DNA of 64,000 bases, taken from positions 28,755,564 through 28,819,563 of the forward strand of contig CAIIXF020000007.1 in the NCBI GenBank assembly GCA_903813345.2, written 5' to 3'. The notes beneath the pieces were generated by a model, which did not search any database, was not told the origin of the DNA, and saw nothing but the letters and a program-made list of their open reading frames with translations. The DNA is from Owenia fusiformis (taxonomy: Eukaryota; Annelida; Polychaeta; Sabellida; Oweniidae). Below, one piece after another: positions 1 through 64,000 of this stretch. The position numbers and the translations under genes were made by a program. Position 1 is the stretch's first letter, and every line of letters begins with the position of its first letter.

Positions 1-38
1 TACTGTTGTCAAAACCATGTTATGTGTTTAAAAGCAGA

Positions 39-214
39 TACAGTAAAACCTGTAAAATGGAACACCCCTAGAGGTGAAACACATCCATAAGTGGAACACC
101 TAAGAGTCCCAAGATCAACTGATTTATTGTTAATGAACCTCTATAAGGGTAACACCTCCCAAGTAGAACACCTTTTAGAGGTACCAATGGTGTTCCACTA
201 AGGCTTTACTGTAT
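39..214. mobile_element. Short MITE with terminal inverted repeats
   Basis: About 175 bp that starts TACAGTAAAACCTGT and ends with the inverted form (GGCTTTACTGTA). The inside is made of GGAACACCTC-like segments. A second, diverged copy lies at 54335-54522, so this is a dispersed family. The ends sit next to TA, which fits a Tc1/mariner-type non-autonomous element. No coding capacity is seen. Confidence 0.6.
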
Positions 215-1207
215 ATTTAAAAAAAATGTTCAGTGTGAATTTGGCCACCTGTAAACCCATTTCAAGTGTATGAGATACTTTCAAAAATTTAATAATCAAG
301 TTCGAAAGCATGATTGGATGTTAGTACTTACATGAATGCTTTTAAATTCAATATAGAATATATATAATGATACCGGGTTCTTTATTGCAATCAAATAAAC
401 TGACTCTCCTTTATAAAAATAAAAATGACATTGTCCAGTTTTCTATGAAACCATAATGCACTGTGATGATGTCACTTTTACCAATAATGGCAATGTCAGT
501 TCATTATGTTTCTGCTCAGTTGACCATATACCTTGAATTCCGGGCTTGAATTAATGCACTGAAATACTGTAAACTGATTGGCTGAGACGCACTTGGCATA
601 TCTGAATACATGCACTCTCCTAAAAATCACTAAATATGTTAAAACTCTTGGACTTGAGAGTGAAAAAGACCAGCTGGTTATAATCATGTTACACCAATAC
701 AGTACTCATCAGTCCTACAAATATATTCATTTTTACTCTTGCTCGCTTATAATTGCAAAAGGACATATACAATTTAATGGGAGAGCAAAAGTAATGTTGA
801 AGAGTGCAGGGTGTGACATATTGTATTAGTTGAGCAAATGTAGACTAAACAAATGATGTGCTATTTGACCTATGTTTCGATATACCAATGGAAAGGAGAA
901 ATGACTGATTGTTTGTCATTAAAATGTTCATGCTTCAAATAATGTTCATGAAAAGCTAGTAATTGATCATCATTTGAACGAACAATTAAATGTCGAACTG
1001 TGCATTTATCAAAAAACACAAATCATACATGTACTAGTCTCTTAAAAAAACATCCTGGGCATTAACATATAAAGTTTTGCATAAGTTTGCTCAAATAGTT
1101 AATGATGCAGCAGCGGTGTTTCTGATCATTTTCTTTGGATTATAACAATTTAAATTTTGTATAAAGAGTATTGGGAATGGTTAAAATAAAAATTCCACAT
1201 GAAATGG
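215..1207. other. Non-coding stretch, nothing recognised
   Basis: AT-rich sequence with only short overlapping reading frames on both strands (longest about 83 codons) and no recognisable domain. No splice-linked exon or RNA gene could be identified. Confidence 0.5.
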
Positions 1208-1744
1208 ATATCATTATTGTTTCATTTATTCATAAAGCTTTGACAATATGAAGAAGATATCATTATTGTTTCATTTATTCATAAAGCTTTGACAATATGA
1301 AGAAGATATCATTATTGTTTCATTTATTCATAAAGCTTTGACAATATGAAGAAGATATCATTATTGTTTCATTTATTCATAAAGCTTTGACAATATGAAG
1401 AAGATATCATTATTGTTTCATTTATTCATAAAGCTTTGACAATATGAAGAAGATATCATTATTGTTTCATTTATTCATAAGGCTTTGACAATATGAAGAA
1501 GATATCATTATTGTTTCATTTATTCATAAGGCTTTGACAATATGAAGAAGATATCATTATTGTTTCATTTATTCATAAAGCTTTGACAATATGAAGAAGA
1601 TATCATTATTGTTTCATTTATTCATAAAGCTTTGACAATATGAAGAAGATATCATTATTGTTTCATTTATTCATAAAGCTTTGACAATATGAAGAAGATA
1701 TCATTATTGTTTCATTTATTCATAAAGCTTTGACAATATGAAGA
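1208..1744. repeat. 49-bp tandem repeat, about 11 copies
   Basis: The unit (ATATCATTATTGTTTCATTT onward, ending ACAATATGAAGA) recurs every 49 bp. Copies are almost identical; the main variant is AAAGCTT versus AAGGCTT. The near identity implies recent amplification. Confidence 0.95.
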
Positions 1745-2006
1745 ATTTTTTACAACCTGTGAATCGGAATGGAATTTTTAATGCAAGTTGTTTACAGAAG
1801 TACACTAATTTTAAACAACAAATAAGGCAGTTACAAAGTCCAAAAAGATGAAATATGATTTTAAAGATACAAATTTTCTTTCCAGGTGGCATTAATTGGA
1901 GAAGTGATGTTCTGTTTCAAACTCTTATCATTTTTCGATTAGTTCATTGGGCATGATCCTGTGGTCTGCTATTTCAATTGAATATGTTTTTGACTCAGCA
2001 CACTAT

Positions 2007-2516
2007 GGAAAGGTTTATTTTGTGAGTCCACTTGATCAACACACTATGGTTTATTTTGTGAGTTCACTTGATCAGCACACTATGGAAAGGTTTATTTTGT
2101 GAGTTCACTTGATCAGCACACCATGGAAAGGCTTATTTTGTGAGTTCACTTGATCAGCACATCATGGAAAGGCTTATTTTGTGAGTTCACTCGATCAGCA
2201 CACTATTGAAAGGCTTATTTTGTGAGTTCACTTGATCAGCACACTATTGAAAGGCTTATTTTGTGAGTTCACTCGATCAGCACACTATTGAAAGACTTAA
2301 TTTGTGAGTTCATTCGATCAGCACACTATTGAAAGCCTTATTTTGTGAGTTCACTTGATCAGCACACTATGGAAAGGTTTATTTTGTGAGTTCACTTGAT
2401 CAGCACACTATTGAAAGGCTTAATTTGTAAGTTCACTCGATCAGCACACTATGGAAAGGCATATTTTGTGAGTTCACTTGATCAGCACACTATGGAAAGG
2501 CTTATTTTGTGAGTTA
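2007..2516. repeat. 41-bp tandem repeat, about 12 copies
   Basis: The unit GTGAGTTCACTTGATCAGCA plus about 21 bp (CACTATGGAAAGGCTTATTTT) recurs every 41 bp with point variants (CTTGATC/CTCGATC, ATGGAAA/ATTGAAA). It is more diverged than the neighbouring 49-bp array and unrelated to it in sequence. Confidence 0.93.
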
Positions 2517-3364
2517 TTAAAGCCAGATAAGTTTCCTTATTGAAATTACATATGGTTATTAGCAATACTTTGTAGGTGCTAAATAATAAAATATTTAGAG
2601 TATATATGAGAGAAATTGGTCATTTCGAACCTGTTGAAAAGTTTGTGGCTCTCGGTTACACCGGGGAATTTACTTCCATGAGTACACACATAAATGTGGG
2701 GTTACCCAAGAGGTACGCGACAAGGTGACCTGGCATCAAATGTGCGACTAAATGCTACTATCGAGAAGATAAATAACGAATACGACAATAAGTTATTGCA
2801 TGTGACAATTCCGAGTCTTCATCTCACTGAAGTATTTTGAAGTGAAAATAGGATTTTTGTTTTGATACATGAATTCAGATGAACGTAACTTTATTCTGAC
2901 AACTATTCAAAACTGAATAAAATTGATTGTTTTACAATGTTTTGATTGGCTAAACGAATGAAACCAACAAATTATGACATGTAGAATGACAATTTTGAAA
3001 TGTAAAATTTAAAAGTGACAAACACAACCTCCCTATCCACTCTTTGGGAGCCCTAGTAAATAAGTAATATGTACATGCAGCAGTGGTAGTGTACAGCTTA
3101 TTATCACACTACGCTTTGTATTCTAAAGCCTGTTGTTTGTAATAACACTGTTCACTCAACGTATGTTTTGTGTGTGGGCAGTCAACGATAATCATTGTTT
3201 TATCCCGGTTATATGACCTCGGCAATTATAACAAAACCGTACTAAACGAAAAAACGCAAATAAGAGAAAGCTTTCACACACATATAAAAAATGAACTAGT
3301 CTAATCCGCCAGTATAAACTCTGTGCTATACGTAGCCGGGTCAGGCGCACACTTTAAGCATTAA
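2517..3364. other. Non-coding stretch, nothing recognised
   Basis: No ORF with a recognisable domain, no tandem structure and no RNA gene seen. Confidence 0.5.
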
Positions 3365-4145
3365 GCAGGATAAAAAATAATTTTCATAAATAATGAACTC
3401 ACAAAATATTTTTCATATAGACCAACCACCCCACTGTTGAAGAAGGGGTGGGGCTGTTGGGATTTTTCTCTCCATATTAATTCAACACATCACTGTCATA
3501 CTTTCTGGCTCTACCAAGTGATACTTGAGCAAGGTTATGGAATTTTTTCAGAGGCATTTATGCACTACAACAAAAGTTATGAGGGAATGTTCTTCAAATT
3601 AGATATACTCAAAATTGAATTAGGGGTAGTAAAATGCCTAAAATCACAAATTAATTCCAAACATCCTGCAAAATGTCTAATAAATAGTGAACTTCATACT
3701 AATTGACCATCTTATGTAGGATAAAAAACAATTTGCATAAATAATGTACTCACAAATTTATTTTTCATATTGACCCCTACCCCACTGTTGAAGAAGGGGT
3801 AGGGTAGTTGGGATTTTTTCTCTCCCTATTAATTGGACACATCACTGTCATACTTTCCGACTCTCTCAAATGATACTTGAGCAAGGTTGACAATTTTTTC
3901 ATAGCCATTAATGTGCTACAACAAAAGTTATGAGGGGATATTCTTGAAATTAGATATATTTAAATTTGAATTGAGGGTAGTAAAATGCTTAAAATCACAA
4001 ATTAATTCAAAATATCCTGCAAAATGCCTAATAAATGGTGTATTTATATAAATTGACCATCTTGGGCATAGTTATGAGTAATTTGGACATAAAGAGTGCC
4101 CACAAAAATTTCTTTTTGCCCCCCCCCCCCAAATAATTTGAGGGA
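3365..4145. repeat. Tandem duplication, unit about 355 bp, 2.2 copies
   Basis: The segment beginning AGGATAAAAAATAATTTTCA is repeated at about 3717, including the CCCCACTGTTGAAGAAGGGG palindrome and the following 250 bp. A third, truncated copy runs to a poly-C tract at about 4120. The small ORF at 3437-3706 lies inside one unit, is not conserved in the second, and was not called. Confidence 0.75.
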
Positions 4146-4468
4146 GGGGGTCTACCTATCTATTTTCTCTTGTTATACCCACCATTCAACTTGCTCGGGC
4201 AGTTAAAATTTATTGCAATATAATGTTCTTTCATCATACAAAGATTCATGATTTCTGCAAAACAACGAACAAAATGATACTTTTGGACGACGAAGATCTT
4301 GTACTAATATGTACATATGCCCTATAAATGAGGACCTGTTTTACTAACTTAATACACTTGCTATACGACTTGAGTTTAAGCAAAGCTGAAATAAATACAT
4401 GTAGATAACAAAATCTTTAAAACGGTCCTTATGAATATATGATACATGCCATTATATTATGTACATGT

Positions 4469-7400
4469 TCACTTTCTCTCCTTGACAACAATGTTGAATG
4501 GCCCAGGTAGATTTGTTATTCCGTGAGCAAACTTGGTTGGGTCTGGATCTGGTGGGTTGTTCTTGTCTTCGGGGAGAATGTCCAGTTTTTGTAGGAGACT
4601 GGTGACAAACAGGAACATTCTCACTTTGGCCATTGCTTCTCCTAAACACTCCCGTTTACCAATTCCAAAAGGAAGAAATCTAAAAAAGCAACAAAAAAGG
4701 GCAACATTAGAAAAACAACCCAGTCCTTTATAGACTACATCGTCGAACATGGCGATGGAGATTGGAGGATGATAAATCGTACCAGATGTGTAAATGTATC
4801 AGTAATTGAGAATATATCTGAATTAACGTATTTAAAATCGGTGTTTGTATGATTAGGTTTCAAAATCAAATAACAATTATCAGACTTTTAATCAAAATTA
4901 TGTATGGTTTATAAAAGCAGAACATCACAGATATAGCACTGTTGTATGACTTACGATTTCCGTTCATGCGCTGAAAGAGATTTACCATTGTCATCCAAGA
5001 ATCTTTCTACTTTGAACTCGTATGGCTCATCAAAATACGTCTCATCGTGGTGTAATGCCCAAAGGTTCACCCAAACCTTGCAAACAAACGACAACAGTAA
5101 TATTTCTTTTGACTTTTACAAGAATATATAAGCACAAATGCCAAAGGGAAGGGTGACTAAAAACTTTAAAGAAACCCAACAAGAAAAGAAAAACAAGAAA
5201 CAACAAAAGAAAAGAGAAACAAGAAAAACTGTAAGTGTAAATCTGTCATAAGAAAAGTAGACCCTATATATCCCAAAACCATAATCTAACGTGAAAAGAA
5301 ACAATGTCTAACATCCCCCTCCCCCCTCCAATCGAGAACCAATATCACAATCCAGGACCAGAACACCAAGGGACATTTCATTCATACTGAAGTCATTACA
5401 ATACATGTTGAAATAAATTGAAAAAATTGATAGCTAATACTCATAACATCAAAAATAGTTGTAGATACTAGTACTCATAAAAGATAGAGTATTCAGTCTC
5501 AAATGATGTGAGATAGATAAAATCCAGTCTCGAAGTCCATAGGCAATTCAAAGGGTCAACATCCGTTCGCAAAGCCGTCATCTTAATCTTGTTTGTAGAC
5601 ACAGACTACAGATATGTGTCTGTCGTTTAAGGTATAAAGTGTGTACGGAAAGTGGAATTTTTACCAAATGAAAAAATCAGTGACCTAGACCTACCTTTTT
5701 GTACTGAATTGTCTCATTTTTATTATACTATTTCATTATACATTTTACAAAAGAAATATTCTCCAAAATCGTTGTCTATGAACATTAGTGCACTCTTTGG
5801 ATAATGAGGGGAAGAAGAAGTTAATATTTGTGACATGTGACTCTCAAGGGCTGCATCAAAATGGCCGAAAGTACACACTTACCTTAACTAAAATAGCTAA
5901 TGCATGCAGCTCAATCCAATTTTATTTCCTGTAGATATCTTAACATTGAAATGAATTTGCTTCTTACATTTCTCTTACCATTGTTCCACGTGGTACTTTG
6001 TAACCACCTACACTGGTGTCACATAAGGTTTTATGGGGGATAGACAATGTTGTAGTCGTGCTGTAGCGAAGAATTTCCAAAACTGCAGCTTCTGAATAAG
6101 GCATGTTATGTCTATCTGCGAAAGTTGGCAATCGGCCATCACCAATGACATCATCAATTTCAGCTTGTATTTTTTTCATGACGTCAGGTTTGTTGACCAG
6201 AATCAGCAGAAATGCTTTCAAAGTTGTGGATGTTGTCACGACTCCTATTCAAGTAGTACAAACACACGATATCAGTATTCCATTTCACAGAATCACATAC
6301 ATACATAAAATTCGCATATTGGGGTATTGTGACAAATAGACATTTCAACTTTGCTCCTGATTTTGTCAAATTACATCGGGTGGCCATGATCTTTTAAATG
6401 CAGATAAATCAAAAACAAATTGATGTATAATTATTACGAAAATGACAGTTTGAAAGTGTGACAAAGAGGCTGATAGATACAGGTGAAGTATCCAAAATGA
6501 CTCGTGATTTGATAAAATATGGCTTGATACTTAGGGGAGTTGTCGTGATGTTAGTTTACCAGCTATAAGAATGTCTTGCATAACTCCAAACACCTCATCC
6601 TTTGTGAGGTCCCCTAATTCATAGTGTTGTTGCAGCACTTCACATACACTCAAAGACTCTTCACTGTGTAAGCTCAACTGATATAAAATGACAAATGACA
6701 TTATAAACAGTAGATTTTTCAGTAGATTATACTAAAATATATACAGTGCTTAATTTTCAGTACAAAATATAAAATAAAAGATAAATAGGTAAGTTAAACA
6801 AACAAGGGTCCAAAATGTTGCCATTTGTCCTAGAGGGAAGTGGGGAATAATTGGAAAAAAAGTTTAGCTCAATGATTTTAAATATACAACTTTTAAATAG
6901 GCCGGCTGACTACCTCTCAAATGGAACTGTGACCTGAGGGCAAATCGGACTCTGAACCTCTCTTTTGAAAAGCCACTATATGTTATTTTCAATAACAACT
7001 GATAAAAACTCTTTAACATTTATCTTTTTTTAACTTAACAAGTATCTTAGTATTAGTGGGTTATGTCAAAGATCATCTGTTTACATATGCAATATCTCAT
7101 GTGCAGTCTCAACTCCATGATACGCTTATTTTATATTAATTTTATCATTCAATCTAGATTAAACCTTACCCTATTCTCAGCTTTTTTCAACCAAGATGAA
7201 AACAATTTATTTTGCTTCACATTAAATTCCTTTAATATTTTGAAGGACTCGTTTCGAAAGAATCTTAGCCAAGGAAACATATCAAGCTCAGCGCCTGGTC
7301 CTGCTGGTGAAATTCTTTGACCAATCTCTATCATAAAATGTACTGAAGAGAAGTCTTCTGAGTGTTCGCCAATGCGTTCGCCCAACAGCTTAAATTAAAA

Positions 7401-8346
7401 TAAAATGTAAATAACACAATTCAGGCTTGCTATATTGAACAAAATGCATGAGTATGAATTCTTTCCTATTTTTTTTATTTTGATCATTGTACATGTGGTT
7501 TCTTTTGAGCTACACATGTATGAGGTTAACAAATCGATTATTTGGGGTGTCCTAGATATGTCATTGTTTGGCTTTGAAAACGTTGATTATTGCAACTTAG
7601 CATTTTAAAGTATAAGTTTAAATTGGGGAGTTAGAGGGATGAGTTGCATGCAGTTATTGCAGTTGTTGAATATCTGATCTAACATTGTTTTCAGCGTAAT
7701 CTTTAGTTAACTCAGCAATAGCCCAGAAAAAGATTTTAGCATTTTAATATAAGTTCGGATTTTATTACAAAACATACTATAGGTGGTGACTAATGTGTGA
7801 TAGAACTTACCAAACTAGACATGATATTTGCTATACATTTTTCCACAGCTTCCCTGGGGTCAAATGGAGTCTCACCATTACTTTTGAATCTCATAATACA
7901 GTCTTGGATTTCATCAGATGCCAAAACAGCAATTCTGTCCATGCCATCTCCAAATTGCTTTAAACCTCGATGAGCAATTTTTCGAACTTTTTCCAACCTT
8001 GTGATAAATCTCGGAACGCAATGTTTTTGTCACCTCCAGGAATTATAAAGTTGATCCTCCATGAATATGGTCGTCCTGCAAAATCCTCTGATAATAGGGC
8101 TTCTCTTACGACATCATTTTCATTCAACACTACAATTTTTTCATTAAATATTTGAATTTTAAAAACACCGCCATATTTCTTACTCCATCTGTGCAACTGG
8201 ACGTACGGAGTTTGTGAACCAAATTCAAACGCATTACCAAAAATGGGCACTCCTTTTGGGCCTGGAATATCCAATCCTTTCAAAACCTTCCTCTGTATAA
8301 TCCACAATAAAATGAGAGAAAATACGAAAAGAATGACAGGCAGCAT
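4469..8346 (-). pseudogene. CYP17-like cytochrome P450, copy 1, exon-1 frameshift
   Basis: Exons in transcription order: 8346-7811, 7388-7170, 6677-6560, 6244-5979, 5076-4955 and 4679-4469; all have AG/GT borders. The product would be an ER-anchored heme monooxygenase: N-terminal hydrophobic anchor, IPGPKG hinge, I-helix, EILR (ExxR), heme loop FGIGKRECLG, and tail ending VVKERK. Exon 1 is 536 nt, against 537 in copies 3 and 4. The codons around GWKK-VRKIAH read through a run of five T on the plus strand where the others have six, so the frame breaks after about residue 127. An upstream in-frame ATG at 8382 exists only here; in copy 3 that position is followed by a stop, so the MLPVIL start is preferred. 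Everything else is intact, so a sequencing or assembly homopolymer error is a real alternative to a recent pseudogene. Confidence 0.85.
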
Positions 8347-8439
8347 TTTGGATGATTGTGAATCTCCGTCTTGGCCTTTCATACAAACTCTTATCTTTGC
8401 TGTTACATTTAGGTAATAATCAGTTATAAATTAACCCAA

Positions 8440-9463
8440 GAACTACATGTATTCTTTTTTAAAGCATACTTCAAATACACTATATATGTTTGAATATCTG
8501 TACACAAGTGCCAAAATTCTTTTTGACTTTTTACAGGTCACTGAAAGGTCAAACGTGGAATTAAAAGTCAATATGAACTCATGTCCAAATATGAATTTGA
8601 CAAAGCAGATTGGCTCAGTGTTCTACTTTGCCATTAACATTTTTATGTCACCAACACAAATAGTGACTTTTTGTGGATGGTATTTGGCAGTCCGTGATCA
8701 GCAGTCGGTGTTCAGTGTCTGCAACAAATGGCAGGTGGTGACATTTTGCATGTTAATGCCTTGTTATAATACTGTGCTGGTACTGAAAATGTCCAAGGTG
8801 ATGAAACTAGACAACAGCAACGCCAAAGTGTAGCAAATCTCATCGAACAGCAATGACTGGCGTTTTTACAAACGAAATATAGCAAATATCGTAAAATAAC
8901 ACACATAAGAAAGGTCACCATTTCCAAAATGGTTGCTCACTTAGCCAAGTTGTCATCAGAAAAGTAATATGCTTTTAAGTAGGCGCATATAAAGTCTTTA
9001 AAAAATTGCACACACGTACATGTAAAAATTTTTTTTAAATGGCCATGCTTATGCGTATTCACATATCAATTATGAACAAAATCGCTCTATTACTTTTTGA
9101 GTTACAGTAACAAATGTAAAAGTGTTATCAGACAATGTGCTATGCTTAAAGTATTCACATATCACATATGAAAATCGCTCCACTATTTTTCGAGATGGCG
9201 GCCATTTTGAAGCTTTTCAAGTTACAGGAAAAATCGTAAAATGACGTGCAAAGGCAGCCATTTTTCAAGATGGCTGCAATGTATTTCTTATATATTTACA
9301 TTTCTAGCTTAATTAATGTCCTATATAACTTTTTTACATTTAAAACATAAATGCTATTACAGTTTTATATGCAGTACCTAAATTATTGTAAAATCGGCAC
9401 TAAAATGACTGCCATTTTTAACGAGCGGCCATTTTGAAAATCGGCTTTCAAGCAGAACTTGTA
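8440..9463. repeat. Duplicated P450 5' flank plus dispersed repeat rich in ATGGCCGCCATTTT
   Basis: The first about 400 bp recur upstream of copies 2, 3 and 4 (15456-15830, 31215-31450, 38300-38660). They are followed by imperfect units of about 130 bp containing CAATGTGCCATGCTTA, ATTCACATATCAAATATGAA and AAAATGGCCGCC. Related units occur at 15800-16650, 31450-31820 and, outside the P450 cluster, 46690-47345. The 128-codon frame at 8447-8833 runs through this non-coding repeat and has no domain. Confidence 0.7.
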
Positions 9464-9471
9464 CTCCCTGC

Positions 9472-10833
9472 TAGAGGTCACAACGGTACTGGAAACCAGT
9501 ACCGGTAACCGTCACGCTAATAACCGTACCGTTACCGAAATACCGGTAAAAATATGTAAGATAAAATGCCAATGCGCTGCCACCCCCTCTTTGTTCCTAA
9601 CTCTCTCCGTAGCTTCTCAAGTCTATATGCATACATGCTGCAAGACCGATTAGAACCTATACTTATGAACTTCACGAAATAGTATGTAACTATCTTACGA
9701 ATCAAGATGTATTTTTAGTTTTAAATTAAATGTATCACACATTTCAAACCATTTCGCAACTGTATCAATAGCAAGCGACGTGCATTGTACATGGTTATTA
9801 TTACCGGGTAGGTAAATTAGATTTTATTAACTGTCTTGAGTTCTGGAAAGTAAACGGAGGAAAATATCCTGATGTGGCGAGTTTGGCTGAAACATATCAT
9901 GCTATTCCCTCGTCATTCGTGTCAAGTGAGCGGCAGTTCAGTGCAACTGGCAACACCATCACTTCCAAACGGGCACGACTTCAACCTGAGGTTGTCAATG
10001 CCTTGTTGTTCGTAAATGACTATGACAAACATAATTCAGTTTCTGGATCTGAAGTTGACACTACAAGGTGTCACTCCTGTAAATCATTGAAAAATATTGA
10101 AAAATCACAAAATTCAAGTTCTGGGGTACATATCGCCATTTTCGAACGAACTAGCCCATACAATGACTATATTTCTGCGTTCCCCTATACATAACCTTCA
10201 TCTTGACACTATATTTAACATAGGGTTTGCGTCTCGATTTTGATATATCACTACGCCAACATAGGGACTCATTTTCAGGTAAAATCCCTGCTTCACCGAT
10301 GAAAATTAACGAATAAAGTAGTTCCAGTTTACGGGACTATATTCTTGCGTTTTTTTTCTTAAAATGGCACATTTAGAAAGTACTTGGCCTCAGCTTTACT
10401 AACATACCTCAAATGGCTACATTGCATACACTTAAACCTACTATACACACCATTGAAGTTGGCATGGCTTCGTTTTTAAAGACCCGGAAGTGCTATTTAC
10501 CGGAGTGACACCTCAACTACACCGGAACTGCCAAACATAACTACAACCAAATCTGAGCCTGAGCATGAAGCTACTACACCCGAACTGCCAAATATGGACA
10601 TCACACCTGAACTGCCAACATGGAAATCACACCTGAACTGCCAAACATGGACATCTAAATGTCTATGTAAATGTACGCATCGTGAAAGTTGAAATTAAAT
10701 GAAATAATTAAAAAAACGACGTGTCTTTTATTTCCCCGGGGATTTTCGTCGGTTAACCGGTTAATAATTTCAATACCGGTAAATGCTTAATTCCGTACCG
10801 AAACCGTATAACCGGAATTACCGTCAGCCTCTA
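9472..10833 (+). mobile_element. hAT transposon, internally deleted
   Basis: A 1362-bp insertion flanked by an exact 8-bp target-site duplication CTCCCTGC (9464-9471 and 10834-10841). An 8-bp duplication is the hAT hallmark. Both ends read TAGAGG inward, followed by sequence rich in ACCGGT/CCGGTA. Related repeats at 16640 and 47265 show the uninterrupted target. The only coding remnant is the transposase C-terminus, so this is a non-autonomous copy. Confidence 0.9.
9820..10194 (+). pseudogene. hAT transposase C-terminal dimerisation domain remnant
   Basis: An open frame running from at least 9820 reads EFWKVNGGKYPDVASLAE, then SSERQFSATGNTITSKRARL and VVNALLFVND. This matches the hAT-family dimerisation region (pattern: short conserved FW segment, then SxER.FS..G......R..L and a terminal hydrophobic helix). 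The catalytic and BED-finger regions are absent, so it cannot encode an active transposase. It lies wholly inside the hAT element. Confidence 0.85.
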
Positions 10834-10841
10834 CTCCCTGC

Positions 10842-11273
10842 ATAGGGCACATGTGTACAAAATATGAACAAAATCAGGCGAATGGTATTCAAGGTTTTAG
10901 TTCCTCGCTTTTGATGCAAAAACACTACTCTGTTTATTATCAATGATACAATAACACCAATTAGCTGATGCAAAAACGCCAATATAATATATCAATGAAT
11001 TACATTTGAAACATATATTCATGTTTACATGTGTGGTGCATGAATGAAACGCATAATTCAGTGGTTGAGAAACATGTACTGTTGGCCAAATAATTGTTTA
11101 TATGTCCAATAATGCCCGATATGAGGACTTGTTTGCTTAGCAAAACATGTTAACGTAATACACTTGCTATACTTCTTGAGTTTAAGCAAAGCTGGAGTAA
11201 ATACAGGTAGATAACAAAATCTTTAAACTGTCTTTATGAATATATGAAACATGCCATTATATTATGTACATGT
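10842..11273. other. P450-1/P450-2 intergenic spacer, right part
   Basis: A duplicated 3' flank of the P450 unit; the same sequence lies before copy 3 at 16650-17145. No gene is seen. Confidence 0.6.
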
Positions 11274-11653
11274 TCATTTTCTCTCCTTGACAACAATGTT
11301 GAATGGCCCAGGTAGATTTGTTATTCCGTGAACAAACTTGGTTGGGTCTGGATCTGGTGGGTTGTTCTTGTCTTCGGGGAGAATGTCCAGTTTTTGTAGG
11401 AGACTGGTGACAAACAGGAACATTCTCACTTTGGCCATTGCTTCTCCTAAACACTCCCGTTTACCAATTCCAAATGGTAGAAATCTAAAAAAGCATAAAG
11501 GGCAACATTTGAAAACAACCCAGTCCTTTACAGACCTCATCCTCCGAAAACAGACTATGTACGTTGGAAAGATCAACCATAGGAGATATGCAAAAACAAA
11601 TGAGAATACAAAGGACAGAAATCAAATATAAATATATAAGATTACCAATGATC

Positions 11654-11850
11654 AATATCCATACCCACTGGCAGATCCGGAAGGGGAGCATGGTGATCCA
11701 CCCCCTCCTCAAAGATGGGCCAAGAAAGTTTTTCGGCCCAAAAACTTAAGTTTATAGGTCCTCATTAGTGGGCCTCTTCGGGCATTACATCTTTTTAGGG
11801 CTTATTTTTTAATTTTAAGCCAAATTATTTAAAAATGAGCCTCATGTGTA
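11654..11850. repeat. Small dispersed repeat in P450 intron 5
   Basis: Begins near CCACTGGCAGATCC and contains GGGCC/GGCCC-rich sequence with CTTAAGTTTATAGG. The same insertion sits at the same place in copy 4 (about 34866-35060) and copy 3 (about 17555-17587 plus 19467-19625, split by another element) but not in copy 1. It therefore entered after copy 1 separated from the ancestor of copies 2-4. Relatives occur at 52610-52805 and 54150-54315. Confidence 0.6.
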
Positions 11851-13568
11851 AAAAAACCCCACCACATTCCTATACGTGCAATTACATTATAAAGCAATAC
11901 ATTATATGGTTATTGCACTGTACAACTTACAACTTCGTGACACATCTTGTCTTCAAAATGAGCCTTGTGCTACACAAATCAAATTGCAATTAGGCCTATC
12001 AGATTTTTATTACAAATTGGGGTTTTCATAGTCTTATAATAACAGAACTGAAATGTTACCGCAGAAACTTCACAGACAGATACTGTCGTATGCTGTATCA
12101 CTTACGATTTTCGTTCATGTGCTGAAAGCAATTTGCCATCGTTATCCAAGAATCTTTCCACCTTGAACTCATGTGGCACATCAAAGTACTTCTCATCGTG
12201 GTGTAATGCCCAAAGATTCATCCAAACCTTGTAAAACAAACGACATATGGAAATATTTCTTTTGACTTTTACACGATATTGGCCGAAGATTTTTGACAGC
12301 AGTACACGCCATCAGAAACAGACTCGAAATATCTTTAACTTAAATAGCCCAAACAACTCAATATTATCTGTAGACATTTCATGATTTTACATTTTGCAAT
12401 TCCCTTACCATTGTTCCACGTGGTACTTTGTAACCACCTACACTGGTGTCACAAAGAGTTTTATGGGGGATAGACAATGTTGTAGTCGTGCTGTAGCAAA
12501 GAATTTCCAAAACTGCAGCTTCTGAATAAGGCATTTTATGCCTATCTGCAAAGGTTGGTAGTCGTCCATCACCAATGACATCATCAATTTCAGCTTGTAC
12601 TTTTTTCTGGACGTCAGGTTTGTTGACCAAAATCAACAGAAATGCTTTCAAAGTTGTTGATGTTGTCACGATTCCTATACAATGATACAAACACATATCA
12701 GTATTCCGTTTTCCAGAATCACATACAGACATGTAAAATTGTTTAATTGTCAATTACTTAATTAAATCCTCAACAGTGAACTTGGCAGTGAATTTCATAG
12801 TTAAACCTGCACAAATTTCCAATGTAGTATATGGTATAACGGTCGTGCGGTAACTCTCCTGGATGATGTTACAGACATTTACATTTAAAAATATCTAGAA
12901 AATAGACCAGATCTTTCTGAAAGAATGAAAACATCAGTTTGCTCTAATCGTATCATCTTCCTATTATATCTTAATACCCGTGCGTTCAACTACCACGCTT
13001 AATTTGGTACACACCCTGTGATAGATGGATTAAAAATAAATAGAGGTATGATAGTTCGGAGGCATGACAGAGGGATAATTAGCTAGAGGCTTACAGATAC
13101 AGGTGAATTGACTTTTCGAAATGAAGAGTGATTTGATAGAATGTTTTGTTTAGTCGTTTTGCTATTTTTATAGTTTACCAGCCAAAAGAATATCTTGCAT
13201 AACGCCATAGACCTCATCCTTTGTGAGGTCCCCTTGTTCGTAGTGTTGTTGCAGCACTTCACATACACTCAAAGACTCTTCACTGTGTAAGCTAAACTGA
13301 TATAAAATGATAAATAACATTACAGTACATTTTTCAGTAGATATTTATACTGAAGTGCTTAATTTTCAGTACAAACTATAAAATGAAAGATAAATATGTA
13401 AGTTGAGCAATGTTGCCATTTGTCCTCGACGGAAGTGGGGAATAATTGTAAAAAAGTTTAGCTCAATAATTTTCAATATACAACTTTTAAGTAGGCAGGC
13501 TGACACTTTTACCTCTCAAATGGAACTGTGACCTGAGGGCAAATCGGACTCTCTTGGTTCAGCTACTA

Positions 13569-14212
13569 CAGGGTGTCCCGAAAGTATGGGGCCCCCCCTA
13601 GGCAGACATATACCAGTGCCGTCATAGTATGTGTCATATATCATTTTAAAGCTTATCCAAAGTTACATTGATTCACCAAGTATCATGATTGAACTCTCAA
13701 ATGTGAAAAAATTACAGACATTTCAAAATTTAGTGTTTGGTCAAAATTAAGTTCAATTTTACACCAAATCAATAGTCAATGTGTTCTCCTGGGCCATCTT
13801 AGCAGCAGCAATTCTTTTTGGGTCGGATGGGTATTGAGTTGGAAAAAGAGAACGGTGAGGGTAGAAACTCTAAGGAAACTCTTCTAAAGTGCCTTAACAG
13901 GTTTTAAGAGGGTTATAAAATTCCACACCCCTATTTGGAAGGGCTTTTAAGGTCATATTTGAAAATAATTGCTGCTGTTAACATGGCCAAGGGGGGACTC
14001 ATTGACTAGTAATGTGGTGAAAATTTTAACTTTATTTTGACAAAACACTAACTTTTGAAATAACTGTAACTTTTTCCTATTTGGGAGTTAAACCATGATA
14101 CTTGGCAAATCAATGTAACTTTGGATAAGCTTTAAAATGATATATGACACATACTATGAGGACACTGGAATATGTCTGCCTAGGGGGGGCCCCATACTTT
14201 CGGGACACCCTG
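13569..14212. mobile_element. Foldback element with TA target duplication
   Basis: A 644-bp insertion whose two arms are inverted copies of each other for roughly 250 bp. Both ends read CAGGGTGTCCCGAAAGTATG inward. It is flanked by TA (13567-13568 and 14213-14214). The empty site is visible in copy 4 (GCTACTATATGTAATTTAC near 36796). The TA target suggests a Tc1/mariner-type non-autonomous element. No ORF. Confidence 0.9.
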
Positions 14213-15455
14213 TATATGTAATTTACAATTACAACTGATAAAAACTCTTTAACGTTATCATTTTTTAACTAAAGAAGTACTGAGTATTGGTGGATTATGT
14301 CAAAGATCATCTGTTTACATATGAAATATCTCATGTTCAGTTTCAACTCCATGACGCACTTATTTTATATAAGTTTTTTTATTCAGGCCTTTGTCTTTTT
14401 CCAATCTGTATTTAACCTTACCCTGTTCTCAGCTTTTTTCAACCAAGATGAAAACAATTTAATTCGCTTCCCATTGAATTCCTTTAACATTTAGAAGGAC
14501 TCGTTTCCAAAGAATCTTAGCCAAGGAAACATGTCAAGTTCAGCGCCTGGTCCTGCTGGTGCAATTCTTTTACCAGTCTCTACCATAAAGTGTACTGAAG
14601 AGAAGTCTTCTGAGTTTTCGCCAATGCGTTCTCCCACCAGCTTAAATTAAAAATAAAATGTAAATAAAACACTTCAGGCTTGCTCTATTGAACATAATGC
14701 ATGTGCATGCATTCTTTCCCATTTTTTATTTATTTTGGTCATTGTGCTTTCTTTTGAACTACTTATGTATGCGTTTAACAAATCGATAAATTAGGGTGTC
14801 CTAGACATGCCATTGCTTGTCATTGAAGACTTTGATTATTGCAACTTAGCATTTTAAAGTATAAGTATAAATTTGGTAGTTTGAGGGATAAGTTGCATGC
14901 AGTTATTGCAGTAGTTGAATATCTGACAGTCTGATCTAACATTATTTTCAGCGCAATTTGTTGAGTCAGCAATAACCCAGAGAAAAATATTTAAGCACTT
15001 TTAATATAAGTTCGGATTCATTACAAAACATACCGAAGGTGGTGACTAATGTGTGGTAGAACTTACCAAACTAGACATGATATTTGCTATACATTTTTCC
15101 ACAGCTTCCCGGGGGTCAAATGGAGTCTCACCATTACTTTCGAATCTCATAATACAGTCTTGGATTTCATCAGATGACAGAATAGCAATTCTGTCCATGC
15201 CATCTCCAAATTGCTTTAAACCTCGATGAGCCATTTTTCGAACTTTTTTCCAACCTTGTGATAAATCTCTGAACACAATGTTTTTGTCACCTCCAGGAAT
15301 TATAAAGTTGATCCTCCATGAATTTGGTCGTCCTGCAAAATCCTCTGATAATAGGGCTTCTTTTACGACATCATTTTCATTCAACACTACAATTTCTTCA
15401 TTAAATATTTGAATTTTAAAAACATCGCCATATACTTCAAATACACTATATATGT

Positions 15456-17130
15456 TTGAATATCTGTACACAAGTGCCGAAAATTCTTTTTGACTTTTTG
15501 CAGGTCACTGAAAGGTCAAACTTGGAATTAAAGGTCAATATGAACTCATGTCAAAATATGAATTTGACAAAACAGATTGGCTCAGTGTTATACTTTGCCA
15601 TTACCATTTTTATGTCACCAACACAAATAGTGACTTTTTGTGGATGGTATTTGGCAGTCCGTGATCAGCAGTCGGCGTTCAGTGTCTGCAACAAATGGCA
15701 GGTGGTGACATTTTGCATGTTAACGCCTTGTTATAATACTGTGCTGGTCCTGAAAATGTCCAAGGTGATGAAACTAGACAACAGCAACGCCCAAGTGTAG
15801 CAAATCCCACCGAACAGCAATGACTGGCATTTTTACAAACGAAATATAAAGCAAATATCGTAAAATAACACACATTAGAAAGGTCACCATTTCCAAAATG
15901 GTTGCTCACTTAGCCAAGTTGTCATCAGAAAAAGTAATATGTTTTTAAATAGGCGCATATGAAAAAATTAAAAATCGCACACAGTACATGTAAATGTTTT
16001 TTTAAAATGGCCATGCTTATGCGTATTCACATATCAATTATGAACAAAATCGCTCTATTACTTTTTGAGTTACAGTAAAAATGTAAAAGTGTTATCAGAC
16101 AATGTGCCATGCTTAAAGTATTCACATATCAAATATGAACACAATCGCTCCACTGTTTTTTGAAATACAGTAAAAAACGTAAAAATTGTAAATGGCCGCC
16201 TACTGCCCAAATTGTCATTAGACAGTGTGCCATGCTTATTAGTATTCACCATCAAATATGGACAAAATCACTCAACTACTTTTTGAGTAACAGTAAAAAA
16301 TGTTAAATAACACACGTAAAATGGCCATTTTGGAGCCAACTACCCAAAATGTCATTAGACATTGTGCCATTATTATAGTATTCACATACCAAATATGAAC
16401 AAAATCGCTCCACTACTTTTCAAGTTACAGGAAAAATCGTAAAATGACGTGCAAAGGCAGCCATTTTTCAAGATGGCTGCATTGTATTTCTTATATATTT
16501 ACATTTCTAGCTTAATAAATGTCCTATATGACATATTGCGATTACAGTTTTATATACAGTACCTAAATTATTGTAAAATCGGCACTAAAATGACTGTCAT
16601 TTTTAACGAGCGGCCATTTTGAAAATCGGCTTTCAAGCAGAACTTGTACTTCCATAGGGCACATGTGTACACAATATGAACAAAATCAGGCGAATGGTAT
16701 TCAAGGTTTTAGTTCCTCGCTTTTGATGCAAAAACACTACTCTGTTTAATATCAATGATACAATAACACCAATGAGCTGATGCAAGATGCAAAAACACTA
16801 CTCTGTTTATTATCAAATGAATGATACAATAACACCAATGAGCTGATGCAAAAACGCCAATATAATGTATTAATGAATTACATTAGAAACATATATTCAT
16901 GTACATGTGTGGTGTATGAATGAAACGCATAATTCAGTGGTTGAGAAACATGTACTGTTGGCCAAATAATTGTTTATATGTCCAATAATGCCCGATATGA
17001 GGACATGTTTGCTTAGCAAAACATGTTAACGTAATACACTTGCTATTCTGAGTTTAAGCAAAGCTGGAGTAAATACATGTGGATAACCAAATATTGAAAG
17101 TGTCCTTATGAATATATGAGACATGCCATT
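15456..17130. repeat. P450-2/P450-3 spacer of duplicated flank and dispersed repeats
   Basis: Copy of the 8440-9463 block without the hAT insertion, then the P450 3' flank. A short local duplication (GATGCAAAAACACTACTCTG) occurs at about 16735-16860. The ORF at 15456-15800 is the counterpart of the spurious one at 8447 and carries no domain. Confidence 0.65.
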
Positions 17131-17145
17131 ATATTATGTACATCT

Positions 17146-20100
17146 TCATTTTCTCTCCTTGACAACAATGTTGAATGGCCCAGGTAGATTTGTTATTCCG
17201 TGAACAAACTTGGTTGGGTCTGGATCTGGTGGGTTGTTCTTGTCTTCGGGGAGAATGTCCAGTTTTTGTAGGAGACTGGTGACAAACAGGAACATTCTCA
17301 CTTTGGCCATTGCTTCTCCTAAACACTCTCGTTTACCAATTCCAAATGGTAGAAATCTAAAAAAGCACAAGGGCAACATTTGAAAAACAACCCAGTCCTT
17401 TACAGACCACATCCTCCGAAAACAGACTATGTTCATGTACGTTGGAAGATGATCAACCATAGGAGATATGTAAATGCAATTGAGAATACAAAGGACAGAA
17501 ATCAAATATGAATATTAAATATATAAGATTACAAATGATCAATATCCATACCCACTGGTAGATCTGAAAGGGGAGCATTATGGAGATCAGTACTGTCAAC
17601 CCCCAAAGATTTTCTCGCGGGACAGATTTTTTAGACCCAGTGCCCAAAATTCGCGGGATTTTGCGGGACATCTACTAAATTCGCGGGATTTCGCGGGACA
17701 TTTAAGGGATTTGCGTGATTGCGCTTATAGGCCAATTTTTTTTATCAAATTCGCGGGATTTCGCGGGACCATTCGAGGGACAAACACCCTAATTGCGGGA
17801 CAGTTAACAGGTTTACCAGCAAAAACTTCATAGAGGGACAGATTTTCTAGAAAAAGTGCCCTAAATTTGCGGGATTTCGCGGGACATCCACCTAAATTTG
17901 CAGGATGTCCCGGGACATTTAAGGGATTTGCGTGATTTGGACTAATGTAAAAGCGTGTAAAAGTACTTGAATCAAACTTTCAGATACTGATTAATCAAAT
18001 ATAATGCACCGTTACATTGTAACTTAAATAAACGTCAATATAATTTCACAAAATACGCATAGAAATATTATTAAACTTTTTGTAATTTATCAAAAACAAA
18101 AACCATGCTTGAGGTGTGAGTATCGTAATCTAAAACGAAATTCAAAAAATTGGAACAATACTTTGCACTTCTCTGCTTCTGGCGTCGTGACCAACTACTA
18201 CCATACTGTAGGCATGGGCTTTCAATTGAAAGCCCATGATATAGGGGTTCGATTAATCTACATCATATTATAGGGAATGAGGTTACTTTTCTAGATAGGG
18301 TTTGTAGAAAAAAACGGGTACCGGTCAGTAAATCCTCCATGCTGGGTTCAAACTTTTTTTTTTTTTATTCCTTCATTCTTATTTATGTACATGTAAATAT
18401 AAATATGTACATGTAAATGTAATGCAATTAATAATATAAATAAAATTTACATAGACAAACTTGGTACCCAAAAAACGAAATATACGAATATACAACATAA
18501 TTAGATCATTAGAAAACGTGTAAGATTTGTTTTGAATTTACAAAAATGTAACTTCCTTCAAAATTGAGCTAGAAGCTTCAAATAAAAAGCATTTTAAGCC
18601 TCTTTTCTTCCTCTATCATCATGGTCATATTTCCATTGGTAATGAAGGGGGAGGGGGTGCGATCGCACCATCACACCCTCTCCTGCCTACCCCAAGATAT
18701 TGTAAGACGATTTGAATAACAAGACAAATCAATTTTACTCTATTTTCAATGAGTTCGTATGTTGGTACGTGAACATAACCAATGAAAATATGGTCATGAC
18801 GATAGAGGAAGAAAAGAGCCTTAAAATATGCTTTTTATTTGAAGCTTCTAGCTCAATTTTGAAAGATGTTACATACATTTTTGTAAATTCAAAACAAATC
18901 TTACACGTTTTCTGATAATCTTATTATGTTATACTCGTATATTCGTATTTTTCATTTTTTGGGTACCCATTTTTTGACCGGGTACCGGGTACCAAGTTTG
19001 AACCCAGCATGGAGGATTTACTACCCGGTACCCGGTTTTTTCTACAAACCCTTTCTAGATATCAGCGTCCATTTATTGTAACTCGCGTTTGCTAACATTT
19101 GCTCAGTTCTGAGATGAAGGCCACACGGATAGTAAAAAGGCCAACGTTGGAACTATTTGTGACCTACATCCCTATTGTCGTAATTAAAATGAAAGTTGAA
19201 CCCTTCCTCTTTATTTTGATACCAAACAACAGCATGCTAGGTACTTGAAATTAGGTAAACTTTACTCCTCAAAAGTGCAAAAACTTAGCTTCTTATATAA
19301 GATAAGATAATCACCATATAGGGGATTGCAACAATTTCGGAAATTCGCGGAGGTCGAAAGCCACATTTGCGGGACTTCGCGGGACATTGCGGGACACGCG
19401 AATTAGCCTAATTTTGATCGAATTCGCGGGATAATCCCGCCATTCGCGGGACACTTGACAGCTCTGGGAGATCCACCCCTACCCAAGAATGGGCCCAGAA
19501 AGTTTTTCAGCCCTAAAACTTAAGTTTATAGGGCCTCATTAGTGGGCCTTTTCGGGCATTACATAGCCTTTTTAGGGCTTATTTTTTTAATTTTAAGCCA
19601 AATTATAAAAATGAGCCTTATATTTAAAAAATTTCCGCCACATACCTATACGTCAATTACATCTCAAGGCAATACAATACAATATGGGTATTACATTGTA
19701 CAGCTTCTTGAGACATTTTGTCTCCAAAATGAGCCTTGGGCTACACAAATCAAATTGCAATTAGGCCTATCAAACTTTTATTCCAAATTGGGGTTTGCAT
19801 GGTCTTATAATAACAGAACTGAAATGTTACTTCATAGACATTGTACTGTTGTATGCTGTATCACTTACGATTTTCGTTCATGTGCTGAAAGAGATTTACC
19901 ATTGTCATCCAAGAATCGTTCTACTTTGAACTCGTATGGCTCATTAAAATACGTCTCATCGTGGTGTAATGCCCAAAGATTCATCCAAACCTTGCAAACA
20001 AACGACAACAGTAATATTTCTTTTGACTTTTACAAGACATTTCCAATTGAAAAATAAACTAATTACCAACTTATTACCAACTAATTTAAAACTAATTATC

Positions 20101-23100
20101 AACAATTCTGCAGGCAATTGGAATTAAAGTTAAGCGTTAATTAAATCAATGATAATTATGGCCTAATTATCAGTTGCAAGTTCAACGTAAATTAACTTAC
20201 AATAATGCTGATTTATGATTTTTAGTTGATAATTAAGATATGAAAATGTTTGAGGGTGATAGTAAGTGGTAAATTAAAACTTTTTTGTTCTGAAGTAGAT
20301 TTTTGGTTGATATTTAACATATAGGATGATTTATAATGTTAATTAGTCGTAAATTAGGCCCATGATTTAGAAATACAAACCCCTTACATTTAATTTCAAG
20401 ATGGTGGAAAAAGAAAACATGTTGGAGATATTTCTCTTAAAAAATTGAGAATTACAACTTAAATGGTGTTTATACGTTATTATAAGGGTATGTAGAACAT
20501 GAGTACAATGTATGTTAAATCTTATACACTATTCTGTCTAAAATGTTTATGAATTTGAAAATCTTTTTGAATCAGATCATATGATATTAATCCTAGAATG
20601 CAATTTAGGTACTAACATGGGTTACCTATATTTCACAAGTAATCCAAATGTGCTCTTCTAAATAATGATTGTTAGATCAAAGACATTTCAAAACATATTT
20701 TTGATTATATCTGTTACGGCCTTATTAAGTAACATTATAGTCTAATGTTTGTGTTCTGATTTTAGTTGTTGATGGCAATAATGATGTTTTCACATGCTTT
20801 TCATGAATCTTAAAAATTTGCAAAATAGAATAGCTTTGAAAAGAGTGAAATTTCAATAGTTCAAGTTCAATGTTGTCTGTTCTGAAAGATCCTAATTAAG
20901 ATGAATACTCCGTCACAAAATAGTTCAAGATGAAGCAAAAATCTCCGTGTGAAGGGAAGCAAAAAAGAAGCGAGTCATTTTTGAGAAGTCACAAATCAGA
21001 CTTAAACCTACCTTTCAACTAATTATCAATAGTAAGTTAGGTGATAATTAGAGATTAACTTACATCAAACTTACGACTAACTTTCAACTAGCTCAATATT
21101 GATGGTAGTTAATCGTTAATTAAGTTGCAAGTAAGTTGGGTGATAATTACTCAGATGCGAGTAGGTAGTTACCAGTTTCGCCACCAGGTGGCTGATTCGG
21201 GGGAATTAACATGGCAGGGTATTACAAAATTTCCTTAAACTTGAATATGCATCAGTTTTAGTGGTTCACTTTTCATATTACCTTTATGTATCTGATAGTT
21301 ATACAAATTAAAATATGTCCAGTAAAAGAAAATATTATCTGTCCAACACAAGAAAAGATATTTCATTTTTTGTGGTTTTACAACATGGGGTCTATGGGAA
21401 ATCTCCCCGACCTAGAAGTCACAAGTTGTTAAACTCTTTTCAAAACCACATTTCTAAATGTAATTTTTCATGTAGATTCCAAATATGACATCAGTTTGAC
21501 TGAATTGTGAATTTTTAATGACGTAAATCAAGATTATTTCTAGATCTACTTTTTCAATTGGGTTTGGCCACAGATTTTTGACAGCGGTACACGCCATCAG
21601 AAACAGACTCGAAATATCGTTAACTTAATAGTATCTGTAGACATTTTATGATTTTACATTTTGCAATTCTCTTACCATCGTTCCACGTGGTACTTTGTAA
21701 CCACCCACACTGGTGTCACATAAAGTTTTATGGGGGAGAGACAATGTTGTAGTCGTGCTGTAGCGAAGAATTTCCAAAACTGCAGCTTCTGAATAAGGCA
21801 TGTTATGCCTATCTGCGAAAGTTGGTAGTCGCCCATCTCCAATGACATCATCAATTTCAGCTTGTATTTTCTTCTGGACATCAGGTTTGTTGACCAAAAT
21901 CAACAGAAATGCTTTCAAAGTTGTTGATGTTGTCACGATTCCTATTCAAATAATACAAACACAATTATCAGTATTCCATTTCACAGAATCACATACATAC
22001 ATAAAATTCGCATATTGGGGTATTGTGACAAATAGACATTTCAACTTTGCTCCTGATTTTGTCAAATTTCATTTGGTGGCCATGATCTTTTAAATGCAGA
22101 TAAATCAAAAACAAATTGATATATAATTAATAAGAAAATGACAGTTTGAAAGTGTGACAAAGAGGCTGACAGATACAGGTGAAGTATCCAAAATGACTCG
22201 TGGTTTGATAAAATATGACTTGTTACTCAGTTTACCAGCTATAAGAATGTCTTGCATAGCTCCAAAGACCTCATCCTTTGTGAGGTCCCCTTGTTCATAG
22301 TGTTGTTGCAGCACTTCACATACACCCAAAGACTCCTCACTGTGTAAGCTCAACTGATATAAAATGACAAATGACATTATAAACAGTACATTTTTCAGTA
22401 GATATTTATACTGAAATATATACAGTGCTTAATTTTCAGTACAAAATATAAAATAAAAGATAAATAGCAGACTTGCCAACCTAAAATGAAAATTTTTCGG
22501 GAGATTTAAAAAAAAATTGCGGTACTTTTACGGGAGTTTTTTTACAAATCCGGTAGTTTTTGCGGGAGTTTTTTGAAAAAAAGCGGGAGTTTTTACGGGA
22601 GATTTAAAAAAAAAAGGTAGTTTTTACGGGAGATTTAAAAAAAACGGGAGTTTTTGCGGTAAATTTTGAAAAAAACGGGAGTTTTTACGGGAGATTTTGA
22701 AAAAACGGGAGTTTTTACGGGAGATATTTAAAAAAAGGTATTTTTCGCGCTAAATTTTAAAAAACGTGACTTTTTTACGGAAGATTTCAGAAAAACGGGA
22801 GTTTTTGCGGTAGGTTCTGAAAAAACGGGGGTTTTTACGGTAGGCTTTGAAAAAACGGGGGTTTTTGCGGTAGATTTTTTTTAAAAACGGGAGTTTTTAC
22901 GGTAGATTTCGGAAAAAACGGGAGTTTTTACGGTAGATTTCGGAAAAAACGGGAGTTTTTACGGTAGATTTCGGAAAAAACGGGAGTTTTTACGGTAGAT
23001 TTCTGATAAAACTGGTGTTTTTACGGTAGATTTTGGAAAACGGGAGTTTTTACGGCAGATTTTTGAAAAAACTGTAGTTTTTACTTTAGATTTTGAAAAA

Positions 23101-25735
23101 ACGGGAGTTTTTCCGGTAGATTTTGAAAGAACGGGAGTTTTTACGGTAGATTTCGGAAAAAACGTGAGTTCTTACTGTAGGTTTCTGAAAAAACGGGTGT
23201 TTTTACGGTAGATTTTGAAAAAACGTGAGTTTTTACGGTATATTTCTGAAAAAACGGGAGTTTTTAGGGTATATTTCTGAAAAAACGGGAGTTTTTACGG
23301 CATCTTTTGAAAGTTTTTACTTTACTTTTATAATCTGCGTGAGGTTCCATTTTTAGGTTCGGTTTTTCGCGCATGAGCATTAAATCCAGCGATTTAATTG
23401 GTTGATATTATTATGACGCATGCGCAGTTAATAAATTAATTAGAACTTATAATCTAAGATAAATGTCACTTACGTTCATTATTTCACAGCAGTCCCTACC
23501 CATAATGCGCCTTATATTGCGGGAATATTTTGTTTAGCGCCATATAAAAACAAAATCTATTCTCCCGACAGAAGTATGACAGAATATGAACTGGCCCCCG
23601 TTTGTGGACATTTGGTGTGCAAACTTATACCGAACTGATCGCAGAAAAGCAATTTGAATCATGGGAATGAAGTTCTTTTAAGTTATTTATGAAAGTATCG
23701 ATAGTGAACCATGGGAGCCAATCCTTCTTGGAGTAAAAGAAAGAAGCATGCCTGCAATAATCAAGGTCACAAATTTGTCAAATTCTTTTTAAATACGGTA
23801 GATTTCGAAAGCAAAAAACGGAGATTTTACGGGAGTTATACCAAGAATATGGGAGATTTTACGGGAGTTATACCAGAAAACGGGAGATTTTACGGGAGTT
23901 ATACCAAGAATACGGGAGATTTTACGGGAGTTATACCAGAATACGGGAGATTTTACGGGAGATTTCAGCAAAAATACGGGAGATTTTACGGCCATATTTT
24001 AAAAAAAATTACGGGAGATTTTAGTAGAAATACGGTACGGGAGTTTGCGGTAGTTTTTACGGGAGAAAACGGTACGGGAGTTTGGTATTTTTTACGGAAA
24101 AACAAAAAATTTACGGGAGATTCCCGTAAAAAAACGGGAGGTTGGCAAGTCTGAATAGGTAAGTTGAACAAACAAAGGTCCAAAATGTTGCCATTTGTCC
24201 TAGAGGGAAGTGGGTAATAATTGGAAAAAAGTTTAGCTCAATAATTTTAAATATACAACTTTTAAATAGGCCGGCTGACTACCTCTCTAATGGAACTGTG
24301 ACCTGAGGGCAAATCGGACTCTGACCCTCTCTTTTGTTCAGCCACTATATGTTATTTTCAATAAAAACTGATAAAAACTCTTCAACATTTATATTTTTTA
24401 ACTTAACAAGTATCCTAGTATTAGTGTGTTATTAGGTCATGTCAAAGATCATCTGTTTACATATGAAATATCTCATGCACAGTCTCAACTCCATGATACA
24501 CTTATTTTACATTAATTTTATTATTCGGGCCTTTGTCTTTTTCCAATCTAAATTCAACCTTACCCTGTTCTTAGCTTTTTTCAACCAAGATGAAAACAAT
24601 TTATTTTTCTTCACATTATATTCCTTTAACATTTTGAAGGACTCGTTTCCAAAGAATCTTAGCCAAGGAAACATGTCAAGCTCAGCGCCTGGTCCTGCTG
24701 GTGCAATTCTTTTACCAGTCTTTACCATAAAATGTACTGAAGAGAAGTCTTCTGAGTTTTCGCCAATGCGTTCGCCCACCAGCTTAAATTAAAATGTAAA
24801 GAACAGAATTCAGGCTTGCTCTATTGAACAAAATGCATGAGTATGCATTCTTTCCTAATTTTTTTATTTTGATCATTGTGGTTTCTTTTGAGCTACACAT
24901 GTATGAGGTTAACAAATCGATTAATTGGGGTGTCCTAGATATGCCATTGTTTGGCTTTGAAGACTTTGATTATTGCAACTTAGCATTTTAAAGTATAAGT
25001 TTAAATTGGGAAGTTCGAGGGATAAGTTGCATGCAGTTATTGCAGTAGTTGAATATCTGATCTAACATTATTTTCAGTGCAATCTGTTAACTCAGCAATA
25101 GCCCAGAGAAAAAGATTTTAGCACTTTTAATATAAGTTCGGATTTTATTACAAAATATACTGAAGGTGCAGTGGTGACTAATGTGTGATAGAACTTACCA
25201 AAGTAGACATGATATTTGCTATACATTTTTCCACAGCTTCTCTGGGGTCAAATGGAGTCTCACCATTACTTTTGAATCTCATAATGCAGTCTTGGATCTC
25301 ATCAGATGACAGAATAGTAATTCTGTCCATGCCATCTCCAAATTGCTTTAAACCTCGATGGGCAATTTTTCGAACTTTTTTCCAACCTTGTGATAAATCT
25401 CGGAATGTGATGCTTTTGTCACCTCCAGGAGTTAAAAAGTTGATCCTCCATAAATATGGTCGTCCTGCAAAATCCTCTGATAATAGGGCTTCTCTTACGA
25501 CATCATTTTCATTCAACACTACTATTTCTTCATTGAATATTTGAATTTTAAAAACACCGCCATATTTCTTACTCCATCTGTGCAACTGGACATATGGAGT
25601 TTGTGAACCAAGTTCAAACGCATTACCAAAAATGGGCACTCCTTTTGGGCCTGGAATATCCAATCCTTTCAAAACCTTCTTCTGTATAATCCACAATAAA
25701 ATGAGAGAAAATACGAAAAGAATCAATGGCAGCAT
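17146..25735 (-). CDS. CYP17-like cytochrome P450, copy 3 (intact)
   Basis: Exons in order: 25735-25199 (537 nt), 24782-24564, 22353-22236, 21941-21676, 19990-19869 and 17356-17146; they join in frame to 490 codons. Membrane anchor at residues 1-17 (MLPLILFVFSLILLW), hinge IPGPKGVP, I-helix AGIVTT at about 291-296, ExxR as EILR at 348-351, PERF-like VERF near 403-406, heme loop FGIGKRECLG with the thiolate Cys at 432, and tail VVKERK. Expected role: NADPH-P450 reductase-dependent monooxygenation at the ER. The IPHK, INLWALHH-like and FLPFG blocks resemble vertebrate CYP17 (steroid 17-hydroxylase) most, but the substrate is unknown. Three introns are swollen by transposons (17588-19466, 20042-21563, 22468-24153), giving an 8.6-kb gene against 3.7 kb for copy 4. 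Splicing across them is inferred. Confidence 0.9.
17588..19466. mobile_element. Inverted-repeat element in P450-3 intron 5
   Basis: An 1879-bp insertion flanked by GGAGAT on both sides (17582-17587 and 19467-19472). Its ends read CAGTACTGTCAA and CAGAGCTGTCAA inward. The interior is full of TTCGCGGGA(C/T) motifs. The homologous position in copies 2 and 4 has no insertion. Superfamily uncertain. It hosts a second element at 18297-19052. Confidence 0.8.
18297..19052. mobile_element. Nested foldback element with 8-bp target duplication
   Basis: A 756-bp near-palindrome; both ends read AGGGTTTGTAGAAAAAA inward and the arms match over most of their length (for example GGTACC-rich ends and AGCTAGAAGCTTCAAATAAA). 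The flanking duplication TTCTAGAT lies at 18289-18296 and 19053-19060. The 8-bp duplication suggests a hAT-type MITE. The 67-codon frame at 18712-18915 lies within one arm and is not a gene. Confidence 0.85.
20042..21563. mobile_element. Inverted-repeat element in P450-3 intron 4
   Basis: Extra sequence relative to copies 2 and 4, bounded by CCAATTGAAAAA and TTTTTCAATTGG. The interior has repeated TAATTATCAACTAA-like motifs in both orientations. The right part (about 21230-21550) recurs in opposite orientation at 48240-48620. No ORF with a domain. Target duplication unclear, so the boundaries are good to a few bases only. Confidence 0.7.
22468..24153. mobile_element. Element with TIR CAGACTTGCCAACCT and 5-bp duplication (copy A)
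   Basis: A 1686-bp insertion in P450-3 intron 2, flanked by AATAG (22463-22467 and 24154-24158); the empty site reads GATAAATAGGTAAG in copy 1. Terminal inverted repeats of 15 bp. Both sides of the interior are imperfect tandem arrays of about 30 bp (CGGGAGTTTTTACGGTAGAT onward). The middle (about 23300-23810) is unique sequence shared with the copy at 28348-29932 in inverse orientation. Superfamily not assigned. Confidence 0.85.
23711..23815 (+). other. Conserved short reading frame inside the 5-bp-duplication element
   Basis: A frame starting MGANPSWSKRKK and continuing NNQGHKFVKF, then NTVDFESKK, just before the minisatellite part. The other element copy keeps the same peptide on the opposite strand (28796-28690) with few changes. 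The frame then runs on into the repeats, which is not informative. It could be the captured 5' exon of a host gene, since GTAGAT follows at the repeat junction. Function unknown. Confidence 0.35.
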
Positions 25736-28039
25736 TTTAAATGATTGTAAATCTCAGCCTTGGCCTTTCATACAAATTCTTGTCCTTGCTGTTACATAGT
25801 TTAGGTAATTATCAGTTAAAAATTAACCCAACAACTATGTGTATTCTTTTTTAAAGGCATACTTCAAATATGTTATATTTGTTTGAGTATCTTAACACAA
25901 GTGCCAAAGATTTTTTTATTTTTCGCAAGTCACTGAAAAGTCAAACTTGAAATTAAAGTCCGATATGACTCATGTCAACAGATGCATTTGACAAAATAGA
26001 TTGGCTCAATATTCTATTTTGCCATTATATATCAGATGCTGGCACACTTTTGCCGGAAGGTTGCAAGAAGTAACCCTTTGGCAATATAGTATGTTAGAGT
26101 AACCTAGTAGTAGTAGGTGTAAGAAAATATAAGGTGATGGGCTTTAAAGTGGTAAAAACAATTTTCACGGTCGAATTGGACTTCAATTCCTGCGATTTCA
26201 GGGGGTACTATAAGACGATTTCATAACATAAAGGGTATAGCTGCTATTGTTCTGTTTTCTACAGCACACATTACTAGTCCAAAGATGAATAATATCCTAA
26301 AATTATAGGCCGATATCTGTATTAGTCTCAGAAATATTGCAATTAATAGGAAAAAATATGCAATTTTAGTCATTTTTAAGTCTCACCTATTTTATATTTG
26401 TAGCTTCCAGCAAAAGATGGCAGCTTAAATAGATCAAAATTGTTTTCTAAAAACTAATACAAGCTTTGTTTGATATTGTAATACAATTATAATAATGATA
26501 ATGTACTATTTATGATTTTTAATATGACTTTATAGTACCCTACCCCTGGAAAGTGGGCGTGGTCAATGTTATCATTTTGCAGCATACAGTTAAAAACTTG
26601 TATTGATAGAAAGCAAATCGATGCATTTAAAACATCTTCACTTGTTACTTGACAATGACAATGTAGTTCATTTATTACTAAAATATATGACTCTACATTT
26701 TTTATAGATACGTTTTCAATTTTGTACAATGTATCATAATGAAATCTAAAAGGCTGTTTCATTTTCAGTGTTCACTAACACATGAAATGTAAGTCAAAGT
26801 GTTTCCAAATTACCTTGGCAATGAGAAAGTACCACAAAGACTACATAATATGAGCAGATTCAAGGTCCTTATACTAATACTTACCGATATATCAGCGTTC
26901 AAAAATAGAGAAAGCTGTCGTGAGTGCAGTTTTAACTAATTTTGAACTGAAACTGCTACTTAATGAATATTTTTCTCAACATCTGTGACTTTTTGGACCC
27001 CAAACATAAGATACCAAGACATAATGCTACCAAGCTCTGATATTGGAAGTTTCAGAGCTCTAGATCAAATATTCACTTATGCATGTACTTTTAAAAAGAC
27101 CCAAAAGGACAAAAGTGACGGAGGGCAAAGAGGTATAACTGGTATTAAGCTCTTTATTCAGTTTAAAGCTCCCACAATTTTTGGAAACGACAATGGAGAA
27201 TAGCATGTGAACGTATAGGATGGACTAATTGTTCTTGGAAAATAAATAAACTACAGTTTAGTTAGAAAATTGTTAAGAATACATACATTTTGTCACAATT
27301 TCACCATTTCTGACTGTATTTTGCATATTTTTAAGTGTCGTTGGTTCAATGATTATTTGATATAACCTCCTGAAACTACTCTCATATATATTTGGTGGTA
27401 CAGTGATATGGAATCCTGTCTCATGGAATTCTTGTTTTAGAGAAGAAATCCTGAAAGCTGCAGTTTAATATTACATTATTAATTATAGGTGAAAATTGCA
27501 CTCGCTACAGCTTCTCCCACTTTTAGATGCTAATAAACCTGTAACAACACTTACTATGACCTTAAGTCTACTCATATGTGTTATTGGTATTACTAACTAG
27601 AGACAGAATCAGAAATTATGGTAAATAAAAGTAAAATTTAAGAGATAAGTTGTTGGGTCTTTTGGGTCTTTTTAAGAGTCCATGCAGATATGAATACTTG
27701 ATCTAGAGCTCTGAAATTTTCAATACCAGAATTTGGTAGCACTATATCTTGATATCCTGTGTTTGGAGTCTAACCAAATCTCAGATGTTGAGAAAAAAAT
27801 TCATAAGTAGCAGTTTTAATTCAAGATTAGTTGAAACGACACTCTGGACAGCTTTCCTCATTTTTGAACGCCGATAGATCGGAAAGTATTTACACTATGA
27901 TCTTGAATCTGCGCATATGTATTCTTAATGGCACCTCATTGCCCAAATATTGTGGAAACATTGTGACTTAAATTTCATGTGATGGTAAGCACTGAAAATG
28001 GACTTGTAGCGTTGTGGCGGACCCCATACAAAACAAACA

Positions 28040-28075
28040 TCGGGGTAGAGGGGGGGGGGGGGGGTTAAACGTTGA
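28040..28075. repeat. Poly-G tract
   Basis: A run of G with few interruptions inside the loop side of the foldback element. It could form a quadruplex; no gene is associated. Confidence 0.8.
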
Positions 28076-28347
28076 TCAGTTCTGCTATTTTTTGTGGCTA
28101 TTGGTCATATTAGAAGATCATTTTGTCAAAAGGTAAGGGTGATCCGAGAAAAAGTTGGTAAATTGAAACAGCCTATTAGATTTCATTATAACATGTATAA
28201 AACATTGTACTAAATTGAAAACGTATATATAAAAGATGTAGAGTCCTATATTCTAGTAATAAATGAATTACATTGTCAAGTAACAGTTGAAGATGCTTTA
28301 AATGCATTGATTCGCTTTCTATCGAAACAAGTTTTTAACAGTATACT

Positions 28348-29932
28348 CAGACTTGCCAACCTCCCGTTTTTTACGGGAATCTCCCGTAAATTTTTTGTTT
28401 TTCCGTAAAAAATACCAAACTCCCGTACCGTTTTCTCCCATAAAAACTCCCGTAAACTCCCGTACCGTATTTCTACTAAAATCTCCCGTAATTTTTTTTT
28501 AAAAATATGGCCGTAAAATCTCCCGTATTTTTGCTGAAATCTCCCGTATTCTGGTGTAACTCCCGTAAAATCTCCCGTATTCTTGGTATAACTCCCGTAA
28601 AATCTCCCGTTTTCTGGTATAACTCCCGAAAAATCTCCCGTATTCTTAACTCCCGTAAAATCTCTGTTTTTTTGCTTTCGAAATCTACCGTATTTAAAAG
28701 GAATTTGACAAATTTGTGACCTTGATTATTGCAGGCACGCTTCTTTCTTTTACTCCAAGAAGGTTGGCTCCCATGGTTCACTATCGATACTTTCATAAAT
28801 AACTTAAAAGTACTTCATTCCCATGATTCAAATTGCTTTTCTGCGATCAGTTCGGTATAAGTTTGCACACCAAATGTCCACAAACGGGGGCCAGTTCATA
28901 TTCTGTCATACTTCTGTCGGGAGAATACATTTTGTTTTTATATGGCGCTAAACAAAATATTCCCGCAATATAAGGCGCATTATTGGTAGAGACTGCTGTG
29001 AAATAATGAACGTAAGTGACATCTATCTTAGATTATAAGTTCTAATTAATTTATTAACTGCGCATGCGTCATAATAATTTCAACCAATTAAATCGCTGGA
29101 TTTAATGCTCATAAATCTACCGTAAAAACTCCCGTTTTTCAAAATCTAAAGAAAAAACTCCAGTTTTTCAGAACTCTACCGTAAAAACTCACGTTTTTTT
29201 TCAAAATTTACCGTAAAAACACCCGTTTTTTCAGAAACCTACCGTTAGAACTCCCGTCTTTTCCGAAATCTACCGTAAAAACTCCCGTTCTTTCAAAATC
29301 TACCGTAAAAACTCCCGTTTTTCAAAATCTATAGTAAAAACTCCTGTTTTTTTCAGAAATCTACCGTAAAAACTCCCGTTTTTTTCCGAAATCTACCATA
29401 AAAGCTCCCGTTTTTTTTAGAAATCTACCGTAAAAACTCCCGTTTTTTCAGAATCTACCGTAAAAACTCCTGTTTTTTCAGAAATCTACCGTAAAAACTC
29501 CCGTTTTTTTTCAGAAATCTACCGTAAAAACTCCCGTTTTTTTAAAAATCTACCGCTAAAACTCCCGTTTTTTCAAAACCTACCGTAAAAACTCCCGTTT
29601 TTTCAGAACCTACCGCAAAAACTCCCGTTTTTTCTCGTTTTTTAAAATTCATCGCGAAAATACCTTTTTTAAAAAATCTCCCGTAAAAACTCCCGTTTTT
29701 TCAACATCTCCCGTAAAAACTCCCGTTTTTTTTCAAAATTTACCGCAAAAACTCCAGTTTTTTTAAATCTCACGTAAAAACTACCGTTTTTTCAAAAACC
29801 TCCCCGTAAAACTCCCGCTTCTTTTCAAAAAACTCCCGCAAAAACTACCGGATTTTGAAAAAAACTCCCGTAAAAGTTCCGCAATTTTTTTTAAATCTCC
29901 CGTAAATTTTTCATTTTAGGTTGGCAAGTCTG
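28348..29932. mobile_element. Element with TIR CAGACTTGCCAACCT and 5-bp duplication (copy B)
   Basis: 1585 bp, flanked by ATACT (28343-28347 and 29933-29937). The opposite arm of the host foldback element shows the empty site (CTGTATGCTGC on the complement of about 26573-26590). Same termini and interior as 22468-24153 but inverted. The minisatellite arms differ in copy number while the unique core (about 28690-29110) is conserved. Confidence 0.88.
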
Positions 29933-30378
29933 ATACTGCAAAATGATAAAATCGACCATGCCCACTTTCCAGGGGTAGGGTACTATAAAGTCACATTAAA
30001 AATCATAAATAGTACATTATCATTATTATAGTTGTATTACAATATCAAACAAAGCTTGAACTAGTTTTTAAAAAACAATTTTGAGCTATTTAAGCTGCCA
30101 TCTTTTGCTGGAAGCTACAAATATAAAATAGGTGAAACTTAAATATGACTAAAATTGCATATTTTTTCCTATTAATTGCAATATTTCTGAGACTAATACA
30201 GATATCGGCCTATAACTTTCGGATACTATTGATCTCTGGACTAGTAATGTGTGCAGTAGAAAGCAGAACAATTTAGCAAATATATCCTTTATGTTATGAA
30301 ATAATCTCATAGTACTCCCTGAAATCGTAGGAATTGAAGTCCAATTCGGCTGTGAAAATTGTTTTTACTACTTTAAAG

Positions 30379-31097
30379 ATTCTCGCAATCTTTATCCAAT
30401 CAGCGTTTGCGAGTGTGTCGGCTCACGTATAAAAGGCGAATCCAACTCAAATCCATGCAGGGGTGTATGAGGTACTCGAATAGGAAAGAGCTCGTGAAAT
30501 CTGAATTTATATGCACATGGTCAATGTTTACACATGTTTGGATTGAAGAAAATGTGATATGGGTGTGGTTCCGAATTTGAAGTCATTGCTGGAAAATATG
30601 ATTTTAATACGTGAAATTATATCTATAAATACAGCACTAAAAATAACAGTACACATGAAGTACATGTATGATTGTGTCCAGAAATGTTTGAAACCCTTAC
30701 AGAAAATTCTGTCTGCATTTTGTCACCATTGCTCTTTCTTCCCGCATTCTAGTGCTGTTTGAATGAATATATTAATTAATGTATTTCTAACTAAAATTTA
30801 TCACATTTTTTTATAAACCACAAACATTTAGATCATAAAAAAATTCAATACTTGAGTGAGCACGATATGCAAGGGTTACTAAGTTGACACAGTAAATGAC
30901 CACTGATATTGTGTAAGCAAATATGTATTAGCAGAATACGCTGTGTGCATGGCCTAACACCCCTCACTTTCATAGTGAAGTGACTAATTGGTTTATGTTT
31001 ACGTTTTAATGTGTTTTGGGTTCCTTGTTACAGCAAGGGGGGCCAGTAAAGTAGACTAACATGTTTGCATGGCAAATTTTGATCGAATATGTGAGAC
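30379..31097 (+). mobile_element. 719-bp insertion with 9-bp duplication
   Basis: Flanked by ACTTTAAAG on both sides (30370-30378 and 31098-31106). The other arm of the foldback element carries one uninterrupted ACTTTAAAG (about 26147-26155, read on the complement). The ends are not obviously inverted repeats. It begins with a CCAAT box and TATA box. A 67-codon frame (30559-30762) follows but shows no domain. Could be a MULE-like fragment, a solo LTR-like unit or a retroposed promoter fragment. Confidence 0.7.
30396..30434 (+). promoter_or_regulatory. CCAAT box and TATA box
   Basis: CCAATCAGCG at 30396-30405 and TATAAAA at 30428-30434, 23 bp apart (end to start), in an unusually CpG-rich stretch for this window. 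The arrangement matches a pol II core promoter; a start site would be expected near 30460. No recognisable gene lies downstream. Confidence 0.45.
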
Positions 31098-31213
31098 ACT
31101 TTAAAGCCCATCACCTTATATTTTCTTACACCTGCTAGGTTACTCTAACATACTTTATTGCCAAAAGTTACTTCTTGCAACCTTCCGGCAAAAGTGTGCC
31201 AGCATCTGATACA

Positions 31214-31830
31214 TTAACATTTTTATGTCACCAACACAATTATTGACTTTTTGTGGATGGTATTGGACAGTCCGTGATCAGCAGTCAGCGTTCATTGTCT
31301 GTAACAAATGGCAGGTAGGGGCATTTTGCATGTTAATGCATGCCTTGTTATAATACTGTACTGGTCCTGAAAATGTCTAAGGTGATAAAACTAGACAACA
31401 GCAACACCAACGTGTAACAAATCCCATCGAACAGCAATGACTGGCATTTTTACAAACGAAATATACAGCAAATATCGCAAAATAGAGTTATTGAGTTACA
31501 GTAAAAATTATAAAAGTGTTATCAGACAATGTGTCATGCTAAAAGTATTCACATATCAAATATGATCAAAATCGCTCCACTACTTTTCAAGATATAGTAA
31601 AAAACGTAAAAATGGTGCCATTTTTCAACAACTACCCAAAGTGTCATTAGACAGTGTGCCGTGCTTATTATTAGTATTCATATATCAAATATGAACAAAA
31701 TCACTCAACTACTTTTTGAGTTACAGTAAAAAATGTTAAATAACACACGTAAAAATGGCGGCCATCTTGAAGCCTATTACCCAAAATATCATTAGATATT
31801 GTGCCATGCTTATATATTTACATTTCTAGT
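31214..31830. repeat. P450-4 side spacer: duplicated flank and dispersed repeat
   Basis: Resumes the block seen at 8640-9300 after the foldback element, with the same ATGGCGGCC-type units. Interrupted at 31830 by another element. Confidence 0.6.
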
Positions 31831-32397
31831 TAGACTCCAGATTGAAAATCTGGAGTCTATTGCTTTTGCCAGTTTTCTTCTTCTTATTTTTTTTCTTATT
31901 CTTCCTCCTTACAAGATTTCTCACCAACTAGAAGAACTTACTTTAAGCTGCTTACATGATCAACTAGGGAATGTATCTGGGATTATGGGAAATTAGGTCA
32001 AATTTTTATCTAGGTCAAAGGTCAAGAACTAGGTCAAATTTAGATCAAATCAACATTCTGTCAATTATCTTCGTTGTTGTTTGTCGTTACTCCTTCATCT
32101 TTTTTTCATCATGTAGCTTAGAAAAAAACAAATCGAGTGTGTGCCATCCGTTTTTTTTATTATTCTTACCGATTTTGAGATATGGCGTCCAGAAAGTAGG
32201 TCAAACTAAAAAGTTAACCAAATTTAACATATGAGCTATGAAATAAGTGTAGAATTTTCTCAGAAATCTATATCTGCAAACCAAATTCCGATCCGACTTC
32301 CGGTTCGAAAGTTATGGCGTTTTGAAAATTTCGAGAAAAATCGATCTGATGATATCCTGATAGAAAGTCAAGAGTAGCAAAGAAAATATAGAAAAAA

Positions 32398-32512
32398 TCA
32401 TCCATCCTTCCTTCCTATCCTGTCTGATCATATCCTTCCTATCTATCCTTTCTTTCTATCCTTTCCTTCCTATCCTATCCTTCCTTCCTATTCTATATCC
32501 TATCCTATCCTA
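32398..32512. repeat. CCTTCCTAT-type microsatellite
   Basis: Imperfect CCTTCCTATC / CTATCCTTTC units inside the Helentron-like element. Confidence 0.8.
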
Positions 32513-33744
32513 GAACTGGGTCAAATCTTACATTTTCAATATTCTTTCAATTATCTTCGTCGTTATTTATCGAAACATCTTCATCTTTTTTTCATCATGT
32601 AGCTTATAAACAGCCCTTTCATAAATGTGCCATCCGTTTTTTGATAACTCTTGCTGATTTTGAAATATGGCGTCTGGAAAGTAGGTCAAAACAAAAAAGT
32701 CTCCAAATTCAATGTATGAATTATGAATTAGGGGTAGAATTTTGTCAGGAATCCGAATCTGCAAACCAAATTTCGATCCGATTTCCCGTTCGGAAGTTAT
32801 GGCGTTTTGAAATTTCGAGAAAAATCGATCTGATGGTATCCTGATAGAAAGTCAAGGAAAAAAGATTTTTTTGAAGTGTAAAATACGAGATATAGACTGA
32901 GTACAGCTTAAGACAATGAATTCCTATAAAAGAAGGGGACCTCAAAAGCTACCTAATTTCAATATTTGGACACAAAAATGCCTAGGTCAAAATCTAGTTT
33001 TTCCTTATTTTTGCGATTCTGGCACTACACTTTTAGGATTTGCTTCAAAATTTTGTATACAGGTAGAAAAGAATGTGCTGATAGTGATAGCCTTTTGCCG
33101 TCGGAAAGTATTTTGACCCATTTTTGAGATATGGCGTCCTAAAAGTGGGTCAAAATAAAAAAATCTCCAAATTTAATGTATGAGTTATGAAATAAGGGTA
33201 GAATTTTCCCAGGAATCTAAATCTGCAAACAAAATTTCGATTTGATTTCCGGTTCGGAAGTTATGATGTTTCGAATTTAAAAAAATCGATATGATGATAT
33301 CCCTCTGTTAAATCTATGGAGCTCAAGAAAATTATGAATTGTAAATATACGAGATAAAGACTGGAAACAAATAAAATAAATGAAAGCCTACAACAGACGA
33401 AAACCTCCGAAGCTCCTTTAATATAAAATTTGGACCCTGAAAAGCCAAGGTCAAGAACTGGGTTAAATCTTACATTTCTAACATTCTGTCAATTATCTGG
33501 GTCACTATTCGTCATTATTCCTTTATCTTTTTTTTCATCACGTAGCTTAGAAACAGCCCTTTTATTAATGTTACTGTCTTTTTTGATTACTCTTACCGAT
33601 TTTGAGGAATGGCGTCCGGAAAGTAGGTCAACACAAAAAGTTCTCAAAATTCAATGTATGCGTTATGACACGAGCGTAGAATTTACTCAGGAATCTGAAT
33701 CTGCAAACCAAATTTCAATTCGACTTTCGGTCAAAAATTCCTAC

Positions 33745-33955
33745 TTCGTACCTACCTACAGATGTACCTACATACCTACTCGGCTACCTACTTCTCAGCT
33801 ACTTACTCAGCTAACTACTCAGCTACTTACTCAGCTACCTACTCAGCTGCTTACTCAGCTTCCTTCTCAGCTACCTACTCAGCTACTTACTCAATTACCT
33901 AATCATCTACTTACTCAGCTTGCTACTCAGTTACTTACTCAGCTACCTACTCAAG
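33745..33955. repeat. 12-bp minisatellite CTACTTACTCAG
   Basis: About 17 imperfect copies of CTAC(T/C)TACTCAG near the right end of the same element. Translation of one frame gives LPTQLLTQ repeats because the unit is a multiple of three; it is not a gene. Confidence 0.85.
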
Positions 33956-34000
33956 CAAATCAATCTGGAGTCTTAAATTGAACTTTGTTCAATTTACCAA

Positions 34001-34470
34001 TCTAGTTTAATTAATGTCCAATATAACTTTTTACACTTAAAACATATTGCTATTACAGTTTCATATACATGACCTAAATTATTGTAAAATCGGCACTAAA
34101 ATGACTGCCATTTTTTGGCATTCCTTGGCTATCGAGGGGAATCCTCATTGAGTCACACAAGCGCCCACAATTAACCGCCTTGAACCAGAGAGCCAATCAG
34201 GTTTATGATAAACAAATTCAACGACCAATCAGATGACAGGAGAACAGATTGAATTAATTTCTTCGAAAATAATTCGATCGGCCAGCACAATCGCAAAATT
34301 AACACTGAAAGAGGGGGATTTGGGACTTCTTCTTTGGTAAGTAGATGGGTATATAATATATGTGGTGAAACTCAATATGCAAAAAAGTCCAGAGGAGTCT
34401 TGATTGTGCTACCCTATGGCATAGAGCCTCTTTAAAACGGTCCTTATAAATGTATACGAGACATGCCATT
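34001..34470. other. Spacer downstream of P450-4, distinct from other copies
   Basis: After about 100 bp of shared repeat, sequence from about 34110 to 34430 does not match the 3' flank of copies 2 and 3. One edge of the duplicated block is therefore near 34430. No gene recognised. Confidence 0.5.
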
Positions 34471-34485
34471 ATATTATGTACATGT

Positions 34486-37400
34486 TCACTGTCTCTCCTT
34501 GACAACGATGTTGAATGGCCCAGGTAGATTTGTTATTCCGTGAACAAACTTGGTTGGGTCTGGATCTGGTGGGTTGTTCTTGTCTTCGGGGAGAATGTCC
34601 AGTTTTTGTAGGAGACTGGTGACAAACAGGAACATTCTCACTTTGGCCATTGCTTCTCCTAAACACTCCCGTTTACCAATTCCAAATGGTAGAAATCTAA
34701 AAAAGCATAAAGGGCAACATTTGAAAACAACCCAGTCCTTTACAGACCTCATCCTCCGAAAACAGACTATGTACGTTGGAAAGATCAACCATAGGAGATA
34801 TGTAAAAACAAATGAGAATACAAAGGACAGAAATCAAATATAAATATATAAGATTACCAATGATCAATATCCATACCCACTGGCAGATCCGGAAGGGGAG
34901 CATGGTGATCCACCCCCTCCTCAAAGATGGGCCAAGAAAGTTTTTCGGCCCAAAAACTTAAGTTTATAGGTCCTCATTAGTGGGCCTCTTCGGGCATTAC
35001 ATCTTTTTAGGGCTTATTTTTTAATTTTAAGCCAAATTATTTAAAAATGAGCCTCATGTGTAAAAAACACCCACCACATTCCTATACGTCAATTACATTA
35101 TAAAGCAATACATTATATGGTTATTGCACTGTACAACTTACAACTTCGTGAGACATCTTGTCTTCAAAATGAGCCTTGTGCTACACAAATCAAAATGCAA
35201 TTAGGCCTATCAAATTTTTATTACAAATTGGGGTTTTCATGGTCTTATAATAACATAACTGAAATGTTACCGCAGAAACTTCACAGACAGATACTGTCTT
35301 ATGCTGTATCACTTACGATTTTCGTTCATGTGCTGAAAGCAATTTGCCATCGTTATCCAAGAATCTTTCCACCTTGAACTCATATGGCTCATCAAAGTAC
35401 TTCTCATCGTGGTGTAATGCCCAAAGATTCATCCAAACCTTGTAAAACAAACGACATATGGAAATATTTCTTTTGACTTTTACACGATATTGGCCGAAGA
35501 TTTTTGACAGCAGTACACGCCATCAGAAACAGACTCGAAATATCTTTAACTTATATAGCCCAAACAACTCAATATTATCTGTAGACATTTCATGATTTTA
35601 CATTTTGCAATTCCCTTACCATTGTTCCACGTGGTACTTTGTAACCACCTACACTGGTGTCACAAAGAGTTTTATGGGGGATAGACAATGTTGTAGTCGT
35701 GCTGTAGCGAAGAATTTCCAAAACTGCAGCTTCTGAATAAGGCATATTATGCCTATCTGCAAAGGTTGGTAGTCGTCCATCACCAATGACATCATCAATT
35801 TCAGCTTGTATTTTTTTCTGGACGTCAGGTTTGTTGACCAAAATCAACAGAAATGCTTTCAAAGTTGTTGATGTTGTCACGATTCCTATACAATGATACA
35901 AACACATATCAGTATTCCGTTTTCCAGAATCACATACAGACATGTAAAATTGTTTAATTGTCAATTACTTAATTACATTCTCAACAGTGAACTTGGCAGT
36001 GAATTTCATAGTTAAACCTGCACAAATTTCCAATGTAGTATATGGTATAACGGTCGTGCGGTAACTCTCCTGGATGCTGTTACAGACATTTACATTTAAA
36101 AATATCTAGAAAATAGACCAGATCTTTCTGAAAGAATGAAAACGTGAGTTTGCTCTAATCGTATCATCCTCGTATTATACAGTATCTTAATACCCGTGCG
36201 TTCAACTACCACGCTTAATTTGGTACACACCCTGTGATAGATGGATTAAAAATAAATATGATATAAATAAGTATGATAGTTCGGAGGCATGACAGAGGGA
36301 TAATTAGCTAGAGGCTTACAGATACAGGTGAATTGACTATTCGAAATGAAGAGTGATTTGATAGAATGTTTTGTTTAGTCGTTTTGCTATTTTTATAGTT
36401 TACCAGCCAAAAGAATATCTTGCATAACGCCATAGACCTCATCCTTTCTGATGTCCCCTTGTTCGTAGTGTTGTTGCAGCACTTCACATACACTCAAAGA
36501 CTCTTCACTGTGTAAGCTCAACTGATATAAAATGACAAATAACATTACAATACATTTTTCAGTAGATATTTATACTGAAGTGCTTAATTTTCAGTACAAA
36601 CTATAAAATGAAAGATAAATATGTAAGTTGAGCAATGTTGCCATTTGTCCTCGACGGAAGTGGGGAATAATTGTAAAAAAGTTTAGCTCAATAATTTTCA
36701 ATATACAACTTTTAAGTAGGCAGGCTGACACTTTTACCTCTCAAATGGAACTGTGGCCTGAGGGCAAATCGGACTCTGAACCTCTCTTTGTTCAGCTACT
36801 ATATGTAATTTACAATTACAACTGATAAAAACTCTTTAACGTTATCATTTTTTAACTAAAGAAGTACTGAGTATTGGTGGATTATGTCAAAGATCATCTG
36901 TTTACATATGAAATATCTCATGTTCAGTTTCAACTCCATGACGCACTTATTTTATATAAGTTTTTTTTTATTCAGGCCTTTGTCTTTTTCCAATCTGTAT
37001 TTAACCTTACCCTGTTCTCAGCTTTTTTCAACCAAGATGAAAACAATTTAATTCGCTTCCCATTGAATTCCTTTAACATTTTGAAGGACTCGTTTCCAAA
37101 GAATCTTAGCCAAGGAAACATGTCAAGTTCAGCGCCTGGTCCTGCTGGTGCAAATCTTTTACCAGTCTCTACCATAAAGTGTACTGAAGAGAAGTCTTCT
37201 GAGTTTTCGCCAATGCGTTCTCCCACCAGCTTAAATTAAAAATAAAATGTAAATAAAACACTTCAGGCTTGCTCTATTGAACAAAATGCATGTGCATGCA
37301 TTCTTTCCCATTTTTTTTTTATTTTGGTCATTGTGCTTTCTTTTGAACTACTTATGTATGCGTTTAACAAATCGATAAATTAGGGTGTCCTAGACATGCC

Positions 37401-38192
37401 ATTGCTTGTCATTGAAGACTTTGATTATTGCAACTTAGCATTTTAAAGTATAAGTATAAATTTGGTAGTTTGAGGGATAAGTTGCATGCAGTTATTGCAG
37501 TAGTTGAATATCTGACAGTCTGATCTAACATTATTTTCAGCGCAATTTGTTGAGTCAGCAATAACCCAGAGAAAAATATTTAAGCACTTTTAATATAAGT
37601 TCGGATTCATTACAAAACAAACCGAAGGTGGTGACTAATGTGTGATAGAACTTACCAAACTAAACATGATATTTGCTATACATTTTTCCACAGCTTCCCG
37701 GGGGTCAAATGGAGTCTCACCATTACTTTTGAATCTCATAATACAGTATTGGATTTCATCGGATGACAGAATAGCAATTCTGTCCATGCCATCTCCAAAT
37801 TGCTTTAAACCTCGATGAGCAATTTTTCGAACTTTTTTCCAACCTTGTGATAAATCTCGGAACACAATGTTTTTGTCACCTCCAGGAATTATAAAGTTGA
37901 TCCTCCATGAATTTGGTCGTCCTGCAAAATCCTCTGATAATAGGGCTTCTCTTACGACATCATTTTCATTCAACACTACAATTTCTTCATTAAATATTTG
38001 AATTTTAAAAACATCGCCATATTTCTTACTCCATCTTTGCAACTGGACATACGGAGTTTGTGAAACAAGTTCAAACGCATTACCAAAAATGGGCACTCCT
38101 TTTGGGCCTGGAATATCCAATCCTTTCAAAGCCTTCTTCTGTATAATCAACAATAAAATGAGAGAAAATACGAAAAGGATGAGTGGCAGCAT
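34486..38192 (-). CDS. CYP17-like cytochrome P450, copy 4 (intact)
   Basis: Exons in order: 38192-37656 (537 nt), 37229-37011, 36521-36404, 35885-35620, 35438-35317 and 34696-34486; every border has AG/GT and the phases fit, giving 490 residues, the usual length for a microsomal P450. Hydrophobic anchor at 1-17, IPGPKGVPIFGNAFE hinge, I-helix AGIVTT at 291-296, ExxR as EILR at 348-351, VERF at 403-406, heme loop F-G-I-G-K-R-E-C-L-G at 425-434 (Cys 432), tail VVKERQ. The family uses O2 and two electrons from P450 reductase; the IPHK and LWALHH blocks point to the CYP17/CYP1/CYP21 branch. The exact substrate cannot be read from sequence. The I-helix lacks the usual acidic residue before Thr. 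This compact copy is the best reference for the cluster and nearly matches pseudogene copy 2. Confidence 0.95.
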
Positions 38193-39300
38193 TTTGGATG
38201 ATTATAAATCTCCAACTTGGCCTTTCATACAAACTCTTATCTTTGCTGTTACATAGTTAATAATAATCAGTTACAAATTAACCCAAGAACTACATGTATT
38301 CTTTTAAAGCATACTTCAAATTCTATATATGTTTGAATATCTGTACACGAGTGCCAAAAATTCATTTTGACTTTTTGCAGGTCACTGAAAGGTCAAGGTC
38401 AAACTTGAAATTAAAGGTCGATATGAACTCCAAAGATGAGTTTGACAAAACAGATTGGCTCAATATTCGACATTGCCATTAATATATAACATATTTTTTA
38501 TGTCACCAACACAAGTAGTGACTTTTTTGTGGATGGTATCTGGCAGTCCATGATCAGCAGTCAGCGTTCAGTGTCTGTAACAAATGGCAGGGGGTGACAT
38601 TTTGCATGATAATGCCTTGTTTTAATACTGTTCTGATCCTGTCAATGTCTAAGGTGATGAAATTATAATATCAAACCCCCTGTCTGTGTATGTGAACCAT
38701 TGTAGCCTAATCAATTACAGTCTCATAATATATTTTATTATTCAATTAAATATAGACTTGCTTCATATCCTTCCATAAAATAATACTGTAAGGTTATATA
38801 ACATTTGGGTGCACGGATTCTACTTAAGGCTTTCAGACTATGTGATCAATATCTTTTGGTACTTATATTGTGACCTTATAAGCTAGGCCAGGAAAGTGTT
38901 TGATCAGCCAGCAATTACAGGGTTTTACAACCTTTTTAGACTTACAATAATAAATAATTCTCAACATTCTCAGCTAAAAATATTAACTAATATGTAGTTT
39001 TATTGCCTTGCACAACCTCCACAAAGTCAATATATCTTTTTACAATTATATAAACAGTTGACTTTTGAATAAATGTTGAGGTAAGTTCAGGATCCCTGAA
39101 TGAACTTATAATTTTCAATTCACATTTCTCCCTAAAAACAAACTCAAATGCTCGAATTAATAGAACAAATTAATCCCATACTTTATCAGCATCTGGTTGC
39201 ACTTTTTGTTACTGCAAATGTGAACAGCCAGACTAGAAACAAATTATCTTTTTCCTGGCCTTAAAGTTATAGATCGAGTCTTTCTTTATAATCTTTATAA
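38193..39300. other. P450-4 5' flank and P450/PNPO intergenic region
   Basis: 38193-38660 is the 5' flank shared by the P450 copies. 38660-39300 is unique AT-rich DNA containing the 3' side of PNPO. The first match to the shared flank ends around 38660, marking the distal edge of the duplicated block. No additional gene seen. Confidence 0.55.
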
Positions 39301-42300
39301 TTATGGAGCTAAACGTTCATAGACCCATCCAGCATCCCCTGGATGGGTTATTGTCTCATCAAATGTCTCCCCCTCTTGGTGTTTCCTGAATACGATCCTG
39401 TCGTGTACACGGTTTGTCTGCCCCTGCCAGAACTCCACCATGTGTGGCTTCACAACATAGCCACCCCTGAAAAAAGAAAAAGCATGTTTTGATATTTCAA
39501 CTTGTCATATTTGATATTTCAACTTGTCATATTTGATATTTCAACTTGCCATATTTGATATTTCAACTTGTCATATTTGATATTTCAACTTGCCATATTT
39601 GATATTTCAACTTGTCATATTTGATATTTCAACTTGTCATATATGATTTTTCAACTTGCCACTTTTGATATTTCAACTTGTCATATTTGATATTTCAACT
39701 TGTCATATTTGATATTTCAACTTGTCATATTTGATATTTCAACTTGTCATATTTGATATTTCAACTTGCCATATTTAATACGTCAATTTGTATGCTCATA
39801 AAACTAATCCTCATTCAATTATGATGAAATTTCTAGCAACCTGATTGGCTCAAGTGACATATATATATAGGTTATTTCATGCTTGATTTTCACTATGAAT
39901 TTTATTCCAGGGTAATATGATATTGACCGAGGGAAATATGATATTGACCGAATGAGTGTAGCGAGTGAGTGTCAATATAATATTTACCGAGGTCAATGTC
40001 ATATTTCCCGTGGAATAAAATTCATATTGAAAATCAAGCATGAGAAAACCTTTTTATTCCATAATTTGATTTTTGAGAATTCAAGGAAAAAGAAATATTT
40101 AAGAAAATTGAAAAATTGAAATTTTTTGAAAAAAATGAAAAAAATGATTCAAAATCGAAAATGATATTTTAAATAAATGAAAATCTTTGAAAAATTTCGA
40201 GTAAATATGATTTTTTTTACAGGGACAATATGATTTTTCGAGTATATATGATTTTAAGAGGGATAATATGATTTTATTTCCCAGGGAAAACAGTAGTATT
40301 ATGGAATAAACATTTGTATATTCTATGCTGTTTCTTTTACACTCTAACATCTACGTTAATAACAAAACTATTTACATGTACCATTGAAAACATACAGTGT
40401 ACATTCCCAAAATCATTGAATTACCTTTAAATCATTCAACTTCTATATATTTTTAAGATTATAACTTTTCTTTACATGAGTCTCTTGAGAGCCCATGTTA
40501 TGGCCCACCAACGTGTAATTTAACAAGTTTTTAATCATATCGCCCAGAAGGAATCAGTTTATACTATTTCAACTCTATGCCATGAGCGTCAGAGCCTAGA
40601 ACATGAGGCTGTTAGGTAGGTAGATACATGTAGTTAGGTAAGGTAGATGACAGTCATTTTAAAAGAAGTAAAATCAAGCTACCTTAACCGAAATTAACAT
40701 TATTTAATTCAAGTATTAAAAGTAGCAACATACCAATAATCTGGTTTTGGAATCTCTTTTGACTCATCTGCATATTCGTTTGTTAATTTTTCATTTCTCT
40801 CGCGGAGAACCTGTAAGAATCAATGTTATTCACTTTAATTGAGGCTAAAAACACATCAGTTATTCAGGATTAGGACACAACGATACCGATGATCTTAACT
40901 GATTTGTTTGGGTAGTAACAATTACAGCTTTACGATTAATATTCATATTCATTAATAAATTAATTTTAGCCCACAAGTTTACACGTTTCTTTAATTCATT
41001 TGTAAGCGTAAGTTTACAAGTTCACATTTCAGAAAACCTCACGTAACCTCAGAAAATAATGCTTTATTCACAAGTCCTAAAATTATCAAAAGCTTCTGAT
41101 TTTTCAAGAATTCCTTGCTCAGTGGGGCTTACATCTCTTCCTGTTATTATTGTGCTCTGGTGACTAACAATTGCTCCTATCTGGCTGGACCGAGGACGGG
41201 AATGGAAGTAAGTGGTCGACTCCTCCTCAGATAGCTTCTCAACTATGCCCTCTATACGCACCTACAAGAACCAGTTCATTTCAGAAAATGACAGAAAACA
41301 ACATAGACATTTAAATAAATATTGAAACAAGATTATACAACATTTTTTAACATTTATTATTCATTTGTTTATTCAACTTTTAAGTCAAATGGACAGATAT
41401 TTGACTTGTTTGTGACACTTGCACAAACATTCACGCATAGTTATGAGATATCAAATCCAGCCAATCAGAACACACTATAGCAAATAATATGCACTCAAAT
41501 TTCAACAGAGAAATTGCTATTTTCAGAAAAATTGAAATTGATGACTCTCATCAATTTCATGATTTCAAGTTGGCACTTGAATGAAAAACTATAAATAGTA
41601 TCATTGAATAGAAAGTAAGGTGCTTATGCAGGTCAAAATGTCAAACTGTAAAATCCTTGCAAAAATGCTCTTGCAAAAAATCATTCAATAAAGTGATACT
41701 GTACAAAATATTTTGCAATGTGTGCACTCAATGAATTGTGGACGATTTATACACTCATGTCTTGTGTCATAGACATTGAATTCTGGCATACAAGACATAC
41801 ATGGTTTAAAGCATCTACAATTCATAGAGTTCTGCGCTTAAATTCTTAATCTCACCAATGCTTACCGATCGCATAAGAGGCTCCCAGTAAAACATCAAGC
41901 TAGCCCTGGGATTCTCAGCCTGAAAACATTAGGTTCTTTATATATACATCATAAGGACTGTTAAATTATGAGCCATGGAATATCTCAAAACACATTTCAA
42001 ATGAAGTGGATATATTTTGCTTTTTTGCAAACAGGGATACAGACAATTTTCAAAGTACATGTACATTGATTTTATAAGAAACATTGATTTTTTAGGGAAT
42101 GTCATACACAGAGAAACTCCCAATAATTAAAAATACTTATTATATTTTTGACAGAAAAGCCAACTTGTAATTTTCATATGTCTAAAATTAATATAAATAC
42201 AGAAATGGCATGATGAATATGTGCTCCACTGCACAATCCTAATAATGAATGTGTTATATTGAGATATCCCCTAGCTTGATTTGGTCTTTTGTTTACCTGT

Positions 42301-45300
42301 CTTGACCAGGTAGTAGTCGCATCTGTTTCATTCACATTGGTCCAATAGAAACACAAAGCTGCTCTTGCATTTTCCTCCTGAAGATGCCAATTGATATACT
42401 CCAAGGTTTTAATATACCATTTGAAAGGTGAACAATTGTCAGCTTTAAAAATATGACCTCTTAAAGCTGTTAAGTGGTTCATGAGTTACAAATTTGTATA
42501 ATTGACAGTTTTACAACACCAGGGATTTAATTAAGGAAATTTTATCTTAAACAATCTATTTATATTATTCTATTCCAAAAAGCTGAATCTTATGATAAAT
42601 ATTTTAGGGTAGATGTGTTTTATTGTAAAGTGGGTAGAAGGAATAATGAAAAATATGTGCATGTGAAGAGTGAGGAAAAACAGAAGGCCAGGAATAACAA
42701 TCTTAAATTTTACCCAGCATGTCAAAAAACAGTCCTAGATTGTCATACCAAAGAGTATCCCCGAACTTTTGAAATGAATCCATGAAACAGTTTGGTTGAT
42801 GAATGGTGTAATGTGAGTGTGCAGAGTAACCCCAAGGAATGAAAATCTAAAGCAGCCACCTTTAAATTTTCCCACCGTGCCCGAAAAGTAATCAATTCAA
42901 ACAATTTGCCCAAGACACTTAGATACGATGATTTTGAAATGCCTGCCATTTGGCCTGAAAACCAATCAGAATACAGCACCCAAGAGTGGGAAAAAAGATT
43001 TTGTTATACAGTACACAAAGTATCATTTTTATGTCATGTTAATTCAATGAAATTAATGTAATAATGAAACAAGGTAATTTGATTTCATGTACACAGAAGG
43101 AGAGTATCATGTTAAGATATCCAGATCATATGAAAAAATTAATATCTTGTGGGACCATTTGACAAGACAGAAAATGCAAGAGCAGTTATTTATAAACAAG
43201 ACAAAACTAAAATCTTTAGAGAATCTATATCAATCAACCGTTAGCCAATTATCCAAGGTTTACATCTTCCACTGCTCATCACAATCAATCTACTTATCTC
43301 CCTTTGCTCACCACAACCAAACATTTTATCTTCCACTGCTCATCACAATCAATCTACTTATCTCCCTTTGCTCACCACAACCAAACATTTTATCTTCCAC
43401 TGCTCATCACAATCAATCTACTTATCTCCCTTTGCGCACCACAACCAAACATTTTATCTTCCACTGCTCATCACAATCAATCTACTTATCTCCCTTTGCT
43501 CACCACAACCAAACATTTTATCTTCCACTGCTCATCACAATCAATCTACTTATCTCCCTTTGCGCACCACAACCAAACATTTTATCTTGCACTGCTCACC
43601 ACAATCAACCTACTTATCTTGCACTGCTCACCACAATCAACCTACTTATCTCCCACTGCTCACCACAATCAATCTACTTATCTTCCGCTGCTCACCACAA
43701 CCAGCATACTTGTATGACACTGCTCACCACAATCAACCTATTTACCTTGCACTGCTCACCACAATCAACCTATTTATCTTCCACTGCTCACCACAATCAA
43801 TCTACTTATCTCCCACTGCTCACCACAATCAACCTACTTATCTTGCACTGCTCACCACAATCAACCTACTTATCTCCCACTGCTCACCACAATCAATCTA
43901 CTTATCTCCCACTGCTCACCACAATCAACCTACTTATCTTGCACTGCTCACCACAATCAACCTACTTATCTCCCACTGCTCACCACAATCAACCTACTTA
44001 TCTTGCACTGCTCACCACAATCAATCTACTTATCTTCCTTTGCTCACCACAACCAACCTACTTATCTTGCACTGCTCACCACAATCAACCTACTTATCTT
44101 CCACTGCTCACCACAATCAACCAGTATTTATCTTCCGCTGCTCACCACAATCAATCTACTTATCTTGCACTGCTCACCACAATCAACCTACTTATCTTCC
44201 ACTGCTCACCACAATCAACCAGTATTTATCTTCCGCTGCCCACCACAATCAATCTACTTATCTTGCACTGCTCACCACAATCAATCTACTTATCTTGCAC
44301 TGCTCACCACAATCAACCTACTTATCTTCCACTGCTCACCACAATCAACCAGTATTTATCTTCCGCTGCTCACCACAATCAATCTACTTATCTTGCACTG
44401 CTCACCACAATCAATCTACTTATCTTCCACTGCTCACCACAATCAACCAGTATTTATCTTCCACTGCTCACCACAATCAACCAGTATTTATCTTCCACTG
44501 CTCACCACAATCAATCTATTTATCTTCCACTGCTCACCACAATCAATCTATTTATCTTCCACTGCTCACCACAATCACTCAACTTATCTTCCTTTGCTCA
44601 CCACAACCAAACATTTTATCTTCCGCTGCTCACCACAACCAGCATACTTGTATGACACTGTCTACCACAATCAATCTGCATGTATTACACTGCTCACCAA
44701 ATCTTGGCTTTTTCTACTGGTCATATTTGTGAAAAATCTGAAGCCTCTTTCATCATAGCCTTTTAGTAGCATAATTCTTATTGATGGTCTACCAGTTCTA
44801 AAACAATCAAACCATGCATTGAATAGACTCCATGGAAGTAGCCTTGATAAAAATAGGTGGGGAAAATAACAATATGTATGGCAAATTACAAAATATGAGG
44901 CAAATTACAATATGAGAGGCAAAACTTGAGCAAAATAGGATGTTAATACTCGCATGATAATCGTACGTCATTTTCAGTTTTAGTCGCAAAAACATAAAAA
45001 ACTTGGTGGTGTAAGTCTCATCATGGGCTTTCAATACAATGCCCATGGTCTCATCAAGCTTGAAGTTGAAGTCATCAAAAAGAAATCAGATCAAAAAACT
45101 TTTTTTTCCAAAAATTGGGTGAGGACTCGCCCATTGCTCACTATGCCCATAGGGTCACACAGAATCGTTCCTATAACATTCACCAATAACATGGTAATGT
45201 ACATAAACATTTATGTATGTTCTTCACCCCTATAAGGATTGAAAGACAGTCAGAGTAAATTATAATTTCCATGCAGAACAGAATAATATGTTTTATAAGA

Positions 45301-48300
45301 CACAATTTGACAAGAGAAACAAAAATTAATATCTCGATAACCAAATGTTTTATCTTTCATAGGATATTTGTGAAAACAGAGAACTGAAACCCAGGACTAA
45401 CATTTTAACATCATGTTACAACATGTATATTTAGCAGTTTTAGAATAAAACTGACAAAATCAAATTAAAAATAATAAAACAAATCAAACTAATTGAAAAA
45501 AAATTAATTATGAAAAAAGTTATTTAATTACAAAACTAATCAACAAATCAAAATGAAATCCACAAAATCAGACCCAATACGAGAGTGTACAGTAGGATTC
45601 CAGTTCTAAAAGCTGAGACAAGCAGGGGGTGAATTTAGCTTACCTAAAAGCAGAATAAGCAAGAAGGATTTAAATTGAAAATTATGGGGAATGGGTGTAA
45701 TAGTTTCACTGCAATGTAGACACTCACAATTTCTTTTCCTTTTCTACTCTCATAGTTGGTGTAGAACCTGAAACCCTTGTCATCATAACCCTTTAGCAAG
45801 ACTATCCTCAATGATGGTACTCCTGTCCTATAAAAAACAAAACAGATGGCAGATTAGTGGGGGAAGGACTGATGGTAAACTTGTGCTTGTTTTGACTTCC
45901 TTTTATTGAACCTTCAAATGCGAGTGTATTCTCTACCGTTTAATTGAAAATGATCAGTTTCAGTTTCTATTCTGCAGAATGGTTCACAAATAAAAGTTTG
46001 TGATTCTACTCACTCTTGGAGGTTCAAATCAAGGCAGAGCAAAAACATGTACATGTATTTATACAGAAGTTATGTTAGGGCATGTATGCCATTCCTTTTT
46101 ATGAAGAAACTTCAAAAACACTTATTTTTTAACATTTTGTCGATGGAAAACTCTGTGAATCAAAGTTCTTTTGAGTAGGAAACTTAAAACACAGAATTCA
46201 AATATGTCATCAAAAAGAACAAAATAGTCTTAATGGTGTATTCAAATCTCATTAATCTCTCCTAAAATCTCATTAAAAAGAAAAATTAAAGTCACTTTTA
46301 TTAATGAGGTTTCAAAGCTATATAGCAAAACTTCTGTTGACTTGAAAAAATACTAATATTTATATCAATGACATAAATTCTAAACATTCAAATTATGTAA
46401 GTCACTTCTATCTCCAACGATGAATAGAAATTTCTCAATTTTGTGTTAAAATCAATAAAACTAAGTACTTTGTGGCTGTTGCAAGAGACATGGCATTCGC
46501 TTCTCTAATCCCATCAGTCTGGCAGGCAATTTCAAACCAATGTTTAAATTGGGCAATGGGCTCCTTGGCAACCAGGCTGTCTTCTTCAAATGCCTCTTGG
46601 TCTCCCTTATAAGGCTTTCTCATCCCTGAAGTGAAGGTAGAAAAAATAAACAAGTTGGTTTATCTAGAATGTGAACTTAATTTAGAAGAAAAAATAAAAC
46701 TAGACAACAGCAAGGCCAAAGCGTAGCAAATCCCATCGAACAGCCATGGCTGGCATTTTTACAAACAAAGTATATAGCAGAATGGTAGCCATTTTTCAAA
46801 ATGGCCTCCTTCTACCAAAAGTGTCATTAGACAGTGTGTCATGCTTATAGTATTCACATACCAAATATGAACAAAATCGCTCCACTACTTTTCGACTTAT
46901 ACTAAAAAACGTTAAAATGGTGGCCATTTTACAAAATGGCCGCCTCCTAACAAAAGTGTCATAAGGCAGTGAGCCATGCTTATAGTATTAACATACCAAA
47001 TATGAACAAAATCGCTCAACTACTTTTTGAGTTATAGCAAAAATCGTAAAAATAGCGAGTAAAGGCCGCCATTTTTCAAGATGGCTGCCATGTGCTTCTT
47101 TAATACCTACATTTCTAGCTTTATTAATGTCCTATATAATTTTTTTACATTTAAAACATAATGCTATTACATTTTTACATATTGTACCTAAATTACTGTA
47201 AAATCTGCACTAAAATGGCTGCCATTTTTAAATGAGTGGCCATTTTGAAAATCAGCTTTTGAGCAGAACTTCTACTCCCATAAGGTATATGTGTACAAAA
47301 TATGAACAAATTCGGGCAAACGGTATTTGAGTTGTTGCACAGTCGGATGGACATACGGATGTACGTATGTACGGTCTATCCCATCAATCGAAGTTTGGAG
47401 GGATATAGGGAATGCTTCCGTCCGTCCGTCCGTACGACCATAGTTTGATTTGCTTTAATATTGAACCAAGAAAAAATAACTCACAAAGAAAAAAGCATTT
47501 GAAGTTCAGAGATCATTAGACATGCATGCAGATGTTGATCTAAAAGATGGCGACACTTCTATAAAAATGAATGTATAATGTAATACAAACAACTTTGCCA
47601 TCTTTCAATGACATTCATAAAAACTTGATATATAAAACTTGACAGATTGAAAATATTTTTTGATAATTTATTGTAAGCTTTGATGTGGTCTGTTTGAGCC
47701 TTTGTTGGTGTCAAATGAAAGATAGGGATCTTATCAATACATTGGACATAGTATGAAATTCAAATGTAAGTCTTTATTTTGACCAAAAACACTGAAAATA
47801 TGCAAAGTGGGCCTTTAATGAAATGGCTAAAATGTCTATACTCTATATCCTATACACAAAACCAATAAATCTTACAGTGCCCAACCACACTGATCAGCCA
47901 CTATTAAGTATAAGATAAATGCATATGATTAATTAAGATATGCAACGTGAAGATGACAGGCACCAGAAATGCAGCTTCTTCACTTTTTTCAGAAGATTAC
48001 ATGTTTAGCAAACATTTACAAATAAAACTAATTACATCTAAAATGTAGATTAGTTTTGAGCACTTGACACTTAATCCAGAGGCTGTGGGTTTGATTCCCA
48101 CCAAGGTGGACGACTTTTTCACATTAGCCCTTATAAGGGCGTAGCCAGTTTTCAGTCAGAAGGGGGGGGGTGCGCGATAAATTTTGGTTTTCAGTCAGGG
48201 GGGTGCGATTGTGACATAAACAAGAGAAAAAAATAAGATTTATGTAGAACTTTACAAAAATTGATGTAACTTCCTTCAAAATAGACTAGATGCGAATAGA

Positions 48301-50670
48301 AATAATCTTGATTTACGTCATTAAATATTCAAAATTCAGTCAAAAAGTGATGTCATATTTGAAATCTACATGTAAAAGTACATCTAGAAAAATGGTTTCG
48401 AAAATTGTTTATCAACTTTGAAAATTTAATTTTTTTTGAAAATGTGACTTCTAGCTCGGGTTGATTCCTCATAGACCCCATGTTACAAAATCACAAAAAG
48501 TGAAATATCTTTTCTTGTATTGGACAGATAACATTTTCTTTTACTGGACATATTTTAATTTGCATAACTATTAGATACCTAAGGGTTATATAAAAATTGA
48601 ACCACTAAAACAGATGTAATTTAACTTAATAAGTTAAAGGGAACTTTCTACTATACCCGCCATGTTATCTGACCCGAACGAGCCAAAAAATGGTAACTAC
48701 CTACTTGCATCTGCGTTATTGAGCTAGAACCTTCAAATAGAAAGCATTTTAAAGCTCTTTTCTTCTTCTTTCTCATGTTTTATTTTTATTGGTTATGGGG
48801 GGGGGGGGTGCGAGCGCACACATCGCATCCCCCCTGGCTATGCCATGCCTATGGCATAGAATTTGATGTTTCAAAAGCATTAATTTCCCCTTTGGGTCCT
48901 TTGAGGAATGACACATCTATGTGCTAAAATGGGACTGGGATTCAGATGATTGGGATTCGGACGATTGGGTTTCGGACCAATGGTGGGATTAGGACGATAA
49001 TTGGCTTTCTGATCAATGGGATTCCGACAATTAGGATTCAGACAATTGGGTTTCAGACAAATGGGATCTGGACAGTAGGAATTTGGACAATTGGGATTCG
49101 GACCAATGGGATTCAGATGGTTTGTCAATTCTTTACGTACAAGAATTACATTTTCATTGCTTAAGCTCTCTACAATTTCAACACCACAATTTCAGTTGAT
49201 CCTGTTTAATAATCCTCCTGTACTTTAGTAATATTATATAGTTTATAAAAAGGTATCACTGATAGCTGAAATGACTTGAACATCAAAGTTGAACTTGACT
49301 CAAGCTGAATAACTTCACTGGTGATCTGCACGATTATGCTGCTGGTTACCGAAACGCATCGTTTCGGTAACAAAATGTCAGAACGTCGAAGATACAATTT
49401 TTCTTTTTTCCTTATTTTACCCGTTGTAGGCAGAATCCCCACCAGTATTCATTACATGTATGCGATAAAATAGCTCAGAAGACAACAGAATTATCGATTT
49501 AATTCCTCACTTAAGTTACAGAAACAGTAAGGGCTAAAAGTGTAGATCTTAACTGTTTTTCGAGATATAGTTTCTGTAACTTTAGTGAGGAATTATATCG
49601 ACGATTCTGTTGTCTTCTGAACGATTTGTTCGCAAATATGTACATTTTCTTAAACATATGATACCATGGACATTCAACTAGACCATGATGATACTGATAT
49701 ACATTTGTGATAAAAATGTTGTGGGAATTCTGCCTACAACGTGTGAAATAAGGCAAAAAGAAAAATCGAACCTTCGACGTTCCAACATTTTGTTCGTTTC
49801 CAAACTCCTTTTACATTCCCCAATCATTATTTTGTCAAAATGTTTCAAGAATCCTGAAATATAAGAAGAAATATGCGCGGTAGGATTTAGAGTTAAACCT
49901 TTTGTTGATAATGTTTCACCGCACGTGTGTTTATTTAGTTAAAACGCGCCATCTAACCAATGAACTTGTCTAGCTTTTACAATCACGTGAAACCAGCATG
50001 AGACAAGAACCAATCACGTCTAGTATGTATATCCAACAGACTGACTAGAAGTCAGTCTGTTATGATGAACTACTTTCCTGTGGAAATTGCAGTGAAATTT
50101 TTTGCACAAAATTATCAATTGGAGGAACAATTTCTTCAATAAAATAAACATTACAAAAGTCTACAATCACGTCAGTTGTTTATAACGAAGTTGCCATGCT
50201 TACAATAAACAATCTGCCCACCGCAGTTATATGTTGAAGACTAGCACTGCATGCATGGATAGTGGGGAGTCCTCCATATATTACTTATATTATTTCTATA
50301 CCTCCTAGATGGAGGACTTCCCACTATCCGTGACTGCATGGGAGTACACTTCGTTTCGGTAACCAGCGTAATCGCCAATCTGGTGCATTGCATTACCAGT
50401 GATGTCACAGATATTGGCCAGATCGTTTTGTAGTAGGATCGAATAGGAATATTTATTGAGCTACTGATCCTACTACAAAAGAATCTGGCCGGGATCTATG
50501 AGTGATGTGAACTTGAGCCTGAGGTGAATGAAAAAAAAAACTTTCTTCAAAAAATTACCTGCAACATCAATTCCATTGCTCATGCTGGACGTCATTCTGA
50601 TTAATGTTGTGTCTAAGTTAATATTAACCAATCGCGTATATATAAGAGTGTTTCTGATAAGCGACAACAT
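39301..50670 (-). CDS. PNPO: Pyridoxamine-5'-phosphate oxidase
   Basis: FMN enzyme that oxidises pyridoxamine- or pyridoxine-5'-phosphate to pyridoxal-5'-phosphate, the last step of the salvage route. Exons in order: 1, 50670-50559; 2, 46625-46469; 3A, 45827-45728 or 3B, 44797-44698; 4C, 42377-42297 and/or 4D, 41919-41866; 5, 41261-41133; 6, 40810-40734; 7, 39466-39301. With 3A and 4D the product is 264 residues (human 261). Exon 1 encodes a basic N-terminus ([13 protein letters not shown]), possibly a targeting peptide; Met26 or Met30 are alternative starts. Then [14 protein letters not shown], the FMN segment RIVLLKG...[37 protein letters not shown] (phosphate-substrate and FMN contacts), WGGYV, EFWQG, HDRIVF and the family C-terminus ERLAP. 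Exon 1 to 2 joins in matching phase (1 nt plus GG). The gene is divergent from the CW-PWWP gene. Exon 2 has a weak donor (AA/GTACTT). Confidence 0.93.
39487..39778. repeat. 22-bp tandem repeat in PNPO intron 6
   Basis: Unit TATTTGATATTTCAACTTGTCA, about 13 copies with few variants, starting about 20 bp upstream (in gene sense) of the exon 7 acceptor. Confidence 0.93.
39865..40052. repeat. Foldback MITE in PNPO intron 6
   Basis: Left arm TTATTTCATGCTTGATTTTC and GAATTTTATTCCAGGG are repeated inverted at 39995-40052 (GTGGAATAAAATTCATATTG, AATCAAGCATGAGAAAACCT). About 190 bp, no ORF. The AT-rich tail to 40310 repeats ATATGATTTT motifs. Confidence 0.8.
41866..41919 (-). CDS. PNPO: PNPO exon 4D (18 codons)
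   Basis: Reads [18 protein letters not shown] with a TTTTCAG acceptor and GTAAGC donor, phase 0 on both sides. Length and sequence match the vertebrate segment DSNPFASLVFYWEPLNRQ. It joins directly to exon 5 (VRIEG). The position that is usually Gln, an FMN contact in the human enzyme, is Ser here. Confidence 0.85.
42297..42377 (-). CDS. PNPO: PNPO exon 4C, alternative or extra copy (27 codons)
   Basis: Reads [12 protein letters not shown], then nine residues absent from other family members, then TTTWSRQ. Donor CAG/GTAAAC is good; acceptor CTTCAG has a weak pyrimidine tract. Phase 0 at both ends, so it can replace 4D or be added to it without shifting the frame. It keeps the usual RQ before VRIEG, which 4D lacks. 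It resembles 4D at about 9 of 18 comparable positions, so it is an old duplicate. Expression is unproven. Confidence 0.65.
43255..44697. repeat. 32-bp minisatellite abutting PNPO exon 3B
   Basis: About 45 copies of CTGCTCACCACAATCAACCT plus about 12 bp (ACTTATCTTGCA). The left end (43265-43590) shows a 64-bp higher-order unit with TTTGCTCACCACAACCAAAC. Because 32 is not a multiple of three, all three plus-strand frames stay open for hundreds of codons; those frames are not genes. On the PNPO sense strand each unit contains GGTGAGCAG, the same string as the exon 3B splice donor at the array edge. Confidence 0.95.
44698..44797 (-). CDS. PNPO: PNPO exon 3B, paralogue of exon 3A
   Basis: 100 nt with a GTTTTAG acceptor and TTG/GTGAGC donor. 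Reads [18 protein letters not shown], then [15 protein letters not shown]. It has exactly the length and phase of exon 3A, matches it at 21 of 33 residues, and keeps the family residues RI.LLKG, FRF.TN and SRK. Because each exon begins with one base of a split codon and ends on a codon boundary, including both would shift the frame, as expected of mutually exclusive exons. Confidence 0.85.
44798..45727. other. PNPO intron between exons 3A and 3B
   Basis: No exon-like sequence. Small frames at 44807-45046 and 45023-45235 show no domain. Confidence 0.6.
45728..45827 (-). CDS. PNPO: PNPO exon 3A
   Basis: 100 nt with a TTTTTATAG acceptor and ATT/GTGAGT donor. Reads [18 protein letters not shown], then [15 protein letters not shown], the FMN-binding segment (human: FRFFTNFESRKGKEL). 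The first base completes the Lys codon begun by exon 2. Confidence 0.93.
46690..47345. repeat. Dispersed ATGGCCGCC-type repeat in PNPO intron 1
   Basis: Starts AAACTAGACAACAGCAAGGC and runs to AAATTCGGGCAAACGGTATT. It is the same family as the blocks flanking the P450 copies (8800-9460, 15780-16700), so the family is not confined to that cluster. Confidence 0.75.
47372..47445. repeat. CCGT-rich dispersed repeat end
   Basis: ATCCCATCAATCGAAGTTTG, GGATATAGGGAATGC and (CCGT)3. A relative is at 58195-58290. Marks the end of a dispersed repeat; no gene. Confidence 0.7.
47446..48136. other. PNPO intron 1, unique part
   Basis: Nothing recognised beyond AT-rich intronic sequence. Confidence 0.5.
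48137..48845. mobile_element. Inverted-end repeat (GCGTAGCCAG ... CTGGCTATGCC)
   Basis: Both ends carry an inverted GGC(G/A)TAGCCAG motif followed inward by a G-run and TGCG(C/A)G. The interior (48240-48620) matches 21230-21550 in opposite orientation. No ORF. Exact target duplication not resolved. Confidence 0.6.
48930..49118. repeat. 18-bp minisatellite
   Basis: Imperfect repeats of GACAATTGGGATTCGGAC / GACCAATGGGATTCAGAC. The complementary frame gives a Pro-Asn-rich peptide (PNPN/CPNP) that reflects the repeat only. Confidence 0.85.
49366..49803. repeat. Long imperfect palindrome in PNPO intron 1
   Basis: The arm 49366-49442 (GTCGAAGATACAA ... GTTGTAGGCAGAATCCCCA) pairs with 49722-49803 (TGGGAATTCTGCCTACAACG ... 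CTTCGACGTTCC). Inside, 49477-49620 is a tighter hairpin around CAGAAAC / GTTTCTG. Matching TGGTTACCGAAACG near 49345 and CGTTTCGGTAACCA near 50360 suggest an even wider inverted pair. Confidence 0.8.
50246..50340. repeat. Hairpin CATGCATGGATAGTGGGGAG
   Basis: The left arm around ATAGTGGGGAGTCCTCCAT pairs with ATGGAGGACTTCCCACTAT on the right; AT-rich loop of about 35 bp. Confidence 0.85.
50417..50490. repeat. Hairpin GGCCAGATCGTTTTGTAGTA
   Basis: Arms GGCCAGATC-GTTTTGTAGTAGGATC and the complement ending AGAATCTGGCC, loop about 26 bp. Lies about 70 bp from the PNPO exon 1 donor. Confidence 0.85.
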
Positions 50671-50774
50671 TAATCTAGCATCAGCTATATGGATAAATGC
50701 CTTTGAAAGTCATTCAAAGTTAGTAAATCTTGTATAAACAACCGGAAGTTATGATGACGGATCCGCGCATGCGC
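50671..50774. promoter_or_regulatory. Bidirectional PNPO / CW-PWWP promoter
   Basis: Only 80 bp lie between the minus-strand PNPO ATG (50670) and the first plus-strand ATG (50751). The interval ends with ACCGGAAGT (ETS-type core, 50741-50749), followed by TGATGACG and a perfect GCGCATGCGC (NRF1-type palindrome, 50765-50774). No TATA box. Head-to-head housekeeping promoters often carry these two sites. Start sites are not known, and the real start codons may lie further into the first exons. Confidence 0.7.
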
Positions 50775-53700
50775 ATCGATGAGAAAAGTTTTGAGGCGCA
50801 AATTTTGTTTTTCGTTCAACAACAGGTAAAAATACAAGTCCGAACATTGCCAGGCAGCTTAGACGAAATCAATATTGACTACACTAATGAGATATTGACA
50901 AATCCCACTTCTGTGCCCTACATTATAAGTAAGATATTTTCTTTGTCTTTACCATGGATTCTGAATTTTGTCGCTGCACCGTCGCGGCTTTGTGTAAGGA
51001 CCAAACCCGTCTGGCCTTACTCACGTCGAGAGCTACCATGTTAGATTTTGAAAGTATACTTTCAAAATCTAAGTAGCTCTCGACGGGAGTAAGTCTGGCC
51101 CAGTTATCTACTCTCGATATCTACGACAGGAGTAGATAACTGGGCCAGACGGGTTTGGTTAGGCTTTGGGTAGCCTTTCCCAATGGCCATGAATAGTAGG
51201 ACTAGGGACATCTTGAAGTCTAGGCTTTGGGTATGGCCACTGACTTGCTAGAGACTCGAGTAAGCTTTGGGCACCCGGGTAGCCTAGAGGCTTGGCTTGG
51301 CCCGTTTTTTATAGTTCTTTGGGCCATTATTTATGTGAGTTTTCTAGGCTAGACATTGGGGAGAACCAGGGGTGGACTGGATCTGATACAGTGGCGGATA
51401 CAGATTGGATCCTTGCACTTGGTGCAAATTTTGAGTCTGGAAAAAAGTCTAAGTTAGACAAAAAACATTTACGCCCATGTTTTGATAAATTGGCCCAAAA
51501 AGGCTTCAAAAGGCTAAATTATGCCCAAAACGGCCTATTTTTTGAGGCCCTACAAAAAATATCTGGGCCCACTAAAGGGGGGGGGGGCAGGCACAATGAA
51601 CACGCGGTACTAACTTCGACCATTTGAATTTTTGACCTACCGGGTGTTTGAAAATCAAGGACTGCGAGTCTCATACTGCACCGTTTTTCTTCAAACTTGT
51701 TCCATTCAAAGCAAAACAAAATTGCCTTTCTGTTGGTACATTGCTTTATTGTAAAGAGTCCATCGTTTTAGCAGCGGTTTGGTCCCCAGTTGTGAGAAGC
51801 CCTTCTCACAGCTGGGGACCAAAATGCCGCTGAAAGTAGGGACTCTGTAAAGCAGAATAATGTACCAACAGAAAGGCATTTTTGTTATGCTTTGAATGGA
51901 ACAAGTTTGAAGAAAAACGGTGCAGTATGAGACTCGCAATCCTTGATTTTCAAACATCTAGTAGGTCAAAAATTCAAATTAACAGTCGAAAGTTAGTACC
52001 ACGTGATGAAGAAATGGGTGAAACGATTGAAAAGAAAAATGAACAAATATTAGCGAACAACATTTTTGATCATCATTTGTTCTTAATTCTGTCTTTTTGC
52101 AGATGAAGCAAGCTCTTAGCTGATGTCATGGCAACATGTGATGTCAGGGCACCCTCTGATATCATAGCTCCATTTTCTGTCAAGCCAGCCTCTACTGTCA
52201 AGGCAAACTCGGATATCAAGCATTCATCTGATGTCCTCACAAGAAGAAAACTAAAAAAACTTCTTCACCAAGGTGAAAACAGCTAAGTTATTTCGAATCA
52301 TTTTTCTCTTAATATCTTCTTACTATAAAGCACAATGGTCTATCTGTCATTCTGTCTGTCCAGACATCTCTTCCTACACCGTTTGACCTTGGATCCTCAT
52401 ACTTGGTCAACAACCTAAGTGACCCCATGGGCATTCTGCAAAGGTCAGAGGTCAAGGTCATTCCAAGGTAAACATTCATTATCTAGGTATTGGCTTTGAG
52501 ACCATTGGTCTGTGCTGTGACCCATGATTAGGTGACCCGAGGTCAGGGTCAATGTTTTTGGGTCAAGGTCATCTCAAGGTCAATATATAAGTATTTGGTG
52601 TTTTAATGACCTTGGGGACTGATTAAAAAAAACATTTTTGGGCTCCTAAAACCCAAAAGTGGACCTTAAATTAAATAATAAGGCTTTAAATCAGTTAAAA
52701 GGCCATTAATGACCAAAAGGCCCAGTTTTTGGGGCCTAAGGGCTTTTTTCTGAGCCCATCCAGGGGGGGGGACTGGGCCCCTAGCCCCCCCCCCAGGTCT
52801 GCCAGTGGATGTGACCCTTGGATACCCATGATTGGGTGACCTGAGGTCAAGGTCATTCCAAGCTCAAAGGTCAATATCTAGGTTTTTGGCGTTTAAAGAT
52901 CCTGAAGGCTACTGTGACCCTTGGAGACCTATGATTCTATCTGATTATGGGTCAAGGTCATCTCAAGGTCAAAGGTCTATATCAATGTTTTTGGCCTTTT
53001 AAGGACCTTGAAGGATAGTGTGATGCTTGGCGGTCCAAGGTCACCTCAAGTTCAAAGGTGAATATCTAGGTACTGTAAAACGGGTATTGTTAGCGATCGC
53101 TATAGTTTCGCTAAAAATTCAATTCACTAAAATAAACCGGGGTTAAAATAAACCGGGCGCTAAAATTTGCAAGTTCCCGGGAAGCTAAAGTAGTATTTAA
53201 GGAGCTTTTCGTTCAGTGCTCGACTTCCGGTTTGTAATTTGAAAAAGGTAAATATTTTTAAATAGTATGTTTCTTTCAATATCTGAAGGATAAATAGCCA
53301 TCCATCAGTGAAATAGTATTAGTAGTAAACATAAAGATAAAAGGTGTTAATTGAACACAGTTCAACAACCAATGATATTGCTTAAATTCTCCCGTACCAT
53401 AAGTGAGCAAATGCATTTCGCTAATTTGATTTTTTAAAGATTAATCTTCATTTCGCTAAAATTTCCCGCGCTAAAACCCCCTAAAATTGAAAAATCGCTA
53501 AAATTTCCCGGTGTCAAAATTACCCGTTTTACAGTATTTGGCGTTTCAAGGCCTTTCAACAAGTTCACCTCAATTCGAGAATCAGTCTTGGTCAAATGTT
53601 CAAATATACAAGTATTTAGCATATTATGGGAGCTGATGCCATGTGGGGGCTGTTATTACCCTTGGTGACTTGAACGGGTAGATTGCTAGTGTTGATAAGC

Positions 53701-55590
53701 CTATCAGATAGGGGGTGCTCTGAAATCAGATAATTTAAAAAGATCTTTTGCGAAATAATGGCATCCAGCAAAGAAAATGTTGTTCATGTACATGTCCAGA
53801 AAAAAAGTATTAGTAAGCTGTTTTTTGTGAAGTGTACATTATTGGCTATTTCAGTGCTCTTATAACATTTGATATTTTAGAAAAAAAGTCAGTTGACCCT
53901 CAATAGACATTTTTGAATTTTTAGGTACCATAGACAATACACCTGTTCATGATAGCTACAAAGAACAATTGGAATTGATCAGCAAACTTGGACAGGTGGA
54001 GAAACACGATGATGGAACAGACACAACTCAGTCAAGCCAGACTTCAAATACAACCAGTCTTGGCTCATCCATTGTGCGGCAGGTATGTTCAAGTTATAGG
54101 TAATTTATCCTGTATATTTGAGAATTGCAATTTCTATTGCTGCAGAGTACAGACCAACTGGTGGATCCAGGGAGGGGGCCCCAAAAATATAATAGGGTCT
54201 GCCTTTTTAGGCCAAATTAGCGAAAAGTGGGCCTGAAATTTTCAATATTTGATTTTATGGGCTCAAAACTATTTTCCTGAATTGATATTTGACTTAGCCC
54301 CTGGATCCGCCAGTGAGAACTATATGTTTGTATATACAGTGAAACCTGTTAAATTGAGCACCTCTAGAAGGGGAACACCTCTAATAGCAGAACACTTTTC
54401 AAGAGTCCCAAGACCAACTGACTTCATGTTAAAAGAACCTCTTTAACAGTAAGTGAAACACCTTGCAAGTGGAACACTTTTTAGAGGTACCAAAAGTGTT
54501 CCACTTAAACAGGTTTCACTATTCATGTATGTACATTTGTATACAGTGATGCACCTCTAGTACATTATAGATGAAACAAGATATAACTAAGAGGTTCACT
54601 GTGAATATATTCCTTGCTATCAAATTGATTATCAAATTAAATTCATTACAAATCCACCTACATCACCACAAATAACCAGAGGAAACTTGATAGATCAAAT
54701 CTAATTTATTTTGGTGAGGGTCATTGCACATTGATTTGTTTTGAATTAATTATCTTAAAAGTAACAATGTTTTCAATTCCATGTACCATTCAATGTATGC
54801 TACCTGTCTTTGTATGCTGATAACATTTCAGGTACAAAATGATACATGGGTCCAATGCGAAAACACAAGTTGTTTAAAATGGCGACGGGTGCCAAAATTA
54901 GATGCAAAAAAATTAGATGAAACTTCTTGGTTCTGTAAAATGAACCCTGATGAATGTCATAACTTCTGCGAAGCTGCTGAGGAAGATTATGATGTCTGGG
55001 AACGCATGATCAAAAAATGTGGTTACAAGTTTATCCACTCTACACTGGATGAAGGGACCCTGGTATGGGCTAAAATGCAGGGCTATTGCAAGTAAGACTT
55101 TTGATGATATAGCAAAAATTAGGGATGGGTTTGAAGGCTTCGGAACAATAAACTTAACTTAAAAATAAAAATAAATAACAGGGATTTCATTAGCAGCGGG
55201 CAACAGGCGATTTTCATCGGTTGTTTTCACAAAATCGCCTGTTGTATTTAGGGACTTTTCCATGTTAAATATATGATATCCATTAATTTTGCCTGTTGTT
55301 TTAATTTATTTATTTTAATTTATTTAGCCTGTTGTGAGAAATTCTAGTGAAATCCCCGAATAAATAAATGTGTGGATACTGTACATGCAATTTATAGATG
55401 GCCAGCCATTGTGACAAGGGACCCTGTTGGTGGAGCGCATGTCTTCTCAGATACGGATGGCGAGCCTTTGTCCTACCATGTAGAGTATCTCGGCAAGAAG
55501 CATACACATGGTTGGGTGCAAAATCAACATGTGGAGTTGTATGGAGAAGCCTCTAAACCACAATCATCAACGACATGCACATCAAGCAAG
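50751..55590 (+). CDS. ZCWPW2: CW zinc finger and PWWP domain protein, ZCWPW2-like, 3' end not seen
   Basis: Chromatin reader: CW domains bind methylated H3K4 and PWWP domains bind methylated H3K36 and DNA. Secure exons: 53925-54082, 54832-55091 and 55398-55590; the exon to 52272 (LTRRKLKKLLHQ) also joins in phase. Exon 54832-55091 has WVQCENTSCLKWRRVP ... SWFCKMNPD ... NFC, giving the four Cys and Trp of the CW fold, then EGTLVWAKMQGYC. The next exon continues KWPAIVTRDP ... YHVEYLGKKHTHGWV, completing the PWWP (CKWP core across the intron). The WVQCEN..CLKWR and WFC.MNPD blocks fit ZCWPW2 better than ZCWPW1. The 5' end is less sure. Either 50751-50928 splices to 52120 (phases fit), or translation starts at ATG 52128 in an exon entered at 52103, since all frames from that acceptor hit early stops. 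The last visible exon ends at AAG/GTCAGA inside the first unit of a minisatellite. Confidence 0.82.
51000..51160. repeat. Nested double hairpin in intron 1
   Basis: Outer pair ACCAAACCCGTCTGGCC / GGCCAGACGGGTTTGGT encloses two hairpins: 51024-51084 around GATTTTGAAAGTATACTTTC, and 51096-51148 with CTGGCCCAGTTATCTACTC pairing with its complement. Confidence 0.88.
51638..51962. repeat. 325-bp near-perfect palindrome
   Basis: Arms of about 155 bp with centre near 51798 (GAGAAGCCCTTCTCAC). For example, GTTTGAAAATCAAGGACTGC on the left is mirrored by GCAATCCTTGATTTTCAAAC on the right. The short frames on both strands here are mirror images of each other and are not genes. Probably a foldback transposon. 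Confidence 0.93.
52390..53070. repeat. Dispersed repeat rich in AGGTCA half-sites
   Basis: Imperfect units of about 110-150 bp with the theme TGACCTGAGGTCAAGGTCAT, TCTCAAGGTCAA and ATATCTAGGTTTTTGGCGTT; continues after the MITE at 53535-53650. Contains several TCAAGGTCA strings and a directly repeated CAAGGTCAAAGGTC. Interrupted at about 52610-52805 by a G/C-run repeat of the family seen at 54150-54315. Confidence 0.8.
53073..53534. mobile_element. MITE with TA duplication, TIR CTGTAAAACGGGTA
   Basis: A 462-bp insertion in the half-site repeat. Ends CTGTAAAACGGGTA / TACCCGTTTTACAG, flanked by TA; sister repeat units read CTAGGTTTTTGGCG without it. The interior has CGCTAAAATTTCCCG motifs in both halves. 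Confidence 0.9.
54150..54315. repeat. Short dispersed repeat (GGTGGATCCAGGGAGGGGG)
   Basis: Starts CTGGTGGATCCAGG and ends CCCCTGGATCCGCCAG, so the ends are inverted; about 165 bp within the intron between the N-terminal exon and the CW exon. Confidence 0.75.
54335..54522. mobile_element. Second copy of the 39-214 MITE
   Basis: Ends AGTGAAACCTGTTAAA and the complement TTTAAACAGGTTTCACT-like; the interior GGAACACCTCT and AGAGTCCCAAGA match 39-214. Confidence 0.8.
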
Positions 55591-57512
55591 GTCAGACATT
55601 AATCAACTACATGCACATCAAGCAAGGTCAGACATTAATCAACTACATGCACATCAAGCAAGGTCAGACATTAATCAACTACATGCACATCAAGCAAGGT
55701 CAGACATTAATCAACTACATGCACATTAAGCAAGGTCAGACATTAATTAACTACATGCACATTAAGCAAGGTCAGACTTTAATCAACTACATGCACATCA
55801 AGCAAGGTCAGAAACTAATCAACTACATGCACATTAAGCAAGGTCAGACATTAATCAACTACATGCACATCAAGCAAGGTCAGACATTAATCAACTACAT
55901 GCACATTAAGCAAGGTCAGACATTAATCAACTACATGCACATCAAGCAAGGTCAGACTTTAATCAACTACATGCACATCAAGCAAGGTCAGACATTAATC
56001 AACTACATGCACATCAAGCAAGGTCAGACATTAATCAACTACATGCACATCAAGCAAGGTCAGACATTAATCAACTACATGCACATTAAGCAAGGTCAGA
56101 CTTTAATCAACTACATGCACATCAAGCAAGGTCAGACTTTAATCAACTACATGCACATCAAGCAAGGTCAGACTTTAATCAACTACATGTACATCAAGCA
56201 AGGTCAGACATTAATCAACTACATGCACATTAAGCAAGGTCAGACATTAATCAACTACATGCACATTAAGCAAGGTCAGACATTAATCAACTACATGCAC
56301 ATCAAGCAAGGTCAGACATTAATCAACTACATGCACATTAAGCAAGGTCAGACATTAATCAACTACATGCACATTAAGCAAGGTCAGACATTAATCAACT
56401 ACATGCACATCAAGCAAGGTCAGACATTAATCAACGACATGCACATCAAGCAAGGTCAGACATTAATCAACTACATGCACATTAAGCAAGGTCAGACTTT
56501 AATCAACTACATGCACATCAAGCAAGGTCAGACATTAATCAACTACATGCACATTAAGCAAGGTCAGACATTAATCAACTACATGCACATCAAGCAAGGT
56601 CAGACATTAATCAACTACATGCACATCAAGCAAGGTCAGACATTAATCAACTACATGCACATTAAGCAAGGTCAGACATTAATCAACTACATGCACATTA
56701 AGCAAGGTCAGACATTAATCAACTACATGCACATCAAGCAAGGTCAGACATTAATCAACTACATGCACATTAAGCAAGGTCAGACATTAATCAACTACAT
56801 GCACATCAAGCAAGGTCAGACATTAATCAACTACATGCACATTAAGCAAGGTCAGACATTAATCAACTACATGCACATCAAGCAAGGTCAGACATTAATC
56901 AACTACATGCACATTAAGCAAGGTCAGAAATTAATCAACTACATGCACATTAAGCAAGGTCAGACTTTAATCAACTACATGCACATTAAGCAAGGTCAGA
57001 CATTAATCAACTACATGCACATCAAGCAAGGTCAGACATTAATCAACTACATGCACATCAAGCAAGGTCAGACATTAATCAACTACATGCACATCAAGCA
57101 AGGTCAGACATTAATCAACTACATGCACATTAAGCAAGGTCAGAAATTAATCAACTACATGCACATCAAGCAAGGTCAGACATTAATCAACTACATGCAC
57201 ATTAAGCAAGGTCAGACATTAATCAACTACATGCACATTAAGCAAGGTCAGACATTAATCAACTACATGCACATTAAGCAAGGTCAGACATTAATCAACT
57301 ACATGCACATCAAGCAAGGTCAGACATTAATCAACTACATGCACATCAAGCAAGGTCAGACATTAATCAACTACATGCACATCAAGCAAGGTCAGACATT
57401 AATCAACTACATGCACATCAAGCAAGGTCAGACTTTAATCAACTACATGCACATCAAGCAAGGTCAGACATTAATCAACTACATGCACATCAAGCAAGGT
57501 CAGACATTAACG
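55573..57512 (+). repeat. 36-bp minisatellite, about 54 copies, starting across an exon end
   Basis: Unit ACATGCACATCAAGCAAG followed by GTCAGACATTAATCAACT. The period is exactly 36 bp throughout with only point changes (ATCAAGC/ATTAAGC, CATTAA/CTTTAA/AATTAA). The first 18 bases of unit 1 are the last coding bases of the PWWP exon (TCTSSK) and the next 18 begin the intron, so every unit carries a copy of the splice donor. A 648-codon frame (12-residue repeat MHIKQGQTLINY) spans the array but is not the PWWP frame, which meets TAA in each unit. Confidence 0.97.
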
Positions 57513-57524
57513 CTAATTTGAAAT

Positions 57525-60356
57525 GCATAGGTGAAATAACGCCATAATTTTACAGAAATATATTATTTAAGATTGTTACATTGTATACAGTCTAATACCA
57601 ATAGTGACTGGGGGCTCATGCATAGTCCCGTCAACATTCCCAACACAGAATTCATTTCATAAAATGAAATAGAAAAAATAAACAATCTAATCCATTTGGT
57701 CCCATTCATATGTGACGTAATATTTTCTAATTTTATTTAGTTGTCATAGGTAATATCCTTGCTGTCATTTGATTGGCAACTGTAAGGATTTTGTTTGGAC
57801 CCATATTGATAAAATGTTTGCTCAAAAAATTGCAATTAGTTTCACATGTACATTTTTGTATAATCTGGACCGCTGCACTAAGATATAAAGACAAGGTGAA
57901 ATAGAAAATAAGGTATTTTTTATATCCTAAACTAAAAGATTTTCTGCTATTGAGTTTTCAAAGATCTTTTGGAGTAAAAAGAGTATTGTTGAAAATAATG
58001 GCCATTTCAAGTCGAGGCTGCAAAAATGATATTTTAATGAACTTTGTTTTACATGTAGCTAGAATTATCCCAAAACAATATAATTTGGTACCTGAGACAT
58101 CAATGCAAAGAGCTGATGCTGAATGACATAAACATTAATTGGTTTCAAATTACAAAAGTCTTCAATTATATGAGCTCACCTGCAAATTGCTTATTATCCC
58201 AACGAACGAAGTTTGGTAGGGATATAGTGAAGCCCTCCGTCCGTCCGTCTGTCCGTCCGTCAGTCAGTCAGTCTGTCCGTCTGTCCGGAAGATAACTCAA
58301 ATACTAGTAGATGGACTTTCTTCATATTTAGTGGAAATATGTATATTGGTGAATTGTTTTACGCAAAAAAAAAATTTTTCAAGATGGCCGCCGCTTTAAA
58401 AATGACGGGACTTTTTCGCAAAAATCATAAATTTTTCATTCTGAACCAAAGTAATTAATATTATTGTTTGAAATTTTGGTAGTATATTCACAACATTTAT
58501 CTATTTCACACATATTCCATGTTTTTCATCCTGACCCCCAGGGGCCGTGTATGGGGGGGCAGGAAAACAGAAATTTTCGCTAATTTTTAGATCTTTCTAA
58601 AGTATAGTTTTATTATACTCAAATGAAAGGCAATTAAGAGTAGATTGCAAATATTGTATCTTTTTTCTGATTCGAGCCTCGTAAAATTCAAAATGGCCGT
58701 CTAATGTACAATTTCGCAATAATTTTTCGATCCCTTCAAAGTATGGCTATATTATACTCAAATTGAAGGAATGTTGGAGTAGATCACAATTATGGTATTA
58801 TTTTTCAGATTTGTATCTCAGAAAATTCAAAATGGCTGCTTTGCAGGAATTCGCAATTCTAAAATCTAACTTTTTCAATTTTAACCAAAGTAATGAGTAT
58901 AATTGATTGGAATTCGCTAATTGATATTTTGTTCGCTGGGATTTGCTACTCCGCGATTTTTCTGAAATTTTGCAATGATTGTGGATCAAATTTTCAATTT
59001 TTAAGTTATCAAAAATTACTTGTTTTCTAAAAGACAGCCATTTCTTTAAAAAAAGAAATTTTTAATAATTTGAATACCAGTTATCAATTTTAGAGGTTGA
59101 TGTCTAATGCAAATCAGATTTTGCTCAAAAAATCATTGAGGTGAAATTTTTAAGATGGCAACCAATTTCAAATGGCCACCATTTTTAAAGAAAAATGTAA
59201 TTTTGATGACTCAAATTGTCTAGGGTGATACCTAAAGGGCATGGTACTTCTGCGCTGCTTGAGATAGAAATTCCTATGTGCATGGTCACTCAATTTAGAA
59301 TATGCTCCTTTTTGTAAAAAATTTATCTTTGATAACGCAAATACGATAGTAGACAGATTTGATTCAATTTTTATATGCTCATCAGGGATGTACATGTATG
59401 ACTCAGCTCAAGAAAGTATTTCCAAGGTGGCTTGTGAATGCAAAATGGGTGCCATTTTTTGTGAAAATTAAATTAAATTTCAGTTCATTGGACTATCAAT
59501 TTATGGACAAATCTGGCTGAATATTATTGAATCAAAAGTATTACATTCTTAAAATCATTTCTGTCATTTAAACTCTTATTTCCAAAATTAATTAAATCCA
59601 GAATGACCCCCCCCCCCGTCCTGAACTATTGATAACACATATAAAATATCATTTTTACTGTTCTACATAAACATATTTCATTACATCACATCATATTTAT
59701 AATACATGTACTTCGAAATATATTTCCAATTTCCTAATAGGCACTTTTGAGCAAACATGAAATATTGAGATGATTTCCATATTTATATTTACTCAAACAA
59801 AGCTCAGCTTTGACAATGAGGCTATTAATATATAATTTCTCAGGTTTGGATTTTAAATTGATTCCAAATTACTTATCAGTTACATTTAATCTGAGGTTAT
59901 AAAGATTTTTCTTCAAAAATAAATTCTCTATTTAATTACATATTTCTATAATCTGAGGACATGGTATAGAAATGTTCATATGTGTCTAGCATATGATTAC
60001 AATATTTACAATTTGGTGACTTTGATATTTTCATATTTTCTAAAAGTGTTTTTGTAGCATACATTTTATATAAAAGTTTATATTGTAGCGTTTGTAACCT
60101 TGTTTCTTTTATGTATTTTATTCTACTCCAAATTTCTTTCCAGTTTATGAAACAAAATTAATATAATGATTTGATACATTATGAGTCTTGCAACAAGACC
60201 CTCCCCCAACACCTGACCCCCATATTCATAACAAGAGTTCTTATTAATTGGTATAATTATCTTCCTTATTTGAACTGATTTCAGATAATTATTATACAGT
60301 AATAGTTGTGGTCAGTATATACACTTCTACGAGCATGCTTTTACACAATAGTATAG
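57525..60356. other. Intron or intergenic, repeat-rich
   Basis: Contains a CCGT/CAGT-rich repeat end (58195-58290: ATCCCAACGAACGAAGTTTG then CCGTCCGTCCGTC) followed to about 59480 by diverged units with AAAATGGC(C/T)G and ATACTCAAAT. 59600-60350 is AT-rich and unrecognised. No further exon of the CW-PWWP gene could be identified. Confidence 0.55.
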
Positions 60357-61893
60357 CAATGTACACTCCCCTCCCATAAGTTTGGCAACCTTAGCTCCCC
60401 CATTGAACTATGTGTTAAAGCTTCTTTACGTTTGAATTTTTATTTACTTAACGTGCGATGAAAATAATTATTGATGGAAACGTAATTTGACTTTATTTCC
60501 AATACCCCCAAATTTTCTCAATTTTTTTTTCAATTTCAATAGGTCGAAAATTGATGATAAATTTGATGAATTTTTGAAAATTGACATTCCCATGTTAACC
60601 TATTGGAAATGGTAGGTTTGCCGCAAGTCATTTGACCGAATATCCATCCATCCGAGTCCTTGTAAAAAATACAAGTTAGGTAGGCAATTGGATTTGCTAA
60701 CTTTATTTAACAAAAACTTGATACGTTTCTTCAGGTTCAACAAAGTTATAGGTCTTGAAAGTCAAAATTGTTTTTCAAAAAATCTCTCCCATTTAAATAA
60801 CACAGGAAGCGAAATATGATTTTCAAAAATGACTTTGAAGCTGTGTACTAGGCTCTTAGTATTCATCAAGTAAACTAAACACTTAGTGTACAAAGAAGTT
60901 ATACAATTCAATTATCTATATACAAAAATATTTTTTGCTGAATCTTTTACTGAATAGATATTCTGATTTGCCCCGAACACACCATTTCCCATTGGTTTAC
61001 ATGGGAATGACGATTTTCAAAAATTCATCAGAGGTCCATGTGCAGTATGGCAAGTGATTTTAGGCAGTCATATCTTTCACCATGAGTACTTTCTGGCCAT
61101 AAATACAATGGTTTTTATTAAAACAATATATTTTCTTTCAAGTGAAGTGCCAAATTGATAGTAAAGTATAAATCCAACTCTCTGAAAAATTATGGATTAG
61201 GGCCGCACCTTGGCACTTTTTAAAAAATGTTAGGCTTATTTTCTAAAAAGAGGATCTTGTTTTTCTCAATCTAAACATATCTAAAGTATTAAAGTTAAAA
61301 ACCACATATCCCATGTTATTTTCCCATTGGGAAAACTCATGCTATCCATTGTTTTCAGCATCATTTTGGTCATCGAAAATTGATATCTTCAAAACTAGAC
61401 TTTCAATACCATTATATTTTTGAAGATGTTTTAGACCCCTTGTTGAATAATCTTTTCATGCAATAAAAATCAGAAAAAGGAGATCCTCTAGGTTCAATAT
61501 TTTGAAAAAAATGTTGACATGGGCCCCCTATATTCATAATTTTTCGAATTGTTCGATTGATATTTTTATCATCATGGACACTTCACTTGAAAGAAAACAT
61601 ATTGTTTTAATAAAAACCACTGTATTTATGCCCAGAAAGTACTCATGCTGAAAGATAAGACTGTCTAAAATCACTTGCCATACTGCACATGGTCTTTTTC
61701 CTCAATGTTAATCGAGGAAAAGAATTGGGAAAATTTGGAGGTATTGGAAATAGAGTCAAGTAACGTTTCCATATTATAAGTAATTTCATTGCAGGGTAAA
61801 TAAATAAAAATTTAAACGTAAAGAGGCTTTAATACGTAGTTCAATGGGGGAGCTAAGGTTGCCAAATTTAGGGAGGGGAGTGTACCATATATG
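60357..61893. mobile_element. 1.5-kb foldback element
   Basis: Ends TGTACACTCCCCTCCC and its complement GGGAGGGGAGTGTAC, then arms matching over most of their length. For example, GGTCCATGTGCAGTATGGCA (61033) pairs with TGCCATACTGCACATGGTC (61674), and TTTCTTTCAAGTGAAGTG (61133) with CACTTCACTTGAAAGAAA (61579). No transposase frame. Confidence 0.88.
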
Positions 61894-63000
61894 TAGGCCT
61901 GAATTTCAAGCAATTAATTATAAGGATCGAGTTGACAGCCTTAATCACGGGTGTTAAAACACTAATATACCATGAGCACATGCTTTGAGGATCCGCGTTG
62001 TTTGAACCTACCGCCGAGCACACTTATACATTAAGGTTACACAGTCATGATACCGCCGAGCAAGCTCATTGCATCATCGGGTCTGCTTTACCCCCGTGTT
62101 AATGCCTTATTAATTTTAGCCAGAGAAGAAATCTGAAAATTTAATATCTCTGTTGGATTGCACAGACTAGGACTAACATTATCAGCGGCCATTTTATTTC
62201 ATAAAAATATAATTCTTGATAACTCAAAGTTTTCAAGTTTACAAACTGGCTGCTGAATTCAAGTGATTTGATAAAATATACTTTGCAGGGTGGGCTATGT
62301 AACTCCTTGGAGATGCGGTTTTTCATTTATTTTATTTGGGATCTTTTCAAATGGAAATAAAATTTAGGCAAAAAATTTCCTTTAGGGGAGAGTGCATTTA
62401 TGCAGGCCTATTTTTAAATAATAGTTTTTATGTCACCACCACCACCAGTGGATTACCAGATGAGTAAATTCCCTATCCACTGGTATATAATATGAGATGT
62501 TTTCATCAAGAAAATCAATATTTATTTTGGAAATAAGAGTGTACCATTTTTTGGACCACCCTGTACATTTAGAAATTACCTGTCTGTTCCTGTTGTATGT
62601 ATTTACAATGTATGTAGGGATATTTACAATATATCCAGAAGGGAGACAATTATGTACAATTTTAGAATTCACTTCCGATTAAGATTTACATGGCATTTCC
62701 AAAATATTCTGTTTATATACATTTTTCTTTACAAGCATGCCCAAACATCTTCAGTAAACTTTATTTTGATATTCTCTTTAACATTAAGCCACAGGCATAT
62801 ACTACTTCCATTAAAGCTGCTTTTGTTAATAATTTTCTTTTAATCTTTGCACATGTTAAAAGCTGTAAAAGTACATCTTCATATTGGCAACAAAATTAAG
62901 ACCTTTATCTATGATTTTACCACACAACATTCTCATTTCCTTACATGTAAAATACACAAATCACTTCTCTAAGATCTTGTTCATCCAATTTAAAGTTATT
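61894..63000. other. Intergenic or GPCR 3' flank
   Basis: No gene seen. A hairpin CCAGTGGAT / ATCCACTGG lies at 62446-62482. GGACCACCCTGTACA at 62560-62574 resembles a transposon end. 62600-63000 is likely the 3' untranslated side of the GPCR gene. Confidence 0.45.
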
Positions 63001-63577
63001 CTAAATTCCAATATCATTCCCAATGATGTAGACATCATTTCCATTTGTTTCATTCATTTTTAAACACTTTGACTTGCACATTTTTAAACACAATAGTTTA
63101 AATCCATAGTTGAAATCTCTGAATTGTACAAGCATTATGATAGGGTTAACACAACCTGAGAAACCATTTAAAAATAAATTCATAACTCTTATTATAAAGA
63201 TAGGGGTACGGGCTACCAACAACGGATCACTTAATAGATATATTGATGGAATGGTGTAGCAGATAAAGTATAAGAAACAAATTAGTCCGAGAGTTTTTGT
63301 CACTTTAATGTACTTTGTCTGGGCCATTGTTAGAATACTGCCGTCTGAAACTCTCATTCTTAGGAGACACATCACTCTTATATAGCATGCTACTGCGATA
63401 CAGTTCGGCAACAATATGAGCAAGATTGTTGTGTATTGCACCCATGTATTTAGCTTATCGAGGTCTCCTGTGGCAGCCATGACACAGTTTCCTAATATGG
63501 GCATATAACCAGCCTTAACTTGTCCTAGTATGTGCGGCACAACCAATAAGGAAAACGAAAAGATGAATAATATAACC
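63001..63577 (-). CDS. Rhodopsin-class GPCR, 3' exon (TM4/5 to C-terminus)
   Basis: About 192 codons of a seven-helix receptor. Order seen: hydrophobic helix VILFIFSFSLLVV (late TM4), extracellular loop with the conserved Cys (GNCVMAATGDLD), TM5 (TTILLILLPNCIAVACYI), a short third intracellular loop, TM6 (LGLICFLYFICYTIPSIYLL), TM7 ending in NPIIM, helix 8 (FRDFNYGF) and a short Cys/Lys tail. A polypyrimidine tract TTTTTTTCCTAAG just upstream makes 63577 the likely exon start; the upstream ATG at 63597 would lie in that tract, after an in-frame TGA. TM1-3 and the DRY motif are therefore in exons outside the window. NPxxY is NPIIM and the TM6 CWxP is CYTIP. Ligand unknown. Confidence 0.82.
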
Positions 63578-63599
63578 CTTAGGAAAAAAACAACCATTT

Positions 63600-63835
63600 T
63601 TTCCGAATTTCAACCATTAAAATCCATTGCGCAACCATTACAAATCATTGCATAACCATTGCTGCAACCAATTGAAATGGTTTCCAACCATTACATTGCA
63701 ACCATTAAAATTTGGTTGAAAACTTTGGTTGCATATCATTGAAATTATGGAATCATTTGCAACCATTACAAACCATTGATTGTTTAAGTTGCATTTTACC
63801 AAATGGTTGCAACTATTTTCAACCATATTGTGGAA
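63600..63835. repeat. AACCATT-rich minisatellite
   Basis: Imperfect short units (GCAACCATTACAAACCATTG) in the intron just upstream of the GPCR exon, with variable spacing. Confidence 0.8.
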
Positions 63836-64000
63836 ATTATTTAGTTTAAGAATGAGACAATTTGAAATTATTTCAATTTCAAATTACAGTAGTTCATGTT
63901 TATGGGCATATTATTTCTAATTAATTGAAGAGAATAAGGTTTATTCATTTTTGGCACTGGATATGACTTTAAGTTCATTCTCATAGGCATATTATTTCTA

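Follow-up and report, generated by a model that had tools for sequence, protein, structure and literature searches.

Two pairs of duplicated exons in the single detected PNPO gene of the annelid Owenia fusiformis, predicted to be spliced one of each pair

The PNPO gene of the annelid Owenia fusiformis, which encodes a key enzyme of vitamin B6 metabolism, carries two versions of its third coding exon, which raises the question of whether one gene of a housekeeping enzyme may yield several forms of its cofactor-binding core. The gene was analyzed in a window of 64,000 nucleotides, the whole stretch of DNA considered here, and lies on the minus strand, as do all features described below. The spliced gene model starts with exon 1 (50559–50670, 112 nt from the ATG) and exon 2 (46469–46625, 157 nt), the latter ending with the AA of a split lysine codon at a donor that reads AAA in the exon and gtactt in the intron. 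It ends with exon 5 (41133–41261, 129 nt), exon 6 (40734–40810, 77 nt) and exon 7 (39301–39466, 166 nt to the stop codon). Between exons 2 and 5 lie four exons in the order 3A-3B-4x-4y. All eight acceptors of the gene have AG and all eight donors have GT, and this anatomy is directly established from the DNA. In human PNPO, exon 3 has a length of 100 nt and exon 4 of 54 nt.

The product of the gene matches human PNPO (1nrg) with E = 4.6e-89 when composed of 3A and 4y and with E = 7.6e-81 when composed of 3B and 4x. Searches of the genome, which comprises 498 Mb in 525 contigs, placed all eight matches of the 3A-4y protein and all four matches of a 3B-4x-5 protein query (E up to 10 in both searches) inside this gene. 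With these two protein queries no second PNPO gene came to light, in a search that scored only the best candidates and that a distant copy could escape. A search of the genome with the Pfam model PNPOx_N gave no matches, the PNPO gene of the window included, which is taken to mean that the exons are too short for this model.

Exon 3A (45728–45827) covers human residues 89–121, and exon 3B (44698–44797) is its homologous alternative. The initial annotation had described the two as equal in length and phase with AG and GT at their borders, and indeed each of them is 100 nt long, follows an AG acceptor, precedes a GT donor and ends at a codon boundary. The AA at the end of exon 2 is completed to the lysine codon AAG by the first base of 3A and to AAA by that of 3B. 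A recount of the residues common to both exons gave the same figure as before (21 of 33), and 64 of 99 nucleotides are identical. When 3A was compared with the window by TBLASTN, 3B was found at E = 8e-13, and the next match had E = 0.058, so the likeness of the two exons is not due to chance. Chance or a paralogue artefact was also considered as the source of the pair and was rejected given this E-value and the location of all genome matches of the two queries within the PNPO gene. Over exon 3, the identity to human PNPO is 21 of 33 residues for 3A and 19 for 3B; 3A is thus equally far from 3B and from the human protein, a distance that would fit an old duplication if the rates were alike.

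The pattern of substitutions between 3A and 3B is that of protein-coding sequence. Mismatches at the first, second and third codon positions number nine, five and 21, respectively (p = 0.003). A dN/dS comparison, which had been proposed for 3B, gives dN of 0.22 and dS of 1.37 by LWL85 and points to past selection on the protein; the simulation described below is compatible with a short neutral history. The Nei-Gojobori dS is saturated (undefined) both for 3A/3B and for 4x/4y, the second pair described below, and the maximum-likelihood dS values for the exon pairs and the joint set (4.6, 20.2 and 2.8) are unreliable. We simulated the neutral decay of 3A at 19 rates, with 20,000 runs per rate. 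At every rate, none of the runs kept the frame open while showing 21 or more identical residues and no more than 12 identical third positions, a joint test that favors rejection because all silent change is charged to 3B. When the condition on third positions was dropped, the share of runs that passed was 0.9% for 0.4 changes per site and 18.6% for 0.25. The 12 amino acid differences of exon 3 fall in the more variable columns of the family (mean entropy 2.01 versus 1.04, p = 0.004). Among the 13 columns of exon 3 in which one residue reaches 80%, 3A keeps all 13 and 3B keeps 12. The third-position bias, the saturated silent sites and the simulation together make a long neutral history of 3B unlikely, and these data indicate that 3B was under protein selection for a long time in the past. 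By substitution pattern, family columns and simulation, both 3A and 3B look like selected coding exons.

The reading frame bears on how the two exons may be used. As had been predicted from their lengths, a message with both exons loses the frame: it reads N, W and a stop two codons into 3B. A PNPO message with neither 3A nor 3B also meets an early stop. A sound message must therefore carry exactly one of the two, which on sequence grounds agrees with the suggestion that they behave as mutually exclusive exons. Wrong choices at exon 3 would lead to a premature stop and no enzyme, and the message would probably be destroyed; incongruity of the reading frame combined with nonsense-mediated decay is one known way of enforcing exclusion, as discussed in part of PMC7969005. 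The same stop two codons into 3B could suggest that 3B is a regulatory poison exon whose inclusion together with 3A leads to loss of the message and so reduces the PNPO output. However, a poison exon could do without conservation of its protein sequence, whereas 3B retains nearly all strongly conserved columns, and 3B used alone gives a full-length protein, so that we regard this role as very improbable.

The two exons directly following 3B form a second homologous pair, a relationship that was missed in the initial annotation. Exon 4x (42297–42377, 81 nt, 27 residues) and exon 4y (41866–41919, 54 nt, 18 residues) both align to human residues 122–139. They find each other by TBLASTN in the window with eight of 11 residues at E = 0.005 and 0.008, the next matches being at 0.11 and 0.15, and nine of the 18 aligned positions are identical. 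In the hairpin turn, 4x has nine extra residues relative to 4y; exon 4x ends in a glutamine and exon 4y, free of the insertion, in a serine, both at position 139. The columns of the nine-residue insertion hold no residue in any of 50 family members, namely human PNPO and 49 bacterial PdxH sequences that are not independent of one another (for example, L013 and L014 as well as L031 and L032 are nearly alike); one of the 50, L057, has three extra residues close to the insertion site. With eight of 18 residues identical to human PNPO, compared to 12 for 4y, exon 4x is the least family-like exon. Of six conserved columns, 4x keeps four and 4y five. The differences between the two exons show the same trend toward variable columns as in exon 3, which is not significant (entropy 1.84 versus 1.43, p = 0.19). 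Support for this pair is weaker than for 3A/3B, while the homology within both pairs is directly established.

Since the message stays in frame with either, both or neither of 4x and 4y, the frame enforces no choice for exon 4. The model in the initial annotation implied that both are constitutive and that exon 3 alone is alternative. A protein with 4x and 4y together is in frame and lies above the PdxH cut-off, but it would contain the same core strand and hairpin (human 122–139) twice, a doubling that none of the 50 sequences used for comparison shows and one that would be expected to disturb the fold. We therefore hold constitutive use of both exons to be improbable, and infer the choice of one of them from structure only.

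A further possibility is that 3B and 4x are relics, exons formerly used and lately switched off, whose frames stayed open by chance. The pass rate at 0.25 changes per site is compatible with a short neutral history of this kind, and the low similarity of 4x to the family and its insertion, unique among the 50 sequences, would suit it as well. On the other hand, frame, splice sites and phase are intact in both 3B and 4x, and we consider the relic reading unlikely, if somewhat less so than constitutive use of the exon 4 pair.

The explanation that we favor, and hold to be probably correct, is that this is a single animal PNPO gene with two adjacent pairs of anciently duplicated exons (3A/3B and 4x/4y), of which a message most likely takes one of each. 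One exon of each pair would be chosen per transcript, a scheme backed by the frame in the case of exon 3. All four one-of-each combinations encode full-length PNPO proteins in frame. Their scores with the PdxH model TIGR00558 are 251.6 bits for 3A-4y, 246.7 for 3B-4y, 240.5 for 3A-4x and 235.4 for 3B-4x, all above the curated cut-off of 180 bits; such a score shows membership in the family rather than activity. The 3A-4x-4y protein reaches 254.8 bits in two stretches, the highest total of those scanned. As this protein also passes and scores as high, family scans cannot tell which exons pair up and give no argument against a message with both 4x and 4y.

A special case of the favored explanation is a linked cassette, in which 3B always goes with 4x and 3A with 4y, so that only two messages arise. 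Two observations suggest it: the exon closer to human PNPO is 3A in the first pair (21 identical residues versus 19) and 4y in the second (12 versus 8), and 3B and 4x sit side by side as a block flanked by 3A and 4y. Against it, the four combinations are all in frame and above the family cut-off, inspection revealed no sequence feature that couples the two choices, and the order 3A-3B-4x-4y is not what simple tandem copying of an exon 3-4 block would give, with short intron matches only. We view linkage as possible but somewhat doubtful. The origin of the four exons by one block copy of exons 3 and 4 was rejected, as order and introns are at odds with a simple event of this kind; the intron matches are 10–32 nt long with E-values of 0.004 or worse.

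Under the one-of-each explanation, the products would be set apart by position 97 next to the FMN ring, position 118, the FMN contact at 139 and a longer or shorter hairpin. For human PNPO, the relevant part of PMC4856418 names Arg95, Arg229, Lys117 and Arg141 as contacts of the FMN phosphate, and passages of PMC10969823 include Thr111 and Gln139 among the FMN contacts, place Arg116 at a helix end by the FMN phosphate, describe Leu97 (Val69 in E. coli) as packing on the flavin ring and list G118 variants in a section on disease. 3A and 3B agree in the residues corresponding to R95, T111, R116 and K117. At position 97, 3A has V and 3B has M (in the family, V 46, L 2 and M 2 of 50); at position 118, 3A has G and 3B has S (G 34, A 15, S 1); and at position 139, 4y has S and 4x has Q (Q 48, T 1 and V 1 of 50). 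The 3A-4x form, which carries the insertion, is alone in having the residue typical of the family at 97 as well as at 139. The exon 3 differences had been said to cluster near the FMN phosphate; half of the 12 do lie at 113–121, but R95, R116 and K117 are kept in both exons. That differences at the FMN phosphate set the isoforms apart is not supported, since these contacts are spared and the differences at cofactor contacts are at 97 in exon 3 and 139 in exon 4. None of the residues of the allosteric PLP site of human PNPO given in the part of PMC10804683 consulted (48, 50, 248 and 258) falls within exons 3 or 4. Residues 100, 108, 112 and 114, which the same part includes in the docked sites I and II, map to exon 3, and position 114 is E in 3A and T in 3B. 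The differences at 97, 118 and 139 and in the hairpin would probably alter cofactor binding, stability or regulation, and we infer from the gene that its PNPO forms may be expressed, spliced one of each and different in function.

Inspection of the splice sites, and of inverted repeats in 44698–46625, found no device that would enforce an exclusive choice in exon 4. The AG-free zones before 3B and 4y span 28 and 14 nt, and the introns upstream of these exons 930 and 377 nt; these values do not support exclusion through a distant branch point of the kind described for OGDH. Pyrimidine tract values are lower for 3B and 4x (0.59 each) and for 4y (0.47) than for 3A (0.76), but similarly poor tracts precede the constitutive exons 5 (0.47) and 6 (0.53). 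None of the donors looks like a U12-type site, judged against the consensus. In the region 44698–46625, competing RNA structure was considered as a candidate device, and seven inverted repeats were found there, all of them weak.

The donor of 3B is embedded in a 32-nt minisatellite (43264–44703, 44.7 copies according to TRF), which starts in the last six bases of 3B, repeats the 3B splice donor and fills 62% of the intron between 3B and 4x. The stretch from 3B through the whole array contains 36 copies of GTGAGCA and 31 of GGTGAGCAG, counts that include the true donor; elsewhere in the window, GGTGAGCAG is absent from both strands. Splicing at one of the downstream copies of the donor would spoil the message, because translation that continues beyond the true donor runs into a stop after eight codons. 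The minisatellite may be merely a bystander. A far-reaching scenario, to which we give little credence, would have two independent switches that yield four or more enzymes whose FMN binding is graded, a minisatellite grown out of the 3B donor whose dozens of donor-like copies tune the use of 3B, and a vitamin B6 output set by splicing together with repeat number.

Full-text searches of the open-access literature found no report of mutually exclusive exons in PNPO. In the part of PMC10961823 that was available, both PNPO and the term mutually exclusive exon occur, the splice type being named only in the methods, and PMC7820968 gives no positions of human PNPO splice variants. PMC9741552, on tandem duplicated exon substitutions, does not mention PNPO. 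The substitutions that it covers, tropomyosin among them, resemble the PNPO case in that homologous exons are swapped within one gene, and it also includes a case of two exons swapped for one.

The exons of PNPO look like tandem duplicated, mutually exclusive exons and, on paper, would work like them. OGDH with its exons 4a and 4b is likewise a metabolic enzyme gene in which the combined length of the pair is no multiple of three; according to the pertinent section of PMC7969005, however, exclusion there is due to distant branch points in a short intron, whereas in PNPO the intron before 3B measures 930 nt and its AG-free zone 28 nt. The mutually exclusive exons of mrp-1 are, as stated in passages of PMC7434440, of exactly equal length, as are 3A and 3B, and arose independently in several invertebrate lineages, but mrp-1 encodes a transporter linked to vitamin B12 and not an oxidase. 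A further example is coq-2, also a metabolic enzyme gene with swappable homologous internal exons. The same passages (eLife 2020) report that one or the other of its exons 6a and 6e is spliced, which changes the core of the enzyme, and that this choice occurs in helminths, annelids and molluscs, with evidence from RNA and mutants. The two differ in that coq-2 encodes another enzyme and has one pair whose use is shown by RNA, while PNPO has two pairs, known here from the gene. PNPO would be a new instance of a known exon type in an unusual gene, with good support for exon 3 and weaker support for exon 4. If the proposed scheme is true, its four proteins would be natural variants at positions 97, 118 and 139 that are simple to express and compare, and if both pairs are used, splicing would vary the cofactor-binding core of a housekeeping enzyme, as it does that of the enzyme in the coq-2 case of PMC7434440.

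The minisatellite at the donor of PNPO exon 3B (window 43264-44703) comprises 44.7 copies of a 32-nt unit, and the motif GTGAGCA occurs in 36 copies with it, a count that includes the true exon 3B donor. The sequence points to this donor as the origin from which the minisatellite grew.

A second tandem repeat in the gene (39488-39791; 22-nt unit, 13.8 copies, 92% matches) stops only 22 nt short of the acceptor of exon 7, the last PNPO exon. Outside PNPO, an open frame of 654 codons (55557-57521) is built of a recurring MHIKQGQTLINY unit and is presumably a stop-free minisatellite.

Other ORFs resemble parts of known genes. The ORF at 54745-55095 resembles a putative CW zinc finger with the beginning of a putative PWWP domain behind it, and the one at 63001-63609 (minus strand) looks like a receptor fragment, presumably of a G-protein-coupled receptor. 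Several minus-strand ORFs between 7960 and 38201, among them 11274-11621, 17146-17514 and 34486-34833, resemble exons of tandem genes, which we assume to be cytochrome P450 genes; the last of these three contains FGIGKRECLGE.
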